From the NCBI GenBank assembly GCA_937870915.1, contig CALMZQ010000155.1, positions 1-64,000 on the forward strand: a stretch of 64,000 nt of DNA, given 5' to 3'. Below are positions 1 to 64,000 of the stretch, one piece after another. The stretch's first letter is position 1, and every line of letters begins with the position of its first letter. Source of the DNA: an uncultured Ignavibacteria bacterium. GTDB taxonomy: Bacteria; Bacteroidota; Ignavibacteria; Kapaibacteriales; Kapaibacteriaceae. The translations under genes were made by a program, and so were the position numbers. The notes below the pieces were generated by a model. The model saw only the letters and a program-made list of their open reading frames with translations, was not told where the DNA came from and searched no databases.

Positions 1-245
1 TGTTCAGAGCGTGACTGTTCAGAGCGCGGTTGTTCAGAACGCGATTGCTCAGAACGTGGTTGATCGGAACGTGGTTGATCAAGTCGCTGGTGTTCGGAGC
101 GTGAATATTCCGATCGCGGTTGTTCTACGCGAGGTTGTTCCGAGCGTGGATTCTCTGTACGTGGGCCTTCAGAAGGTGCACCGTCTGGTCGTCTGTGTGG
201 TCTACGCCTGCGCGATGGTCTGTGGCCTTGTTGTTCTTCACTCAT
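1..245 (-). CDS. N-terminus of an Arg-rich protein with PRSEQ-type pentapeptide repeats (runs off left edge)
   Basis: An open frame absent from the ORF track because it leaves the window. It starts at an ATG (243-245) preceded by an AAGGAAA-type ribosome site. The 81 visible residues begin MSEEQQGHRPSRRRR, a basic stretch, then run from about residue 28 into eleven tandem five-residue units of the type PRSEQ/SRSEQ/PRVEQ/QRLDQ. In the DNA this is a degenerate 15-bp tandem repeat. The composition (Arg, Ser, Glu, Gln, Pro) indicates an intrinsically disordered, charged extension, as often fused to RNA- or DNA-acting enzymes. The catalytic part lies outside the window, so no function is assigned. 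It follows the 268-1053 gene by 22 bp on the same strand and may be co-transcribed. The reading frame is secure; the function is unknown. Confidence 0.75.
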   Translation of the reverse strand, partial: MSEEQQGHRPSRRRRPHRRPDGAPSEGPRTENPRSEQPRVEQPRSEYSRSEHQRLDQPRSDQPRSEQSRSEQPRSEQSRSE

Positions 246-267
246 GATCTTTGTTTCCTTTCATTCA

Positions 268-1053
268 TCACTGCCGCACTATGATGCGAGAGGTGATGTT
301 TCCGTCCGGACCTACAACTCGAACTCCATAGACCCCTGTGGCGAGTGTGGACAGATCGAGGTGTACAGCTTCTGAAGTTGCTTCAACAATCGAATGCGTT
401 ACACCCTGCAAGCCAACAACAGATACTACGGAGCCTTCAACTAATCCATTCAACGTAACAAAATCGTTGGTCGGGTTTGGGAAGATAGAAAGTGTTGACT
501 CCTCAACTTCACCTACTGCAGAGGTTGTGCCGTTATACCACACGAGAACCTTGAAGCGGGTATATGCCGGATTATCTGTTGAAAACGATGTGCCAGGTTG
601 GATCTTCACCTTGATAAAGTTGTTGGGGAAATCCGAAACAACATCAACGAGATAGGCAGAGTCAACTAATGCCGGCATCGGGTATTCCCACGTTATGGCA
701 AGCGTTCCTCCCGACCATAGGATGTTCACGTCGTAGTCTTCTCTGAATCGAACTCCGGGCTTCAATTGACGAACATCCTTTGGGCTGAGCCAGAGATATT
801 CTGTGGCCGGTGGAACTGTGTAGACAATGAAGATTCCGGCAGGTGGAGGAATCGAAGGGATCTCGCGTTCTCCTAACATCGTGTCCAGTTCGGCAGTGCC
901 GAGAGGGTGGGCGGCAAATGTGAACATTTGCCCCTTTGTACCAGCTGGACTCTCATTGAGGAAGGAGATCGGGAATTCAACCAGCTGGGCATATGTCGAT
1001 GTTGTTGCGAGAACAAGGATGACACAGGCGAACAACGATATGGATCTGGACAT
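268..1053 (-). CDS. secreted protein with T9SS type-A C-terminal sorting domain
   Basis: 261 residues. A clear signal peptide (MSRSISLFACVILVLATTSTYA, mature N-terminus QLVEF) is followed by about 160 residues that match no family I recognise. The last 80 residues form a T9SS sorting domain: 'SIFPNPTNDFVTL' followed by short beta strands and a terminal 'IIVRQ'. Such domains direct cargo through the outer membrane and to the cell surface. It lies downstream of the terminator closing the large T9SS block, so it probably has its own promoter, although none was found in the 70-bp gap. The starting ATG is followed directly by the signal peptide, but its ribosome site (TAGGTG) is weak. The cargo function is unknown. 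Confidence 0.85.
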   Translation of the reverse strand: MSRSISLFACVILVLATTSTYAQLVEFPISFLNESPAGTKGQMFTFAAHPLGTAELDTMLGEREIPSIPPPAGIFIVYTVPPATEYLWLSPKDVRQLKPGVRFREDYDVNILWSGGTLAITWEYPMPALVDSAYLVDVVSDFPNNFIKVKIQPGTSFSTDNPAYTRFKVLVWYNGTTSAVGEVEESTLSIFPNPTNDFVTLNGLVEGSVVSVVGLQGVTHSIVEATSEAVHLDLSTLATGVYGVRVVGPDGNITSRIIVRQ

Positions 1054-1072
1054 GATGGCACCTACCGTGAAT

Positions 1073-1104
1073 AAAAAAGGGCAGCAGTTACCTGCTGCCC
1101 TTTC
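1073..1104 (-). terminator. intrinsic terminator of the T9SS block
   Basis: A 9-bp perfect stem GGGCAGCAG/CTGCTGCCC with a 4-nt loop. Read on the minus strand it is followed directly by TTTTTT. It sits 20-50 bp after the stop of the 1123-4230 gene, where transcription of that block should end. Confidence 0.9.
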
Positions 1105-1122
1105 TTTGATTTGACCATTTGC

Positions 1123-4100
1123 TTAGCGAACAACAGAAACCGAGTTCGTTGCTGTTGTGCCGTTCATCGTGACCTTTACGATGTAGCGACCTTGTGCAAG
1201 CGAAGCTGCGTTCATGTCGAAGCCATAGATACCTGCTGTCTTCTCTTCATCGACGATCGTCGATACGAGTTGACCAACTGCATCATAGAGTGCAACTGTT
1301 ACGCGACCCGATTGTGGGACTGTTACGTTAACCATACCAACAGTGCTTGTTGGGTTTGGCGATACCGAAACAGTAAGAGCTGTAAGATCAGCTTCTTGAC
1401 CCATGAGGCGGATATACGGTGTGCGGCTATCTGTGATCGTGATCGTGTTGTTGCGACCTGCAACGATCGTACCAAGCACTGCACCCGAGATAGGGTTTGT
1501 AACTACATACGAACGGCTTGGGTTGTTTACAACTACGTTGATCGGGAAGGTAGCACCTTGAAGTTGAATCATCGGATTCACTTCATCATTGACATACGTC
1601 TGATTAGAGAACCGTACATCGAAGAGATTGTTTGGAGGAAGCGGTGGAAGTTCGAAGACATTACGTGCTTCTAGTGTTCCTTGCTGCGCTACAAAAACTT
1701 CGCCAATGTTCTCTGCATCATCGCTGATCATAACACGCGTTGCATTTGCCTTGATGGACTCACGTACACCAGAGAAGTTAACACCACTCTTTTGAAGTGT
1801 ACCACAGCACATCGAAAGGTATGCTTGACCACTGATCTTCATCCAGTAACCGAGACCTGGTTGAATTTCTGTGACAGCTTGATATCCACGGTTTGTTACG
1901 TAGCCATAGATGTCACCAATGATCGCAGGGAAAGCACCGGAGCCGAATGGCAGAAGTGTAACGTTCTCTGTTGATGTTGGTGAAGAAAGCGAACCGATCG
2001 TGTTCCAACCATCATAGACGCGTGTTGGGAATGTTGATTCGTTGATTACGCGGATACGGGATCCGGCAATCGTCTTGTCAACTTCATCAGAGTACTTCAC
2101 AAAATATCCGTGGCCAGGCTGGAGACTTGTCTCGTTGTTCTGGTACGAATTCTGAGCGAAGCGAATTGGAATGTTCAGTGCATTCTTGAACACGTCTTTC
2201 CAGTAGTTCGACGAAGGATTCACAGGAACTGAAAGAAGGTTCCAACCCTTGTTGATGACCGGGAAGCTTGCAACCTTTGGAAGCGTATACTCAATGACGA
2301 ATGCATCAATGTCTGCATCGCGGATTGTGAATGACTGACGTGTTCCACCAAGAACAGTGCCTTCACGCATGTTAACGTTGAAACGCGAACCGTTCAGGAT
2401 GTCACGAATAAAGAGTTCTGACTCCGGTGTGAATTCGTCTGTATCCCACGATACAACAACTGGGTAGTTCAGTGCACTACCGGCATTGAAGCGGCATGTG
2501 TAAAGAAGAGTTGTGTCTGTGTAGATGGAGCGAATGTCACGGGAAGCACCCTTCGGACGTTGAGCTGTTGCAGAGAACAAATCACCGAGACCATACTGAT
2601 AGATTGGTTGGCCTTCTTTGTCCATTGGATACCAACGGGCACCAAAGGAGTTGAGTGCGTTTTGGTAAACGGTCTCACCAAAGAGTGTGTCAACAAAATC
2701 TGTGGCACGGTTGCCAACACCAAAAGTGATGAACGTGCGCTCAACCGGGCTGTTTGAGTTACGGATCTCGAGTGTTACACCGCGACCGAGGAACTCTTGA
2801 CCACGCTTCCAGCTTTCGTTCTCATCAAATACATTCGGCTCGTACGGAGTGCGGAAGTAGATGAATGTAACCTTGAGACGAACAGGCGAAATTTCGAGTG
2901 AATTTGACTTGAAGGAAATGTAGCCAACATACGTGCCACATACTTCTTGCTCATCACCGTTCGGAAGTTCATTCGGGTCACAAATGATGCGGAAGTTCAA
3001 GTCGCGCTGTCCAACAGTTGGATCACCAAATGGTGTTACACCAAGTGTGGTTCCAAGGATACCCTTGTCCATATACTGAACATAACCTTCGCGTACCGGT
3101 TGTGGGAACGGGTTAAGTTCGCCCTGTCCGCCCTTGAGGAACGAACGGAACTTCAGCCATTTTGCATCGGACTGAACCATAATCTCATATGCACGTGTAC
3201 CGGTCACTGCATTGATAACGTCCACGTCCCGTGTACCCATACCGTTTGGTTGATCATCATAGGTATTGCCGTAGTCGATTGTGATCGGGTCTACAACAAA
3301 CCACTGTGAGCCATTCGATTGATCTACGGAGTCAACAAGACGGAATGCAGGATTTGCAACGTTTGTGAACGACAGACGCGGCGAGATGTCCGTTACTTCA
3401 AGCCAGATCATGCCCGGCTTTGAAGGACGAAGTGGATCGCGGATTTGCTCTTGTCCAAGACCATCGATGTAGTAGTTGTCTACGCCACCAAGACCAGCGA
3501 ATTCACCCGGAGCAACATCACCTGGGAAGGTGACTTCTTTGCCCATTTGGAAGTCGTTATAAAAGAGCGTGTCATTCGTTAGAATGATTGGTGTACGTGC
3601 ACTTTCTTGATTCAGGGTCGGATTTGCAACAACACGGAAGCGGAGATACACAAGTTCTGTGTACGGACGCTGATCACATGGTTGCGTTACGTCGCCTGTT
3701 TGTGGAAGTGGCTTTGCAGATACAGCCGTAACCAATACGCGCTTGCCACGGAGACGATTCTGAATCGGTGCCGCAATTACGCTTTGGAAGGTTGTATCAC
3801 GAGCCACAAATGTTGTGTACTCAAAGTCACGGCCAAGGCAACCAAGGGGCGTGAATTGAGGACCACGATTGGGACCATTCTTATCGATTCCGATCATTTC
3901 AAGGGCAGTACTGTCATACTGAACCTTGAATTTGAAGCTATAGATCGGGAAAGCATCATACTCGGAAGTAGAACGCCAGCAGTTCTTAATGAAGACCGGA
4001 ACGAGGAGTTCACGATCGCCATTTGGTCCGCGGCTTGACGTCCAGATGCGGCCGTCAGGATAATACGTTTGGTTCCAGCCTCCTCCAGAACCTGTCAGCG

Positions 4101-4230
4101 AGAGCGTCGGCAACTCGGGCTTGTTCGTTTGTGCTTGAAGCACTTGCGAACCGAGGCCGATCAATGCTGCAAGCAGGATAACCACGCCAAGCTTGGCGCT
4201 ATTACCCCAGAGAGCATATCGACGATTCAT
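1123..4230 (-). CDS. large secreted T9SS cargo with cohesin-like and 'GWN..GxGY' repeat regions
   Basis: 1035 residues from the chosen start. The ORF track begins 13 codons earlier at 4269 in a stop/start overlap without a ribosome site. ATG 4230 has GAGGAG 7 nt upstream and opens a standard signal peptide ending LQA-QTNKPEL. Around residues 85-200 a segment (SFKFKVQYDSTALEMIGI) looks like a cohesin-type beta sandwich. Near residues 670-830 two copies of a 'GWNLLSVPV...GHGYFVKY' / 'GWNTIG...GLGYWMKI' unit occur, a pattern I associate with long FCB secreted proteins. The C-terminus is a T9SS domain (VSPNPTSTVG... YIVKVTMNG... VSVVR). It is the last gene of a minus-strand T9SS run and ends at an intrinsic terminator. 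The role is probably structural or adhesive at the surface (inference). Confidence 0.85.
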   Translation of the reverse strand: MNRRYALWGNSAKLGVVILLAALIGLGSQVLQAQTNKPELPTLSLTGSGGGWNQTYYPDGRIWTSSRGPNGDRELLVPVFIKNCWRSTSEYDAFPIYSFKFKVQYDSTALEMIGIDKNGPNRGPQFTPLGCLGRDFEYTTFVARDTTFQSVIAAPIQNRLRGKRVLVTAVSAKPLPQTGDVTQPCDQRPYTELVYLRFRVVANPTLNQESARTPIILTNDTLFYNDFQMGKEVTFPGDVAPGEFAGLGGVDNYYIDGLGQEQIRDPLRPSKPGMIWLEVTDISPRLSFTNVANPAFRLVDSVDQSNGSQWFVVDPITIDYGNTYDDQPNGMGTRDVDVINAVTGTRAYEIMVQSDAKWLKFRSFLKGGQGELNPFPQPVREGYVQYMDKGILGTTLGVTPFGDPTVGQRDLNFRIICDPNELPNGDEQEVCGTYVGYISFKSNSLEISPVRLKVTFIYFRTPYEPNVFDENESWKRGQEFLGRGVTLEIRNSNSPVERTFITFGVGNRATDFVDTLFGETVYQNALNSFGARWYPMDKEGQPIYQYGLGDLFSATAQRPKGASRDIRSIYTDTTLLYTCRFNAGSALNYPVVVSWDTDEFTPESELFIRDILNGSRFNVNMREGTVLGGTRQSFTIRDADIDAFVIEYTLPKVASFPVINKGWNLLSVPVNPSSNYWKDVFKNALNIPIRFAQNSYQNNETSLQPGHGYFVKYSDEVDKTIAGSRIRVINESTFPTRVYDGWNTIGSLSSPTSTENVTLLPFGSGAFPAIIGDIYGYVTNRGYQAVTEIQPGLGYWMKISGQAYLSMCCGTLQKSGVNFSGVRESIKANATRVMISDDAENIGEVFVAQQGTLEARNVFELPPLPPNNLFDVRFSNQTYVNDEVNPMIQLQGATFPINVVVNNPSRSYVVTNPISGAVLGTIVAGRNNTITITDSRTPYIRLMGQEADLTALTVSVSPNPTSTVGMVNVTVPQSGRVTVALYDAVGQLVSTIVDEEKTAGIYGFDMNAASLAQGRYIVKVTMNGTTATNSVSVVR

Positions 4231-4265
4231 ACGGAACTCCTCAGATGAGTTGATCAAGAGATTCT

Positions 4266-5423
4266 TCATTTCATTTTCAGTATTACTGATTTTTTGAGAC
4301 CACAGTGACCCACAATAACGTAGGCACCATGTGGAAGACCTTCAATTGACAAAAACGTTTCACTCTTGGAGGGACCACCTGTACTTGATACAAGCGCTCC
4401 GTCTATCGAGTATACGTTGATTGCATTCGTCTGTCCATGATAACACTGGCATCTAATGTATTGGTCATTGACCACTAGATCAGCAGTGTTCTCATCAGCA
4501 GAGGATGAAACATATACCATTGGGTTCGTACTTATAACTTTGATACTGTCTACCTTACCAGGACGGACACATCCACATGTGTCATTGATCTCAAGTGACG
4601 TTTGTATAACGGTTTGAGCAATCTCCAAGTTCGAGGTTGACCGTACCTCCATTTCAACCACAGGTGAGCTAGATCCCTCTTGTTTGAAGTGCACGATTAC
4701 ATTGCCAGCATCAACCATCTCGATCCTTTGAAGCTCTGCAGAAGTAAGTTTGAGGTTCGCGATATGAACAACGTTTGTGTCAAGAATTCTAAACGTTGCG
4801 CTTGCTTCCACATTCTGCAAGCCGCCCATTTGAATCTGACTAACAACAGTCTTTACGCTATCCCTACCCTCAATCGTTACACTGTCATTCTCAACATCCA
4901 TCCCAACATCATTGCGCGTCCTTGCATTTGCTACTGCGATGATTGGCTCAGTGCTGTAGATCGTTACAACTTTCTTGAACTCTTCGTTAAAACTTGCAGG
5001 CCAAGTGAACGACATTGAATCCAAGGTGGTGCAGGTTCCGCGAAACTCTCCTGCTATTGCCACGAGTGGCTTATCGCCAATCATGGGTGTCAAGATGTTA
5101 AACCCTGCTATCCTCATCTCTCCCGGCACAACCGTACTCATGGTTGGTTTATAGTCGAGATTTGCAGATAGCGTTCCTTCAGTAAGGACATCGGTCGGTC
5201 TTGTAACCGCCGTGTCGTACCCAATCGTAATGTCAAAGGACATGAGGCTGTCGAGCGACCGAATGGTCCCAAGAGTTGGAGCGATCAGCCATCGCCGTTC
5301 CGAGGAACACACATCAACCACACGATAAGATCGTAGCGTTAATGTGTCCTGAGCGGTGAGGTTGCTGGCCGCCATAACGGCGGCCAGCATACACATCACC
5401 AAATATTTCAACGTAACGGTCAC
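4266..5423 (-). CDS. secreted cohesin-like protein with T9SS-like C-terminus
   Basis: 385 residues as in the track. The first codon is GTG 5423; TTG 5411 (giving 'MKYLVMCMLAAVMAASNLTA' then QDTL) is an equally good signal-peptide start. Neither has an SD, and translation is probably coupled to the upstream gene, whose stop lies 12 bp away. Residues about 55-160 (SFDITIGYDTAV... GEMRIAGFN... FTW) resemble a cohesin-like beta sandwich, and a second, weaker copy may span 180-290. The end (INVYSIDGALVSSTGG... HGAYVIVGH... VILKMK) has the shape of a T9SS sorting domain without the usual PNP. It lies between two longer T9SS proteins on the same strand. No enzymatic motif is visible. Confidence 0.8.
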   Translation of the reverse strand: MTVTLKYLVMCMLAAVMAASNLTAQDTLTLRSYRVVDVCSSERRWLIAPTLGTIRSLDSLMSFDITIGYDTAVTRPTDVLTEGTLSANLDYKPTMSTVVPGEMRIAGFNILTPMIGDKPLVAIAGEFRGTCTTLDSMSFTWPASFNEEFKKVVTIYSTEPIIAVANARTRNDVGMDVENDSVTIEGRDSVKTVVSQIQMGGLQNVEASATFRILDTNVVHIANLKLTSAELQRIEMVDAGNVIVHFKQEGSSSPVVEMEVRSTSNLEIAQTVIQTSLEINDTCGCVRPGKVDSIKVISTNPMVYVSSSADENTADLVVNDQYIRCQCYHGQTNAINVYSIDGALVSSTGGPSKSETFLSIEGLPHGAYVIVGHCGLKKSVILKMK

Positions 5424-5435
5424 TGACTGGTTCGA

Positions 5436-7487
5436 TTAACGAACAACTGTGACCATGTTTGACGAATTGACACCGGCACCATCAACACGCACCACATATG
5501 TACCGGCAGCAACCGGAGCACCAGTTACGTCTGTTCCATTCCAGGAGGCGGAGAGTGTACCGGCATTTACTGCAGCATCGAAGATGGTATTCACAAGCTT
5601 GCCGAATGTGTCGTAGACACGGACAACCACGTTACCAGCTTCTGGAAGAGTAACAGCCATCGACATGTTTGAAGATGTTGGATTTGGATAGACCGATACA
5701 GCCGATCCATTCTCATTCTCAACCATGTTCAGTGTGTGTGACCCAACGATTGCTTCATTGAAGCGCACGTTCGAGAACTCATATGATGCTTGTTCCTTGA
5801 GCGTTACATACGCAACCGGCTGCGATGCATCAAATGAACCGTTACCGGCAACAACTGCAACATCTGCTGAGTTGTCAATAGCAACCGTGTTCTTCTCATT
5901 CATAACAGGTGTTACGTCAACGATTTCGCTGTTTGTTTCGAAGCGAACGCCAAATGCACCGCTATGCACACCATTCATGTACACTGGTACACGAACAAGG
6001 CCATTACCGATGTTTGATGGTGTGCCAAACGAAACGTTATCAGCATACTTCGTTTCCTTTACCTTGCCAAAGTCAGGACCTGTTGTGTCATTGTCATACA
6101 CCCATGGGAGGTATGGAAGACGTCCTGAGATATAACGCATGATCAATCCAGCGTCATATTCTGTTACTTCGTAGTAGATCTGGTTCAGGCTGCTTACGTC
6201 TGGGGCCTTGCCACCAACTCCGTAAAGGCCATCGCCTTCATACATTACGCGCAGAACTTGCTTGCCCGTGTTTGGACCGATGGTCTGACCAGGGAAGAAC
6301 TGTTCTACGTCGATCGTGCGGCGCCAGATGATGATCTGGTTGCCAACCATCGAGTCAGCTGAGAAATCGCGCTTCAGCTTCGTGAAGTAGTAGCGACCAG
6401 AGTGATTAACATCACCTTGATATGCTTGACGCTTCCAAACAGAATCCAGCGGACGCTTTGTAACGATCGAACGCATGATTACGCGAGCATCGTTTACAGT
6501 TACGCGACGGTTTTGTGGCAGTCCATCATGACGCTGTCCACCAGCTGCAGATGTGTCCGCATCGCCAAATCCCCACATATCAAATGTGAGATAGATGATC
6601 GATCCAAAACGAATACGTGCATCAGAACGACCGCCCGAAGGCTGCCAGATGGAGGTAGAATCCGTTCGCGAGTTTGCACCAGCTGCCGGTACCCAGAGAA
6701 GACCATTCCAGAAATCTGAAAGGAATCCAGGGAAGCCACCATTACCCTTGATACCAACTGTTGCTCCGCGTGTTACCACGGTTGTGTTGGATGTGTAGGG
6801 GTTGCCACCAACTTGACCGTATGCAAGTTCGATCTCGCCTTGGTCATTGTTAGCAGAACCACCAAGGTAGAGACGAGCTTGGAAATTGCCAACGCTAGAG
6901 TTGACTGAAGCATCGTTGATGTTCAGATTCTTCCATTGTACGATGATACAACGGCGAACCGGGAAGATCGTATCACAAGCTTCGTTGCGATCGACATCAA
7001 TAACCCATGAAATCTCAGAAGGCATATAGCCTCCGCCGATGTCAATTCCCGTACGGATGCGGTGGTCACCCCAGAACGGAGCGATCACATTGTCCGGATA
7101 CGAAGACGAGTTAATGAACAATCCTTGCGACTGCTTTGCTGGTACGAGCTTTGTGTTGTCAAAGGTCAAAAAACCATTGACGCTGACATAAACACCCGTG
7201 TATGAACGACCATTGTAATTGTATGCAATGCCCGATGGGAACTGGATGAAGGCATAACCGTCGTCCAGGTCATTCACGAATGTAGGTGGCAGAACGAATT
7301 GCGCCGGCGAGATGACTGTCTTGTTCAGACGCGCGGTGTTGCAGTTGTCGATGTCCCGGTATGGGAGACCAACGATAAGTTCTGGTTGGCGGAACTGATT
7401 AAAGATCTGCTGAGCCATTCCTTCTACTGCACCGATCGCGAACGAACAGAGTACAATCGCCGAAGCAATTAATACCTGTTTCTTCAT
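5436..7487 (-). CDS. secreted T9SS protein with dockerin-like and cohesin-like segments
   Basis: 683 residues. The track start (7547) lies inside the loop of a GC-rich hairpin and is rejected. ATG 7487 follows TTGGAG and opens the signal peptide MKKQVLIASAIVLCSFAIG... ending GMA-QQIFN. Residues about 35-300 resemble the secreted lectin-like module 'VYVSVNGFLTFDN... VIAPFWGD'. Residues about 320-470 contain segments resembling dockerin Ca-binding helices (VTVNDARVIMRSIV, GDVNHSGRYY, EVTEYDAGLIMRYISG). Residues about 490-590 (VRVPVYMNGVHSGAFGVRFE) look cohesin-like. A full T9SS domain follows (VSVYPNPTSSNMSM... GTYVVRVDG... VTVVR). Upstream is the 2336-aa giant, downstream are two more T9SS proteins with cohesin-like parts. 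The pairing idea is inference. Confidence 0.85.
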   Translation of the reverse strand: MKKQVLIASAIVLCSFAIGAVEGMAQQIFNQFRQPELIVGLPYRDIDNCNTARLNKTVISPAQFVLPPTFVNDLDDGYAFIQFPSGIAYNYNGRSYTGVYVSVNGFLTFDNTKLVPAKQSQGLFINSSSYPDNVIAPFWGDHRIRTGIDIGGGYMPSEISWVIDVDRNEACDTIFPVRRCIIVQWKNLNINDASVNSSVGNFQARLYLGGSANNDQGEIELAYGQVGGNPYTSNTTVVTRGATVGIKGNGGFPGFLSDFWNGLLWVPAAGANSRTDSTSIWQPSGGRSDARIRFGSIIYLTFDMWGFGDADTSAAGGQRHDGLPQNRRVTVNDARVIMRSIVTKRPLDSVWKRQAYQGDVNHSGRYYFTKLKRDFSADSMVGNQIIIWRRTIDVEQFFPGQTIGPNTGKQVLRVMYEGDGLYGVGGKAPDVSSLNQIYYEVTEYDAGLIMRYISGRLPYLPWVYDNDTTGPDFGKVKETKYADNVSFGTPSNIGNGLVRVPVYMNGVHSGAFGVRFETNSEIVDVTPVMNEKNTVAIDNSADVAVVAGNGSFDASQPVAYVTLKEQASYEFSNVRFNEAIVGSHTLNMVENENGSAVSVYPNPTSSNMSMAVTLPEAGNVVVRVYDTFGKLVNTIFDAAVNAGTLSASWNGTDVTGAPVAAGTYVVRVDGAGVNSSNMVTVVR

Positions 7488-7535
7488 AGTTACTCCAAGA
7501 TTTACGACTTGTTGTTTTTCCGTTTCGGTTAGAGT

Positions 7536-7558
7536 GGGGCCGGACAATGTCCGGCCCC
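7536..7558 (-). terminator. strong GC stem-loop between T9SS genes (attenuator or terminator without U-tract)
   Basis: GGGGCCGGA/TCCGGCCCC, at least 9 bp with a short loop, located 13 bp beyond the stop of the 2336-aa gene and about 50 bp before the next gene. No uridine run follows on the minus strand, so partial termination, or a 3'-end stabiliser limiting expression of the downstream genes, is more likely than full termination. Confidence 0.5.
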
Positions 7559-7570
7559 ATCTGAGATGTT

Positions 7571-10500
7571 TTAGCGGACGAACACTACTTGTTGTGTCGA
7601 TGAGCGAACACCGTCTGTTACACGTACTGTGTAGAGACCGCTCGACATCATCACACCGTTAGCCAAGCCGTTCCATTCGATCGTATGACTGCCAGCCGTG
7701 AACATGTCATTTGCAAGCGTTGCAACTCGTGTTCCGATTGCATCATAGATCTCTACCGATACATTCTTCGTTGTTGGAACGTTGAAGGTGATCGATGTTG
7801 ATGTAGAGAATGGATTTGGAGCTGTGCTTGTAATGGACAGGCCTGTTGTTGGATCCTCATCATCAACTCCGGAAGCGAAGTCATAGACGATGATAAAGCC
7901 TTGAACAGCGTCACGAGAGATGACAAGTGTGTAGCAATTGCCAACCGTGTCGAGACGGATGTCACTTGCTGAACGACCAGCACCTGTCTTCATGTCATAG
8001 GCGAACAATGCACCGTTCGATTGATCATCACGCAGGTAGTAGGAGCCCTTGTTCGCTGAGAGTGCAGGAATTGAATCTGTGCACCAGCTGAGCTTTACTG
8101 GATAGTAGGCCGAACTCTGACCCGTTTCGCCACCGGCCTGGAAGCGAGCACGATAGATCGCTGAACCTGCAGTGTTCTTGAACGGGAAGATGTTACGGAG
8201 GATACCGTTGCGTGTTGAAATCGTCCAACGAGCGTCAAAGACGTCGATGTACGGTACTGGTGGCAACTCATATTCACAGTAGTTGGAATCAAGCTGACCG
8301 AACGTTTCCTTCTCATCACCAGTTGTTGCGATCGTCTTGCTACCCGTACCGAATTGCAGGATCTGGAAGGCACCAAGGTTGTTCTCAACGCGGACGTTGG
8401 CAACAAACTCAGTTTCGTCAGAAACGGCTACTTGATAAACGAGTGTGTCCTTGACACCTTGACGGTCTGTAACCACAACCTTGATCGTAATCCGGCCATT
8501 GACCGGGATGTCGGTAAGGTTGGTTGTGCTGATAACGATTGTTTGTGTGTCAGCGATTGGGCTGGAGAGACGCTCTGGTGTGAACGTCCATGTACCAGTT
8601 GATTCAATGACTTCAAACGTGAGTTGTTCGTTGTCTGCCTGCGTGCGACGAAGATCGATGTCCGTTACACGAAGTGTATCCGTATATGGCTTACCAAGTT
8701 CTACGCACCGGACGATTGGTGACGAGAACAGACGCGGATCGTGGTTGCGAGCGCGAATGGTAAGGTTATAGGTACGGATATCCTTGAGTTGACCAGCATC
8801 TGTTACAACAACTGTTACGAGAACTGTTGTGTCAGCATATGGAAGGTCAGTTACGCGTGGTGTGCCATACAGCAAGCCACTTGTAGGATTGATCTTGAGC
8901 CACTTTGGTGTTGTCTTGCGTGAGGCATCAAGTGTGAACGAACCGGCTTCTGGGAAGTACGGGTCAATCTCGATTGAGTCACGTGTTTCATCTACATAGA
9001 TGAGTTCAAAACCTTGAGCTTGACCAAAGTTCGCATCGTATACCTTGATGCGACGAGCTGAATCAAGAAGTGCAACGTTGTAGTCTTGGTCTTCGATAGC
9101 TTCAGGGAAGTCAGCAGCAAGAAGCTGTGGCTGAACGTTAACGAAGAGTCGACGGGTGAGTGTATTCAGTCCACCGTGGCCGTCATTGACTACTACTGTC
9201 ATCACTGTGTCTGTATTCAGATCACCATTGATCGGATTGCCTGGATCGTAGTCGTTCGTAGGCTTCAGGATCTCACGGGCTTCAGTGCCATTGATGCGCA
9301 CCTCAATGCGACCGCGAGTTGTAAAGTCTTCAGCGAACTGATCAACAGTTCCGGCATTCTCATAACGGCGCATGTAGCGTGAAGCAAGCCAGATTGGACG
9401 AGCTTGTAGAACTTCGTCTACAACAACGTCATCCGGATTCTGACGAACTGAAGTGGAGAGGAAGCCGTATGCGGTCTTACCATAACGGAAGTCCCATACA
9501 CCATACTTCTTCACAACGGCACGATTGGTATCAACTGCTGCAAGATCTTCATACTCATCATCCGTGTTCACGTCAAGACGGAAACGAAGTGAGTCTGTAA
9601 GATTTGCAACGAATTGTACGTTCAGATCATCTGGTTGCGGAGCTGCCGGGTCGTTGTACACTTCATCAAGAATGGCGTTTGGTTGAACCAAACGGCGGCC
9701 AACGCGCGACTCAGTGTTGTACATGCGGAGTGTATCGAGATACGTTCCGGTAGCAACATCATATGAACCTGGATCTGTTGTTGTTGGGTCAAGAACGATC
9801 GTTGAATCGCCCTTCAACATACCTTGATACGTAACTGCCTGGGTTGCGTTTGCACGGAAGTTCCAGAGGAAACGTGGCATGGAGTCAACAACGTGGATAC
9901 GGAAGCGATATGATGACGTGTCGAGCCAACCGAAGTTCACAGTATCCTGCTGGAGGAAGCGAGCATTCGTGTTGTCTGGATTACGTTGATCAAGTGCGAT
10001 CGAGTTGTTATCGTACTCTTCAGCGTGGAAGTACGAAGGATAGATGTAGAACCAACGCGAGATCACGTCTTCGCCAACACCCGACTTACGAAGGGTATCA
10101 ACGAGTTCAAGTGACGGCGGGAAGTTCTTCGTAACTACTTCAACCTCTTCTCCACCCGGTACGATGTACGGGTTGATCGGACGGCCACGAAGCATGCGAT
10201 ATCCTTGAGCACCCCAACGCGGGTTGTTCTGGCTAGCAGCTGTTACGAGAGTATCGCGGAGCCAGTAGCGCAGAGCGGAATTACCAGTTGTGATGTTCCA
10301 GAAGTACGACAGTTGCGAATTGAACGTTGAATCGTTCACTACGCGTGGGTCATAGAACTTGTTGATGTCTACAGCTGTGATCGTAAAGATCGAGTCACGC
10401 TCGTAGATATCACGTCCAGGAATCGGTGTTCCCGTTGCATCCGATGGATAGCTTGGTGGTTCGTTGAACCAGCTACCACGACCACCACCACGTTGTGATT

Positions 10501-13500
10501 GTGCTGCCGTTACCGGTGTGTAGAGACGATTCTCTGTTACGAATACGCGATTGCGCATTTCTGGATGGATAAGCGGTGATGTTCCGAGTGTATCAGCAGA
10601 ACCTGTGAATTGCGGAGGAGTTGTGTTGTTACCAACCGTGAACGTAAGTCCACCATTGATTGCATTCACAACGCCGTCTTTCCAGAGGATCGTACGCGAT
10701 ACGATTGTTACTTGGTCACCTTCACGTACCGGGAGAGCGCGATAGCGCTCGCCACCGAAGTATGTTTCCTTACCACCGTCGCCGTTGAGGGCGTTCGATG
10801 TTGGGAGTGTTGGACGATTACCAAGACGGAAGCCATTACCACCAAGCTCACCAAGAATGGTTGAACCTTCCCACTTGCGACCAGGAAGAGCTGAAGAATC
10901 TTCGGCTACTGCATTGTCTGCAATGAAGGAGAGGAGAGTGGCGCCAGTACCATACGTTGCGAGACCTTCGTAGGCGCGACGGATGTTTGGATCACCACCA
11001 TTTGTTGAGTCTGGAACGAGTTCAACACGTGAACGGAAGATTGTATCCGTAAGGTTCTTCTGCTTCATGTTCGTACGGATGTAGTCACCAGTACGCTCAT
11101 TGATCACGAAGAACACTGTCTCGTTCAGTGCACGTGGGTCGTTGTTGCTGATCTCAGCTGTTGAGCTGTAATCTGCACGTGCTTCGAGGAATACAGGGTA
11201 GCCAATTGGATGGTTACCAATGAATTCCGTCTGTACAGCTGCAATGTCAGCAAACATCTCGGCATCGAATGGATTGCGAGTTGTCCGCTTAACATACTTG
11301 TTGTACGATGGCATTGTTGGGTCTGTGTAGACCTTTAGCACCGGAGGAATACCAACAGCGAAGTCTTCGATCGGCGACATGCGACGATTTGAATAGTCCG
11401 CCGTCTTAATGTCCGTTCCCTTATCAAAGATGTCATAGATACGTCCTTCGAGAAGAAGCGTATCAGGGATCGTCCATGTTGGGATTGGCTTGTAGTTATA
11501 GCGCCATGCTGATTCGAACGGACCTTGCTCAGTTACGTTATTCGTTGCTTGGCGAAGGAAGCGCATGTGCGTCTTTCCATTACCAGCAATGAAGAATGTT
11601 TCTTGGATACGTCCGAACGAAGAGTTGTTTGCAGATGCAGGAAGGATCGTGTTAACGTTCGCTTCCGTGCGTCCCCAATAGTTACCACGAAGTGTGTCAA
11701 CACCACCAAAACCGATTCCAGTTGTGCCGGCAAGTACACCCTTGGTGTCTTGGGCATCTGGAAGACGGATGATGAAGCGAGCATCATTATCGTAGATCGA
11801 GTTCGCAGCAAAGCTGTACGTTGTCCAAGGAAGTGGGCCCGTTACTTCGCCATAGAGAACTGCACCGGCGAGATCGCTCGACGCTGGGTTTTCTGCGTTA
11901 ACGAGTGGTCCAAGGATCGAATCGTTGCTACGACCGATATCGGATGTTGCCTTGTTTCCTGTTACGAGACAGCGTGCGAATGCAAGCTTAAGATCGTAGT
12001 TGTCAGAATAGACTGCAGCACCGGTGAACGCCGTGTTGTTTTGGAAACGAACACGGTCAAACGCTACTGTGTCAACACGAACACGGATACTATCAAGGAT
12101 GTAGAACGCACCACCAAGACCACTACCATTTTCACGGAGTGTAGTTCCTGGGTGCGTCACATTGATATCTCCACGCTGTGTTGTGCCGCTACCTTGACGT
12201 GCAGGGTTAGCAGTGGCAACGTTGTCGTAGAAACGCGTGAGCATGCGCTCATCTGCTCTTGGACTTGTGGTTTGGAATGTGAATACTTCGTTGCGAGCTG
12301 TATAACCAGTTGCAACTCCGAAGCTGTTGTAGATGATATCATCAAGATCCGTGACCATGAAGCGCTTGCGCGTGAGCGTGTCCGGTGTTACGACAGCAAT
12401 AGCGCCGCCGTTACCGTTCCATACCTTGTTGGCACGGAATTCTACGCCCTTCACAACGTTGAGGTCGGCATTGATCGTATAGATAGCACCACCACCACGA
12501 ACACTTGGCTTAAGAGCATCAGCAACTTCACCAACACGGTTGTTGAGGAAGGTACCACGCACATAGCGAAGCGTACGACGCCAGATTGGAAGATTCTGCG
12601 GGAGATTAACGCTGATAGCGCCACCCGAGAAGTTCGCAGTGTTGTTCTGGAATTCTACACCATAGTTCGTACCATAGATCCAAAGGGGACCACTTGTTCC
12701 ACCAGCACCGTACATATACATGTTACGTGCTGTGAAGATAGCGCCACCGTCTACAGATGCACGGTTATCACGGAACTTGATATTGAAACCAAGGTTGCGA
12801 GCTGTGATGATTCCGTCCGAGCCACCGATCCACGGAGACACGAGCGTATCATTTACACCAGCCGCTACATAAACAGCTCCACCACGTGCAGACTCGTTGC
12901 CGAGGAAGTGGGTAGGTGGGTTGTTGTCGAGATTACCACGGATTTGAATCTGACGTGCTCCGGCTGCTGCATAGATAGCACCACCCTGAGAGAAGTTTCC
13001 GACCGAGTTGGTCGGGTCAGACGATACATCTGTGATGAACGGAGTAGTTGTTTTGTTAGTTGTATAACGACCGGCGAAGATCACACTTGTCTGATCTGCC
13101 ACGTGTACGGCACCACCGCGTGCACCTGATGTGCGAACGTTGTTGCCTACTACAGTAGAAGGTTGACGGTTCTCGGCATAGTTGCTGTTGAACTCAATTG
13201 TGTCCTTGCCTTGGAAGTCATTAATACCAAAACCAACGATCATTGGTGTACGACCAGAGATGTATACAGCGCCACCGAAGGATTCGTTCTTTTGTGAACG
13301 ACCTGGTGTTGCGAATACAGTTGCTGCGCGGTTTGCATCTGTTACAACGCGAATACCACCAATGCGGACAGTGTCCACATCGGAGAGAAGCGTGCGGTTC
13401 GATGTAAAGCGAATCTGGCGAATACGGCCGAGATACATGGCGAGACGAGCATCGTCGATCGACTGGCGATCAGCATCTGAGAACGTCTCAGCGCCTGAAT

Positions 13501-14581
13501 CATAGATACGGTCCGTGATACGAAGACCTTGATCGATCGGCTGTGCCGAAATTGGGTCCGTAAGGAACGGATTTACAGTTGCCGGATATTGCGGCAGTGC
13601 ATTGATCGTTGCTTGTGAAATGACCGGCCAGAGCTGCAAGCTTGAACCTGCATATTGGTCGACCGGTGCTTGAAGGACCTGGAGAGCGCCACCACGGTAG
13701 CGGGCCATGTTGTTGCGGAAGGTGCAACCAACGATCCATGTGCGTGAAGAGAACGTTGTAATCGCTCCACCGCCACCGTTAGAGGCGCGAAGGAGTAGAT
13801 CGTTGGCCGTCTCTGATTGCGTACGTGAGAAGGACTGACCCGTGTAGTTCGAAAGATACACCGGCTCGTTGTCGACCGTTGTGTCCTTGCGGAAGTTCAG
13901 GAAGTCTACATCACGGAAGAACGCTGCTCTCGAACCAGGAAGGACCACGATGTGACCCCACTCGCGCGAGAAGTTGTTCACGTCGCCAGCAACGAATGTG
14001 ATTCGTGCCGGACGAACGTTGATCGCCTGACCCGTTGGACGGAACCAAGGATTCAAACGGATGGCCGAAATTACCGATCCAAGTTCGAGACGGGCAGCCT
14101 TGTATATGATAGCCTTGGCTGGCGTCAAACCTTGAAGGTTCGGATTCGAACCGAGATCCACGTTGAAGATCGTAGGATACTTCGACGGGTGAATGGTCGG
14201 CTCCGTAGCGATCGTGGAATTCACGACGCCTGGTGCTCCAAAGTACGTCGGGTCATCATAGCCCGTGTACGGTGGAAACAACGGATTCACTGCATTCGGA
14301 TCATACGTCGCAGACGCACGACCATCAGCAATGATACGACCACCTGTTGAGTCTACCAGCCGACCGTTCGGCAGGAACTCAACACGTGTTCCGGGCTCGA
14401 TCAGAAGCGTTCCACCTACGGTGTACGATCCACTGATACGATAAATGGTGTCACGTACGAATACGCGCACCGATCCCGGAGGAAGACTACCACGAACCTC
14501 CACGTAACTCTGAGACAGAGCCACATTAAATGCCGTGGTTAGCACAAGCAGCAAGCTGCTTAGACGAAACCAACGTTGCAT
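7571..14581 (-). CDS. giant beta-helix surface protein with polymorphic-membrane-protein (PMP) repeats, T9SS-exported
   Basis: 2336 residues. The ATG at 14581 is preferred over the track start because GGAGG lies 4 nt upstream and it opens a normal signal peptide ending ALS-QSYVEV. Residues about 270-900 hold at least eight repeats combining 'GGA(I/V)' and 'FxxN' (RGGALQV, GGAVYISG, RGGAVYVAAG, FRDNRASVDGGAIF, FQNNTANFSGGAI), the signature of PMP-type parallel beta-helix passengers known from chlamydial autotransporters. Residues about 1150-2000 carry long beta-rich segments including a cadherin/Ig-like 'SGLLYGTPRVTD...VTVVVTDAG'. The C-terminus is a canonical T9SS domain (STAPNPFSTSTSITF... 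LYTVRVTDG... VVFVR). It is the first gene of the T9SS run, and its initiation region is palindromic (see 14581-14597). Probably an adhesin or surface scaffold (inference). Confidence 0.9.
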   Translation of the reverse strand: MQRWFRLSSLLLVLTTAFNVALSQSYVEVRGSLPPGSVRVFVRDTIYRISGSYTVGGTLLIEPGTRVEFLPNGRLVDSTGGRIIADGRASATYDPNAVNPLFPPYTGYDDPTYFGAPGVVNSTIATEPTIHPSKYPTIFNVDLGSNPNLQGLTPAKAIIYKAARLELGSVISAIRLNPWFRPTGQAINVRPARITFVAGDVNNFSREWGHIVVLPGSRAAFFRDVDFLNFRKDTTVDNEPVYLSNYTGQSFSRTQSETANDLLLRASNGGGGAITTFSSRTWIVGCTFRNNMARYRGGALQVLQAPVDQYAGSSLQLWPVISQATINALPQYPATVNPFLTDPISAQPIDQGLRITDRIYDSGAETFSDADRQSIDDARLAMYLGRIRQIRFTSNRTLLSDVDTVRIGGIRVVTDANRAATVFATPGRSQKNESFGGAVYISGRTPMIVGFGINDFQGKDTIEFNSNYAENRQPSTVVGNNVRTSGARGGAVHVADQTSVIFAGRYTTNKTTTPFITDVSSDPTNSVGNFSQGGAIYAAAGARQIQIRGNLDNNPPTHFLGNESARGGAVYVAAGVNDTLVSPWIGGSDGIITARNLGFNIKFRDNRASVDGGAIFTARNMYMYGAGGTSGPLWIYGTNYGVEFQNNTANFSGGAISVNLPQNLPIWRRTLRYVRGTFLNNRVGEVADALKPSVRGGGAIYTINADLNVVKGVEFRANKVWNGNGGAIAVVTPDTLTRKRFMVTDLDDIIYNSFGVATGYTARNEVFTFQTTSPRADERMLTRFYDNVATANPARQGSGTTQRGDINVTHPGTTLRENGSGLGGAFYILDSIRVRVDTVAFDRVRFQNNTAFTGAAVYSDNYDLKLAFARCLVTGNKATSDIGRSNDSILGPLVNAENPASSDLAGAVLYGEVTGPLPWTTYSFAANSIYDNDARFIIRLPDAQDTKGVLAGTTGIGFGGVDTLRGNYWGRTEANVNTILPASANNSSFGRIQETFFIAGNGKTHMRFLRQATNNVTEQGPFESAWRYNYKPIPTWTIPDTLLLEGRIYDIFDKGTDIKTADYSNRRMSPIEDFAVGIPPVLKVYTDPTMPSYNKYVKRTTRNPFDAEMFADIAAVQTEFIGNHPIGYPVFLEARADYSSTAEISNNDPRALNETVFFVINERTGDYIRTNMKQKNLTDTIFRSRVELVPDSTNGGDPNIRRAYEGLATYGTGATLLSFIADNAVAEDSSALPGRKWEGSTILGELGGNGFRLGNRPTLPTSNALNGDGGKETYFGGERYRALPVREGDQVTIVSRTILWKDGVVNAINGGLTFTVGNNTTPPQFTGSADTLGTSPLIHPEMRNRVFVTENRLYTPVTAAQSQRGGGRGSWFNEPPSYPSDATGTPIPGRDIYERDSIFTITAVDINKFYDPRVVNDSTFNSQLSYFWNITTGNSALRYWLRDTLVTAASQNNPRWGAQGYRMLRGRPINPYIVPGGEEVEVVTKNFPPSLELVDTLRKSGVGEDVISRWFYIYPSYFHAEEYDNNSIALDQRNPDNTNARFLQQDTVNFGWLDTSSYRFRIHVVDSMPRFLWNFRANATQAVTYQGMLKGDSTIVLDPTTTDPGSYDVATGTYLDTLRMYNTESRVGRRLVQPNAILDEVYNDPAAPQPDDLNVQFVANLTDSLRFRLDVNTDDEYEDLAAVDTNRAVVKKYGVWDFRYGKTAYGFLSTSVRQNPDDVVVDEVLQARPIWLASRYMRRYENAGTVDQFAEDFTTRGRIEVRINGTEAREILKPTNDYDPGNPINGDLNTDTVMTVVVNDGHGGLNTLTRRLFVNVQPQLLAADFPEAIEDQDYNVALLDSARRIKVYDANFGQAQGFELIYVDETRDSIEIDPYFPEAGSFTLDASRKTTPKWLKINPTSGLLYGTPRVTDLPYADTTVLVTVVVTDAGQLKDIRTYNLTIRARNHDPRLFSSPIVRCVELGKPYTDTLRVTDIDLRRTQADNEQLTFEVIESTGTWTFTPERLSSPIADTQTIVISTTNLTDIPVNGRITIKVVVTDRQGVKDTLVYQVAVSDETEFVANVRVENNLGAFQILQFGTGSKTIATTGDEKETFGQLDSNYCEYELPPVPYIDVFDARWTISTRNGILRNIFPFKNTAGSAIYRARFQAGGETGQSSAYYPVKLSWCTDSIPALSANKGSYYLRDDQSNGALFAYDMKTGAGRSASDIRLDTVGNCYTLVISRDAVQGFIIVYDFASGVDDEDPTTGLSITSTAPNPFSTSTSITFNVPTTKNVSVEIYDAIGTRVATLANDMFTAGSHTIEWNGLANGVMMSSGLYTVRVTDGVRSSTQQVVFVR

Positions 14582-14597
14582 ACAACCTCCAGTTGTA
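14581..14597 (-). promoter_or_regulatory. SD-presenting hairpin at the start of the giant gene
   Basis: The minus-strand RNA reads UACAAC-UGGAG-GUUGUA-UG, a perfect 6-bp stem whose 5-nt loop is the SD core and whose last base is the A of the start codon. The same core GGAGGUUGU precedes the start at 34894. A translational-control role is inferred. Confidence 0.45.
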
Positions 14598-14671
14598 AAA
14601 ACCTTATGCTTTAATTCTTTCACTCTTTTTTCGCTTCAAATAGGGAAAAGGGCACAAAATGCCGAGGGTTC

Positions 14672-15391
14672 CTAATCAATTGCCATGCCAAGCCTTGCCA
14701 ATCCCCCGCGAGCGGAGGCTGCAATCTCTGACATTTCGAATTTCTTCACCACTAAGGTGTATAATTCTATGGCTTTAGTCTTATTCCCGGCTTTTTCAAA
14801 ACAAAGTGCGGCATTATAGAAACAACGGTCCTCAAGGCCACTCTTGGCGCCCTGTGTCCCAGCCTGCTCATATAATGACGCTGCGCCCGCAAAATCCTTC
14901 GAAGCCTCTTTGCAGGACGCAAGTCCTTGCAATGCACCAACTTCGACGATTAGAGCATCCGAAGACTGGGCTCGCTCAAACTGAGGTTGCGCCTCAGTGA
15001 ATCGGCCCAAATTCAACAACGCATTACCAGCCATCAATGCAGCTACTGAACCCGCGTCCGTACCTGCATATTCCTCGCTGATCTCTAGAAGCCCCTTAAC
15101 CTTGTCGGCTCCTACCGGCGGAAGAGAATCTCCCGTTAATGCCTTTGAAAAATCTCCCATGTCAAATGTCATCCGTACACGCGATAGCTGCGTGGACGCT
15201 TCTTGATTGCGCTCAGCCTTGTCATTGGTGTACCACCAATAGGCCCCAACTGCAAAAGAAATAACAACCACCACACCTACAACGGCCTTCCATTGAGTGC
15301 GCGCTTGTTCTACAAATGACTCTACTCCGGCTCCACCGGCCTTTGGCTCGGATGGCTTACCTAGTACTGTTTCTTGCTGTTCTGTGCTCAT
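14672..15391 (-). CDS. inner-membrane-anchored tetratricopeptide (YfgM-like) protein
   Basis: 239 residues from ATG 15391 (AGAGGAG just upstream); the track start nine codons earlier lacks support. The N-terminal 40 residues are hydrophilic and lead into one transmembrane helix (AVVGVVVVISFAVGAYWWY), then a soluble region of TPR-like helices (ALMAGNALLNLGRFTEAQPQFERA, ALCFEKAGNKTKAIELYTLVV). The single N-terminal anchor with periplasmic TPRs is the layout of YfgM/BamD-like periplasmic chaperone-linked proteins. A Bacteroidota-type promoter (15514-15544) lies about 120 bp upstream, so it is probably its own transcription unit. Partner unknown. Confidence 0.75.
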   Translation of the reverse strand: MSTEQQETVLGKPSEPKAGGAGVESFVEQARTQWKAVVGVVVVISFAVGAYWWYTNDKAERNQEASTQLSRVRMTFDMGDFSKALTGDSLPPVGADKVKGLLEISEEYAGTDAGSVAALMAGNALLNLGRFTEAQPQFERAQSSDALIVEVGALQGLASCKEASKDFAGAASLYEQAGTQGAKSGLEDRCFYNAALCFEKAGNKTKAIELYTLVVKKFEMSEIAASARGGLARLGMAID

Positions 15392-15513
15392 GCACTCCTC
15401 TATTGCTCTCGTATGCACGCCCTCACATGAAGACGTACGTTCATTGTCGAAACTTCGTCATCCGTTGGCCATAGGTACACAGGGGGCGTACCAAGCCCAC
15501 GGAACGAAGAGTG

Positions 15514-15544
15514 CAAATATATCGCGGTTCTACGTACCCACCAA
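15514..15544 (-). promoter_or_regulatory. Bacteroidota-type promoter for the TPR gene
   Basis: On the minus strand: TTG, 20-nt spacer, TATATTTG, an exact match to the TAnnTTTG -7 element with an appropriately spaced -33 TTG. Transcription would start near 15507, leaving a leader of about 115 nt before ATG 15391. Confidence 0.6.
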
Positions 15545-15641
15545 GGGGAAAGATGAGTGAGGCCAATTGTCCTAAGCCATACTTGCAAAACGGCTTACGG
15601 GCAATTTGACTTTACACTGTCAGGAGTTATTCACACCGACC

Positions 15642-17771
15642 CTAGAATGCCATGGTCTCGCGGATAGCTCGCACCACGTCATCCACGTCGATGAGAATGG
15701 CCTTCTCAAGGCTCTTTGCAAAGCCTACAGGGGTGTCCTTTGACCCAAGACGAGCTACAGGGGCATCAAGATATCGGAAGAGCTCCTCACTGATCGCAGA
15801 AGCAATCTCTCCACCAAATCCTCCGGTCTTCTTGTCTTCGTGTACTACAACACATCTACCGGTGCGCCGCACGCTCTCGAACACCATTTCCTTATCCCAC
15901 GGCGCTAACGAACGCAAGTCAATCACTTCTACACTCACACCTTCGTTTTGGAGGATCTCGGCTGCCTGCAAACTCCAATGTACCGTTGTTCCGTAGGTCA
16001 CTACGGTCACATTCGTTCCGGCCCTGCGGATCTTAGCCTTGCCAAATGGTATGATAAAGTCGTCCGGTGGCATCGGTGTAGATGTTGGACGGTAGTTGTA
16101 TAGGAATTTGGGCTCGAGGAACATGGTTGTTCCGCGCGAACGAATCGCGTTACGCATCAATCCAATTGCGTCATCTGCAAAGGACGGACATACTACTCGC
16201 AGGCCGGGGAGCGTTGTGAAGGTGCCTTCAAGATTCTGAGAATGATAGAGTCCGCCTTGGATGTAGCCGCCTGATGCCAAACGGATCACAACGGCAGGTG
16301 AGAACTGACCCTTTGTACGCCAATAGTCGTGCGTGCATTCAATGAGCTGCTCCATCGCCGGCCAGAAATAGTCAGCAAACTCTGCCCCCTCCACCACCAC
16401 GCGGATATCATCACGATAGCGCGTCATTCCATTTGCAGTACCAACGATAAAGTCTTCAGCGATCGGAGCGTTGAATACACGGTCGTTGCCGAACTCATCC
16501 AACATTCCCTTGCACACGTTGAATATGCCTTGCTTCTTCTCAGAAGCAACGTCTTGACCGAAGAGGAAGGTAGCGGGGTTGCGACGGAACTCACCCTTCA
16601 TTGCCTCAACGATACCTTCTCTGAACGTGAGCAAAGGTGCATCTGCCGGTGGATTCCAGCGCGACTCCGACGTGTCATCATATCCCGCTACAGGCTCTGG
16701 CAAGAGAAAATCGTTGTACGATTCCGGTGCAGGGTCGGGAAGGGGCTCAACAGCATCGGCAGCTGCAAAGATCGCCACCTTGTTTGCCTCTTCGATAGCT
16801 GTAAGCTCTTCGTCCGTTGCAACGCCTGCAGCAATGAGCGTGGCTCGCATGCGCGGCAATGGATCGCGCTGCTTCATCGATTCAATGTCTTCCTTCGTGC
16901 GATACAACTCATGGTTGTCTGAGTTGGAGTGCGAGCCAATTCGGTCACAATCTGCGTGGACCATGGCAGGCCCCTTACCACTGAGTGCATAGTCTCGAGC
17001 GGCAGTTAATGTGCGGAACGAGTCCATGGGATCTCTGCCATCGCACATAAAGATCTTGAGGTTTGTGAACCCACTAAAGTTCTCGGCAACAACCGGGTTT
17101 GTGGTCTGCTCACGAAGGGGCACAGAAATCCCATACTTGTTGTTCTGGATCACAAAGACAAGTGGGAGCTTCTCACGATCGGCACCATTTACGGCTTCGT
17201 AGTAATACCCTTCCGAGGTAGTACTATCTCCTGTGGAGCAATACACAACCTCATCACCGTTGAACTTCTTAATCGATCGAGCGGTGCCGGCTGCTTGTTG
17301 TGCGTGGTTGCCTGTGCACGACGAGCCGTTTTGCAATCCGATGGAGATCTTCGCAAAGTGGTTGCTCATGTGACGTCCGCCACCTGCAACATCTGCGTCC
17401 TTGGATAAACCGTTCGCTATGATCTCTTCAACAGTGAGACCGGCTGCTAGTGATGTAAGCATGTCTCGGTAATACCCGAACAAGAAATCCTTGCCCGGAC
17501 GGAATACCTTACCTAAAGCCAATTGAATTCCGTCGTGCCCGGCAAATGGAGCGTGGTAAGACCAGCCCTTGGCCATCTTCAGATAGTTCGCTGCTTTTTC
17601 ATCAAGCCTGCGTCCAAGATGTTGTGTTGTATACCAACTGAGCAGTGTTTCCTTATCGAATCCGGTAACATCAAAGAGATCAGATCGCTGCGCCTTTGCT
17701 GCGCCGTTCCCATTCGTTGTGCTCTTCGATGCCGTGTTCTGAGGGGCGTTTTTGTCCTTGGCCTTGGCCAT
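15642..17771 (-). CDS. fused 2-oxoacid dehydrogenase E1 (alpha+beta), branched-chain/pyruvate type
   Basis: 709 residues, about the sum of an E1-alpha and an E1-beta subunit. A low-complexity Ala/Asn-rich leader of 30 residues precedes the alpha part (about 40-360), with thiamine-diphosphate motif 'GDSTTSEGYYYEAVNGA...NN' and 'HMSNHFAK'. The beta part (about 375-709) has 'FLFGQDV', 'FNAPIAEDFIVGTANGM' and 'VTVVTYGTTVHWSLQAAE'. E1 decarboxylates a 2-oxoacid and acylates the E2 lipoyl group. The neighbour ilvE, 33 bp upstream, suggests branched-chain oxoacids, but pyruvate cannot be excluded. ATG 17771 has GGAG at 7 nt. E2 and E3 are not in this window. The fusion form is known from several Bacteroidota. 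Confidence 0.9.
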   Translation of the reverse strand: MAKAKDKNAPQNTASKSTTNGNGAAKAQRSDLFDVTGFDKETLLSWYTTQHLGRRLDEKAANYLKMAKGWSYHAPFAGHDGIQLALGKVFRPGKDFLFGYYRDMLTSLAAGLTVEEIIANGLSKDADVAGGGRHMSNHFAKISIGLQNGSSCTGNHAQQAAGTARSIKKFNGDEVVYCSTGDSTTSEGYYYEAVNGADREKLPLVFVIQNNKYGISVPLREQTTNPVVAENFSGFTNLKIFMCDGRDPMDSFRTLTAARDYALSGKGPAMVHADCDRIGSHSNSDNHELYRTKEDIESMKQRDPLPRMRATLIAAGVATDEELTAIEEANKVAIFAAADAVEPLPDPAPESYNDFLLPEPVAGYDDTSESRWNPPADAPLLTFREGIVEAMKGEFRRNPATFLFGQDVASEKKQGIFNVCKGMLDEFGNDRVFNAPIAEDFIVGTANGMTRYRDDIRVVVEGAEFADYFWPAMEQLIECTHDYWRTKGQFSPAVVIRLASGGYIQGGLYHSQNLEGTFTTLPGLRVVCPSFADDAIGLMRNAIRSRGTTMFLEPKFLYNYRPTSTPMPPDDFIIPFGKAKIRRAGTNVTVVTYGTTVHWSLQAAEILQNEGVSVEVIDLRSLAPWDKEMVFESVRRTGRCVVVHEDKKTGGFGGEIASAISEELFRYLDAPVARLGSKDTPVGFAKSLEKAILIDVDDVVRAIRETMAF

Positions 17772-17804
17772 GATGATCTCCGGAAATTTTCGTTCTGTGT
17801 ATTC

Positions 17805-18740
17805 TTATTTGGTGCGCGTTTTCTTCACAGGAGTGAGCCATCCATAGGGATCCTCAGCATCAACCGTGATCTTGTGAAACGCTTGTTGCATCGCACGTGT
17901 AATAGTGCCAACCTTGCCTCTTCCAACAGCGATCCTGTCCACGGAACGCACAGGCGTGATCTCCACAGCAGTACCGGTAAGGAACATTTCGTCACATGTG
18001 TACAACATCGCCCGTGGAATGTCTTGCTCTCGAACATTGATGCCAAGTTCATGCGCAAGGGTGATCACGGTATCTCGTGTTATCCCGGGTAGAAGAGATG
18101 ATGCGGAAGGGGGTGTGATAAGTTCATCATCTACTACGATGAAGACATTCTCGCCGGACCCTTCGGCTACGTTACCGTACGTGTCGAGACAGATACCTTC
18201 AGCATAACCATTCTCAACGGCCTCCATCTTTACGAGCTGCGAGTTCATATAGTTTCCACCAGCCTTGGCCATTGATGGTAGTGCATTCGGTGTGATGCGG
18301 TCCCACGAAGAGATACATACATCGACCCCGTTGTCCGATGCATCATCACCGAGATATGCTCCCCATTCCCAGGCTGCGATGTAGACTTCGAGTGGACAAC
18401 GCAGGCCATAGACTCCCATGTCTCCAAATCCGCGAAGAGCAAAGGGGCGGATATAGCACCGACCGAGTTTGTTGCGACGTACCAGATCAACGGCTGCTTC
18501 AGAAAGTTCGTCCACACTGAATGGCAATTGGGTTCGATACACCTTCAGCGATTGGTGAAGCCTACGCATGTGTTCCTGAAGTCGGAAGATCATCGGACCC
18601 TCCGCTGTTTCATAACACCGAATTCCTTCAAACCACGAAGAACCGTAATGCACCACGTGCGAAAGAACGTGAATGGAGGCTTTTTCAAACGGAATAAAGG
18701 TCCCGTTCTTCCATATCGTGCGTGTTGGCGTGATCGGCAT
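17805..18740 (-). CDS. ilvE: branched-chain amino acid aminotransferase
   Basis: 311 residues, the usual length for class-IV PLP aminotransferases. Opening 'TRTIWKNGTFIPFEKASIHVLSHVVHYGSSWFEGIRCY' is typical of IlvE. The PLP lysine lies in 'SMAKAGGNYMNSQL', and 'EGSGENVFIV' and 'LPGITRDTVI' are the family cofactor-loop motifs. It interconverts Val/Leu/Ile and their 2-oxoacids using 2-oxoglutarate. The start has a strong GGAGGAATA site, and its ATG overlaps the TAA of gatB (TAATG), indicating translational coupling. It precedes the E1 fusion, so the pair can feed transaminated oxoacids into dehydrogenation. Confidence 0.95.
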   Translation of the reverse strand: MPITPTRTIWKNGTFIPFEKASIHVLSHVVHYGSSWFEGIRCYETAEGPMIFRLQEHMRRLHQSLKVYRTQLPFSVDELSEAAVDLVRRNKLGRCYIRPFALRGFGDMGVYGLRCPLEVYIAAWEWGAYLGDDASDNGVDVCISSWDRITPNALPSMAKAGGNYMNSQLVKMEAVENGYAEGICLDTYGNVAEGSGENVFIVVDDELITPPSASSLLPGITRDTVITLAHELGINVREQDIPRAMLYTCDEMFLTGTAVEITPVRSVDRIAVGRGKVGTITRAMQQAFHKITVDAEDPYGWLTPVKKTRTK

Positions 18741-20215
18741 TATTCCTCCACCGTGTTCGAACTCTGAGATGACTCAAGTGCTTCCTTCATCAGAGTGCTC
18801 ACCATCGTGGGATTTGCAGATCCACCCGATGCCTTGAGTACTTGTCCAACGAAGAATCCAAAGAGATTCGTCTTGCCTTCGATGTACTTCTTGAGATTGT
18901 CCGGATTGTTCCGAACTACGTCTTCTACGAGGGCCTTTATTGCCCCTTCATCAGAGATCTGACGAAGTCCGCGCTCTTCGATGAAATCCTGTGCGGAACG
19001 GTCGCTCCCAATCATGTCGGGGAATAGTTCTTTTGCTGTTTTACTACTGATAGTTCCGGAACTGATGGAATTCACAAGCGATGCGAGCTGTTCCGATGTT
19101 ATACCAACGTCGTTGATGCTGCACTTCTTCTCGCCCATGATCCGAAGCATCTCTGTCATGGTCCAATTACTCACAAGCTTGTAGGCTTCTGCGGTCCTTG
19201 GCTCCAGCTGCGCACAGGTTGTCTCGTAGAAACGAGCAACTCGTGCATCGTCTACAAGAATGGATGCGTCATAGGCGGGGATGCCATATTCTTCAACCAA
19301 TCTTCTCTTCTTGGCGAGTGCCAATTCGGGAAGTCCCGAACGCAGTTCTTCGCGCCATTCGTTGCTAACGACAACAGGTACGAGATCGGGCTCGGGAAAA
19401 TACCGGTAGTCATGCGCCAGCTCCTTTGAGCGCATCACCTTTGTCTGTTGCGTGCCGGCATCCCACATCAAAGTTTGCTGAACAACACTCCCGCCATTGG
19501 ATACGATCTCGATCTGTGCTCCGATCTCGTATTCAATCGCCTTCTCAACATTGCGGAATGAGTTCAGGTTCTTCACCTCTCGCCGCGTCCCAAACTTCTC
19601 CTGGCCTATTGGCCGAATGGAAATGTTGGCATCACAGCGCAGACTGCCTTCCTCGAGATTTCCGTCACAAATGCCGAGATACACAAGGATCTGGCGGATC
19701 TGTTGCAGATACTGATAGGCTTCATGCGGGGTTCTGATGTCGGGCTCACTAACAATCTCGATAAGGGGCACCCCAGCCCGGTTAAGGTCTACTAAGGTGT
19801 CGATATCAAGATCGTGAATACTCTTACCGGCATCCTCTTCCATATGGATGCGCGTAATGCCAATGTGCTTGATGCCGTTATCTGTCTCGATCTCAACTGA
19901 ACCGCCATAGCAGATCGGGTCTGCATACTGCGTAACCTGATATCCCTTTGGAAGGTCGGGATAGAAGTAGTTCTTCCGAGAGAACGTTGATGTTTCCCGT
20001 ATGGAGCATTGGGTTGCAAGCCCCATCATTACAGCGTACGCAACAAGATTCTTGTTGAGAACGGGTAGGGTACCGGGGTGACCAAGGCAGATCGGGCACA
20101 CGTTCACATTGGGCTGTGCGCCGAATTCTGTTGGGCAGGAGCAAAAGGCCTTTGACGCAGTTGTGAGCTGCGCGTGAACTTCTAGTCCGATGACGGCTTC
20201 GTAGCCAGACGGCAT
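18740..20215 (-). CDS. gatB: Asp-tRNA(Asn)/Glu-tRNA(Gln) amidotransferase subunit B
   Basis: 491 residues from ATG 20215. The track's TTG start at 20245 lies inside the promoter -7 element and is rejected. 'EAVIGLEVHAQL', 'CPICLGHPGTLPVLN', 'KNYFYPDLPKGYQVTQY', 'HMEEDAGK' and 'DLNRAGVPLIEIVSEPD' are hallmark GatB sequences; the C-terminal helical YqeY-like domain (about 330-485) binds the tRNA elbow. GatB acts with GatA and GatC (not in the window) to amidate misacylated tRNA, implying the cell lacks at least one of AsnRS/GlnRS activities or uses the indirect route. First gene of gatB-ilvE-E1. Confidence 0.97.
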   Translation of the reverse strand: MPSGYEAVIGLEVHAQLTTASKAFCSCPTEFGAQPNVNVCPICLGHPGTLPVLNKNLVAYAVMMGLATQCSIRETSTFSRKNYFYPDLPKGYQVTQYADPICYGGSVEIETDNGIKHIGITRIHMEEDAGKSIHDLDIDTLVDLNRAGVPLIEIVSEPDIRTPHEAYQYLQQIRQILVYLGICDGNLEEGSLRCDANISIRPIGQEKFGTRREVKNLNSFRNVEKAIEYEIGAQIEIVSNGGSVVQQTLMWDAGTQQTKVMRSKELAHDYRYFPEPDLVPVVVSNEWREELRSGLPELALAKKRRLVEEYGIPAYDASILVDDARVARFYETTCAQLEPRTAEAYKLVSNWTMTEMLRIMGEKKCSINDVGITSEQLASLVNSISSGTISSKTAKELFPDMIGSDRSAQDFIEERGLRQISDEGAIKALVEDVVRNNPDNLKKYIEGKTNLFGFFVGQVLKASGGSANPTMVSTLMKEALESSQSSNTVEE

Positions 20216-20242
20216 TCTAATTCCGGAAGGTCTAAAGAGCCT

Positions 20243-20250
20243 CAAAAGTA
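20243..20250 (-). promoter_or_regulatory. -7 element upstream of gatB
   Basis: TACTTTTG on the minus strand, an exact TAnnTTTG, 28 bp before the gatB ATG. No clear -33 TTG at the proper spacing was found, so the assignment is tentative. Confidence 0.45.
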
Positions 20251-20266
20251 CGGAAATCGACGGTGG

Positions 20267-21763
20267 TCACTTGCCGTTTCGCTCGAGCGCACTCTTCTCC
20301 CTAGCAACGCGCTTTCTCAGGATGTCTTCCGAGGGGTAGTCTTCAAATTCTAATACTTTGGCGAATTGCTGCTTTGCTGCGGCTGTTTTGTCCTGTTTTG
20401 CGAGGGACATTCCTAAGCGATAGTGGGAATATGGGTGCAGCCAAACCTCGGCTCCTTGGGTTGACAGAACGGTGGTAAAACACTTGTCGGCCCTGTCATA
20501 AAGGCCTGATTCGTAACACGCAACCCCTTGTTGATAAAGTACTTGCGTAAGAGTTTGAGTATCCGGAAGGTGCTTTCCAACGATTGCTGAATCTGCTAAG
20601 GACACAACACGCGAGTACAGTCCAACGCTGTACGCCCACGCGATTTTTTCAGCGATCTGTTCTTGGGGGGTAGGGCTACGGTTTAGACTACGCTGGACTT
20701 CTGGTTGCGAACCGGCTTTACGATACCATGATGTTGCCTGTTCGCGATCATTCAAAAAATCATAGGCAGTACCAATGGAGGCTGCCGCTTCTTCTTGCCG
20801 TTCTGTCGTAGCTGCTGTTTTATACGCAGACGTGAGATAGCTGATCGATTCGCGATAGTGTTCCTTGGCCATGGAAATGTATCCAAGCCGAGAGTTTGCC
20901 ACCCAACGTATGTTGGACTCATCACCGGATGTGATAGGCATTGTAAGAAGCGTCTTATAGGCTGGTTCAGCGCTTGTGACGTCTCGGACCTGATACAGGG
21001 AGATGTCTGCGTATTGTTGAAGAAAGTACCAGTTCCTTGGAAATGTGTCCTTTAACCATCGGATGTGGACAATCGAACGTTTGGGAAGATCTTCTGCGAG
21101 GTAGAAGCCGTAGAGCCATCTGCGGGCTTCTTGTCTGGCATAGACACCCTTGCTGGCGGCTTCTTCGAGCATACGCATCCCACCCCAGCGGTCTCCTCGT
21201 AGCCCAGCAAGTTTGATCGCCGCTTGAAACTCGTCTGGTGCTTGCGAGATCATGTACTGGAACATGCCAAGCCCCATCTTGGCATCCATATTTGTTGGAT
21301 CTTTCTCTACTGCTTCCTCAAGAAGATCGTACCCTTTTTTACCATCCCATATGGCCTTTAGTGTTTCACCCCTGGTTACGTAGGCTAGGCCCTTAAAACC
21401 GATGGTGCCTCCCATGTAGAACATCGCCTTTGTGTCATTCTCATTCTGATCCAAAAGCCGCTCGCACACCTTGGTCACTTTTTCTGCGTGGTATACAAAG
21501 GCCCAAAAGGCGGAGTCGTTCTTGGATCCACCCTTGAAGGACATGCGATAGTAATAGGTCATGGATTTGAAGAAGTGACCTCGTGGATCGCCGGGAGCTA
21601 GTCCTATCACCTCGTTACACTTCTTTTCTGCCGCACCAAAGTCCAGATTGTACATGAGATCGATAGCCTCCATCGTCCGGCTGTGTACCAAGGCCCAGTC
21701 AGTGCCTGCCTTGAGCTGGAGAGTTGTCGCAAGTAATGCGATCAGAAGAATCGATCGTCTCAT
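20267..21763 (-). CDS. secreted tetratricopeptide-repeat protein
   Basis: 498 residues with signal peptide MRRSILLIALLATTLQLKA and a mature region of alpha-helical pairs. TPR-like units are visible at about 35-70 (AIDLMYNLDFGAAEKKCNEVIGLAPGD), 110-170, 275-340 (GYISMAKEHYRESISYLTSAYKTA) and 390-480 (ACYESGLYDRADKCFTTVL). It probably acts in the periplasm or on the membrane as a protein-interaction scaffold; no enzyme motif is seen. It is the last gene of the 28.3-20.3 kb operon and starts 3 bp after the stop of the PLP lyase gene, without its own SD. Unlike most secreted proteins here its mature N-terminus is not Gln. Confidence 0.75.
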   Translation of the reverse strand: MRRSILLIALLATTLQLKAGTDWALVHSRTMEAIDLMYNLDFGAAEKKCNEVIGLAPGDPRGHFFKSMTYYYRMSFKGGSKNDSAFWAFVYHAEKVTKVCERLLDQNENDTKAMFYMGGTIGFKGLAYVTRGETLKAIWDGKKGYDLLEEAVEKDPTNMDAKMGLGMFQYMISQAPDEFQAAIKLAGLRGDRWGGMRMLEEAASKGVYARQEARRWLYGFYLAEDLPKRSIVHIRWLKDTFPRNWYFLQQYADISLYQVRDVTSAEPAYKTLLTMPITSGDESNIRWVANSRLGYISMAKEHYRESISYLTSAYKTAATTERQEEAAASIGTAYDFLNDREQATSWYRKAGSQPEVQRSLNRSPTPQEQIAEKIAWAYSVGLYSRVVSLADSAIVGKHLPDTQTLTQVLYQQGVACYESGLYDRADKCFTTVLSTQGAEVWLHPYSHYRLGMSLAKQDKTAAAKQQFAKVLEFEDYPSEDILRKRVAREKSALERNGK

Positions 21764-21766
21764 TTA

Positions 21767-22720
21767 CTAGACTCTGAGATAGTTGCGAACATCAAGATTT
21801 CCGCCACACACAATGATGCCTACCTTCTTCCCTGCAACGAGCAGGGGATCTTCGATAATCGCACCAAGTGTAACGGACGCACTTGGCTCTACAACAATCT
21901 TTAGCCGTTCCATCATACGATACACTCCCTCAATGATCGCGTCTTCTGAGGCTGTAACGATATGTACATTCAGGTATTGAAGGACCGAAAACGTGATCTC
22001 GCCCAGTGATGTGCGGAGTCCGTCGGCTACAGTAAGGGTAGAGGGAGGGGGCTGACGGATTCCTGTCTCAAGAGATCTCTTAGCATCATCGGCAATGGCT
22101 GGTTCAGCGCCAATCACAGTGATGGATGGATCTCTGCCATTGGCCGCAATGGCAGTACCGCTCAAGAGGCCTCCACCACCAACAGGCGCCATCACGATAT
22201 CAAGATCGGGATAGTCTTCGATAAGCTCCAGCGCAGCTGTGCCCTGACCAGCGATTACGAGGGCATCGTCATACGGTGGAATGGGATGTGCACCTGTTCG
22301 GTGCATTATATCCTGCATGGTACTGAGTCGAGCGCTAAGCGTTGGCTCACAGAGTACCACCGTGGCACCGTATTCGACTACAGCGTCTTGCTTAACCGCC
22401 GGGGCGTTGTTCGGCATCACAATCGTGCACGGTATGCCGCGTAGTCGAGCAGCATAGGCCAGTGCCTGACCATGGTTTCCGGACGAATGTGTGACCACGC
22501 CATGTTGGGCTGTTTCGTCATCGAGCATAAAGACGGCATTGCAGGCGCCACGTGCCTTGAATGCTCCAATCTTCTGGAGATTCTCACACTTGAAGTAGAG
22601 CTGGGCCCCGAACATGTTGTTTAGAGCTTGCGAGGTAAGAACCGGCGTACGGTGAATGAACGGTTGTATCCGCTCAGCTGCGGCTAGTACATCTGCAAAT
22701 GTCGGCAAGGGTATTGTCAC
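21767..22720 (-). CDS. PLP-dependent threonine dehydratase / serine racemase-type enzyme
   Basis: 317 residues from GTG 22720, which overlaps the TGA of the upstream gene (GTGA). The longer track start would overlap that gene by 49 bp and adds no family sequence. Motifs: PLP lysine in 'FKCENLQKIGAFKARGA', 'THSSGNHGQALAYAARLRGI' binding the substrate carboxylate, and the phosphate-binding 'GGGGLLSGTA'. The length without a C-terminal ACT domain fits the catabolic threonine dehydratase/serine racemase class rather than biosynthetic IlvA. Deamination of Thr to 2-oxobutyrate would connect to propionyl/branched-chain acyl-CoA metabolism in the same operon. Exact substrate is uncertain. Confidence 0.88.
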   Translation of the reverse strand: MTIPLPTFADVLAAAERIQPFIHRTPVLTSQALNNMFGAQLYFKCENLQKIGAFKARGACNAVFMLDDETAQHGVVTHSSGNHGQALAYAARLRGIPCTIVMPNNAPAVKQDAVVEYGATVVLCEPTLSARLSTMQDIMHRTGAHPIPPYDDALVIAGQGTAALELIEDYPDLDIVMAPVGGGGLLSGTAIAANGRDPSITVIGAEPAIADDAKRSLETGIRQPPPSTLTVADGLRTSLGEITFSVLQYLNVHIVTASEDAIIEGVYRMMERLKIVVEPSASVTLGAIIEDPLLVAGKKVGIIVCGGNLDVRNYLRV

Positions 22721-23487
22721 AGTCGGATCAGATCCATGTTCGTGTAGCTCCGCCTTCTTGCACACACTTCGTATCCCTCACGATCACCGGAATCGTTCGT
22801 GTTACCTTCAATGGTCTCAACGTATTCGTCATAGAATGCCGTTACAATGCCGGTGTGCGTCCAGTCATTCGCGTTGCGTTTGTTACGTATCAGGAAGATT
22901 GCGCCATGTTTCAACTGAGCTAGATCAACAGCGCCGGATGAGAGTTCTTTGTCCGATACAAACCGCTTTGCCTTCCTTGCTTGGGCGGCAAGAACATCGC
23001 ACGATAAGGTCCCTTTGATTGGCGAGAGATTATCAGAGGGTTGACCTTCTTCAGCAGCTCGCAGAAGTGTAGTTACAAAGCCAGCGCACCATGCCCACTG
23101 TGGACCTTCCTTTCCTCCGGTGTAGAGCCGAACCCAAGGCCCGGCATTGGCACCACCAACTTCGCGCGGATGCTCCTTTAGGTGTATGCGTGCCGCTTGA
23201 ACCACACGTTGAGCAAAGGATGTAGCTGAAGTGGTAAGGGGCGATATGGCTCTCACAATGGGTGCAATGAGGGCGTTAAACGTTTCTTTGTCTACACGTC
23301 CGCTTGCTGCGATACGTGATGACGTTTGAAATTTCTTCACTGAGGCCTCAGTGGCCGGACCAAAACTTCCGTCGATCGTAAGCCCTACGCCATCAAGCGA
23401 GAGCCACTCCTGTACGAGTTTTACGGCCTTGCTCTTGGTGCCACGTTGTAATGGCAATTCAATTGAATACTCCTTTGGCAACGTCAT
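22717..23487 (-). CDS. peptidoglycan-binding domain plus CHAP/NlpC-like amidase, no signal peptide
   Basis: 256 residues. Residues about 10-75 (LQRGTKSKAVKLVQEWLSLDG... DGSFGPATEASVKKFQ) form a PG_binding_1 domain. Residues about 110-250 resemble a CHAP-type cysteine amidase, with Cys in 'QWAWCAGFVTTLL', His in 'DWTHTGIVTAF' and the downstream polar 'TIEGNTND'. Such enzymes cleave peptidoglycan peptide bonds. No signal peptide or membrane helix is present, which is unusual for a wall hydrolase and recalls endolysins or secreted effectors. It sits between metabolic genes, 21 bp after the mutase gene, with AAGGGGG before the ATG. Confidence 0.8.
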   Translation of the reverse strand: MTLPKEYSIELPLQRGTKSKAVKLVQEWLSLDGVGLTIDGSFGPATEASVKKFQTSSRIAASGRVDKETFNALIAPIVRAISPLTTSATSFAQRVVQAARIHLKEHPREVGGANAGPWVRLYTGGKEGPQWAWCAGFVTTLLRAAEEGQPSDNLSPIKGTLSCDVLAAQARKAKRFVSDKELSSGAVDLAQLKHGAIFLIRNKRNANDWTHTGIVTAFYDEYVETIEGNTNDSGDREGYEVCARRRSYTNMDLIRL

Positions 23488-23508
23488 GGAGCCCCCTTAA
23501 CGATGTTC

Positions 23509-25494
23509 TTACATGTTACGACGGTACTGTCCGCCTACTTCATACAGTGCATGTGTCATTTGTCCCAGTGAGCAGACCTTGGCTGCTTCCATCAAGGCCG
23601 CAAAGATGTTCTGATTATGAATGGCCTTCTGACGTAGTTCAGCGAGTGCCTCGGTTGTTGTGGACGCGTTGCGGTCCTGCACCGATCGTACATTGTTGAT
23701 CTGTTGTTCCTTCTCATCCGTTGTAGAACGAATGACCTCCTGCGGTATCACTGTTGGTGAACCCTTGGAGCTGAGAAAGGTATTAACGCCGATGATCGGA
23801 TATTCGCCGGTATGTTTTAGTGTTTCGTAGTAGAGCGACTCTTCTTGGATCTTGTTGCGTTGGTACATGTTCTCCATCGCGCCTAACACTCCGCCTCGCT
23901 CTGCAATGCGTCTAAACTCCGTGTAGACGGCTTCTTCAACGAGATCCGTGAGTTCTTCGATGATGAACGAGCCTTGCAATGGATTTTCATTCTTCGCTAG
24001 CCCAAGCTCGCGATTGATGATCAATTGGATTGCAACAGCTCTACGGACACTTTCTTCTGTAGGCGTAGTGATGGCCTCGTCATAGGCGTTTGTATGCAAG
24101 GAATTACAGTTATCGTAGATAGCATAGAGGGCCTGTAGCGAGGTGCGAATGTCGTTGAAGTCAATCTCCTGCGCATGAAGTGACCGTCCGGATGTTTGAA
24201 TATGATACTTCAACATCTGCGACCGTTCGTTGCCACCATACATCTGCTTGATGGCCTTTGCCCAGATCTTCCGGGCCACTCTGCCGATCACACTGTATTC
24301 AGGATCCACACCATTCGAAAAGAAGAACGAAAGGTTCGGAGCAAAGTCATTGATATCCATCCCACGAGAGAGATAGTACTCAACGTATGTGAAACCGTTT
24401 GCTAGAGTAAAGGCAAGCTGCGTGATAGGATTGGCACCAGCCTCTGCAATATGATAGCCGGAGATCGATACGGAATAGAAGTTCCGAACACCCTCATCGA
24501 TGAAATACTTCTGCACGTCGCCCATCAATCGAAGTGCGAATTCGGTTGAGAAGATACACGTGTTCTGCGCCTGGTCTTCCTTGAGGATGTCTGCCTGTAC
24601 TGTTCCGCGTACGCTTTGCAAGGCGCGCTTTCTACATTCAGCATAGACATCTGCCGGGAGCACTTGATCACCCGTTACACCTAGCAGTAGGAGGCCAAGT
24701 CCGTTGTTTCCATCCGGCAGCTCTGTTGAACCGTCGCCGTGACGATAGATGGGTCGAGAAAGCCCCTTTGCAGCATAGATGGCATCGATCTTTTCTTCAA
24801 CGTTCTCTACAAGACCACGTTCGCGAATCACCTTTTCACATTCTTGGTCAATGGCCGCATTCATGAAGAAGGCAAGTAACATCGGAGCCGGACCATTAAT
24901 CGTCATGGAGACAGACGTGGTAGGCGAACACAGATCGAACCCTGAATAGAGTTTCTTTGCATCATCAAGTGTGGCGATGCTCACACCCGAGTTGCCGATC
25001 TTTCCATAGATGTCTGGGCGATGGTCCGGATCTTCTCCATACAACGTAACACTGTCGAATGCCGTTGATAATCGAGCAGCAGGCATTCCCTTCGAGAGGT
25101 AATGAAAGCGTCTGTTGGTACGCTCCGGTCCACCTTCACCGGCGAACATCCGCGTTGGGTCTTCATTCGTTCGTTTGAACGGATAGACACCGGCTGTAAA
25201 AGGGAATTCTCCCGGCACGTTCTCCTGCATACACCAACGGACGATCTCACCCCAATCCTTGAATTGAGGCAGTGCGATCTTGGGGACCTTTGTATGGCTC
25301 AACGATTCCTCGTAGTTCGCTACACGGATATCCTTCCCTCGAACGGTATACGTGTAATGCTCACCCGAGTACTCGGCCTTCTTCTTTTCCCATGATGCGA
25401 GTAACGCTCGAACCTCGTGGTGAAGCTGTGCTTCTAAACCCTCGGCCAATGTCTCGAGCGTTGTTATCGCGTCCGTCTGGTGTTTCGTTATCAT
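23509..25494 (-). CDS. IcmF-type acyl-CoA mutase, large (IcmA-like) catalytic half
   Basis: 661 residues matching the C-terminal mutase part of isobutyryl-CoA mutase fused (IcmF). Typical blocks: '[16 protein letters not shown]', '[23 protein letters not shown]', '[17 protein letters not shown]', '[15 protein letters not shown]', '[12 protein letters not shown]', '[21 protein letters not shown]', and the IcmF-like end '[13 protein letters not shown]'. It lacks the cobalamin-binding domain, which is encoded two genes upstream together with the chaperone GTPase. The adenosylcobalamin-dependent reaction rearranges isobutyryl- and n-butyryl-CoA or a related branched acyl-CoA. The first 30 residues are a helical leader. 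No SD; the start is 6 bp after the lipoprotein stop, so it is coupled. Confidence 0.9.
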
Positions 25495-25500
25495 ACGTCG

Positions 25501-26838
25501 TTAGTTGTGTGTAACGGTGTAGAGTTTCGCAGAATCGGCCAATCCGCCAATCCAAAGTGTGACAATCTTGCCCGCCTGGACAGTGACTGGTGTAGAAGCG
25601 ACAACAACCTCTGACGTACCGGCCTTTTTGAAGACCATGTTATACGTGGTTGGGAACCGGCTGAAGAATGCCCCCTTGAACGTATTGCTGTAACTCGTTT
25701 CGCGGAAGGACAAATCTTGACATTCCACAATCTTCTCCTCGCCCGTTGCGGTTACGATGTACCCATCAAGGTTTGGAGCATCCGGCGAGAGATGCACTAC
25801 CCGGATACTTGCTTCACTCGTTGAAAGGGGCTTCTTGAGATCCACCAGCTCCAGCGGCGCAAGGTTAGCCGGCATGATTGAACCGGAAAGGAATAGTGTG
25901 GTACGACCGCGTTTGATGATGGAGAACGGCGCATTTGAAATAACCGGAGTGCCGCCAACAGTAACAGTTGCTGTATGTGAACCGGCAGCGAGTTCGATGT
26001 ACGGTGATTGTTGCGGGAACGCAAGATTATTAATGGTTGGTACTGCTGCACCGTCTACAGTAACCGATGCTGGGGGTGCACCGGAAACAGCGTGTACAAC
26101 AAGGATCTTGCCACGGTCCGGTGCAACGCTGAGGTCTTGATACGTGTTTCCATCACCGTTGTCATTGTAGAGGCGAGCAATAAAGCCCCAACCATCTGCA
26201 TCTGAAACGGTTCCTGTGAGAACAAGCGTGTAGGCTTTGTCTGGCTCCAGACTTACCGTATCAAAGGCAAAGAGTTCTTGGGTAGACGATGATCCCTTCC
26301 ATACCGAAAGAGTGTACTTGCCTGCATCAAGATCTGAGTAGCCTGTTAGTTCTGTGTACGGTTCCGGGCCAAGAATTGGATTCAGCTCGTCGGTCTTCGC
26401 AACTGAGAGCGGACCACCGTCCGGACAACCATTCACGAATTTCAGTCGCGACTTGCCGAGTTGTGTTGCACGAATGTCATCGCCAAAGGAAACCGAGAAT
26501 GTACGTGCTGGAGGGAAGGCATATACAGAGAACGTTCCACCGGTGTACATGCGCTGCAAGGACTCAATGCGAGCCTTTGCAGAGTCTGCATAGTGAATAC
26601 TCACCTTTACACTGTCGCCGCTTGTACCAGCAAGTACGTAGCCGCTGCTCTTGCCTGCCTGCACTCTGGATGCTACCTTTTTGCCAACAACGTACAGATC
26701 GAGACCAAGTGTATCGTCGTAGACGGTGTTGACAAGGCGGATCAATGTCTGGTTATCCGCTGGTTGTGAAGGCTCGTCATTTGAACAGCCAACAACAAAC
26801 AGTGAAACCAGCATTGCAAGTGCGAAAACTCTCATCAT
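25501..26838 (-). CDS. DUF4397 repeat lipoprotein
   Basis: 445 residues from ATG 26838 (GGGGG upstream); the track start 12 codons earlier overlaps the upstream stop. The signal ends in a lipobox 'LFVVGC', giving an acylated Cys and an outer-membrane or periplasmic lipoprotein. Two DUF4397-type beta domains are recognisable, one around residues 265-345 (VVHAVSGAPPASVTVDGAAVPTI) and one around 350-440 (RVVHLSPDAPNLDGYI); the N-terminal half carries degenerate copies. DUF4397 is common in bacterial surface proteins and has no established biochemical role that I know. Its insertion between the two IcmF halves is odd for an envelope protein. Confidence 0.85.
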   Translation of the reverse strand: MMRVFALAMLVSLFVVGCSNDEPSQPADNQTLIRLVNTVYDDTLGLDLYVVGKKVASRVQAGKSSGYVLAGTSGDSVKVSIHYADSAKARIESLQRMYTGGTFSVYAFPPARTFSVSFGDDIRATQLGKSRLKFVNGCPDGGPLSVAKTDELNPILGPEPYTELTGYSDLDAGKYTLSVWKGSSSTQELFAFDTVSLEPDKAYTLVLTGTVSDADGWGFIARLYNDNGDGNTYQDLSVAPDRGKILVVHAVSGAPPASVTVDGAAVPTINNLAFPQQSPYIELAAGSHTATVTVGGTPVISNAPFSIIKRGRTTLFLSGSIMPANLAPLELVDLKKPLSTSEASIRVVHLSPDAPNLDGYIVTATGEEKIVECQDLSFRETSYSNTFKGAFFSRFPTTYNMVFKKAGTSEVVVASTPVTVQAGKIVTLWIGGLADSAKLYTVTHN

Positions 26839-26870
26839 AGAAACCCCCGTAAAAGTTCGTCTGTGTTGCG

Positions 26871-28280
26871 TCATTGTTGTTTGGAAGTAGTAAGCTGTTC
26901 AATAGCACCTTGAACGCGCCAGAGTGCTCGTGCGAGTTCCGATTGTTTTTCAACGAATGCGTCGTAGCGACGGTTATTCTCCACGATCTCTGCTAGATAA
27001 CGCGTGCGCTCCGGCGGAATGATGAAGATCTTTTCGCTCATTTCATCTGTGATCTCAAAATTTGAGCTCCACGAGAGGTTGCAGCGGTGTGTAAGAAGGT
27101 CGTTAAGCGCTCGGTAGAGCGTATTGGTACCGGGGTCGTTAAACTGCGATGCAATGGTACCATAGACAGGCATATCGTCGATCTTCGACGTAAAGAGTTG
27201 CCTGCTGCGCTGATACTGCTTTCGTACGTCTCGAAGAGCGTCCAGAGCGCCCCTTTTGTCAAACTTGTTTAGCGCGATGACGTCGGCGTAGTCGATCATG
27301 TCGATCTTTTCAAGCTGGGTTGCAGCGCCATACTCGGGGGTCATCACATACATCGAAACGTCTGCCACGTCCGTGATCTGCGAGTCACTCTGGCCAATGC
27401 CAGCCGTTTCTACAATGATCAGGTCAAAACCAGCATAGGAGAGGATGTTGATCGCATCTCGCACATGCGGATTGATGGCCACGTTGGCCTCACGTGTTGC
27501 AAAGGAGCGCATATAAACGCGCGGGTCACTCACAGCATTCATCCTAATCCTGTCTCCTAGAAGTGCTCCGCCTGTCTTTCGCTTCGAAGGGTCAACGCTT
27601 ACAACGGCAATGGTTTTGTCCGGGTGATCAAGGAGAAATCGTCTAACGATCTCATCCGTTAGGGATGACTTACCAGCGCCGCCGGTTCCCGTGATTCCGA
27701 GGACGGGAGAGCGCTTTCCATTGACAGTGAATGCGATCCGTTGAGAATCACCGCGTTCAGCGCAGGAGATTGCCTGGGCGATTGCCATCGGATCTTTCTC
27801 TTGCACGCTTTGTGCCAGTCCATTGGCATAGTTCAGAGGCGTAACAAAGTCGCTCTTTTCTACAAGATCGTTGATCATCCCTTGGAGCCCCATAGACCTC
27901 CCATCATCAGGGGAATAGACCCGTGTGATCCCGTTAGCGTGAAGGGTTTCTATCTCAGAGGGAAGGATCGTTCCACCTCCACCTGCAAAGATCTTAATGT
28001 GGCTTGCTCCTCGTTCTACTAAAAGGTTTCGCATGTAGGTGAGGTACTCAACATGTCCACCCTGGTAGGATGTCATGGCAATAGCCTGGGCGTCTTCTTG
28101 GATAGCACACTCAACAACATCCATCACAGATCGGTTGTGGCCAAGGTGGATAACCTCACATCCCGTGGCCTGAATGATCCGTCTCATGACGTTAATAGCC
28201 GCATCGTGCCCGTCGAACAGTGACGCTGCCGTAACTATCCGAACCTTGTTCTGAGGTGCGTAAGGGGCTGGTGATTCCAT
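26871..28280 (-). CDS. cobalamin-binding domain fused to MeaI-type G-protein chaperone (N-terminal half of IcmF)
   Basis: 469 residues from ATG 28280; the 81 extra residues in the track overlap the divergent gene and have no family resemblance. Residues about 10-140 form the B12 domain with the IcmF-type base-off motif 'FDGHDAAI' and 'SYQGGHVEY...GGGGTI'. Residues about 165-420 form the MeaB/MeaI GTPase: P-loop '[12 protein letters not shown]', '[20 protein letters not shown]', '[10 protein letters not shown]', 'NKFDKRG'. In IcmF this protein is joined to the mutase; here the frame stops after the GTPase and linker. It would load and protect adenosylcobalamin for the mutase encoded at 23509-25494. 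First gene of the operon, with a TAGTTTTG element 33 bp upstream. Confidence 0.9.
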
Positions 28281-28312
28281 ATACCGATCTGTTGACAGTG
28301 TGGACAACGTAG

Positions 28313-28320
28313 CAAAACTA
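28313..28320 (-). promoter_or_regulatory. -7 element for the split-IcmF operon, inside a small dyad
   Basis: TAGTTTTG on the minus strand matches TAnnTTTG exactly and is embedded in the 5-bp dyad CGTAG-TTTTG-CTACG (28308-28322). No good -33 TTG was found. The dyad could be an operator. Confidence 0.4.
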
Positions 28321-28352
28321 CGCAGGATAGCAGCGTATGTGACGTAACTCAC

Positions 28353-28383
28353 TTTGGAGCCGGTTGGTTCTGACCTATGTTTG
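28353..28383 (+). promoter_or_regulatory. Bacteroidota-type promoter for the DUF2892/beta-CASP pair
   Basis: TTTG (28353-28356), 19-nt spacer, TATGTTTG (28376-28383): both elements match the Bacteroidota sigma consensus. The predicted leader to ATG 28439 is about 50 nt. Confidence 0.65.
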
Positions 28384-28438
28384 GGGCATATGCTTCCACA
28401 TAGTGGTAGCGTTTTCTCACGCTCGTTTAGAGGTGAAT

Positions 28439-28645
28439 ATGACAAAGAACATGGGTTCGATAGACCGTGTCTTGCGGGTATTGGTCGCAATTGCTGTGTT
28501 TGCAGCAATCTCGATGGATGCACTTACGGGTACGTGGGCTTGGGTTCTGGGGATCTTGTCTGTGGTCTTCATATTGACAAGTCTCGTGTCGTTTTGCCCT
28601 CTTTACACCATCTTCGGTATAAAGACCTGCAAGACCGCCTCGTAA
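28439..28645 (+). CDS. small DUF2892 (YgaP-like) membrane protein
   Basis: 68 residues from ATG 28439, which has GAGGTGAAT just upstream. The track's longer start (28364) lies in the promoter. '[22 protein letters not shown]' followed by a second hydrophobic stretch and '[14 protein letters not shown]' is the standard DUF2892 pattern: two transmembrane helices and a CPLY...GxxTC motif. The family is widespread, often linked to rhodanese/sulfur proteins, with unclear function. The next gene starts about 10 bp later, so the two are probably co-transcribed. Confidence 0.85.
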
Positions 28646-28655
28646 CTTGGGCTCT

Positions 28656-30044
28656 GTGAATGCAGAGCTCATCATGCTGGGGGGTGCCGAGGAGATCGGT
28701 GCTAACTGTTGTTATCTGAATTTGGATGGGACGGGTATCTTCATTGATGCCGGACTCCACCCCAGAGATCGGACGGAAAAAGCGTTTCCTGCAGTAGACC
28801 TGATCGGCAACCGGGAGACAGACGTCCTCCTTACAACACATGCCCATACCGATCATATTGGGGGGCTGCCATACGTGATGCGGAGGTTTCCTCACCTGCG
28901 TCCAATCATGACCCATGCAACACGCGATCTCAGTCACGTAATGTTGCCCAATGGTGCAAGACTTCTCAAAACGGAGATTTCAGATCACGTTCCGAAGGAG
29001 TGGTTGGAGTTCTACCACCGCGATGTAATCGAGCAATTGCGATATGCGTTTGAAGCTATTCCGTACGGAGAGCCCCTTACCCTACGAGGGTATAATGGCA
29101 GGTCGGACGTGAAGGCTACGTTTCATTGGGCAGGACATATCCTAGGCTCTGCTGGCATCAGCCTTGCGAACAAGGGCTTCAGCATCCTCCATACCGGGGA
29201 TGTGCAGTTCGATCATCAAACAGTGATCCCCAAGGCTACGTTGCCCAGACATCATGTGGATGTGTTGATCACCGAGGCTACAAACGGAGCATTGGAGGAA
29301 ATGTCTACGATTGCCGCCGAGACAAAGCGTCTGGCTGTCTTCATCAATTCTATCAGTGAACGCAACGGGTCGGTTCTCATCCCTTGTTTCGCTCTTGGGA
29401 AGATGCAGGAGATGCTTGCACTTCTGTATTCCATGATGCGGAAGGGCTCAATTCCGTATCTGCCCATCCACACAGGGGGCATGGGGACTCGCATCAGTAA
29501 GATATACGACCAATACTGTTACAGCGATCCTATGAGACGTCCGGGATTTGAAATCTCTGATGTGCCTCAGGAACCGATTCATCGGTTTGACCTCGACACA
29601 GGGTCGTACATGAAGACACCATCCATTGTTTTAGCATCTTCCGGAATGGTAAATCCGGGTACGATCTCATTCAACCTCGCCCAGCGCTGGATGTCGAAGC
29701 CAAGGTTCGGTATTGCCTTTATCGGATTCCAGCATCCGTCGAGTCCGGGATATCAGTTAATGAATTCAAAGCCGAAGACGCCGTTCGACCTCGCAGGCAC
29801 GCGTGTGAGCCGTACATGCGAGATCGAACGGTTTCGCTTCAGTGCCCATGCTTCACGAGAGGGTCTGGTCTCCCTAGCAATGGATGTTCGCCCGTCTACC
29901 GTGGTGGTCATGCATGGCGAGCCTGATGCATGTGATGGGCTTGCACTTGAGATCCGAGAACGACTTCCCGGCACACGCATCATTATTCCGCGGCTGGGGG
30001 TTCCTTATGTTCTTGATTCAACACAAGAGTATCTTAGCGTTTGA
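28656..30044 (+). CDS. beta-CASP metallo-beta-lactamase-fold nuclease-like protein
   Basis: About 462 residues from GTG 28656 (TTG 28647 or ATG 28674 are alternatives). The MBL signature 'TTHAHTDHIGGL' (HxHxDH) lies near residue 60, 'GHILGSAGI' near 165, 'LHTGDVQFD' near 180, then a beta-CASP insertion (about 205-380) and closing 'FRFSAHASREGL' and 'VVMHGEPDA'. This is the CPSF73/RNase-J-like architecture of RNA-processing nucleases, with Zn-binding His and Asp residues present. Shorter than RNase J and without its C-terminal domain, it belongs to the YsgA/Ysh1-like bacterial group. The substrate is probably RNA (inference). The 3' end overlaps the convergent 30034 gene by 11 bp. Confidence 0.85.
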   Translation: MNAELIMLGGAEEIGANCCYLNLDGTGIFIDAGLHPRDRTEKAFPAVDLIGNRETDVLLTTHAHTDHIGGLPYVMRRFPHLRPIMTHATRDLSHVMLPNGARLLKTEISDHVPKEWLEFYHRDVIEQLRYAFEAIPYGEPLTLRGYNGRSDVKATFHWAGHILGSAGISLANKGFSILHTGDVQFDHQTVIPKATLPRHHVDVLITEATNGALEEMSTIAAETKRLAVFINSISERNGSVLIPCFALGKMQEMLALLYSMMRKGSIPYLPIHTGGMGTRISKIYDQYCYSDPMRRPGFEISDVPQEPIHRFDLDTGSYMKTPSIVLASSGMVNPGTISFNLAQRWMSKPRFGIAFIGFQHPSSPGYQLMNSKPKTPFDLAGTRVSRTCEIERFRFSAHASREGLVSLAMDVRPSTVVVMHGEPDACDGLALEIRERLPGTRIIIPRLGVPYVLDSTQEYLSV

Positions 30045-30666
30045 TCATGAATGGTCGTGTACTGGTTTGACCATGTACACGGTACATCACAAGCGTATAA
30101 GCGCCACTTGGCAGACTCTGTGTATCGATCTCAACCGTTGACGTTGCAGGGTGGATGGATTGATTCCAATAGAGCTGCCCGGCAACATCACGAACTTCAA
30201 GTTGTGTTACGTCCTCAACCGACCATGTGGCGCGAAGCCTATCCGTTGCCGGTTGTGGTTCCATAGACACGGCGAAACTCACGGATGTATCGGAATCAAC
30301 TGTGCTGATGACCGGACGAGATGGCACAATGGTCGCAAATCCGTGACTGTACAATGCAATGTTCGAACGCACTTCGTCGCGAACCACAAAACGATAGTGA
30401 CGTCCCGACGGAAGATCCTCGGGGAGAGTCCACACATACCGTTTGTTGATAGCTGGCACATGAGACGCAATCTGTGTTCGAACAGCTCGCTCTCCGTCCC
30501 AAAGTTCTAGGCAGACACGTTGTGCAGTGATAGCGTCATCCCACGTTATCGTGATCGATGTTCCTGCAGTAAGGGGCTGTTCAGCTGCTCCACCTGACGG
30601 CCAAACATGGCCGTACACGTTGTGGAACATCATGGTGATCGTAATGATCAAGAGAATGGTTTTCAT
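30034..30666 (-). CDS. small secreted protein with Kre9/KNH-like domain and short T9SS-like tail
   Basis: 210 residues. Signal peptide MKTILLIITITMMFHNVYG, mature N-terminus HVWPSGG. Residues about 20-115 (PSGGAAEQPLTAGTSITITWDD... YVWTLPEDLPSGRHYRFVVRD... YSHGFATI) follow the pattern of the Ser-Thr-rich Kre9/KNH family beta sandwich found in many secreted bacterial and fungal wall proteins. The C-terminus (LEVRDVAGQLYWNQ... GAYTLVMYRVHG... FMIKR) has the strand pattern of a T9SS domain. Its ATG overlaps the upstream TGA (ATGA). Last gene of the three-gene 34.9-30.0 kb operon. The ligand is unknown. Confidence 0.75.
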   Translation of the reverse strand: MKTILLIITITMMFHNVYGHVWPSGGAAEQPLTAGTSITITWDDAITAQRVCLELWDGERAVRTQIASHVPAINKRYVWTLPEDLPSGRHYRFVVRDEVRSNIALYSHGFATIVPSRPVISTVDSDTSVSFAVSMEPQPATDRLRATWSVEDVTQLEVRDVAGQLYWNQSIHPATSTVEIDTQSLPSGAYTLVMYRVHGQTSTRPFMIKR

Positions 30667-31655
30667 CGTTGAATCTCCTCTGTGATAATGATCGGATGAA
30701 GTGTTGTGTGCTGTCCGTCCCGAATCACCACGGCGTACAGTCCGCTCATAAGATTCTCTACAGTGAAAGACGTTTCTGCTTCCCGAACAGCAGATTCGTG
30801 GACGCGTCTACCATGTACGTCGTAGATCGAAGCGGTGATTGGTGTGTGGACATTGCTGCGAATACGAATTGTTGATGCATGATGGTGAAATGTCCAAGGC
30901 GATTCGGTTACTGCATCTACGCTGGTAGACGTCTTTCTGAAGTGCCCGATGTATTCAACTGTTCGGCCTACAGGCCAACAGAGAGAGTCCACAAACTGCC
31001 TGCTTGCAAATGGATCCGGAAGAAGATCTGCGTCCGTTGTTGTCCAACGTTCAAACGTGTATCCCTGGCCCGTGAATCCTGTGAGCATCATCCCATCATG
31101 TAGGGAATGATCTTTGTTTTCATAGATCGGCGCAACAAGGCCAAGATCCGTAATGTCCTTTCCGGTCTCACTATCCACGGCGCGTGCATAGGCTTTGAAC
31201 CCGGTTGCCTTCGCAAAGAAGACCCGAGTGGTGTCATACTCTCCGTCTCCATGCCAATAGTTGCAGTACATCTCTATCACATACGTGATCATCACACCAT
31301 TTTCATCTGCTATGGGCAAAGTGGCGGTAGGTATCACTGTCAGCTGTGAAGGGCCAACACATCGAACGGTAATCGGAACTTCGTCGATAAGCTGCAGACC
31401 GTTGACACGGCGCAATCGAAAGAGCTTCGCGCATATCGTATCGGTGCTGGACGAGGAGCGTTGCATCGCGCGGGTATAGCCGATACGCAACGTGTCCATA
31501 CATCGTGGTATGTATCCGTTCCAGCTATCCACTGGACGTAGGTCAATGAAGGCTTCGTGGCACGTTACAAAGTCTTCCCATTGACACAGTGCTTCCTGTA
31601 TGCCCACGCTGGCAATAGCCATGGTAAGGAGAAGTGTTCGGACGGTCCGTTTCAT
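30663..31655 (-). CDS. secreted protein with T9SS-like C-terminus
   Basis: 330 residues from ATG 31655 (TTGAGGGCACA upstream). The signal peptide runs MKRTVRTLLLTMAIASVGIQEALC with mature Gln-Trp-Glu. The body contains a fold reminiscent of Listeria/Bacteroides repeat-like modules (GFTGQGYTFERWTTTDADLL) that recurs in the larger neighbour. The end 'ITASIYDVHGRRVHESAV... GLYAVVIRDGQ... IIITEEIQR' fits a T9SS sorting domain with a few extra residues. It is 26 bp downstream of the 1070-aa gene and coupled to the next one by ATGA. Function unknown. Confidence 0.75.
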   Translation of the reverse strand: MKRTVRTLLLTMAIASVGIQEALCQWEDFVTCHEAFIDLRPVDSWNGYIPRCMDTLRIGYTRAMQRSSSSTDTICAKLFRLRRVNGLQLIDEVPITVRCVGPSQLTVIPTATLPIADENGVMITYVIEMYCNYWHGDGEYDTTRVFFAKATGFKAYARAVDSETGKDITDLGLVAPIYENKDHSLHDGMMLTGFTGQGYTFERWTTTDADLLPDPFASRQFVDSLCWPVGRTVEYIGHFRKTSTSVDAVTESPWTFHHHASTIRIRSNVHTPITASIYDVHGRRVHESAVREAETSFTVENLMSGLYAVVIRDGQHTTLHPIIITEEIQR

Positions 31656-31681
31656 TGTGCCCTCAAGGTATTGTTGTGCAA

Positions 31682-34600
31682 TCACCGAACAACGGCTCGC
31701 GTTACAAACCACTGTCCGCGCAACCGATAGGTCACATTCTCATGACGGGCTTCTATCCTTGGTGCTATCGCACTACGCATTCCCCAAAGATTTTGTCTGT
31801 CTTCTAGGAAGGACGCCTCTCCCAAAGGTTCATCTTGTTCATCGGGAGGCAGAAGAGCTCCTATCATGTCCGCACCGGTCTTCACGATATCCGGAAGGAT
31901 GGTCCGCCAATCAAGATCCTTTTTTGAGCCGCTGTTTCCGTATTGCTCCGTCCGCTTCTTCACTGCTTCGATCACATCACCGAGACGGTTTACTAGGCAG
32001 TCGTTTTCGTCCTTACAATCTTCATCCCACGATGACATCGACCACCATGCCAGATCTGACTCACCCATCCATGCAGTTTGAAGCCAGACAACCTTATCTC
32101 CAAAGTTCAGTGGAGCGCCTTTGTCATTGTGTTCCGTTGTGCATTCGCCTTGAGCCCCTTGCTGTTGTCCACAATCGGGGATGCGGGCAAACCCTTGTGT
32201 TGTGAGGAGGGCAGCATCTTCCGCCAGATCAGCCCCATACATAGCATGGTATACCTCACCGTTATTCTCAAACGGCCAAAAGTCCCAGTCCCCGTCGAAT
32301 GCAAACGTTGCGTCGCGTAGTCGAAGGCCTAGTCCGGGCAGTTCCATTCTTCGGAGGGTAAAGAGGTGGGCATTGCGGAGATGTTCACCCGAGGCAGACA
32401 TCAGTGCGGTTGAGCACGTAACGTCAATGATTCCGCCGTGAAGAGCTTGTTTGATGGGGCTTGTGGTAGGATCGCAGATGAAGAACTCTACAATGTCTGC
32501 TGACTGTCCGTTGGCCGGAAGGAAGTTCGTGTTGCCATGAGGCCCCGTTGTGACCGTAAAGTCCAGACCGGTGGCTTGGGGATCCGAGATCAAGAAGTTG
32601 TCGAAACTCTCTGCACTGATACTTCCTGCCAATACCGAAGGTCCGTCTACCGGCATCGTGAACTTCAACTTGACGCTCGTGCCCTTTCTTGCGATGTATT
32701 CGAGATGTCTTCCACTACGGGGCTCATCAGGATCCAGATCGAAATAGGTAGCAGGGTCGTACCAACGTTCTTCAAATTTTGTACTACTGCGCTCGCCTTT
32801 GGCGTTACCTCGCACGCGGAGTCCGATGGACTCAATTCCGAAATATTGACGGAAGGCTGCTTGCGTGCGGATCTCTCGCAATCCTGTTGGTTGACCAAGG
32901 CAATTCATTCCGTCGAACTGCGCCATGTCGAAGTCCACCACCATGGTATACGTCTGCACTTTTTCAGTGATGTTCTCTACCGCGGGAATGGCATATCGGT
33001 CGATTCCGCTCCACCAGCGCCATTCTTCGCCCCGCTTGGTTGCAGCCCGCACAACGAATCGAATGTTATCGCCACACTTGAAGGCATACCGATTGTATGG
33101 CCGTGCCCCTTCACTACAGGAGATCTGAGACATCGGTTGCCAAACGAGCTGTCCATTGATGCGCTTGCGCAGCTCAACATCAACTCGTGTTTCCGGATGT
33201 GGTTGTTTGCCTACAAGGATGTTGTTTGGGTCCTCGGATCCAAGCAAGACGCGCTCGAGACGGAGTTCGATCTGTTTGCGTCGAGCATAAAACACGAGGT
33301 TGTTTTCCGGATCGAGGAGTTTGGCGGTTACACAGAGCTCGGCCCTGCCGCCATCGAACCACACCGGCGGACCGGACGAAGGATCGTGATAGCCGATGAC
33401 CTCCCAACACCGTGATGCCTGAACACAGACCGTGCGTTGTCCCTCTACCATGTCCTTAAACTCACGCTCTGTTGTGAAGGCAACCCCGTCGTCAACCTTG
33501 AATGTTTCATCTGGATCGGTATCTACTATTCGCGCAGAGAGTCTATAGATCTCCGTCCGCTGCGGATTCAGTGGTTTGAATTGGGGGTTCACGTATGTAC
33601 CCGGAACGGCCTTCAGTCCCTTCGTGGGTATCACGATCGATGCAGCCATCGTTCCGTTGATAGGCGGAAGCGATGAGCTCCACGCTGAAAAGGAATAGTT
33701 GGGCGATGGAGTGGCAACACAGTTGAGGTGGGTAGTTGCGGATGTTATACCGATGTTACCAGATGTGGTGATCTTACCCAGATGTTTACCAACCTGATCA
33801 TACACATCCATGGAACCGCCTGAATCAATCGTGAAGGCAACGTTGATTGTATCGAGATGCTCAACGATCGCAAGAATCGAGAGTGATTCCGAATACAATT
33901 GGCAGGGTATTGTTTCATCGATCCTATGAGTTGTCTTCCCATGCACCTGGGGAATATCTCTCGACTCCCATCGTACAAATCGCCAGTGCTCGGGGAGATC
34001 CGTTGGTATTGTTGCGATAAGGGGCGTGCCATCATGTATCACATTATCGACAGACGTAACAACTGTCCGGACATGGTCAGGAACGGGACGACCATCCGTT
34101 GACTTCACATCGTACGCGATCTTGCTGGCCCCGCGCACTACACCAACCACGGTTCGGTCATCATAAACATCACCGGTGAGCGTGGACATTTCGCACCGGA
34201 TTCTGATCGATGAGGAAATTGGCCAGGAGCCCTGTGGACTAATCACAACCGACGTTCTGTCCGGGGAGAGTCTACGCACTGTTTCCAATTGTCTCCATGT
34301 TCCGTCGGCGTGGAGAAGTTCAGAAAGAATCACCCGTTCCATCAATCCGGGGTAAGGAAGGGGCTCTGTGAATCGTACACAGATGTCACGAGCACAGGAG
34401 ATCACGCTCGTTGAATCCAGAGTAGTGGCAGCTACACGTGGTACGCCATGCGCTGTGGTAAAGGTGAACTCCAGCGGTGCACACATCATGCCACCCGCTT
34501 GTTGATCCAGTGCAACGTTGCGGACGATGCACCGATACGTGGTGTTCTCCAGGAGTGTCATCGGCGTCCACCTCATTGTTCGCTGGTCGTCGAACTCCGT

Positions 34601-34894
34601 TCTCCCCACTATTGCATGTTCTCCCAATCGCATTGGGTCCGTCCGTTGTGCGATGGATTCTCGCACCACCAATACCGTTGGTTCTGTAGGCCTCCAACCG
34701 GATATCTCTGCATCCGGTGCAAGGACTGTTACACTGCGGGCATCGATCGTGGCTGGAGCACGTATCACAATCGATGATGAAATAGCTACACCGTTTTGTC
34801 CGGGCTGTGGGAATACGGGTTGGAGGAGCGGTACATTCTGTGCGTGAGCACCGAGGCTCATGAGCACAACAAGGGAGATGATAATACGAAACAT
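31682..34894 (-). CDS. large secreted protein with SbsA/Ig-like N-terminal domains
   Basis: 1070 residues from ATG 34894 with GGAGG at 5 nt. Signal peptide MFRIIISLVVLMSLGAHA, mature QNVPLL. Residues about 20-120 and 150-245 look like bacterial Ig/SbsA_Ig modules (PVFPQPGQNGVAISSSIVIRAP; CARDICVRFTEPLPYPGL), often used as surface spacers. Two 'WxSxxxPxxxG' modules follow (WRFVRWESRDIP; NYSFSAWSSSLPPINGT), like the one in the next gene. The C-terminal 300 residues are Trp/Asp-rich and unfamiliar (WDFWPFENNG, WAWMGESDLAWWSM), and no classical T9SS PNP motif is seen at the end. The leader RNA can sequester the SD (34895-34964). First gene of a three-gene secreted-protein operon. Confidence 0.8.
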   Translation of the reverse strand: MFRIIISLVVLMSLGAHAQNVPLLQPVFPQPGQNGVAISSSIVIRAPATIDARSVTVLAPDAEISGWRPTEPTVLVVRESIAQRTDPMRLGEHAIVGRTEFDDQRTMRWTPMTLLENTTYRCIVRNVALDQQAGGMMCAPLEFTFTTAHGVPRVAATTLDSTSVISCARDICVRFTEPLPYPGLMERVILSELLHADGTWRQLETVRRLSPDRTSVVISPQGSWPISSSIRIRCEMSTLTGDVYDDRTVVGVVRGASKIAYDVKSTDGRPVPDHVRTVVTSVDNVIHDGTPLIATIPTDLPEHWRFVRWESRDIPQVHGKTTHRIDETIPCQLYSESLSILAIVEHLDTINVAFTIDSGGSMDVYDQVGKHLGKITTSGNIGITSATTHLNCVATPSPNYSFSAWSSSLPPINGTMAASIVIPTKGLKAVPGTYVNPQFKPLNPQRTEIYRLSARIVDTDPDETFKVDDGVAFTTEREFKDMVEGQRTVCVQASRCWEVIGYHDPSSGPPVWFDGGRAELCVTAKLLDPENNLVFYARRKQIELRLERVLLGSEDPNNILVGKQPHPETRVDVELRKRINGQLVWQPMSQISCSEGARPYNRYAFKCGDNIRFVVRAATKRGEEWRWWSGIDRYAIPAVENITEKVQTYTMVVDFDMAQFDGMNCLGQPTGLREIRTQAAFRQYFGIESIGLRVRGNAKGERSSTKFEERWYDPATYFDLDPDEPRSGRHLEYIARKGTSVKLKFTMPVDGPSVLAGSISAESFDNFLISDPQATGLDFTVTTGPHGNTNFLPANGQSADIVEFFICDPTTSPIKQALHGGIIDVTCSTALMSASGEHLRNAHLFTLRRMELPGLGLRLRDATFAFDGDWDFWPFENNGEVYHAMYGADLAEDAALLTTQGFARIPDCGQQQGAQGECTTEHNDKGAPLNFGDKVVWLQTAWMGESDLAWWSMSSWDEDCKDENDCLVNRLGDVIEAVKKRTEQYGNSGSKKDLDWRTILPDIVKTGADMIGALLPPDEQDEPLGEASFLEDRQNLWGMRSAIAPRIEARHENVTYRLRGQWFVTRAVVR

Positions 34895-34964
34895 CACAAC
34901 CTCCGTTTGTGTGAGTGAAACATGCCCCTTTCATCGATGAAGAAAGGGGCGTAAGGAGGTTGTG
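34895..34964 (-). promoter_or_regulatory. structured leader predicted to sequester the SD of the 1070-aa gene
   Basis: Minus-strand RNA order: CACAACCUCC (34964-34955), a 9-bp hairpin GCCCCUUUC/GAAAGGGGC (34950-34924), a 19-nt link, then GGAGGUUGUG (34904-34895) directly before AUG 34894. The outer arms are perfectly complementary over 10 bp and cover the whole SD; the CCUCC arm also mimics the 16S anti-SD. The arrangement suggests translational control (switch, thermometer or protein site). The inner hairpin could alternatively be the terminator of the upstream gene, but no U-tract follows it. Confidence 0.6.
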
Positions 34965-35024
34965 CGTTTAGGCAGGTGAAACGTGACGCGCGGCATCACA
35001 AATATTTACTGCCGGCAGTGTCTT

Positions 35025-35834
35025 CTACTGTACTCTTATCTGGAACATTGATGGCCAGTTTTTGCCGGTAACATAGATGGCCTTTGCAGCCGTATCATAG
35101 GCAATGCCGTTGAGTACGTCTGTGGTGGCAGTACGCGAGGAGTTTGGCAGGATACCCGTGAGGTCTATCACGCCTGTGACCTTCCCGGACGAAGGGTCGA
35201 TTCTCACAATACGATCTGATTGCCAGATGTTTGCCCAGATTTCTCCTTCGATCCATTCAAGTTCATTTAGCTGACTTACAAGAGAGCCACTTTGGGTAAC
35301 GGAAATGCTGCGCACCACGGCAAATGTTTTGGGATCGATCACCGACAGAACATTGGACCCATTACTCATAATGAGGTTCTTGCCATCATTCGTTAGACCC
35401 CATCCCTCACCGGCGTACGAGAACTTATCCAGCTCCTTCAGAGTATGGGCATCGTAGATGAATCCCGATTGGTTGAGCCAAGTGATCATATAGGCCTTGC
35501 CATTCAGCACCGTCATACCTTCTCCAAAGTACCGGTCTTCCAACTTTTCAAGTTTGCGGACCTTTCCCGACGTGATGTCTACGATTCGGATGCTCGATTG
35601 TCCATTCTGCCCGGTACTCTCCAGAAACGCCCCAGCATGAACAACAAGGCCCTGTGTAAAGGCCTTAACATCGTGTGGAAGGGTTCGGATAACCTCAAAA
35701 CCATATGAACGCACCGCTGTCTCCGATTCCGCCATAGGTAAAGGGGCTTCGGGTGGACGTTCGGTTGCCGGACGTTCTGTGGAACAAGCCGCAAGGCTGG
35801 CACAAAGAATGATTGGGAGTATTCGGCGTGTCAT
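35025..35834 (-). CDS. glutaminyl-peptide cyclotransferase (glutamine cyclotransferase family), lipoprotein
   Basis: 269 residues. Signal with lipobox 'ASLAAC' predicts an envelope lipoprotein. The body is a five-bladed propeller of the plant/bacterial glutamine cyclotransferase family: 'FTQGLVVHAGAFLESTGQNGQS', 'YFGEGMTVLNGKAYMITW', 'GEGWGLTNDG', 'LNELEWIEGEIWANIWQSDRIVRIDP' and 'VLNGIAYD...YVTGKNWPSMFQI'. It converts N-terminal Gln of exported proteins to pyroglutamate, and most secreted proteins in this window carry Gln at the predicted mature N-terminus. It is divergent from the L,D-transpeptidase gene, with a 14-bp inverted repeat between them. Confidence 0.92.
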   Translation of the reverse strand: MTRRILPIILCASLAACSTERPATERPPEAPLPMAESETAVRSYGFEVIRTLPHDVKAFTQGLVVHAGAFLESTGQNGQSSIRIVDITSGKVRKLEKLEDRYFGEGMTVLNGKAYMITWLNQSGFIYDAHTLKELDKFSYAGEGWGLTNDGKNLIMSNGSNVLSVIDPKTFAVVRSISVTQSGSLVSQLNELEWIEGEIWANIWQSDRIVRIDPSSGKVTGVIDLTGILPNSSRTATTDVLNGIAYDTAAKAIYVTGKNWPSMFQIRVQ

Positions 35835-35856
35835 AGTTTTATGTCTCGGTGTGCAG

Positions 35857-35901
35857 CGAATCTACTGAACACCTTTGGCACGCCGACGTTCAGTAGATTC
35901 G
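35857..35901. repeat. 14-bp perfect inverted repeat in a divergent promoter region
   Basis: CGAATCTACTGAAC and GTTCAGTAGATTCG separated by 17 bp, between the glutaminyl cyclase and L,D-transpeptidase starts. A near-consensus CACCTTTG (35870-35877) lies at the left-arm/spacer boundary, so the dyad may be an operator shared by both genes, or a leader hairpin ending 9 nt before ATG 35911. Confidence 0.6.
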
Positions 35902-35910
35902 AAAACCACC

Positions 35911-37053
35911 ATGCACCCCACGACCCGCTCGAATACCCACAATAGCACCGTCCTCATCTCCTTGGTTGCTGTGATGCTCCTTGCTTCATGTAGTAAGGAG
36001 CCGTCTCCGCAAGAGACCGCGGCTAAACTCCGCAATGACTCGGTTCGAGTTGCGGAGGAGAAAAGGAATCATCGTGTTGATTCTCTGAAGAAGAGATTTC
36101 CGAAGATCACGTACTACCGCCTGCCGATCACCTCGAAGGTGATCCTTGATAGTGTGCGCCGGACATATGCAAAGTCAAAAGAAACGTGGACGAATTACCG
36201 CGTGCTTACGCTTCTCAACCGCAAGGACATTCAATATGTACGGTTAGGCGACACCCTTGTGCTGCCGGACACAATCATAGAGGACCTCAGGGCGTATTCC
36301 GTCTTTCCCCAATATTGGCCAGATGGAGACACCGTCTCAAAGGCAGTCTTTATCAGTAATAAGTGGCAATCATATGCCTGTTATGCGAATGGTGAACTCG
36401 TTCGATATGCAGCATGTAACTCCGGAGAAGAGAGAAAGCCAACACTACCCGGACGATATGCTGTGTATTGGCGAGATAGGAAGCGCATATCCTCGCTGGA
36501 CAGTACGTGGATCCTACCGTTCACCGTCAACTTCCATCTTCAGGCAGGTAGTGCCTTCCACCAATTCGACATGCCGGGTAGGCCCGTATCACATTCATGT
36601 GTCCGCCAGTTTCTTTCAGACGCGGAATGGCTCTACCGCTGGGTTCGTACTGCCCGCGTAGATACCGTAGAGCATCGTTTCATTCCGTGGACAGGAACAC
36701 CCGTTGTTATCGTTGACATTTTCGACTTCGCACGTAGAAGAGGGGGCCCGTGGCTCGAGCTAACGTCGAACACCGACGTCACGGTTGAACTTCCAAAGGA
36801 TGTATACGCAATCGAGGAAGCACTCATCCCGATCTCCCAGATTCCTAAGGAAGTGCGCGGATCATTACGCAACCGGAACCGCTACGTAACGGCCGATAGT
36901 GTTCTACGCGAGCGCGGGATCATTCGCGAAGGTGTACACCTTCGCGAGAGTATCAACTTCAATAAGCTGCGTCAGGAAAAGAAGAAGCGGAAAATGGAAG
37001 CAAGAAGAAGAACGGAATCTGAGCAGTCTCCTTCTACACCCGTTACGAACTAG
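35911..37053 (+). CDS. L,D-transpeptidase (YkuD-fold) lipoprotein
   Basis: 380 residues from ATG 35911; the upstream TTG in the track lies in the inverted repeat. The signal ends in lipobox 'MLLASC'. After a charged helical segment and a LysM-like stretch (TNYRVLTLLNRKDIQYVRLGDTLVLPD, about 80-120), the YkuD catalytic region lies near residues 205-260 with 'FHQFDMPGRPVSHSCVRQFLSDAEWLY', containing the conserved His...SHxCxR cysteine. L,D-transpeptidases form 3-3 peptidoglycan crosslinks or attach proteins to the wall. The C-terminus is very basic (KKKRKMEARRR). No SD is seen. It overlaps rarA tail to tail by 11 bp. Confidence 0.88.
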   Translation: MHPTTRSNTHNSTVLISLVAVMLLASCSKEPSPQETAAKLRNDSVRVAEEKRNHRVDSLKKRFPKITYYRLPITSKVILDSVRRTYAKSKETWTNYRVLTLLNRKDIQYVRLGDTLVLPDTIIEDLRAYSVFPQYWPDGDTVSKAVFISNKWQSYACYANGELVRYAACNSGEERKPTLPGRYAVYWRDRKRISSLDSTWILPFTVNFHLQAGSAFHQFDMPGRPVSHSCVRQFLSDAEWLYRWVRTARVDTVEHRFIPWTGTPVVIVDIFDFARRRGGPWLELTSNTDVTVELPKDVYAIEEALIPISQIPKEVRGSLRNRNRYVTADSVLRERGIIREGVHLRESINFNKLRQEKKKRKMEARRRTESEQSPSTPVTN

Positions 37054-38383
37054 GTCCCGCAGAATAACGTTCCGGCCAGAGATCTCGTAGTCGCTGAGCA
37101 ATCTCTGCTTCTACACCTTGTTCCTCCGGACGGTAGAACGCCTGTGGTTCAATAGCCTCAGGGAAGTATTTCTCTTGTACAAAATGTCCGGGGAATGAGT
37201 GTGGGTAGACGTAGTCCTTGCCGTGCCCCATCTCCTTCATCAATCGTGTTGGAGCGTTTCGAAGATGGACTGGGATGGTCACATCAGCCCCTTCCCTGAT
37301 CAGTGCCAGCGCTGCATCAATGGCCATGTAGGATGAGTTCGACTTTGGTGCAGAGGCCAGATACGTTACGCCCTGAGCCAATGGAATTCGGCCTTCGGGC
37401 ATACCAATGCGTTCTATCGCCTGGAAAACGGAAAGTGCAATCTGCAGCGCAAGAGGATCGGCGTTGCCAATATCTTCACTCGCAAAGATCACCATCCTCC
37501 TCGCAATAAAGGTTGGGTCTTCTCCGGCTTCGATCATCACTGCGAGATACAGCAGAGCTGCATCGGGATCGCTCCCACGCATTGATTTGATGAAGGCAGA
37601 AACGGTGTCGTAGTGTGCATCTCCGGCTCTATCATAGGCCAACACTCTGCGTTGCACCGTTGTTCGAAGTACATCACGCGTGATGTGAACCATTCCATCG
37701 GCATCACGTGGGGCTATGGAAGATGATGCTTCGATAGCGTTGAGTGCTGTACGTGCATCGCCCCCTGCAATACTTAACACAGCCTCCCAATCATCGATGG
37801 CGATGCGTCTGCTTTTCATTTGTTCGTCGTGAGTGAGGGCGCGCTCAATGATCGAACGAATATCGGCGTCGCTAAGTGGTTGAAGTCGATAGACCTGACA
37901 CCGCGACAGCAATGCGTTGTTCACTTCGAATGACGGATTCTCTGTTGTGGCACCGATGAGAGTTACAAGTCCACGCTCAACAGCATGAAGCAACGCATCC
38001 TGTTGGGCTTTGTTGAATCGGTGGATCTCATCGATGAATAGAACAAGGCGACGTCCCATCTTGCGATGGCGTTCAGCTCGCTGCATTGTTTCTCGCAGAT
38101 CCTTCACCCCGGCTTCTACAGCGGAAAGTCTCTCCATTGGGCTGCCTATGGATCCGGTAAGGACACGTGCAAGTGTTGTCTTGCCTGTTCCGGGTGGACC
38201 CCATAGGATCATGGATGGTAGTTCTCCACGTTCCACAAATACACGTAGGGGGCATCCCGATGCCAGGAGATGTTGTTGTCCGGCTACGTCATCAATCGCT
38301 TGTGGTCGCATCCTTTCTGCCAACGGTGCATCAGGAGAAGGCACTTCTTGTTTCGGCCGTTCGTCGTCAAACAGACTGTCCAT
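37043..38383 (-). CDS. rarA: replication-associated recombination AAA ATPase RarA/MgsA
   Basis: 446 residues, the normal size. 'PLAERMRPQAIDDVAGQQHLL' opening, Walker A 'GPPGTGKTT' near residue 65, Walker B 'LFIDEIHRFNKAQQDALL', sensor 'GATTENPSFEVNNALLSRC', and the C-terminal tetramerisation region with 'GSDPDAALLYLAVMIEAGEDP' and 'GHGKDYVYPHSFPGHFV'. RarA acts at stalled replication forks, loading at SSB-coated gaps. It is divergent from the 38382 gene, with overlapping start codons. Confidence 0.95.
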   Translation of the reverse strand: MDSLFDDERPKQEVPSPDAPLAERMRPQAIDDVAGQQHLLASGCPLRVFVERGELPSMILWGPPGTGKTTLARVLTGSIGSPMERLSAVEAGVKDLRETMQRAERHRKMGRRLVLFIDEIHRFNKAQQDALLHAVERGLVTLIGATTENPSFEVNNALLSRCQVYRLQPLSDADIRSIIERALTHDEQMKSRRIAIDDWEAVLSIAGGDARTALNAIEASSSIAPRDADGMVHITRDVLRTTVQRRVLAYDRAGDAHYDTVSAFIKSMRGSDPDAALLYLAVMIEAGEDPTFIARRMVIFASEDIGNADPLALQIALSVFQAIERIGMPEGRIPLAQGVTYLASAPKSNSSYMAIDAALALIREGADVTIPVHLRNAPTRLMKEMGHGKDYVYPHSFPGHFVQEKYFPEAIEPQAFYRPEEQGVEAEIAQRLRDLWPERYSAGPSS

Positions 38384-39059
38384 GACTATGTTGCTCGGTA
38401 TGTTCCTGCCAAACTACTGTATTGCCGGCGTTCTGTCACTTGTACTCCCACTACTGTGGTGGTATGAGTTTGACGCTGCATCTGCCGGGCGCAAGGAGCT
38501 AGCAGAATGGTCGGGCACCAAAACGATTTCTATCACAGATGCCAAGCGCTCCTATCTTGGTCCGTTTGGCAATGACAGCATCAGGCTATCGGCACAGGAT
38601 ATACCTCATCACGACACGATCGTAGTTGAGCTGCGGGTTTATATCCTCGGATCGTGGGACGGGGTTGAAGACGATGACCGTCTACTCATCATGCTCGACG
38701 GCAGAGATACGCTGCTCTACACAACGTTCAGCAATACATTGATTGAACAGAATTATCCTGCTTGGAGAGGGGGCAGAGTGTTCCCTCGTAGGACCGGTTC
38801 TGCGGAAGTAGATGTTACGGGTTGGATCTTCAGTGAGCCAAGGGTCTTTCATGGACCGCTTGATGCCGCTTATACCATGGTCTTCCGCGTCCCACATTCC
38901 TCGCGCAAGTGCAGCATTACATTCCAGGGTTTTCTTACGGACGTGCGACCAATACCGGCAAACGAGGCTTGGGGAATTGGATCTGTGCGTATTGGTTTGG
39001 TGGAGAAGGAGAAGCCCCCTTCACCTTTGAATGAACCGATGGTGTATCCCGGCCGCTAG
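38382..39059 (+). CDS. membrane-anchored or secreted protein with galactose-binding-like beta domain
   Basis: Up to 225 residues. The track ORF starts far upstream inside rarA; realistic starts are ATG 38382, 38388 or 38400, all followed by a hydrophobic segment (LPNYCIAGVLSLVLPLLWWY). None has an SD. The body contains 'IVVELRVYILGSWDG...DRLLIMLDG...LLYTTFSN', a pattern I have seen in bacterial surface beta-sandwich modules. No enzymatic residues are evident. It ends in a CTAG shared with the convergent 39056 gene. The function is unknown, but real coding is supported by the signal segment and the tight packing. Confidence 0.6.
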   Translation: MTMLLGMFLPNYCIAGVLSLVLPLLWWYEFDAASAGRKELAEWSGTKTISITDAKRSYLGPFGNDSIRLSAQDIPHHDTIVVELRVYILGSWDGVEDDDRLLIMLDGRDTLLYTTFSNTLIEQNYPAWRGGRVFPRRTGSAEVDVTGWIFSEPRVFHGPLDAAYTMVFRVPHSSRKCSITFQGFLTDVRPIPANEAWGIGSVRIGLVEKEKPPSPLNEPMVYPGR

Positions 39060-40000
39060 ACTCGTTGTATGCTGAAGGAGCCACCGATTGAACGAACGGC
39101 GAGCTTTGTCTTTGAGCGTTCTATTGCTGCGCGAAGTCTGATCATGGGGTCGGCTATCGGCTCTTCGCTTTGCCGAAACGTAGAATGATGAATTGGCATC
39201 ATCGATCGTGCATTCATCATATCGACCATACTGAGAGATTCTTCCGGAGTGCAGTGCGTCTCCGGATATGGATCATATGCACCAATCGGCATTATGGCAA
39301 GGTCTACAGGTTGACGAATTTTTGCAAATGTTGTGGTGTGGGCTGTGTCTCCGCCAAAAACAACCCGAACTCCGTTTCGCTCTAGGAGGTAGCCATTGTA
39401 GCTGCGACCGGATCGGTATTGTCCATTCGATCGACACGCTTCTCCGGGCAGTCGCCATCCGTTATGTCGCACTTGAAGTGCGGTAAGCGAAACATCAGCA
39501 ACTGTTGTGCGATCACCCCAATCCATTTCGTGCACGGAACGCCACGGCAGATCTTCAATAACGTCCATCGTGTTCGTTGCTGTTATCACATCCAATTCCC
39601 CATGCCAGCGCTCGGCCATAGCACTCAAGGAGCGTCTGTCCATATGATCAAGGTGTGCATGAGATAGCAGCACCAGATCCGGTCTTGGTAGTTCTTCAAT
39701 AGTTAGGGCAGGGGGCGAGAATCGCCGTGGTCCTATCGTGATTCCCAAAATGGATAATCCATAGGAATCAAAGAGCACGGGATCGGTGATGATCCACGAG
39801 CCACCAATGTTGATCAGAACGGTGGAGTGACCAAGCCAGCAAGCCCACAAACAACAATCATCTGCCTCCAACAGCGTCGGATGATTGGCAGTTTGTGTAG
39901 ATCCGGTTGATAGTGGACATGGGATGGATGGAAGAGGAGCAGTAATGATTGCACCGCTTGCCAACACCATCGTTCGAAGTAGGTGTCGTCTGCTCAGCAT
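39056..40000 (-). CDS. Tat-exported MBL-fold hydrolase (NAPE-PLD/UlaG-like)
   Basis: 314 residues from ATG 40000, chosen because it opens a twin-arginine signal 'MLSRRHLLRTMVLASGA'; the track start is nine codons upstream. The metallo-hydrolase motifs 'LLSHAHLDHMD' (HxHxDH), 'LGHSTVLI' and 'VVFGGDTAHT' match the lactamase_B_2 group that includes N-acyl-phosphatidylethanolamine phospholipase D and UlaG-like lactonases. The Tat signal implies folding and metal loading in the cytoplasm before export. The substrate cannot be told from sequence. It stands alone on its strand, convergent with the 38382 gene. Confidence 0.85.
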   Translation of the reverse strand: MLSRRHLLRTMVLASGAIITAPLPSIPCPLSTGSTQTANHPTLLEADDCCLWACWLGHSTVLINIGGSWIITDPVLFDSYGLSILGITIGPRRFSPPALTIEELPRPDLVLLSHAHLDHMDRRSLSAMAERWHGELDVITATNTMDVIEDLPWRSVHEMDWGDRTTVADVSLTALQVRHNGWRLPGEACRSNGQYRSGRSYNGYLLERNGVRVVFGGDTAHTTTFAKIRQPVDLAIMPIGAYDPYPETHCTPEESLSMVDMMNARSMMPIHHSTFRQSEEPIADPMIRLRAAIERSKTKLAVRSIGGSFSIQRV

Positions 40001-40084
40001 GAAGGTTCCCCCCGGAACGGAATACATCCAAACTACACGCTAGTTCTCGGTGAACCTTGTTACCATCACGTTGTAAGGAGATTG

Positions 40085-40092
40085 TAATTTTG
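40085..40092 (+). promoter_or_regulatory. -7 element upstream of the envelope operon
   Basis: TAATTTTG, an exact TAnnTTTG, about 70 bp before ATG 40164. Nearby TTG triplets are at non-ideal spacings (11 and 25 nt), so the -33 element is unresolved. Confidence 0.4.
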
Positions 40093-40163
40093 CGAAACAT
40101 TGTGGCACCTGTCTCGTATCAGCACTCCTCTCACGTTGAAACGATCCGTATCAGGTAAGGACC

Positions 40164-40955
40164 ATGAAGACAATTCTTGCAAGTGTTCTGTTTGTTGTTT
40201 CTGCAGCAGCGGGTTATGCACAGACAGACACAACCTCTCCGCTGCTCACAGCAACGAAACAGACAGATACCGATCAAGTAATGATCGATCGTATCAAGCA
40301 GAACTATCTGCCTGCCCAGTTCGGGCTCTATTATTCGCAATCCGTTCCCCAGTCGTCCTTACGCAAGGCGTATGATAGTCTTGGCGGACCAAACGTCGGA
40401 TATGGTTTTGCGATAAACGGCGGATACAATTTTGACCCCATTCCACTTGTGATAGGGGGCGAGTTTGCGATGCACTTCTTTGGAACTCGCGACAAAACAT
40501 TCGGTTCCGGAACACTCTTCAGTAATCGTGTTGAACTGTCTACACAGAACTTCACCATTCCGATTCTTGCATTTGTTCGCCTTCAGCCAAACATTGCTAC
40601 ATGGGTCTTTCCTTATGCAGAACTTGTTGGTGGAACAACGATCTACTCGTCTGTTCTCACCGCAAAGAAGTATAACGATGGGGAAGAGATTCCGTCAGAA
40701 ACAGAAAGTGAAGGAGGAGCAAATCTTACGTATGGCGTAGGTGCCGGACTCGCGATCAAGGTAGCCGATATCATTACGCTACCAAACTCGCTTCAGCGCA
40801 CTCTCATTGACGTCAGGATGCGCTACCTCTGGGGAACCAGCGTTGAAGTTCCGCTTGTGGAACCAACAAACAATCAATCCTTTGTGATCAGAAATGTGTC
40901 AGTAGATGCGCCGGAGCAAATCGTGTTCCAGGTTGGCATCATGGTCCAACTTTAA
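40164..40955 (+). CDS. outer-membrane beta-barrel-like secreted protein
   Basis: 263 residues. Signal peptide MKTILASVLFVVSAAAGYA with mature Gln. Alternating hydrophobic/polar strands with Gly/Tyr pairs (VGYGFAINGGYNFD, VIGGEFAMHFFGT, LTYGVGAGLAIKV) and a hydrophobic end (IVFQVGIMVQL) suggest an eight- to ten-stranded outer-membrane barrel of the OmpW/PorT-like type. AAGGACC precedes the ATG. First of four closely spaced genes (gaps 32, 12 and 6 bp) encoding a barrel, two lipoproteins and an ankyrin protein, suggesting one envelope assembly (inference). Confidence 0.75.
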   Translation: MKTILASVLFVVSAAAGYAQTDTTSPLLTATKQTDTDQVMIDRIKQNYLPAQFGLYYSQSVPQSSLRKAYDSLGGPNVGYGFAINGGYNFDPIPLVIGGEFAMHFFGTRDKTFGSGTLFSNRVELSTQNFTIPILAFVRLQPNIATWVFPYAELVGGTTIYSSVLTAKKYNDGEEIPSETESEGGANLTYGVGAGLAIKVADIITLPNSLQRTLIDVRMRYLWGTSVEVPLVEPTNNQSFVIRNVSVDAPEQIVFQVGIMVQL

Positions 40956-40987
40956 ACCACTACAACGACTAATCGGAGAAATTGACA

Positions 40988-41398
40988 ATGCGTACACTAG
41001 CCATCGGTACTGCCGCCGTTGTTTTGATTTCGGTAAGCGCGTGCAGAACTGCACAAGACAATCAGCGCGACCTCAAGTCCACACAAGACCGTGAAATGAC
41101 GGTTGGTGTTGTCCAACGCGAGATCAAAAAGGGCATGGCCGGAGCTTCCGTAGTAGAAGCACTGGGTTCACCTAATATTGTAACGAAGGACGAAAAGGAA
41201 CGCGAGACGTGGGTCTATGACAAGATCGCAACAGAGGCCTCCTACTCTGAGAGTCAGAACGGTCTCTTCCTTATTCTCGGCGGGTTCAACAACCAGTCCG
41301 GAGCCTCAAGCACTACTCAACGTACACTCACAGTTGTGATCAAGTTCGATCCCAACGGCCGGGTTGAGTCGTTCACATATCATCAAAGCAAGTTCTAA
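40988..41398 (+). CDS. small BamE/SmpA-like lipoprotein
   Basis: 136 residues from ATG 40988 (GGAGAAATTG upstream). The signal ends in lipobox 'ISVSAC'. The domain 'VVQREIKKGMAGASVVEALGSPNIVTKDEKERETWVYDK' (about 40-85) follows the SmpA/OmlA/BamE pattern of a two-helix packed sheet in which 'G...VxxxLGxP' precedes a Trp-Tyr strand. A hydrophobic Gly-rich insertion and a strand 'TLTVVIKFDPNGRVESFTYH' follow. BamE assists barrel folding in proteobacteria; here the resemblance is structural only. Second gene of the envelope operon. Confidence 0.75.
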   Translation: MRTLAIGTAAVVLISVSACRTAQDNQRDLKSTQDREMTVGVVQREIKKGMAGASVVEALGSPNIVTKDEKERETWVYDKIATEASYSESQNGLFLILGGFNNQSGASSTTQRTLTVVIKFDPNGRVESFTYHQSKF

Positions 41399-41410
41399 TC
41401 CGTTTCTCCA

Positions 41411-41977
41411 ATGAAATCACTCATCATCATCGGAATCGTGTCTATTGTTGCATCGTCCTGCACGATCATCAACCAGGCGCCCCCTACACCCAATCCGCAA
41501 ACCCAATTACAGACTCGTGAGTTTCAGACACGGGAGTTCGATACGAATGACGTGAAACTCATTATGAAGGCGATGCTGAATGTGTTGCAGGACGATGGAT
41601 TTGTCGTCAAGAATGCTGTAACCGATCTCGGACTCCTAACGGCCACCAAGGAGATTCAACTTTCAGGCGGAACGAGTTCCTCAGATAAATACTGGACAGA
41701 TGTTTTTGAAACCGTGTTTCGGTCTTCCTCAGGCTCTCGGTCCAAGCAATCCACAGATCGTCAAGAGCAGCGATACAATAAATTCAAGCAGATAGAGGTC
41801 AGTATCAATGTCTCAGAGTTAGGTCGCCGTAGTAAGGTTAGGGCTAACTTTCAGGCAAAGATCATCGATAACCTTGGCAACCCTGTTGAGGTATACGTGA
41901 TCCAAGACCCCAAGTTCTACCAAGACTTCTTCTCAAAGGTGGATAAGGGTATATTCATCCAGAAGCAAGGTTTCTAG
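41411..41977 (+). CDS. lipoprotein of unknown function with QTREF repeat
   Basis: 188 residues. The signal ends at 'VASSC' (acylated Cys). After a Pro/Gln linker comes a perfect duplication 'QTREFQTREF' just before a folded part beginning 'DTNDVKLIMKAMLNVLQDDGFVVKNAV'. That opening resembles the 'helix then strand' start of periplasmic DUF4136/DUF4810-type lipoprotein domains. A Ser/Arg-rich loop (SSSGSRSKQS) interrupts the domain, and the C-terminus is 'YQDFFSKVDKGIFIQ'. It lies 12 bp after the BamE-like gene and 6 bp before the ankyrin gene. No function known. Confidence 0.7.
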   Translation: MKSLIIIGIVSIVASSCTIINQAPPTPNPQTQLQTREFQTREFDTNDVKLIMKAMLNVLQDDGFVVKNAVTDLGLLTATKEIQLSGGTSSSDKYWTDVFETVFRSSSGSRSKQSTDRQEQRYNKFKQIEVSINVSELGRRSKVRANFQAKIIDNLGNPVEVYVIQDPKFYQDFFSKVDKGIFIQKQGF

Positions 41978-41983
41978 GAGCGT

Positions 41984-42733
41984 ATGTACCGTCCGATCAT
42001 CGCGGCACTGATCTTTCTAGGGTTATCCATTACGGGTAACCCTTTCCCAGTTTTTGCTCAATCCCTTGTAGAGACGGTGAAAACCGGCAATCTCCGGAGC
42101 GTGAAGAAGATCCTATCGAAGAAGTCTACCAACGTGAATGAAGTAGACTCAGATGGTCTTACTTCACTTATGGTGGCCACGATTGCGAATGACAGTTTGA
42201 TGGTTGAGACGCTCATCGCTGCGGGAGTAGACCCTAACATCCAATCCAAAAGTGGCATGACGGCTCTCCATGCCGCTGCCTTCAATAATCGCGATCAAAT
42301 CATGCCCATGATCATCGCTATGGGAGCAGATCCGAATAAGATCGACTCCAAGGGCAGAACCCCATTGCTCGTAGCAGCACAAATGGGTCACACCAATCCC
42401 ATCACCTACCTGATTCAGGCTGGAGCTGATCTAGAATTCAAGGATATCAAGGGCAATACAGCCCTGATGCTTGCTTGTGGTGGACGCCATCTCGGTGCCG
42501 TAGATGAACTTCTTGATAAGGGGGCTAACCCAAACTCTCGAGATCTCCAAGGAAGAACTCCTCTGATGCTGCTATCGTTGCTCGGTGAAGATGAAATGGT
42601 GCGAATACTTCTCAAGTTTAAGGCAGACGTTACCTTAGTTGACCATTCTATGAAGACTGCATTAGCCTATGCAAGGGAATATCACCGTAGAGCAGTTATC
42701 GCACTTTTAGAGAAGTCGGGCGCTAAATATTGA
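41984..42733 (+). CDS. secreted ankyrin-repeat protein
   Basis: 249 residues. Signal peptide ends 'FPVFA' with mature Gln-Ser-Leu. Six ankyrin repeats follow from about residue 35: 'DGLTSLMVATIANDSLMVETLIAAGVDPN', 'SGMTALHAAAFNNRDQIMPMIIAMGADPN', 'KGRTPLLVAAQMGHTNPITYLIQAGAD', 'KGNTALMLACGGRHLGAVDELLDKGANPN' and so on. Ankyrin stacks bind proteins, here in the periplasm or outside the cell. It closes the four-gene envelope operon; a weak TCGT/ACGA hairpin with T6 lies just after the stop. Confidence 0.88.
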   Translation: MYRPIIAALIFLGLSITGNPFPVFAQSLVETVKTGNLRSVKKILSKKSTNVNEVDSDGLTSLMVATIANDSLMVETLIAAGVDPNIQSKSGMTALHAAAFNNRDQIMPMIIAMGADPNKIDSKGRTPLLVAAQMGHTNPITYLIQAGADLEFKDIKGNTALMLACGGRHLGAVDELLDKGANPNSRDLQGRTPLMLLSLLGEDEMVRILLKFKADVTLVDHSMKTALAYAREYHRRAVIALLEKSGAKY

Positions 42734-42805
42734 TGTTTTAGAGATATGTTGGGACGTCGTTAATAGACGATAGTTTTTTGGTACTCTCTCCAGTTAGGAG
42801 TCGAT

Positions 42806-43882
42806 ATGGCCCTGTTAAACACCTCCAAGCTAACGCGTATAGGAGTCTTCTATGATGGAAACTACTTCCTTCATGTAAGTAACTACTACGCATTCAATCA
42901 CTCTCGTAATAGCCGCATCAGTCTTCGAGGACTCCACGAGTTCATTCGGGCTCAGGTGGGTTTGAAGGAAGCTACTGACACCCGGCTTTGCCAGATCGTA
43001 GACAGCCACTTTTTCCGTGGCCGCATTTCGGCGAACGAAGCCCAGACACGGGGCAATCTTCTGTACTACGATCGTGTATTCGAAGATATCCTTATGTGGG
43101 AAGGTGTGATCACGCACTATCTCCCGATACGAAACTCCGGCGGTCGTCGCGAGGAAAAGGGAATTGACGTGTGGATGGCACTCGAAGCTTATGAGCTCAC
43201 CCTTCTGAAGCAATTCGATGTAGTTGTACTGATCACTTCGGATGGGGATTACGTGCCGCTCGTACGCAAGCTGAATAACCTTGGCGCTCGAGTGATGGTA
43301 CTTTCCTGGGACTTTGAATTCGACGACAACGAAGGTAAACACGTTGTAACGCGCACTTCTCAAGAGCTACTGGAAGAAGTAACATATCCGATCTCAATGC
43401 ATGAGCTGATCGAAAACCGTGCAATGCGTAATGATCCGATCATTCAAAATCTATTTGTCAAACGAGATGAAACCGCAACTCGACAAGTAGTCTACAGCTC
43501 AGATATGGCAGGTGCTGGTCCAAAGCGGGAGATACGTGAACATCGTGAGATCCGCGAAACACTTCTTGGACCTGACGTTCGCGAACCACGAGTTATTCGT
43601 ACGCCGGTATCCGATGATGGCGAGCCGGTTGAAGAGCCAACAGGTGAACGGTTTGATAGCTACGTCCTGAGTCTCAAGAATGGCTACGGCTTCATTAAGT
43701 ACCCACCGAATAACCTGTTCTTCCACGCAACAGATCTGCTGAATGCAGACTTCCCGGAGCTGCAAGAAGGAGATCCGGTGGAGTTCAGTATCGGCTTCAA
43801 TCGCGATGGAGATGAAGTTGCAAAGAGCGTAAAACTTATGCTCGACGATGATGTGGTGGAGGATGACGAACAGGGCATCTAA
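42806..43882 (+). CDS. NYN (PIN-like) nuclease domain fused to a cold-shock domain
   Basis: 358 residues; AGGAG at 5 nt before ATG. Residues about 8-200 form a NYN/LabA-type PIN-fold nuclease: 'IGVFYDGNYF' (first acidic residue), 'REEKGIDVWMALEAY', and 'LITSDGDYVPLVRKL'. The acidic residues expected to bind metal are present. A charged linker with 'REIREHREIRE' (about 240-290) leads to a C-terminal cold-shock/OB domain with RNP1 'NGYGFIKY', RNP2 'LFFHAT' and 'LQEGDPVEFSI'. A nuclease joined to an RNA-binding OB domain implies RNA cleavage or surveillance (inference). The aminotransferase gene starts 2 bp later. Confidence 0.88.
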   Translation: MALLNTSKLTRIGVFYDGNYFLHVSNYYAFNHSRNSRISLRGLHEFIRAQVGLKEATDTRLCQIVDSHFFRGRISANEAQTRGNLLYYDRVFEDILMWEGVITHYLPIRNSGGRREEKGIDVWMALEAYELTLLKQFDVVVLITSDGDYVPLVRKLNNLGARVMVLSWDFEFDDNEGKHVVTRTSQELLEEVTYPISMHELIENRAMRNDPIIQNLFVKRDETATRQVVYSSDMAGAGPKREIREHREIRETLLGPDVREPRVIRTPVSDDGEPVEEPTGERFDSYVLSLKNGYGFIKYPPNNLFFHATDLLNADFPELQEGDPVEFSIGFNRDGDEVAKSVKLMLDDDVVEDDEQGI

Positions 43883-43884
43883 AC

Positions 43885-45036
43885 ATGTTCTCATCTAAAC
43901 TCCCAGACGTTGGGACCACGATCTTTTCGACAATGACGGCACTCGCCAATGAGGTGGGTGCCGTCAATTTGTCTCAGGGGTTCCCGGACTATGAGATAGA
44001 TCCTATCCTTGCTGACCACCTTGCTGGTGCTGTGCACGATGGCTTTCATCAGTATGCGCCGATGCCGGGTCTTCTGTCTCTGAGAGAGGCTGTAGCTGCC
44101 AAGTACTCCGAGATGTTCAATATCTCGGTTGACCCAGTAAGCGAACTCACAATCACCCCGGGTGGAACAGCGGCCTTAGCCACGGCCATCGCAACAGTGG
44201 TACGTCCGGGTATGGACGTTATCGTGTTTGAGCCCTGTTATGACTCGTATGGTCCTGCGGTCCGGTTAAGTGGGGGAAACGTGTTGCCCTCCGTTATGCT
44301 CGCGCCATCCTATCGTCCGGATTGGGAACATGTTCGTTCTCTCGTGTCAGACCGCACTGCAATGATCATTGTGAACTCTCCGCATAACCCATGTGGATCT
44401 ACACTTACAGCGGAAGATCTTGACTCATTGGCAGATATATGTGATGGAACAAACATCATTGTTCTGAGTGATGAGGTGTACGAACTCATCACGTTTGACG
44501 GAATGAATCACGTGTCCGTCCTTGCCCACGAACGACTAAGAGATAGATCGTATGTGATCACGTCGTTCGGTAAGACGTTTCACATCACCGGATGGAAAGT
44601 AGGCGCTTGTGTTGCCGCACCTCTGTTAACGTTGGAGTTCCGTAAGGCACATCAATTCATTTCGTTCTGTGTGAATACTCCGGCACAAGTTGCTCTTAGC
44701 GCGTACATGCAGAACCCTGAGTCCTATCGTGGTCTCAGTACCTACTTCCAAACAAAGAGGGATCTGTTCAGGGGGCTCCTCACGGACACCTTGTGGACCA
44801 TACGCCCATGTTCGGGAACGTATTTTCAGCTGCTCGGATACGAACAATTCAGTACCGAACGCGATGTAGACCTTGCAATGCGGCTCACACGAGAATGTGG
44901 AGTGGCTTCAATACCGATCTCTCCGTTCGTTAGCCAGCCACATACTCATATAGACCGAGCGCTCCGTTTCTGTTTTGCAAAGAAGACAGAAACTCTTGAA
45001 CGTGCTGCCGAAAGGTTACGATCCGTTTTAGGCTGA
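43885..45036 (+). CDS. class I/II PLP aminotransferase, methionine/glutamine transaminase-like (YbdL group)
   Basis: 383 residues. Opening 'TTIFSTMTALANEVGAVNLSQGFPDYE' is typical of the YbdL/kynurenine-glutamine transaminase K group. Also 'NSPHNPCGSTL', 'LSDEVYELITFDG' and PLP lysine in 'TSFGKTFHITGWKVG'. These enzymes transaminate Met, aromatic amino acids or Gln with 2-oxoacids, often in methionine salvage. No salvage genes are adjacent. It is 2 bp after the NYN-CSD gene, so the two are likely co-translated. Its stop overlaps the convergent M16 peptidase gene by 9 bp. Confidence 0.9.
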   Translation: MFSSKLPDVGTTIFSTMTALANEVGAVNLSQGFPDYEIDPILADHLAGAVHDGFHQYAPMPGLLSLREAVAAKYSEMFNISVDPVSELTITPGGTAALATAIATVVRPGMDVIVFEPCYDSYGPAVRLSGGNVLPSVMLAPSYRPDWEHVRSLVSDRTAMIIVNSPHNPCGSTLTAEDLDSLADICDGTNIIVLSDEVYELITFDGMNHVSVLAHERLRDRSYVITSFGKTFHITGWKVGACVAAPLLTLEFRKAHQFISFCVNTPAQVALSAYMQNPESYRGLSTYFQTKRDLFRGLLTDTLWTIRPCSGTYFQLLGYEQFSTERDVDLAMRLTRECGVASIPISPFVSQPHTHIDRALRFCFAKKTETLERAAERLRSVLG

Positions 45037-46281
45037 CTTAGGTACTACATCAAGCCGAACGGTTTTTGATGGGTCGGCACAATGTTCCAAGATGTTCTGT
45101 AGTGGCTCCAATCCAACAGCAGAATACCTGTCTAACATTGTGTTGGCATACGATGGATCGTTCCAAAACAGTGTACACCATGCAACCGTGTCGGACACAC
45201 CATTCACCTTTTGCAGTTCGGCGGCAAGCCCTGTTCTCAGACGATTCACGGCTGCTGCACGTTTCTCATCCGTGAGAACAAAACCTTTTACCGCTTCATA
45301 GATCGCACTCACGAGCGTTTCAGCCGTGGTTTCTTCCTCTGATGCGTAGGCATACATCGTTAGCAATGTAGAGTGTGCTCTACGGTCAATAAATGCGCCT
45401 ACGCTCGAAGCAATTCTCTTTTCCGAAACCAATGAGCGATAGAGCACAGAGCTTCGACCCGATCCAAGGATCGTTGAAGTAATCTCTGCGTCCAACAACT
45501 CACTCTGCAGGAATCCTGGGAGGTGCACGCTCACATAGACGGCAGTCATGGGAACTGCATCTTCTACTATTTGGTGTGTTCCGTATCTGCGATACTCGTC
45601 TTTGAATACCGTTCGATGTATCTCCGTCTTTTCATCTGTGATACTACCAAAATGTCGCTGTGCAAGTTCAATCGCATGCGACACATCAACATCTCCAGAA
45701 ACACAAAGCACGGCATTGGATGGATGGTAATACCGCTCAAAGAAGCCCCGTGCATCATCCATTGATACTGCCGACACGTCATCGGCAGATCCATAGACAT
45801 CCCATGAATACGATGAACGAGCATCATAGGCAATGGCTTGTTGTGCCTTACGCCAGATTCCATAGGGCTGATTAAAAACGTTCTGATTGATCTCTTCAAC
45901 AACAACACTTCGTTGGGTCTGCAAGGCATGGTCTGTTATGCGGAATGACCGCATACGTTCCGCCTCGAGCCAATACCCAAGTTCTGCCTGGTGCGAAGGA
46001 AGATCAATGTGATAGGACGTATAGTCAAACGTTGTGTAGGCGTTATTGGAGCCACCGGCCTTGGTGCAATACACATCGTATTGCTTCTCGCTTTCCGGTG
46101 CTGCATTATCGAACATGAGATGTTCAAAGAGGTGGGCAAGGCCAGTCTTGCCTGTATGTTCGTCATGGGAGCCAACACGGTACATCACCGTTACATTGAC
46201 AACTGGGGCTGATCTGTCAGGACAGATGATCACACGGAGTCCATTGTTGAGATGCGTGTCGTGAATGTCAATATGTGCCAT
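45028..46281 (-). CDS. M16-family zinc peptidase
   Basis: 417 residues, a one-unit (two-lobe) M16B peptidase. The inverted zinc motif 'GLAHLFEHLMF' (HxxEH) lies near residue 50 and the third ligand region 'VVVEEINQN' near 125. The C-terminal lobe (about 215-410) is the usual non-catalytic homologous half. No signal peptide, so the protein is cytoplasmic or exported otherwise; PqqL/MPP-like members cleave small peptides or presequences. It is divergent from the M42 aminopeptidase, with an 11-bp inverted repeat between the two starts. Confidence 0.92.
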   Translation of the reverse strand: MAHIDIHDTHLNNGLRVIICPDRSAPVVNVTVMYRVGSHDEHTGKTGLAHLFEHLMFDNAAPESEKQYDVYCTKAGGSNNAYTTFDYTSYHIDLPSHQAELGYWLEAERMRSFRITDHALQTQRSVVVEEINQNVFNQPYGIWRKAQQAIAYDARSSYSWDVYGSADDVSAVSMDDARGFFERYYHPSNAVLCVSGDVDVSHAIELAQRHFGSITDEKTEIHRTVFKDEYRRYGTHQIVEDAVPMTAVYVSVHLPGFLQSELLDAEITSTILGSGRSSVLYRSLVSEKRIASSVGAFIDRRAHSTLLTMYAYASEEETTAETLVSAIYEAVKGFVLTDEKRAAAVNRLRTGLAAELQKVNGVSDTVAWCTLFWNDPSYANTMLDRYSAVGLEPLQNILEHCADPSKTVRLDVVPKSA

Positions 46282-46325
46282 GTGGTGGTCGCCTGATGAT
46301 CTGTTGTTTCGAATTACGAGGCTGA

Positions 46326-46367
46326 TGTTGTAGGTTGGTTTTCTTCGACCTCCACAAACCTACAACA
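46326..46367. repeat. 11-bp perfect inverted repeat between two peptidase genes
   Basis: TGTTGTAGGTT and AACCTACAACA with a 20-bp spacer, ending 14 bp before ATG 46382. The left arm includes TAGGTTGG, one mismatch from TAnnTTTG. It is like the 35857-35901 repeat in size and position: between divergent genes and directly before an SD-less start. Confidence 0.55.
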
Positions 46368-46381
46368 GCAAACCGACAGCC

Positions 46382-47398
46382 ATGAACACACTTCGCCTTC
46401 TAGAGGAACTAATCGCTATTGATTCCCCTACCGGATTCACATTCGCGGCCGCAGATCACATCGAGGAGACGTTGCGCACGTATGGATTTAGCCCGGTACG
46501 TACGGTAAAGGGCGCTGTTCGGTGTGCGCTTGGACCAAGCCCTACTCTTGCCCTAGCCGCTCATACAGATACTCTAGGGGCAATCGTTTCGGGTTTCAAC
46601 TCTAATGGAACATTGCGCTTTTCCCTTCTAGGCGGACCCTTGCTACCAAGTTTTGAAGGGGGCTATGTACGTGTGCACACACTTACAGGAAGGGTTATCA
46701 CAGGCACCCTCCTTCTGAACGACCCCTCAACACATGCCAACAATAAGGCCGCAACTCTTGAGCGTACTACTGACGGGATGCATGTTCGGCTGGATGAGCC
46801 TGTTAGGACGGCAGATGAAGCAAGAGCCCTTGGACTTCGCATCGGCGATATCATTGCCTTTGATCCAAAGTATCAAGCTCTGGCAAACGGTTTTGTTAAG
46901 AGTCATTTTCTCGACAACAAGGCCGGATGTTATGTACTCTTTGAGGTTGCAAGGTTGGTTGCCGCGTTGGGCAAGGCTGTACCTGTGGAACTATTCTTCA
47001 GCACATATGAAGAAGTTGGTCACGGAGGAGCCCCTTCTTATAGCGATAACGTAGACGAGCTACTGGTGATTGACATGGGTGTAGTAGGTGACAAACTTGA
47101 AGGATCCGAGCAGAAGTGTTCGATCTGTGCCAAAGATTCGGGTGGGCCATATGACTATGGTTTTCGGAAGCGGCTTGTTGAGTTGGCAGAATCTCAGGCT
47201 ATCCCTTTTGCTCTGGATGTGTATCCTTTCTACAGCTCAGACGGGACCGCGGCATGGCGTGCGGGTGTTGATGCACGTGTTGCATTGATAGGGCCGGGCG
47301 TTCACGCTTCACACGGCATGGAACGTACGCACGTTGACGGCATAAAAGCCACCGTTGATCTATGTATGGCCTATATCAATGACCGCTACCCGGGTTGA
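46382..47398 (+). CDS. M42-family metallo-aminopeptidase (glutamyl aminopeptidase/endoglucanase-like)
   Basis: 338 residues, normal for M42. Metal and catalytic motifs: 'LALAAHTDTLGAI' (first His/Asp), 'KSHFLDNKAGCYVLFE' (bridging Asp), 'FSTYEEVGHGG' (catalytic Glu pair), 'LLVIDMG' and 'GVHASHGMERTHVDG' (last His). These enzymes form dodecameric tetrahedral aminopeptidases in the cytoplasm. The start has no SD; it follows an inverted repeat. Convergent with, and overlapping by 23 bp, the 47376 gene. Confidence 0.93.
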   Translation: MNTLRLLEELIAIDSPTGFTFAAADHIEETLRTYGFSPVRTVKGAVRCALGPSPTLALAAHTDTLGAIVSGFNSNGTLRFSLLGGPLLPSFEGGYVRVHTLTGRVITGTLLLNDPSTHANNKAATLERTTDGMHVRLDEPVRTADEARALGLRIGDIIAFDPKYQALANGFVKSHFLDNKAGCYVLFEVARLVAALGKAVPVELFFSTYEEVGHGGAPSYSDNVDELLVIDMGVVGDKLEGSEQKCSICAKDSGGPYDYGFRKRLVELAESQAIPFALDVYPFYSSDGTAAWRAGVDARVALIGPGVHASHGMERTHVDGIKATVDLCMAYINDRYPG

Positions 47399-49433
47399 AG
47401 ATCGTCTTGCGCGTTATTCGCCCTCGTGGTTCATGAACGCTCACAAAGAGTGTTCCACGAGAGAGGGAATGAAGATCAACACCCGATGTAGAAGGAGTCT
47501 CAAAGATCGTCTTGCCGAGCATGTCTGAAATGCGGATGGTACTCTCCGAATCAAAGCCTTGTGTATGGAGCATGGTACCATCTAGATACACGCTACGTCC
47601 ACGAGTTTCGGACTCGCTGTCCACACTCGTCATAGACTCTGTCTTGAACTGCCAAGTAACCGTCCAAGGGCCAACTTCAGGTTGCCTAATCACTCGCACA
47701 TGCCAATAGTAGGTTGTGTTTGGATGGAGTCCGTCTATCACCGTATCTGCAAGCATCGTTCGCAGAAACACCTGTGTATTCGTAAAGTCCGGATCGGTTG
47801 AAACTTCAATTTCATATCCGTCTGCTCCGAGGGCGGTAGTCCACTCTAGTCCGATGGTTTGCGACGAAACATCACTTCTGTTAAGGGGGCGAGTCAGTGC
47901 GGGTTCTTGACAGTACGTTGTTGCGATCATGTATTCGCCGTATCGGATGGGCGATGTGACGAACGTGTTGGTTCCCGGTATCACCGAAGCATTCACTTCA
48001 GTGAACGCTTCATCACCCTCTATTGGTCTATAGAGGAGCTGAACATCATGCATTTCAATATTGCCGATCAGGCGCGATACGTCAAGGCGTAGTGACGCGT
48101 CGATTGCAGATGGATCGCCGGCTCTCACTGTCCACCGTGTAGGATAGATCAGACACGGGGCAGCATTTTGAAAGAGGAGATTGTGCGGTTTGTATGGGTG
48201 GCGTTCAACAACCATTGTAGTTGGTGAATAGACTCTGTGAACATCCACGATAGCCTTCGTAGTGCTATCATACCACGAGAAGTTGTAGGATTCAGCACTG
48301 TCTATTGTCCGCCTATACCCTGTCATTCCTGTAGTGCTCTTTCTGATACGATACGGAATGGCAAGGGGCGAATCTGTTCTGATCTCTGCATGTACACGTT
48401 TTGACCTATCAACCTCTGTTGCCACAAGTCCTGTTGACGTTGAACCCCATCCGATAAGAATGTTTCCATCGAACAATTCCTGAACACTCCCCATGGTGGC
48501 TGCAAACTGTTGTTGTTCTGGGATGTATTCCCAGTACTTCGTTGCAGTTTTCTTTTGTTCGTCGAGTTTGTACGATACAACACGAGAAAATGGATCCGCG
48601 CGGAGGTTTCCATTATCGAACATCATGATGTCTCCATGACGTGCGCGAATCACCGTGTGTTGGTGTGAGAACCCAACAAATCCGTTGTTGTCATCATTGA
48701 GTATTGTAAAGTCTGTTTTTTTTGCCGCACTACCGCCGAGTCTCCAGAGCACCTTGCCTGTTTTACGGTCGATCTTTATGATCTGGTCTGTGTTCCTACA
48801 AGAAACCAGGAAGTTGTCATCATAGTCTTCCACAACAGAGTTCACATGTATATAGTCGATGCGCTTATTCGTGAGGTCTATATCACTCGTAGTTTCGAGC
48901 GGAGACACATGTTTGATCGATCTCCATTCAAATGTCTTTCTTCCGTATCTGTCAAACTCCTGGATAACAGCACCGATGAGAACAGCATTGGGATCTCCAC
49001 CCGGTACAACTGCAGACATGTCTATAGGGTAGTCCTCTGTTCCCAACACAACGTATCTCCGACCCCGATCTAGGTATCCCTCGTGGAAGTCGGTCTTATA
49101 GGGGGCTTCTACACCAAAGGTATCGATGAAGTTGAGTTTATCATCCATCGTTACGTATTTGCCCAGCTGTCCATGATAAAACGTTATGCCCCCATAGGGC
49201 GTGGGGTTGAAGTTCGCCGTTGGTCCAGTTTGAATGGCATTTACAAGAACTCCCGCATTATCAATGAATCCAACAGAATCCAGATCAATAGCACCAATGA
49301 GGTAATACCCGGGTGAGGGTACACCAGGTGTTGCTATTCGCACTCGGGCGTTCGGTGCATAGATGAGCCTGAGAGAGTCGTCAGGTGGACTTGCCAATGT
49401 TATCAGCAGGGCCAGCGTTGCCAAGGTGGTCAT
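47376..49433 (-). CDS. secreted arylsulfotransferase-like propeller protein with Fn3 and T9SS-like tail
   Basis: 685 residues from ATG 49433; the TTG in the track lies in a likely promoter element. Signal MTTLATLALLITLAS. Residues about 150-330 carry the ASST (arylsulfotransferase) propeller pattern: 'IDYIHVNSVVEDYDDNFLVSCRNTDQIIKIDRKTGKVLWRLGG' and 'FSHQHTVIRARHGDIMMFDNG', with His residues at the places used in sulfate transfer. A fibronectin-III-like domain spans about 515-610 (GLEWTTALGADGYEIEVSTD), then a T9SS-like end (IRISDMLGKTIFETPS... LFVSVHEP). A paralogue lies at 52111-54564. Whether it transfers sulfate is unproven. Confidence 0.85.
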   Translation of the reverse strand: MTTLATLALLITLASPPDDSLRLIYAPNARVRIATPGVPSPGYYLIGAIDLDSVGFIDNAGVLVNAIQTGPTANFNPTPYGGITFYHGQLGKYVTMDDKLNFIDTFGVEAPYKTDFHEGYLDRGRRYVVLGTEDYPIDMSAVVPGGDPNAVLIGAVIQEFDRYGRKTFEWRSIKHVSPLETTSDIDLTNKRIDYIHVNSVVEDYDDNFLVSCRNTDQIIKIDRKTGKVLWRLGGSAAKKTDFTILNDDNNGFVGFSHQHTVIRARHGDIMMFDNGNLRADPFSRVVSYKLDEQKKTATKYWEYIPEQQQFAATMGSVQELFDGNILIGWGSTSTGLVATEVDRSKRVHAEIRTDSPLAIPYRIRKSTTGMTGYRRTIDSAESYNFSWYDSTTKAIVDVHRVYSPTTMVVERHPYKPHNLLFQNAAPCLIYPTRWTVRAGDPSAIDASLRLDVSRLIGNIEMHDVQLLYRPIEGDEAFTEVNASVIPGTNTFVTSPIRYGEYMIATTYCQEPALTRPLNRSDVSSQTIGLEWTTALGADGYEIEVSTDPDFTNTQVFLRTMLADTVIDGLHPNTTYYWHVRVIRQPEVGPWTVTWQFKTESMTSVDSESETRGRSVYLDGTMLHTQGFDSESTIRISDMLGKTIFETPSTSGVDLHSLSRGTLFVSVHEPRGRITRKTIFNPGSGH

Positions 49434-49457
49434 AGTGCCATTAACACCATGATCTAG

Positions 49458-49486
49458 CAAACGTTACGGTCTTTTAGGTGGTCAAA
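49458..49486 (-). promoter_or_regulatory. candidate promoter for the 47376 gene
   Basis: Minus strand TTTG, 17-nt spacer, AACGTTTG (one mismatch to TAnnTTTG), about 25 bp before ATG 49433. Confidence 0.4.
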
Positions 49487-49944
49487 AGAATGTTAACAGG
49501 GTTTTACTCATGTTACACACAATCCACATTTTTCTAACTGTATAGCATTAAAGATAGTTACGGTGAATTTTACCAAGCAAACGGGTCTATGAACACTTCT
49601 TTCCACGAGGGTTGTGAATTGGATTTAATAACTAATGGAAAGTTCTTTCTCTCATACAGTTGATGTGGACATCAAGCGTAATCTTTCCCATGTTGTTGAA
49701 CACGGGATCGTGTTACCACAGTGTTATCCCCGTTCTGTGTGCTTTAGGGGGCATTGGTGTAAGTGTATTAAAAATAGAAGGGATAGTGGTTGGTATATGC
49801 GCGGAGGAACGGTGTTTCCACCGTTTCCACAGGGTATTATTATCATCACACGATCTTTTCTTCTCTAAAAGAAAAAGAAGAAGAGAAGAATGATAGATGT
49901 GTGTGTTCAATTTTGGGTTGGGAAGTTTTGTCGATGTTCGCATC
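49461..49944. other. 0.48-kb gene-free, AT-richer region; candidate replication origin
   Basis: The longest gene-free stretch in the window. No credible ORF is present; track entries here are short and overlap one another. It contains several DnaA-box-like words (consensus TTWTNCACA): GTTTCCACA 49823-49831 (8 of 9), TTATCCCCG 49724-49732, TTACACACA 49512-49520, TGTGGACAT 49664-49672 (each 7 of 9), plus AT-rich runs (GGATTTAATAACTAATGG, GTATTAAAAATAG) and a 9-bp purine/pyrimidine dyad TTCTTCTCT/AGAGAAGAA (49858-49890) that may instead end serS transcription. Two parS sites and mnmG/mnmE lie 6-9 kb away. dnaA is not in the window. An origin is plausible but unproven. Confidence 0.4.
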
Positions 49945-51207
49945 TCAGATACGATCAAATCCACAGTATGGTTGAAGGCAGGCAGGAATGTTCACATGAC
50001 CATCTTCAGTTTGATAATGCTCAAGGAGTGCAACAAGAACACGGGAAGTAGCAAGACCACTTCCATTAAGCGTATGAAGGAATTCCGGTTTGGTTGATGC
50101 AGAGTCTTTGTACCGGATGTTTGCACGTCGGGCTTGGAAGGCTTCAAAATTTGTGCATGAACTCACTTCCAGCCAACGCTGCTCAAACGGCGACCACACT
50201 TCCAGATCGTACGTCTTGGATCCGCCAAACGTCATGTCTCCGCTGCAGAGGAGTAACACACGATACGTAAGACCAAGCTGCTGGAGAATGTATTCTACGT
50301 TTCCAACCAGGCTTTCCAACTCCTCATACGACTTCTCAGGACGAACAAACTTGACCAGTTCTACTTTGTTGAATTGATGGACACGCAAGAAGCCCCTTGT
50401 CTCTTTTCCATGACTACCAGCCTCCCGACGGAAGCACGCTGAATAACCCGCGTATTTCATAGGTAGTTCAGCACCCGAGATGATCTCATCACGATGGAAG
50501 TTTGTGATAGGCACCTCTGCTGTTGGGATCAGATAGAGATCATCTTTTTCGATGTAGAACATGTCGTCGTGACTCTTAGGTAGTTGACCTGTTCCTCGGC
50601 AGGAGTCTGCGTTCACAACAAACGGCGTCATGATCTCTTTGTACCCATGTCGTTCTGTATTAGTATCAACAAAGAAGTTTATCAACGCACGTTCTAGTCT
50701 AGCCCCTTTCCCAACATAGAAGCCAAAGCCTCCTCCGGTTACCTTGGCTCCACGTTCAAAATCGAGGATACCGAGCTGACGTGAGATCTCGATATGGTCA
50801 ACGTGCCAAGTACGTTCCATACATTCACCTACGCGGCGAACCTCTACATTGTCGTTGGCATCTTTGCCGATTGGCACTGTTGGATGGGCGATGTTTGGTA
50901 TCAAGAGCATGATAGACGAGATTTTCTCTTCTACATCACGGAGGGTTTCGTCGAGTTCCTTGATCTTGTCACCAACCTCACGCATCGATGCGATCTTGTC
51001 TATTGCATCACTTCCACTTTTCTTTAATGCTGATATCTCAAGCGTAACGACATTACGTGTGCCTTTGAGATCTTCTACCTCTTGGATAATCGAACGTCTC
51101 TGTACATCTAGTGCAATGAGTGCGTCGATGTCGCTCTTATCATTCTTGTTGATACAGTTCTGCTTAACAAGTTCTGGGTTCTCGCGAACGAGTTTGATAT
51201 CGATCAT
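49945..51207 (-). CDS. serS: seryl-tRNA synthetase
   Basis: 420 residues. N-terminal coiled-coil arm (about 1-105, MIDIKLVRENPELVKQNC, SALKKSGSDAIDKI) that binds the tRNA-Ser variable arm, then a class II catalytic core: motif 2 region 'KYAGYSACFRREAGSHGKETRGFLRVHQFNKVEL', 'LIPTAEVPITN' and motif 3 'LNGSGLATSRVLVALLEHYQ'. It charges tRNA-Ser with serine in the cytoplasm. A TAAATTTG -7 element and a 7-bp dyad lie directly upstream. The ATG has no SD. Confidence 0.98.
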   Translation of the reverse strand: MIDIKLVRENPELVKQNCINKNDKSDIDALIALDVQRRSIIQEVEDLKGTRNVVTLEISALKKSGSDAIDKIASMREVGDKIKELDETLRDVEEKISSIMLLIPNIAHPTVPIGKDANDNVEVRRVGECMERTWHVDHIEISRQLGILDFERGAKVTGGGFGFYVGKGARLERALINFFVDTNTERHGYKEIMTPFVVNADSCRGTGQLPKSHDDMFYIEKDDLYLIPTAEVPITNFHRDEIISGAELPMKYAGYSACFRREAGSHGKETRGFLRVHQFNKVELVKFVRPEKSYEELESLVGNVEYILQQLGLTYRVLLLCSGDMTFGGSKTYDLEVWSPFEQRWLEVSSCTNFEAFQARRANIRYKDSASTKPEFLHTLNGSGLATSRVLVALLEHYQTEDGHVNIPACLQPYCGFDRI

Positions 51208-51222
51208 GGTTGCGTGTCTACA

Positions 51223-51252
51223 GTAGGAGTTGTACAGTCTCCTACAAATTTA
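51223..51252 (-). promoter_or_regulatory. serS -7 element overlapping a 7-bp dyad
   Basis: On the minus strand TAAATTTG (51252-51245, exact TAnnTTTG) shares its last base with the dyad GTAGGAG-9 nt-CTCCTAC (51245-51223). The -7 element also contains the stop codon of the upstream glycosyltransferase gene. The dyad could be an operator or a start-proximal hairpin; no -33 element is clear. Confidence 0.45.
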
Positions 51253-52008
51253 CTGTTTACGCAGAGCCCATCCCTTAGCTACCTTAACGAATGGGTAGAA
51301 AGATGACAATATCGACCAGACGAATCCATGGATACCATTCCGGTAGTGTCCCCATAGAACATAGTGTTTGATGAAATAGAAAGGGATCGTCATTCCCGTT
51401 ATCACCACACTTCTCGTGCGTCCGGACCGCGCCAGGTCTTCCGAAGCTAGTGTGGTATAGCGATTGAACTTCTCAAAGTATTGGGCAAGGTCTATATAGC
51501 TTTCGTGGAGCATTTCGCCCCTTAACACACCAATCTCACCCTCCACAATTACCGATTCGTGCACACCGGCGTTATCATATCGGCAACGATCGGTACGAAA
51601 GAGTCTGGTAGGTGCGTCTTTGGCACCATGGCCATGAAGGAAGGTTCTTCCTAAGAATCGAAATCGTCGGGGTATTCTAAATGCACTCACATCGGGCTCA
51701 GATGACAGGCTAAGAAGCTCGTTTCCTAGTTCTTTTGAAACGATCTCATCTGCATCAACAGAGAGAACCCACAGGTTCTTGGCAAGGGATACGGCATATT
51801 GTTTCTGGTTTCCATATCCTTCAAAACCATGAAACATGGGTTCTATACCCATAGACCGGATTATATCAAGTGTTCCATCAGTACTCCCGCTGTCCACTAC
51901 CACTATCTCGTCAACACACCCTTTCAGGGCGGAAATGCATGCCCTGATTGACCGCACTTCGTTGCGGCAGATGATTACAGCAGATATAGAAAGCGGTGTA
52001 GAACCCAT
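51250..52008 (-). CDS. family 2 glycosyltransferase (WaaE/KdtX-like)
   Basis: 252 residues. GT-A fold signature: 'ISAVIICRNEVRSIRACISALKGCVDEIVVVDSGSTDGTLDI' and the metal-binding 'VLSVDADEIVSKEL'. 'LHGHGAKDAPTRLFR' and the C-terminal amphipathic segment (YFIKHYVLWGHYRNGIHGFVWS) match the lipopolysaccharide-core/beta-glucosyltransferase branch. It probably adds a sugar to a lipid-linked glycan at the inner face of the inner membrane. T9SS cargo in Bacteroidota is often anchored through A-LPS, but no direct link is shown here. It precedes serS by 42 bp. Confidence 0.88.
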   Translation of the reverse strand: MGSTPLSISAVIICRNEVRSIRACISALKGCVDEIVVVDSGSTDGTLDIIRSMGIEPMFHGFEGYGNQKQYAVSLAKNLWVLSVDADEIVSKELGNELLSLSSEPDVSAFRIPRRFRFLGRTFLHGHGAKDAPTRLFRTDRCRYDNAGVHESVIVEGEIGVLRGEMLHESYIDLAQYFEKFNRYTTLASEDLARSGRTRSVVITGMTIPFYFIKHYVLWGHYRNGIHGFVWSILSSFYPFVKVAKGWALRKQ

Positions 52009-52016
52009 GTGATCGA

Positions 52017-52024
52017 CAAAACTA
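52017..52024 (-). promoter_or_regulatory. -7 element upstream of the glycosyltransferase
   Basis: TAGTTTTG on the minus strand (exact TAnnTTTG), 8 bp before ATG 52008. A TTTG lies 15 nt further upstream, shorter than the usual spacer, so this is tentative; the transcript would be nearly leaderless. Confidence 0.35.
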
Positions 52025-52110
52025 CACTGCCCCTTGTCACAAAATCCCGAAATTGAAGTTTCTGGTGTATTCCATCGTAGCCAAACAACCTTTCATTATC
52101 AGTTACTCCA

Positions 52111-54564
52111 ATGTTTCGCTTCCATACTTTCATCTGCCTTTTCCTAGGTGCTATCACCGGTGCCTTTGGACAGACCCTTACGCCGGTTGAGGTAACGGTT
52201 AACACAACCCCTTCTCCTGGCTACATCTATATTGCTCCGAACAGCAGAGTTCCCACACCCCCATATGCCCCCTCCCTCATGGTTTTGGATCAGGCAGGGT
52301 CTGTTGTGGCATCACGGTTTATCCCGGAATACGCTTTTGATTTTCGGGTATTGCCGGATGGACGCCTAGGTTATTCTGTCTTCCAAGCAGCTGGTAGTGG
52401 TCCACGTGCTTCTTCATCAATCTATATACTGGATTCCACGCTTGCTACCAAGGACTCGTTGAACGGTGGGAATGGCTATAATCTGGCCATGCATTCGTTT
52501 ATGGTCCTCCCTAATGGCAATCGTCTGGTGATCATGCAGGAAGACGTAGTTGTTGACATGAGCAAGTTGGTTCCAGGCGGTCACCCCGCGGCTTCTGTTC
52601 AGCAGATGATCCTCCAAGAAGTCGACATCACAGGTCGAGTGATATTTCAATGGAGAGCGTTGGACCATTTTCCCGTGACTGTTACCTATGAGTCACTAAC
52701 CGCGCCAGCTATACGCTACTTCCACATGAATGCGGTTGATGTGGATACAGACGGAAACTTCTTAATCAGCGCTCGCCACTCTTCCTTTATCACGAAGGTG
52801 AATAGAACAACGGGAGAGGTGATGTGGGTGTTAGGAGGAAAACTAAACCAGTTTACCTTTACATCAGAGAATGGAATTGTTGATCCTCCAGAGTTTTCGT
52901 ACCAGCATGATATTCGCAGGCTTCCTAACGGGAACATCTCTCTCTTTGATAATGGTTCACAGCGCACTCCACAGTGGTCACGTGGCGTTGAGTATCAACT
53001 TGATGAGGTGAACAAGACCTGCAAACTTGTGTGGCAGTACCGTCACTCTCCTGACGTATATGCAGGTGTACAGGGCTCGATGCAGACACTCGCTGATGGA
53101 CATCGTCTCTTGGCATGGGGCTCTGCATTTGCCGATGGTAAAACGTTGATCACCGAGGTAGATGAAAGTGGCACTGTTGTGTTTGAAGCAAAACTTCCAA
53201 ACATGATGTATCCATACAAGGCAGAGAAGAATGTGTATCCAACGGGTCGTTCGTCGGCCAGTGTATTGATTGACGAGATCTTGCCGACCAACACCTACAC
53301 CTACACGCGAGGTGCAGATACCGTTGGACTTACCGTTACATACCATACTCTGATATCGTTCTTCTATAACACCACCACAGCAACTCGTTATAGGTGGTCA
53401 CCGGAGAATCCTTCCTTTGTAGCTCTGCGTGGTAATGAGATGGTTTCTACATTGCCACCTCTCCATGTGCAAGGATGCAGGCTCACCCTCACTCAAGAAG
53501 GTATGGTTGAACATGCCGGTGAGTTTAGATTCAATGTTGATCAAATTGGAATCACATCACCCGAACAGACTGTTGTCTACTATCGCGATTCCACCTATAA
53601 ACCCTTCCGACAGCTTCGTACACGATTCAATCCAACTTCGCGCGAACTTGTTGTTGACACGGCTTCTGCCGGTGAGTTTTGTTTTGGATCCCCACTACCT
53701 GGACTCCCTCCGGATGTCCTCGCCCCGGCATTGATCGCTCCGATAGCGGGCAAATCCGTTTTGGTTGGTCGTGGTGTTCGTCTTCAAATTTCTCCTCAGG
53801 GAGCGTCGTCAAACTTCACATATCATGTGGAGGGGGCTAATGGTGGACCCGTGGTTCATAACGCCACTCAAGCCTCTGACAAGGACACCACGATTGGTCT
53901 TGCTGCTGGTACGTATGTCTGGAAGGCATCTGCGCATTTATCTGCAGCCTCTGACACCGTTAATGCATCAAGTGAGTATTCGGCCATAGATTCATTTGTT
54001 GTAGAGAATGCCTTTGTCCAGATCATAGAACCAATGAACTCGGTTGTGTGGACACATGACAGTGCCTATGTGGTAACGTGGAACACGAATCTGGTTGGCC
54101 TGGCCAAGATCGAGTTGCTCAAAGATGATGCAGTGGTTGCACTCATTCGTGATAGCGTGAAGGCCTCATCTGGTGGATTCCTTTGGCGCGTTCCTGTGAC
54201 CGTTCCTGAAGGAACGGGCTACGTTGTTCGAGTTCGCACACTTGATGGAGACATGACTGCTGCCACAGGCTCTACCGCAGCAATCGTAGAGATTCGAAAG
54301 ATCATTACCAGTGTTGAAGAAGATGCATTTATTCTTGATGTGATGGTTGCGCCAAACCCAGCCTCATCTGAGCTATTCATAGGTGGATCACAAGAGTTGA
54401 CGCGTGTTCAGCTTTTCACTACCACCGGTGAAATGGTTCGTGATGTTGCACCTCGCGGAACAGGGGAGAGGTTGAATGTTTCCGATCTTGCAGTGGGGAC
54501 GTACATGCTGCGTCTCAGTACACGGACAGGAATAGCCACTCGGATGGTTGCAATCACACGATAA
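52111..54564 (+). CDS. secreted arylsulfotransferase-like protein with T9SS sorting domain
   Basis: 817 residues. Signal peptide MFRFHTFICLFLGAITGAFG, mature QTLTP. Residues about 20-400 form the ASST-like propeller, with 'IRYFHMNAVDVDTDGNFLISARHSSFITKVNRTTGEVMWVLGG' and 'FSYQHDIRRLPNGNISLFDNG', the same His-containing blocks as in the 47376 paralogue. Ig/Fn3-like modules follow (about 540-640, and 'ITSVEEDAFILDVMVAPNPASS' leading into the tail), closing with a canonical T9SS domain (LFTTTGEMVRDVAPRG... TYMLRLSTRTG... MVAITR). It ends at a strong terminator. Candidate surface sulfotransferase or, if the catalytic His is not used, a glycan-binding propeller. Confidence 0.88.
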   Translation: MFRFHTFICLFLGAITGAFGQTLTPVEVTVNTTPSPGYIYIAPNSRVPTPPYAPSLMVLDQAGSVVASRFIPEYAFDFRVLPDGRLGYSVFQAAGSGPRASSSIYILDSTLATKDSLNGGNGYNLAMHSFMVLPNGNRLVIMQEDVVVDMSKLVPGGHPAASVQQMILQEVDITGRVIFQWRALDHFPVTVTYESLTAPAIRYFHMNAVDVDTDGNFLISARHSSFITKVNRTTGEVMWVLGGKLNQFTFTSENGIVDPPEFSYQHDIRRLPNGNISLFDNGSQRTPQWSRGVEYQLDEVNKTCKLVWQYRHSPDVYAGVQGSMQTLADGHRLLAWGSAFADGKTLITEVDESGTVVFEAKLPNMMYPYKAEKNVYPTGRSSASVLIDEILPTNTYTYTRGADTVGLTVTYHTLISFFYNTTTATRYRWSPENPSFVALRGNEMVSTLPPLHVQGCRLTLTQEGMVEHAGEFRFNVDQIGITSPEQTVVYYRDSTYKPFRQLRTRFNPTSRELVVDTASAGEFCFGSPLPGLPPDVLAPALIAPIAGKSVLVGRGVRLQISPQGASSNFTYHVEGANGGPVVHNATQASDKDTTIGLAAGTYVWKASAHLSAASDTVNASSEYSAIDSFVVENAFVQIIEPMNSVVWTHDSAYVVTWNTNLVGLAKIELLKDDAVVALIRDSVKASSGGFLWRVPVTVPEGTGYVVRVRTLDGDMTAATGSTAAIVEIRKIITSVEEDAFILDVMVAPNPASSELFIGGSQELTRVQLFTTTGEMVRDVAPRGTGERLNVSDLAVGTYMLRLSTRTGIATRMVAITR

Positions 54565-54583
54565 ACATCGTTACTAAATAGGA

Positions 54584-54622
54584 ACGGGGACACAGCATTT
54601 GCTGTGTCCCCGTTTTTCTTTT
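54584..54622 (+). terminator. strong intrinsic terminator
   Basis: 13-bp stem ACGGGGACACAGC/GCTGTGTCCCCGT with loop ATTT followed by TTTTCTTTTCT. It terminates the plus-strand ASST-like gene and lies between it and the convergent mnmG gene. Confidence 0.95.
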
Positions 54623-54632
54623 CTGCTGAGCT

Positions 54633-56510
54633 CTACCGTAGATAGAGGGCAAGAATGGAAATGTCTGAAGCCGAAACGCCTGGTATTCGAGATGCTTGAC
54701 CAAGCGATGTGGGACCAATGCGTTTGAGCTTCTCCCTAGCCTCGGTTGAAAGGCTGTTCACCTTGTTATAGTCAAAACGTTCGGGGATATTCATGTTCTC
54801 TTGTTCTGCGAAGCGTTCAACATCTTTATAGAGTTTCTGAATGTACCCTTCGTATTTCACACCAGTTTCTGTGGCATGAACCACACGTGGGTGCTCTTCT
54901 CGAATTGATTGCGGCCACGTTCCCGCTACATCGAGGAGGGGTGCTAGTCGAACTGCTGGCCGCTTGACAAGATTGAAAAGTGTGGTGGTCTCTGTTACTC
55001 CATCTTCGCCGCATGCCTGCAGAAATGGATTAGCTACATCAGGTGTGATCTTCGACGTCCTTACGTCGTTATCCAAAGACTCCCTAAGCTGGCTTTCTCG
55101 CTGATAGCGCTCATACGTGCGGTTGTAGATGAGCCCCATTTCATAGGCTTTTGGCATCAGTCTGTCATATACCGTATCGATACGGAGGAGAAGTCTGTAT
55201 TCTGCTAGTGACGTGAATACTCTGTAGGGCTCCTCGGTGTTCTTGTTGACAAGATCATCGATCATCACGCCGATATATGCCTCGGATCTTTGCAACGTAA
55301 ATGAGCCTTCTCCTTTAACGTAGAGGGAAGCATTGATGCCCGCGATCAAACCTTGGGCTGCAGCTTCCTCATATCCCGAAGTGCCATTTATCTGTCCGGC
55401 AAAGAAGAGCCCCTTTATCGCCTTTGTTTCCAGTCCAAAAGTTAGTTGATAGGGGAAGAAGAAGTCGTATTCTACCGCATATCCGTAACGAAGGATCTCG
55501 GCGTTCTCTAGTCCAGCTATGCTCCGTAGTCCTGCCTCTTGGATATCAGCAGGGAGGCTTGTAGAGAATCCGTTCACATAGACTGTGTCCGTGGAGAGTC
55601 CTTCTGGCTCGAGCACAATTACATGGGAGTTCTTTTCGGAAAAACGATAGATTTTGTCTTCGATTGAGGGACAGTATCGTGGACCAGCCCCGGTTATCAG
55701 CCCGGTAAACATTGGGGACCGCGTAAATCCATCACGCATGAGATCGTGTGTTCTGGACGTTGTCTTTGTTGCGAAACACGCCAATTGGTTCCGTACGGCA
55801 TGCGTATTGATCGAAAAGGGAACCGGTTGCTCATCTCCTAGATGTGGCTCAAGATCTCTGTAGTTGATCGAACGTTTGTCAATTCTAGGTGGCGTGCCAG
55901 TCTTAAGTCTACCCTTAGTAAGGCCATGGGCTGCCAGTAGGTCGGAAATCGTTTCTGCAGGGCGTTCGCCAACCCGACCTCCAGCCGTTGCTTCTGTTCC
56001 GGTCCACATCACTGCATTGAGGAAGGTTCCTGAGCACAGAATTACGGCAGACGCAAGCAATTCTTGATTTGAGACAGTCCTTACACCGCGGATCCGGTCA
56101 CCCTTGACGAGAATCTCGGTTACGGTCTCAGATATTAGCGTGAGATTAGGTCTTGATTGGACTGCGTGCTGGGCGAATAGGGGATAGAGATCTTTGTCGT
56201 TCTGTGAACGTGGGGACCACACAGCCGGACCCTTGGAGGTGTTCAGCATCTTGAATTGTATCCCACTAGCGTCAGCAATTTGTGGCATTGAGCCACCTAA
56301 GGCATCAATTTCCTTGGCAAGGTGACCCTTTGCGCTACCCCCAATTGAAGGATTACACGATAGGCGACCTATCGTATTGATATCCATAGAGATTAGACCA
56401 ACACTAAGTCCCATCTTAGAGGCAATTATTGAGGCTTCAATCCCAGCATGACCTCCCCCAATAACGAGGATGTCGAAATGATCGCTTTGAGAATGTTTCA
56501 CGTGGAACAA
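54633..56510 (-). CDS. mnmG: tRNA uridine-5-carboxymethylaminomethyl modification enzyme MnmG (GidA)
   Basis: 625 residues. FAD-binding 'ILVIGGGHAGIEASIIASKMG', 'GRLSCNPSIGGSAKGHL', 'MLNTSKGPAVWSPRSQ', 'LCSGTFLNAVMWTG', 'GRLKTGTPPRID' and 'GTSGYEEAAAQGLIAGINA' are standard MnmG blocks, with a helical C-terminus ending 'GVSASDISILALYLR' for MnmE contact. With MnmE it forms cmnm5U34 in tRNA. No ATG is available; the start is TTG 56510 (giving the common 'FHVKH' beginning) or GTG 56501. Codons 1-6 overlap a parS site. Confidence 0.97.
   Translation of the reverse strand: MFHVKHSQSDHFDILVIGGGHAGIEASIIASKMGLSVGLISMDINTIGRLSCNPSIGGSAKGHLAKEIDALGGSMPQIADASGIQFKMLNTSKGPAVWSPRSQNDKDLYPLFAQHAVQSRPNLTLISETVTEILVKGDRIRGVRTVSNQELLASAVILCSGTFLNAVMWTGTEATAGGRVGERPAETISDLLAAHGLTKGRLKTGTPPRIDKRSINYRDLEPHLGDEQPVPFSINTHAVRNQLACFATKTTSRTHDLMRDGFTRSPMFTGLITGAGPRYCPSIEDKIYRFSEKNSHVIVLEPEGLSTDTVYVNGFSTSLPADIQEAGLRSIAGLENAEILRYGYAVEYDFFFPYQLTFGLETKAIKGLFFAGQINGTSGYEEAAAQGLIAGINASLYVKGEGSFTLQRSEAYIGVMIDDLVNKNTEEPYRVFTSLAEYRLLLRIDTVYDRLMPKAYEMGLIYNRTYERYQRESQLRESLDNDVRTSKITPDVANPFLQACGEDGVTETTTLFNLVKRPAVRLAPLLDVAGTWPQSIREEHPRVVHATETGVKYEGYIQKLYKDVERFAEQENMNIPERFDYNKVNSLSTEAREKLKRIGPTSLGQASRIPGVSASDISILALYLR
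56494..56509. other. parS chromosome-partition site 1
   Basis: TGTTTCACGTGGAACA, whose reverse complement TGTTCCACGTGAAACA is the classic Bacillus-type parS bound by ParB/Spo0J. It lies in the first codons of mnmG, a known location for parS (encoding FHVKH). Confidence 0.85.
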
Positions 56511-56553
56511 TTCGCAGAATGATTACGAGTAAATCGTGAAAAGTGTCAAGTGG

Positions 56554-56569
56554 TGTTCCACGTGGAACA
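56554..56569. other. parS chromosome-partition site 2
   Basis: TGTTCCACGTGGAACA, a perfect 16-bp palindrome (18 bp with flanking G/C) one base from the parS consensus, 45 bp from site 1, between mnmG and the GNAT gene. Confidence 0.8.
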
Positions 56570-57097
56570 CTATACGAGGAACTTGACCATTAGGTATTCG
56601 TCGACATAATAGTTGTCAACCTTCATTGCTCGAAGTTCCGTTCCGTACACGGCGAAACCAAGACGAAGATAGAGACCGTAGGATGCCTCGTTGTGGGTGC
56701 TAACGGTAAGCTGGATTTGTTCAACCTCAAGGATGTCTCGGGCGGTCTCGATAAGAGAGGCGATAAGTTTGGACGCAATTCCTTGTCCGCGGAATTCTTC
56801 GAGGACAAACAGCCCCCATAAACGCCCCTTGTGGCGGAGTTTCATCTGCTCTTGTCCAGAATAACCGATCATCCCGATTATTCGGCCAGATACGTCAACA
56901 GCCCCAAGCAGGTATTGGTATGGATAGTTGACGTATTTCTCGAAACGCTGCTCCTTGGAGAGAACAGAGAGACCCTCAAACCAATCGTAGTCAGAGCCAA
57001 AAACCTCGGGTGCCTGAAGTAGGGCTTCGCGTTGGATATTGAGAAAAGCCGGGAAATCGTCGATCTCCAATGGCCGAATGTTGTAGTCTGTTGTCAT
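56570..57097 (-). CDS. GNAT-family N-acetyltransferase
   Basis: 175 residues from ATG 57097; the track's TTG start lies inside mnmE. Motif A 'LWGLFVLEEFRGQGIASKLIASLIETAR' (acetyl-CoA pyrophosphate loop RGQGIA), motif B 'VSTHNEASYGLYLRLGFAVYG'. The opening 'YNIRPLEIDDFPAFLNIQREAL' is a common GNAT start. The substrate is unknown. Its position between mnmG and mnmE is not a conserved arrangement I recognise, and no RimI-specific feature is evident. Confidence 0.88.
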   Translation of the reverse strand: MTTDYNIRPLEIDDFPAFLNIQREALLQAPEVFGSDYDWFEGLSVLSKEQRFEKYVNYPYQYLLGAVDVSGRIIGMIGYSGQEQMKLRHKGRLWGLFVLEEFRGQGIASKLIASLIETARDILEVEQIQLTVSTHNEASYGLYLRLGFAVYGTELRAMKVDNYYVDEYLMVKFLV

Positions 57098-57119
57098 GTG
57101 AGAATGTCCGTTGGCGAGG

Positions 57120-58487
57120 CTATTTACCAATGCAAAATCGCGAGAACACAGTGTCTAGGACATCCGGATTCCAAGATTCTCCGGTAATGTCACCCAAAAG
57201 GCGGATCGCTGAACGGATGTCTACCGCCATAAGATCAGAGGAAAGTCCAGAGTCCAAACCCGCTAGAGCCGACCTGAGGTGACTTGCAATACTCCGCAAG
57301 AGTTGTGCCTGCCTCGCGTTGATAAGCACATCCGAAACCCCAGACGTGGTGCTTTTTACGTGATCCCCTAGAAGCAACCGAAGTTTGTCCAATCCTTGTC
57401 CCGTCACGGCCGAGCAGACAACGGATCTAACAGGATACGGAGGAAGAGTAGCCTCAATAACATCAACTTTGTTCTGAACAGTTACTACGGGTGTGTTTGG
57501 GAACCGAGCCTCAATATCACGAACCAAACCCATGGAATGGTCTCTGTTGATAGATAGATCGTTTACCACCAGGATCAGGTCACTCTCTTCGATCACAGAC
57601 GTTGTCAGTCGAATTCCTTGAAGTTCAATTTGGTCTTCGGTTTCGCGCAACCCAGCCGTGTCCATGAGGTGAATGGAATAGCCCTCAATAAAAAGTGTTT
57701 CCGTGAGGTAGTCTCTGGTAGTTCCCGGAACGTCGCTCACGATAGCCCGTTCCCGACCCAGGAGGGCATTAAAAAGTGAGCTTTTGCCAGCATTAGGGTA
57801 TCCGACCACCGCTACATGAAGGCCTGAGCGAAGTACCTCGGCGCTATGTGCAGAGGCTGCTGTGGCGTCAACATCTTCAATGATTGACTGAAGCGTACTT
57901 CGAAGTGAGCTTCGGTCGACAAACTCAACATCCTCCTCTGAGAAGTCGAGTTCTAGCTCCAAAAGCCCAATCACATCAAGCAGGTGCTGACGGAGTCCGG
58001 CTATACGCCTCGTAAAGCCCCCTGAGAGCTGTCGGGCAGCCGTTTGTGCACCGATACGCGATTCTGCATGGATAATGTCTGCAACAGCCTCGGCTTGGGT
58101 AAGGTCAAGTTTTCGGTTCATGAAGGCTCGCTTGGTGAATTCGCCGGGTTGAGCAAGTCGCACACCAGCGTTGAGAAGAGAGCTCACGATCTGGTCCGTA
58201 ACAAACGAGCCGCCATGACAGCCGATCTCTACAACATGCTCACCCGTGTATGAGCGAGGAGCACGGAATATGGTAGCCGTTACAGAGTCAACCCGCGCGC
58301 CGTCAACAACCCACCACCCGTAGTTTATTGTGTGGTCTACTTCTGAGGTCAGTTTCACTGATCCCGAGAAAAACTCATCACTTGCCAAAAAGGCATTTTG
58401 GCCGCTGATTCTGATCACGGCCAGACCAGCAACTCCGGGAGGAGTAGCCAAGGCACAAATGGTGTCGGTAAGAATAGCTGAAGACAT
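57120..58487 (-). CDS. mnmE: tRNA modification GTPase MnmE (TrmE)
   Basis: 455 residues from ATG 58487, where family similarity starts (DTICALATPPGVAGLAVIRISG). N-terminal folate-binding domain (about 1-120), helical domain with embedded G domain: P-loop 'GYPNAGKSSLFNALLG', switch 'DVPGTTRDYLTE', 'LMDTAGLRET', 'VQNKVDV'. The C-terminus ends in the essential 'FCIGK' motif. It partners MnmG in wobble uridine modification. 22 bp separate its stop region and the GNAT start on the other side (coding overlap is avoided with the chosen GNAT start). Confidence 0.97.
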   Translation of the reverse strand: MSSAILTDTICALATPPGVAGLAVIRISGQNAFLASDEFFSGSVKLTSEVDHTINYGWWVVDGARVDSVTATIFRAPRSYTGEHVVEIGCHGGSFVTDQIVSSLLNAGVRLAQPGEFTKRAFMNRKLDLTQAEAVADIIHAESRIGAQTAARQLSGGFTRRIAGLRQHLLDVIGLLELELDFSEEDVEFVDRSSLRSTLQSIIEDVDATAASAHSAEVLRSGLHVAVVGYPNAGKSSLFNALLGRERAIVSDVPGTTRDYLTETLFIEGYSIHLMDTAGLRETEDQIELQGIRLTTSVIEESDLILVVNDLSINRDHSMGLVRDIEARFPNTPVVTVQNKVDVIEATLPPYPVRSVVCSAVTGQGLDKLRLLLGDHVKSTTSGVSDVLINARQAQLLRSIASHLRSALAGLDSGLSSDLMAVDIRSAIRLLGDITGESWNPDVLDTVFSRFCIGK

Positions 58488-58570
58488 GAAGCAAAATATG
58501 CAGACGTTGTGGCTAATTGGCGTGAATGTTGTGGTGAAAACATGCGAGGGCAACCGTTCACTTTGTAACG

Positions 58571-59317
58571 ATGTTTACTATCATCGAACCCATAGAATTC
58601 CATCTGCCTGTGGTTACATCCACAAATGATTACGCGAAAGAACTTCTTTCGACGTATCCCTATGTGTTTGTGTCGGCTCAACACCAGACAGCCGGACGTG
58701 GACGTAACGGACGCACGTGGATTGGTGATACGCAGGCCAATGCCTATTGTTCGATCGGTATACGACACTCCCAAGATGAATCGATCGAGGAACTATCGGC
58801 CCATATGGCAAGGGGCTCCTTTGCCGTACTCGATACCATACGCGCTTTCGATTCCACAATCGAGCTGCGACTCAAGTACCCGAACGACGTGCAGGCCCGA
58901 ACAGAGCACGGTTGGTCAAAGATCTCCGGGATACTTGTTGAGCACGAGTTCCAGGGGCAACGTTGCATAACATCCGTCATCGGTATTGGACTGAATGTAG
59001 ATCAAACGGAATTTCCGGATACTATTACACAACCTTGCACGTCACTTCGTCTGCTTGGGGTGTATTGCAACGTAGGAGCAGTTATAAATTCTCTACGTAG
59101 CAGGTTTTCTGTGTGGCGCTCCAAACCATGGATGGAGATTCACGAGCACTGGGTCAATCAACTAGATCTGGCATCGAAGAACATTCGGATAAGGGGAACC
59201 GACGGCAACTGGAAACTGAAAACAGTCCTTCCGGACGGTCGGTTGGTCCTTCGGAATGATGTCTCACATACGGAACGGACGATAAGCGATGGCGACACTC
59301 TACGATACGAAGATTGA
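58571..59317 (+). CDS. birA: biotin--[acetyl-CoA-carboxylase] ligase
   Basis: 248 residues, the short class I form without a DNA-binding domain. 'LPVVTSTNDYAKELL', biotinoyl-AMP loop 'QTAGRGRNGRTWIG', 'LKYPNDVQ...KISGILVEHEF' and 'VIGIGLNVDQTEFP' define the catalytic core; a small SH3-like C-terminal domain follows (GNWKLKTVLPDGRLVLRND). It attaches biotin to carboxyl carrier proteins. First gene of birA-coaX-isoaspartyl peptidase; its 3' end overlaps coaX by 29 bp. Confidence 0.95.
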   Translation: MFTIIEPIEFHLPVVTSTNDYAKELLSTYPYVFVSAQHQTAGRGRNGRTWIGDTQANAYCSIGIRHSQDESIEELSAHMARGSFAVLDTIRAFDSTIELRLKYPNDVQARTEHGWSKISGILVEHEFQGQRCITSVIGIGLNVDQTEFPDTITQPCTSLRLLGVYCNVGAVINSLRSRFSVWRSKPWMEIHEHWVNQLDLASKNIRIRGTDGNWKLKTVLPDGRLVLRNDVSHTERTISDGDTLRYED

Positions 59318-60122
59318 ACTCAACGGTGTTGAGTATGGCATCGCAGGAATCGACGTTGGCAATAGCCGCGTAAAGATCCATCACGATGATGTGTTCTTGT
59401 CCTTCCCGTATGACAAGGAATGGAAGAAGAATGTACAGCATCACTTCCGTGACCACGTGTCAAAACGATACCTTATTGGTCTCTCTAGCGTAAACCCAAA
59501 ACAGACCACGGCAATCGTGAAGGTACTCCAGAGAATCCCGGGACATCTTGTACTGAATGCTCATTCGCTACTGATGCGTAATGATGCACTGCTTTCACTT
59601 GGGCGAGTAGAAAATGCAGGCATAGACCGTATGCTAGGAACGATAGGTGCGATGACTCGTATTCAGCCCCCTATCATCACTGTTGATTGTGGAACGGCCG
59701 TTACCGTAAATGCTGTTTCTGCCGATCATCACTTCTTGGGTGGCGTGATCTTTGCCGGACTTTCCACACAGCTCTTTGGATTATCGAAACAGACCGCTGC
59801 AATTCCGGAAGCCAAATACGTTCCACCTACAAGTTCACTTGGGGTGAACACCATGCAGTGTTTGATGTCGGGTGTAACAGCATCTGTTGTAGGTGGAGTG
59901 CTTCGCACAATAACGTCCATCAAAACCAACGACCTTGCAGATAAGGACGTACCCGTAGTGATCACGGGGGGTGAATCACAACAAGTTCTGGATACGCTCG
60001 TTGCCGAAGGTGTGAATGCCGTCTATCACCAACATATGGTAACCGACGGTATACTTGCACTTCTATCAAAAGCAACACTCGCAGACCTACAAGACTCCAT
60101 CATCGGTAAGATCTTGAACTGA
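59289..60122 (+). CDS. coaX: type III pantothenate kinase
   Basis: 277 residues. 'GIAGIDVGNSRVKI' (phosphate 1 region), 'ENAGIDRMLGTIGAMTR' (GxDR), 'IITVDCGTAVTVNAVS' and 'FLGGVIFAGLSTQ' are typical of CoaX. It phosphorylates pantothenate, the first step to CoA, which also serves the acyl-CoA enzymes in this window. No in-frame start is available other than ATG 59289, so the 29-bp overlap with birA appears genuine. Confidence 0.93.
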   Translation: MATLYDTKIELNGVEYGIAGIDVGNSRVKIHHDDVFLSFPYDKEWKKNVQHHFRDHVSKRYLIGLSSVNPKQTTAIVKVLQRIPGHLVLNAHSLLMRNDALLSLGRVENAGIDRMLGTIGAMTRIQPPIITVDCGTAVTVNAVSADHHFLGGVIFAGLSTQLFGLSKQTAAIPEAKYVPPTSSLGVNTMQCLMSGVTASVVGGVLRTITSIKTNDLADKDVPVVITGGESQQVLDTLVAEGVNAVYHQHMVTDGILALLSKATLADLQDSIIGKILN

Positions 60123-60127
60123 TCGTT

Positions 60128-61000
60128 ATGCCGAGTCCCATCGCACTTGCACTCCATGGTGGAGCCGGCAACCTCGCACGGTACGCAGGAACCGGCCGTT
60201 TAGAGCTTGCCGAAGAAATGCTCAACAACCTCGTTCGCACCCTTCATCAAGGTTTGATAGGGGGCTCATCAGCACTCGACGTAGCCACGCTGGCAGTGAT
60301 GGCCATGGAAGATTCCGGCCTGTTCCATGCCGGCAAAGGATCGTCGCCAAATTCAAAGGGCTATGTTGAACTCGATGCCTCTATCATGAATGGGAGAGAA
60401 CGAACGGCGGGATCTATAGCAGCGGCAACGAACATGAAGAATCCGATCAAGGCCGCACGATACGTAATGGAACAGACGCAACAGGTGTTGATCGTTGGTC
60501 CAGAAGCCGACCTTCTTACACGTGCATCCGGTTCAGAGATCGTTGCACCGGACTACTTTGTTCCATGTGATGAAGTTGGTGTAGCACTTCCATCGATGGG
60601 GACGGTGGGAGCTGTGGTGCTTGATCTTTCCGGCGATGTAGTTGCTGCAACATCAACAGGTGGAACCCTTCGTAAACGCGCCGGTAGAGTGGGTGATGCA
60701 CCCATCATTGGAGCCGGGACGTATGCGGTGAACAACGTTGGAGGAGTTTCTTGCACCGGAGTTGGAGAGTACTTTCTCCGCACGAGTGCAGCCTCGCGTG
60801 TGATAGCACGAATGGACCTTCTCGGCGAGAGCCCAGGTGCTGCCTCGGGTTCTATTCTCTCAGAGATAACTGAGATGGGTGGATCCGGCGGAATGATCGT
60901 GATCGATCATCGTGGAACAGTTGCGATGCCATACTCAACACAGGGCATGTATCGTGCATCGATTGATGCACGAGGTACCATTGTTGTTGGTTGTCTCTAG
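60128..61000 (+). CDS. isoaspartyl peptidase/plant-type L-asparaginase
   Basis: 290 residues, the standard precursor length. N-terminal 'IALALHGGAGN', 'LFHAGKGSSPNSKGYVELDASIMNG', and the autocleavage site before the nucleophilic Thr in 'PSMGTVGAVVLD', followed by 'VVAATSTGGT' and 'RVGDAPIIGAGTYA'. Ntn-hydrolase family T2: it self-processes into two chains and hydrolyses isoaspartyl dipeptides and asparagine. It lacks a signal peptide, so it is cytoplasmic. Third gene of the plus-strand trio, 5 bp after coaX. Confidence 0.94.
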   Translation: MPSPIALALHGGAGNLARYAGTGRLELAEEMLNNLVRTLHQGLIGGSSALDVATLAVMAMEDSGLFHAGKGSSPNSKGYVELDASIMNGRERTAGSIAAATNMKNPIKAARYVMEQTQQVLIVGPEADLLTRASGSEIVAPDYFVPCDEVGVALPSMGTVGAVVLDLSGDVVAATSTGGTLRKRAGRVGDAPIIGAGTYAVNNVGGVSCTGVGEYFLRTSAASRVIARMDLLGESPGAASGSILSEITEMGGSGGMIVIDHRGTVAMPYSTQGMYRASIDARGTIVVGCL

Positions 61001-61007
61001 CCCCTTC

Positions 61008-63362
61008 TCAAAAGGCCTGACCAAGGCCGATGCTGAGTTGCCAGTTACCGGAGTTCATTGATCCGCGTCTTCCAAAAATCCATTTATCATTAGCACGTGT
61101 TGGGTCGTAGATGCTTGTTGCCCAATCGATGCGGAACGGTCCAACCGGAGTCTCGAATCGATATCCAATACCTGCCGCCAGTACGCTTCCCATATACAAA
61201 TCTTCGAGTCGCATCGACCCATAGAGGTCGGTTGTGAAACGATTGAATGAGTTTCCAATATCGGTGAAGAAGGTAAAACCGCTGCGTTCAACAATGGACG
61301 CCCAGATTCCATCAACGCCGCGTGGTCTCTCGAAGGAATAACGCACTTCAAAGCCAAGTTCTACGAGCGAGGCACTGCCGATAACATTTGAATAGATGTA
61401 TTGATTGTTGGGATTAGGATCGTCGATCCGTCCGGAGTGTGGATCGTGTAGAGTGCGAGACGGAAAGGATCGGATACTCGCAGGACCACCAGCAAAGAAC
61501 TGACGTTCAAGAGGTACATAGGTGTTGTTCTGAGTGGTATCACCCCGTACAAAGTCCAATAACTGGATATGGCCGAGCTTGATCTTTGTGGCACCAACGA
61601 TACGCTTACTCAGCGGTATAACTGTGGAGAGGAAGGCTTGCCCACGGAGATATTTACCTGCCCCCCAACCCCATTCAAACGAAATGCTTGAGAATGTGCC
61701 TTGTGTTGGATTAATCGGATTGTTCCGATGATCACCGCGGAGTGTGATACCGAGATTGATACCTGTGAAGAAATTTCCTGATTCCTTCAGATAGGTATCT
61801 AGGACAACAAATTGGGCAAATGTGCTGTACACGTAGGCCGTGTCCTCTGGCGTTGTTGCTTCACCGAGGGCGGTTTCCAAAGCCCCCTCAAAGTTCCGTG
61901 GTACCTGGCGTTCAAGTCCTGTATTAAGGTCGATCCCATTGAAGAACGTGTACGTATACAGCGAGATCGGCAGTTGAACATTTAAACCAGCTGACTCCAA
62001 CTTAAAAGACTTCACAAGTTCACGAACGGAATAGTACGTTCGCGTTTGAACACCAAAACGCTGTCCAAAAAGTCTGCCAACATTGGGCCATGCAAGAACA
62101 AGTGAAGCAAGTGCTTCAGTTTCAAGTTCTTGTCCTTGGGCTATACGGCTGATATCCTGAAGAACATACTGCAGTGTGATCGAAGCAACTTGAGCTCCTC
62201 CGAACACATTGCGGTATTGTGCGGTAGCTCCAACACCCAAGTTGAGATAGTTGTCAACAGCAGTCTGATAGAGCAGTAGGTTCATACCAACATCATATGG
62301 CTTGCTGTTACGTGTGAACACTCTAATGCCAACTGTTGAATCACTTCCTTGATAACCTTTGCCTGTTGTGTCGTTGGCGATGGTATCGATAAGAACGATC
62401 TCAAAGGTACCAAGCGACATGAGGTTGGCCCTCGACTGCTCCAGTTTTCTTCTGCTATACCACTCACCTGTTTCGAAATCTAACTGACGAAGCCGTGTAG
62501 ACTCATTGACAGCTGGGTAACCGGCTGCATTCTCAAGAAACATGATACTATCTATGCGGACGCGGTTACCCGGTTCTACAACCACAACAACAGTATCATG
62601 TGTTCCGTCCTCGGAGATCCCTACAAGAGGGGGCTGATAAATCGCCCGGTAATAACCGTTGTTGTGTAGGACATTCACAAGCAGGCGAACACTGTGTTCA
62701 ATTGCGGCTTCTGAGAAAGCGTCCTTGGAGTGAAATGTCTGAGCATCGAGGGCTAGTTCGCGAACAGTGGAGTCCACACCTTCTAGACCGGAGATGATGA
62801 GTGTGTCTACGCGAGCGCGTTGTCCCTCGTTGACAAAAAATGTTAACGTGTTCTTCTTTGATTCTCGATCATATTTGAAATCGAAATTGACTGTTGCCTT
62901 GTGGAAACCATTCTGATCGAGATAGGTAAGGATCGCCACACTATCATCATGAGCAGCAGCTGGATCGTAGTAACGAAGTTCTGTCTCTAGGTCCTTACGG
63001 ATCTCACCGAACCGGTCCAATATCACCATTGGTGTTGCCGGATTTCTCCTGAAGTTTTCTTCGTAGTAGAGAGTAAGCTGGCGAGTGATAGAGAGTTCAC
63101 TCGGTAACGAGGAGATTATTCCGATGAGTTGTTCCGGCTTTGTCTCAACACACCCTACAAACTCTACAGCCTGCAATTCCTCGAGCTCTAATGCGCGTGA
63201 TCGCTCACCAGAGCGCACAACACTGTCTTGGTACTCCGATTGTGCTGAAAGGAACGGGGCTCCTGCCAAACACAAAACGAGCACGAAAAAGGCACGATGA
63301 AGAACGGCTTCATATCCGCTGCGGAGTATCACAGAGTGCAAAATACCGCGTAGAAGGTGCAT
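61008..63362 (-). CDS. BamA/TamA-family outer-membrane barrel protein with POTRA domains
   Basis: 784 residues from ATG 63362 (earlier track codon is TTG). A long leader ends 'APFLSA-QSEYQ'. POTRA-like domains lie at about 45-270 (FEVGCVETKPEQLIGIISSLP-type opening, 'VNEGQRARVDTLIISGLEGV', 'VEPGNRVRIDSIMFLENA'). A 16-strand barrel follows, with the lid-lock type 'RQFFAGGPASIRSFPSRTL' near residue 650 and a C-terminal aromatic strand 'WQLSIGLGQAF'. Omp85 proteins insert or translocate outer-membrane proteins; the POTRA number suggests a TamA-like or accessory BamA paralogue. Convergent with the isoaspartyl peptidase gene. Confidence 0.88.
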   Translation of the reverse strand: MHLLRGILHSVILRSGYEAVLHRAFFVLVLCLAGAPFLSAQSEYQDSVVRSGERSRALELEELQAVEFVGCVETKPEQLIGIISSLPSELSITRQLTLYYEENFRRNPATPMVILDRFGEIRKDLETELRYYDPAAAHDDSVAILTYLDQNGFHKATVNFDFKYDRESKKNTLTFFVNEGQRARVDTLIISGLEGVDSTVRELALDAQTFHSKDAFSEAAIEHSVRLLVNVLHNNGYYRAIYQPPLVGISEDGTHDTVVVVVEPGNRVRIDSIMFLENAAGYPAVNESTRLRQLDFETGEWYSRRKLEQSRANLMSLGTFEIVLIDTIANDTTGKGYQGSDSTVGIRVFTRNSKPYDVGMNLLLYQTAVDNYLNLGVGATAQYRNVFGGAQVASITLQYVLQDISRIAQGQELETEALASLVLAWPNVGRLFGQRFGVQTRTYYSVRELVKSFKLESAGLNVQLPISLYTYTFFNGIDLNTGLERQVPRNFEGALETALGEATTPEDTAYVYSTFAQFVVLDTYLKESGNFFTGINLGITLRGDHRNNPINPTQGTFSSISFEWGWGAGKYLRGQAFLSTVIPLSKRIVGATKIKLGHIQLLDFVRGDTTQNNTYVPLERQFFAGGPASIRSFPSRTLHDPHSGRIDDPNPNNQYIYSNVIGSASLVELGFEVRYSFERPRGVDGIWASIVERSGFTFFTDIGNSFNRFTTDLYGSMRLEDLYMGSVLAAGIGYRFETPVGPFRIDWATSIYDPTRANDKWIFGRRGSMNSGNWQLSIGLGQAF

Positions 63363-63374
63363 GAAAACGAACAA

Positions 63375-63402
63375 CGCCCGATCAACCTAGGTCGATAGGG
63401 CG
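63375..63402 (-). terminator. stem-loop between the DUF2795 gene and the Omp85 gene
   Basis: CGCCC...GGGCG closing a further 7-pair stem (ATCGACC/GGTTGAT, one G-T) with a 2-nt loop; TTGTTCGTTTTC follows on the minus strand. Reads as a modest intrinsic terminator for the DUF2795 transcript. Confidence 0.55.
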
Positions 63403-63428
63403 CATATGAACGTTGAGAGGAAGACGAG

Positions 63429-63668
63429 TTACGATTCGTACGTATCGTCGTCTTCGCTGAAGAACATATCGTCGGAGGCAGCCTCATATTCTGGCCAAAG
63501 GTCTTCGATGCCCTCATAGGTGATCTCGTCTGAATCGTCGAGTTCACCAAGGTTATCGAGTACTTGCAACGGGGCTCCGCTGCGATTGGCATAATCAATG
63601 AGTTCCTCCTTGGTGGCCGGCCAAGGGGCATCCTCGAGATACGAGGCAAGTTCGGGCGTCCAAAACAT
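63429..63668 (-). CDS. small acidic DUF2795 protein
   Basis: 79 residues from ATG 63668 (AAGGA 8 nt upstream); the track start 32 codons earlier lies across the promoter. 'WTPELASYLEDAPWPATKEELIDYANRSGAPLQVLDNLGEL' fits the DUF2795 helical fold, followed by 'EGIEDLWPEY' and a highly acidic tail (FFSEDDDTYES). Conserved in several bacterial phyla; the function is not known to me. It may bind nucleic-acid-associated partners, but that is speculation. Confidence 0.82.
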   Translation of the reverse strand: MFWTPELASYLEDAPWPATKEELIDYANRSGAPLQVLDNLGELDDSDEITYEGIEDLWPEYEAASDDMFFSEDDDTYES

Positions 63669-63711
63669 GGGAGGATCCTTGTGAGTGGTTTTCCGGAATT
63701 CGTAAGCGGCG

Positions 63712-63742
63712 CGAATATACACGCACGAGTCAGTAGACGCAA
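63712..63742 (-). promoter_or_regulatory. candidate promoter for the DUF2795 gene
   Basis: Minus strand TTG, 20-nt spacer, TATATTCG (one mismatch to TAnnTTTG), giving a leader of about 40 nt. Confidence 0.45.
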
Positions 63743-63779
63743 TAACGAATCGTTTTCGACACAATTGTTACAGTCTGAA

Positions 63780-64000
63780 TCACAACTTCTGCAGGATGAA
63801 CGCTGCCACGTCAAGATCATACGGTGTGGTCACCTTAAAATTTATTTCTTCTCCGGGAACGGTATGCACAGGGCTTCCCATCTGCTCCACGAGAGACGCG
63901 CAATCTGTTCCAACCCGTCCACCAGCCTCGGCAACAGCGTAGGCCTGTCTGAGAAGAGAAGACGCAAATCCCTGGGGTGTTTGCACGCGAAACAGGGTAG
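63780..64000 (-). CDS. ispD: C-terminal part of 2-C-methyl-D-erythritol 4-phosphate cytidylyltransferase (runs off right edge)
   Basis: The last 73 codons of the gene; the frame stays open to the window edge. 'LFRVQTPQGFASSLLRQAY', 'GTDCASLVEQMG' and 'FKVTTPYDLDVAAFIL' match the IspD C-terminus (TPQxF, TDDxSLVE-like, NxKITTPxDL). IspD makes CDP-methylerythritol in the non-mevalonate isoprenoid pathway. A Cys replaces the second Asp of the usual 'TDDAS'. Confidence 0.9.
   Translation of the reverse strand, partial: TLFRVQTPQGFASSLLRQAYAVAEAGGRVGTDCASLVEQMGSPVHTVPGEEINFKVTTPYDLDVAAFILQKL

Follow-up and report, generated by a model that had tools for sequence, protein, structure and literature searches.

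A competence-type promoter predicted to overlie an RNA helix at the ribosome-binding site of a secreted-protein operon in the Kapaibacterium family

Why should the leader of a bacterial operon carry, a short distance upstream of its first start codon, a sequence perfectly complementary to its own ribosome-binding site? The question is raised by the minus strand of the window, a stretch of 64,000 nucleotides from an uncultured Ignavibacteria bacterium, where CACAACCUCC (34964-34955) and GGAGGUUGUG (34904-34895, directly 5′ of AUG 34894) pair over 10 bp without a mismatch; in DNA form, CACAACCTCC (upstream arm) and GGAGGTTGTG (downstream arm) are exactly complementary. The latter comprises the SD GGAGG (34904-34900) and the spacer to the AUG. 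Between the arms lie a hairpin with a 9-bp stem (34950-34924) and a G-poor linker (34923-34905), which leads from the hairpin to the SD; in orthologues, too, positions -23 to -12 are depleted of G. Folding of 34990-34870 yields -36.8 kcal/mol (z = -4.76; none of 200 shuffles was equally good), and when the mononucleotides of the upstream part were shuffled 5000 times, a perfect stem of at least 10 bp reaching into the SD/AUG region arose 7 times. Sequence and fold thus confirm the inverted repeat and the inner hairpin that the first-pass annotation had described.

The leader also heads, as had been proposed, an operon of three overlapping secreted-protein genes, all on the minus strand. The first (31682-34894) encodes a protein of 1070 residues that is restricted mostly to the Kapaibacterium family, with an orthologue in 22 of its 23 genomes; it has no sequence match in Pfam or the PDB, and its predicted structure, with a pLDDT of 53, was set aside. 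The second (30663-31712; 349 residues) carries a type IX secretion sorting domain (PF18962, E 1.1e-6), and the third (30034-30666; 210 residues) a Kre9/KNH-like domain (PF10342, E 2.3e-10) together with a weak sorting domain (PF18962, below cut-off). An SD-like GGAGG or GAGG is found in nearly all orthologues of the first gene, and its GGAGG is unusually strong for these genomes, since an SD-like stretch of at least 4 nt precedes only 31-42% of predicted genes in the family genomes, as sampled in genome G014 and in the window.

Comparison of 22 leaders extracted from genomes of the Kapaibacterium family shows that compensating changes preserve the inverted repeat in nearly all of them. The paired arms differ widely in sequence and nevertheless stay complementary, as in CACAACCUCC/GGAGGUUGUG, GCGACC/GGUCGC, ACACAUGAC/GUCAUGUGU and CGACCUCCAU/AUGGAGGUCG. 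Pairing of the two arms of the same genome averages -19.0 kcal/mol, against -12.6 kcal/mol when arms are swapped between clades, and in 5000 permutations over 14 clades the observed value was never reached; with nine coding bases added, the figures are -21.9 (matched) and -14.8 kcal/mol (swapped). The compensatory changes that the first-pass annotation had named as its check are therefore present. The leaders are also unusually stable, with a mean z of -3.5 in the 22 genomes versus -0.9 for 47 ORF starts in the window, and relatives carry a hairpin of different sequence at the place of the inner hairpin. A MAFFT alignment of the leaders does not hold the helices in register.

What is conserved is a helix that sequesters the ribosome-binding site, in which the SD is not always paired. 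The conserved helices lie on both sides of the SD, in the SD-AUG spacer and in the stretch just upstream of the SD, and between these helices the SD of several genomes occupies an internal loop. For the SD bases themselves, the pairing probability in the leaders of relatives is not significantly above that of shuffles, and we have dropped the notion that the SD is conserved as paired. Of the original proposal that the leader hides the SD, what stands is the covering of the ribosome-binding site by a helix, and what does not is a pairing of the SD bases themselves that is conserved in relatives.

Since the arms covary, some RNA must contain both of them. One explanation would be a single complete leader RNA, started upstream of the arms and always comprising both, which acts as a translational switch opened by a protein, a ligand, temperature or an RNA acting in trans. 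The covarying helices around the SD and the stable fold in 22 genomes speak for such a leader. Against it, there is no conserved aptamer-like sequence: an Rfam scan of the leader matches no family, in line with the first-pass annotation, which did not recognise it as a known riboswitch class, and conserved sequence is limited to the linker, the SD and two promoter-like boxes, to which we now turn.

These boxes, GTCACGTTT (34987-34979, minus strand) and CACAAC (34964-34959, minus strand), form a motif, GTCAC-N18-CAC, with the spacing of a -35/-10 layout having a 17-bp spacer. The upstream, -35-like box is conserved in orthologues, GTCAC lying 83-93 nt 5′ of the ATG in 21 of 22 (genome G001 has a second, closer GTCAC besides one at a distance within this range), and CAC or a near variant follows GTCAC at 18 nt both in the orthologous leaders and in other copies of the promoter. 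The upstream box is also enriched in the window's genome, where GTCACGTTT occurs 48 times as compared with 20 for the reversed control and CAC follows it at exactly 14 nt in 15 of 30 copies examined, any other spacing being found at most three times; these copy counts take in a few antisense coding copies near hflX. We do not count as promoters the copies of GTCAC by hflX (L134, L160, L161, L167 and others), where the conserved stretch seems to run antisense inside a coding sequence. A survey of 800 kb of G014 showed no general enrichment of GTCAC by itself in front of genes, and only 4 of 60 strict motif matches there lead into a correctly placed ORF, comEC among them. Statements about whole genomes are based on pattern searches and on sampled stretches, and start codons in the promoter survey were taken from open frames rather than from annotation.

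The position of the transcription start can be estimated from genes whose start codon lies so close to the motif that they would be leaderless. Eight of these (L136, L143, L163, L183, L187, L189, L191 and L202) start 34-35 nt after GTCAC, and from the 33-36 nt range of such leaderless starts we place the transcription start of the secreted-protein operon at about 34952 (±3; minus strand). We infer that GTCAC-N18-CAC acts as a promoter with this start. A self-switching leader could accommodate the boxes themselves, as GTCAC and CAC might equally be read as RNA motifs, their distance to the AUG being nearly constant too; the recurrence of the motif at genes whose start lies 33-36 nt from GTCAC, however, fits a promoter and not a leader motif. 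In our assessment a leader of this kind is an unlikely, though the strongest, competitor. The first-pass annotation had treated the anti-SD arm as a part of every transcript and the leader as a self-contained switch. Both notions now appear doubtful, as the first six bases of that arm are the -10-like box and the start is predicted to fall downstream of the arm, within 34955-34895, the interval in which a start would, by the first-pass annotation's own account, refute its proposal.

Two other sequence patterns were noted in the course of the survey. Copies in G014:C1, L158, L173 and elsewhere belong to a repeated element of G014 to which no gene is assigned, GTCACATTTTCTGTC followed by CACTAT and then CAATTGCTCCGGAATTCC. 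A different secreted-protein leader (L107, L114 and G000:C119:2130-2217) has GTCACAAYATCAC and GTGGAGG before the ATG; it is conserved in three near genomes and lacks the CAC spacing.

The genes that share the two-box motif give it a name. Among the main dprA genes of the family, GTCAC is found just upstream of or near the start in 21 of 21, with strict CAC spacing in 14, and an in-frame start follows GTCAC by 31-38 nt in 14 of 21; for comEC the same holds in 17 of 21. GTCAC lies upstream of comM in 18 of 21 cases, 11 of them with strict spacing where about 0.3 would be expected, while the motif is missing from all 30 dprA genes that were taken from the order's other families. We therefore call it a competence-type promoter, a class to which it is assigned by its occurrence at core transformation genes across the family. 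One such comM (G000:C155:88334) lies on the same contig beyond the window, ~53 kb from the gene of the 1070-residue protein. Further genes with the motif are ssb (three genomes), copies of radA, and genes for DUF2851, toxin-antitoxin systems, IS200-like transposases and secreted proteins. The transposases and toxin-antitoxin genes with this motif include those of the window's own genome; loci with IS200-like transposase, ParE-like, Phd-like, zeta-like and 23S-IVP genes are L136, L163, L190, L162, L170, L183, L187, L191 and L202, and mobile or selfish genes may be timed to competence. Two homologous secreted proteins from two genera (L194, and L086 near 13777 in G014), whose N-terminal part has no Pfam match, have the motif in common and represent another candidate for DNA uptake.

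The coincidence of the anti-SD arm with the -10-like box leads to the reading that we favour, with a probability of roughly 0.6: a competence-type promoter and a blocking RNA helix would be laid over one another, in an arrangement like that of phage T4 late genes, such that a read-through message is silenced. Given a start at ~34952, mRNA made from this promoter would lack the anti-SD arm, and its short leader of ~58 nt would consist of the inner hairpin at the 5′ end, the G-poor linker, and an SD with which that arm could no longer pair. Transcription entering from the upstream gene would instead copy the promoter sequence into a longer RNA, in which the promoter-encoded arm, predicted to be present in read-through RNA only, would pair with the SD-AUG region and block translation. 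The 1070-residue protein would then be made mainly when its dedicated promoter fires, as is gene e of T4. Covariation indicates that an RNA with both arms matters, for which read-through from the upstream gene is the simplest source, and the helix probably serves to silence that message and not as a ligand sensor. Both the read-through and its effect on translation we infer from the DNA sequence.

The genomic setting bears on this proposal. The presumed source of the read-through RNA is the glutaminyl cyclase gene upstream (35025-35834, minus strand; PF05096, E 1.9e-96), whose end lies 37 nt upstream of GTCAC; no terminator-like site was found in between, and in 20 of 22 genomes a neighbour on the same strand lies 1-51 nt away. 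The only genome with a divergent upstream neighbour, G012, shows no arm pairing (ranks 18/21 and 20/21), an association of lost pairing with a divergent neighbour that rests on this one genome. Opening of the ribosome site in the long form is predicted to cost 8-23 kcal/mol at 37 °C, and removal of the 5′ arm lowers the mean from 14.6 to 8.8 kcal/mol. For the window's own genome the predicted decrease is only from 16.6 to 14.9 kcal/mol, perhaps owing to alternative pairing of the SD with the early coding region; this small decrease counts against the overlay of promoter and helix. The lack of significant extra pairing of the SD bases likewise speaks against it.

One may also ask if the promoter alone matters, i.e., if it is the short mRNA, headed by the 5′ hairpin, that functions, and the promoter is complementary to the ribosome site only incidentally and to no effect. 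The conservation of the boxes at fixed spacing would be explained in this way, and the leadered ssb and comM genes of the promoter class show no pairing that straddles the start, which is at the same time a point against the overlay. The swap test and the shuffles, however, reject chance complementarity, and do so also when only the bases upstream of the predicted start (positions 5-28) are considered (-12.0 kcal/mol matched, -9.3 kcal/mol swapped; 0 of 5000 permutations). Moreover, promoter and ribosome site are complementary in 12 other leadered representatives of the promoter class when these are taken together (matched -10.4 kcal/mol, mean of all mismatched pairs -6.7 kcal/mol, p < 1e-4), and this complementarity is seen among DUF2851, ParE-like and secreted-protein genes. 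We thus consider a complementarity devoid of function improbable. It is very improbable that the repeats work at the level of DNA or of transcription, as a two-box regulator site suggested by CAC repeats 21 bp (about two helical turns) apart or as a terminator or attenuator suggested by the GC-rich inner hairpin, because the arm sequences vary between clades with complementarity kept, a feature not required if a protein recognised one fixed sequence, and because the hairpin is followed by AUGUUUCAC, devoid of a U tract, with no terminator-like site found there.

In the DUF2851 genes of two genomes (L144 and L179), a hairpin lies ~29-46 nt after GTCAC, its 5′ arm spanning the predicted start and its 3′ arm or loop covering the SD; the two sequences differ (GGAACAC/GUGUUCC and GUGUAUC/GAUACAC).

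The overlay of promoter and helix invites a wider, and tentative, extension, according to which the whole competence regulon might be licensed by the start of the message: its members would either be leaderless or have a 5′ helix strand encoded by the promoter, so that read-through stays silent. If this were true, the family-restricted 1070-residue secreted protein would be a new candidate for a role in DNA uptake. GTCAC-N18-CAC is a candidate natural-competence promoter in this lineage, for which a literature search on natural transformation in Kapabacteria found no paper, and it links a secreted protein of no recognised family, as a candidate, to the uptake of DNA.

It remains to compare this locus with known systems. 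Competence promoters elsewhere include the sigma-X boxes of streptococci and the CRP-S sites of Haemophilus and Vibrio. The present promoter resembles them in serving a small set of genes that includes dprA, comEC, comM, ssb and radA, and differs in its motif, GTCAC-N18-CAC, which is found at dprA of this family and at none of the 30 dprA genes from the order's other families. Translational riboswitches and RNA thermometers likewise place a helix over the SD region, whereas here there is neither a conserved ligand pocket nor an Rfam match, and the 5′ arm is predicted to be absent from the dedicated transcript. Related in logic are transposase genes of the IS10/IS50 type, in which the ribosome site lies under a hairpin in read-through RNA but not in the transcript that the element makes itself; the likeness lies in a hairpin predicted only for read-through RNA, and the difference in that a secreted-protein gene is concerned here. 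The closest counterpart is found in phage T4. According to two reports (PMC3014915; PMC2988022), the late genes e, soc, 49 and I-TevI have helices that hide the ribosome-binding site, the SD or AUG being covered in long transcripts, and an adjoining promoter encodes the 5′ strand, such that its own transcripts are devoid of that strand and promoter switching decides on translation; for I-TevI and other homing endonucleases, a like arrangement is described (PMC2988022). The 1070-residue protein's gene has the same anatomy, with transcript starts and translation being predicted here from sequence, and while T4 employs it in late genes of a phage, we find it at a gene that is conserved on the chromosomes of an uncultured family of bacteria, with a promoter common to competence genes. 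The arrangement described for the T4 late genes would thus extend to a conserved gene of a bacterial chromosome.
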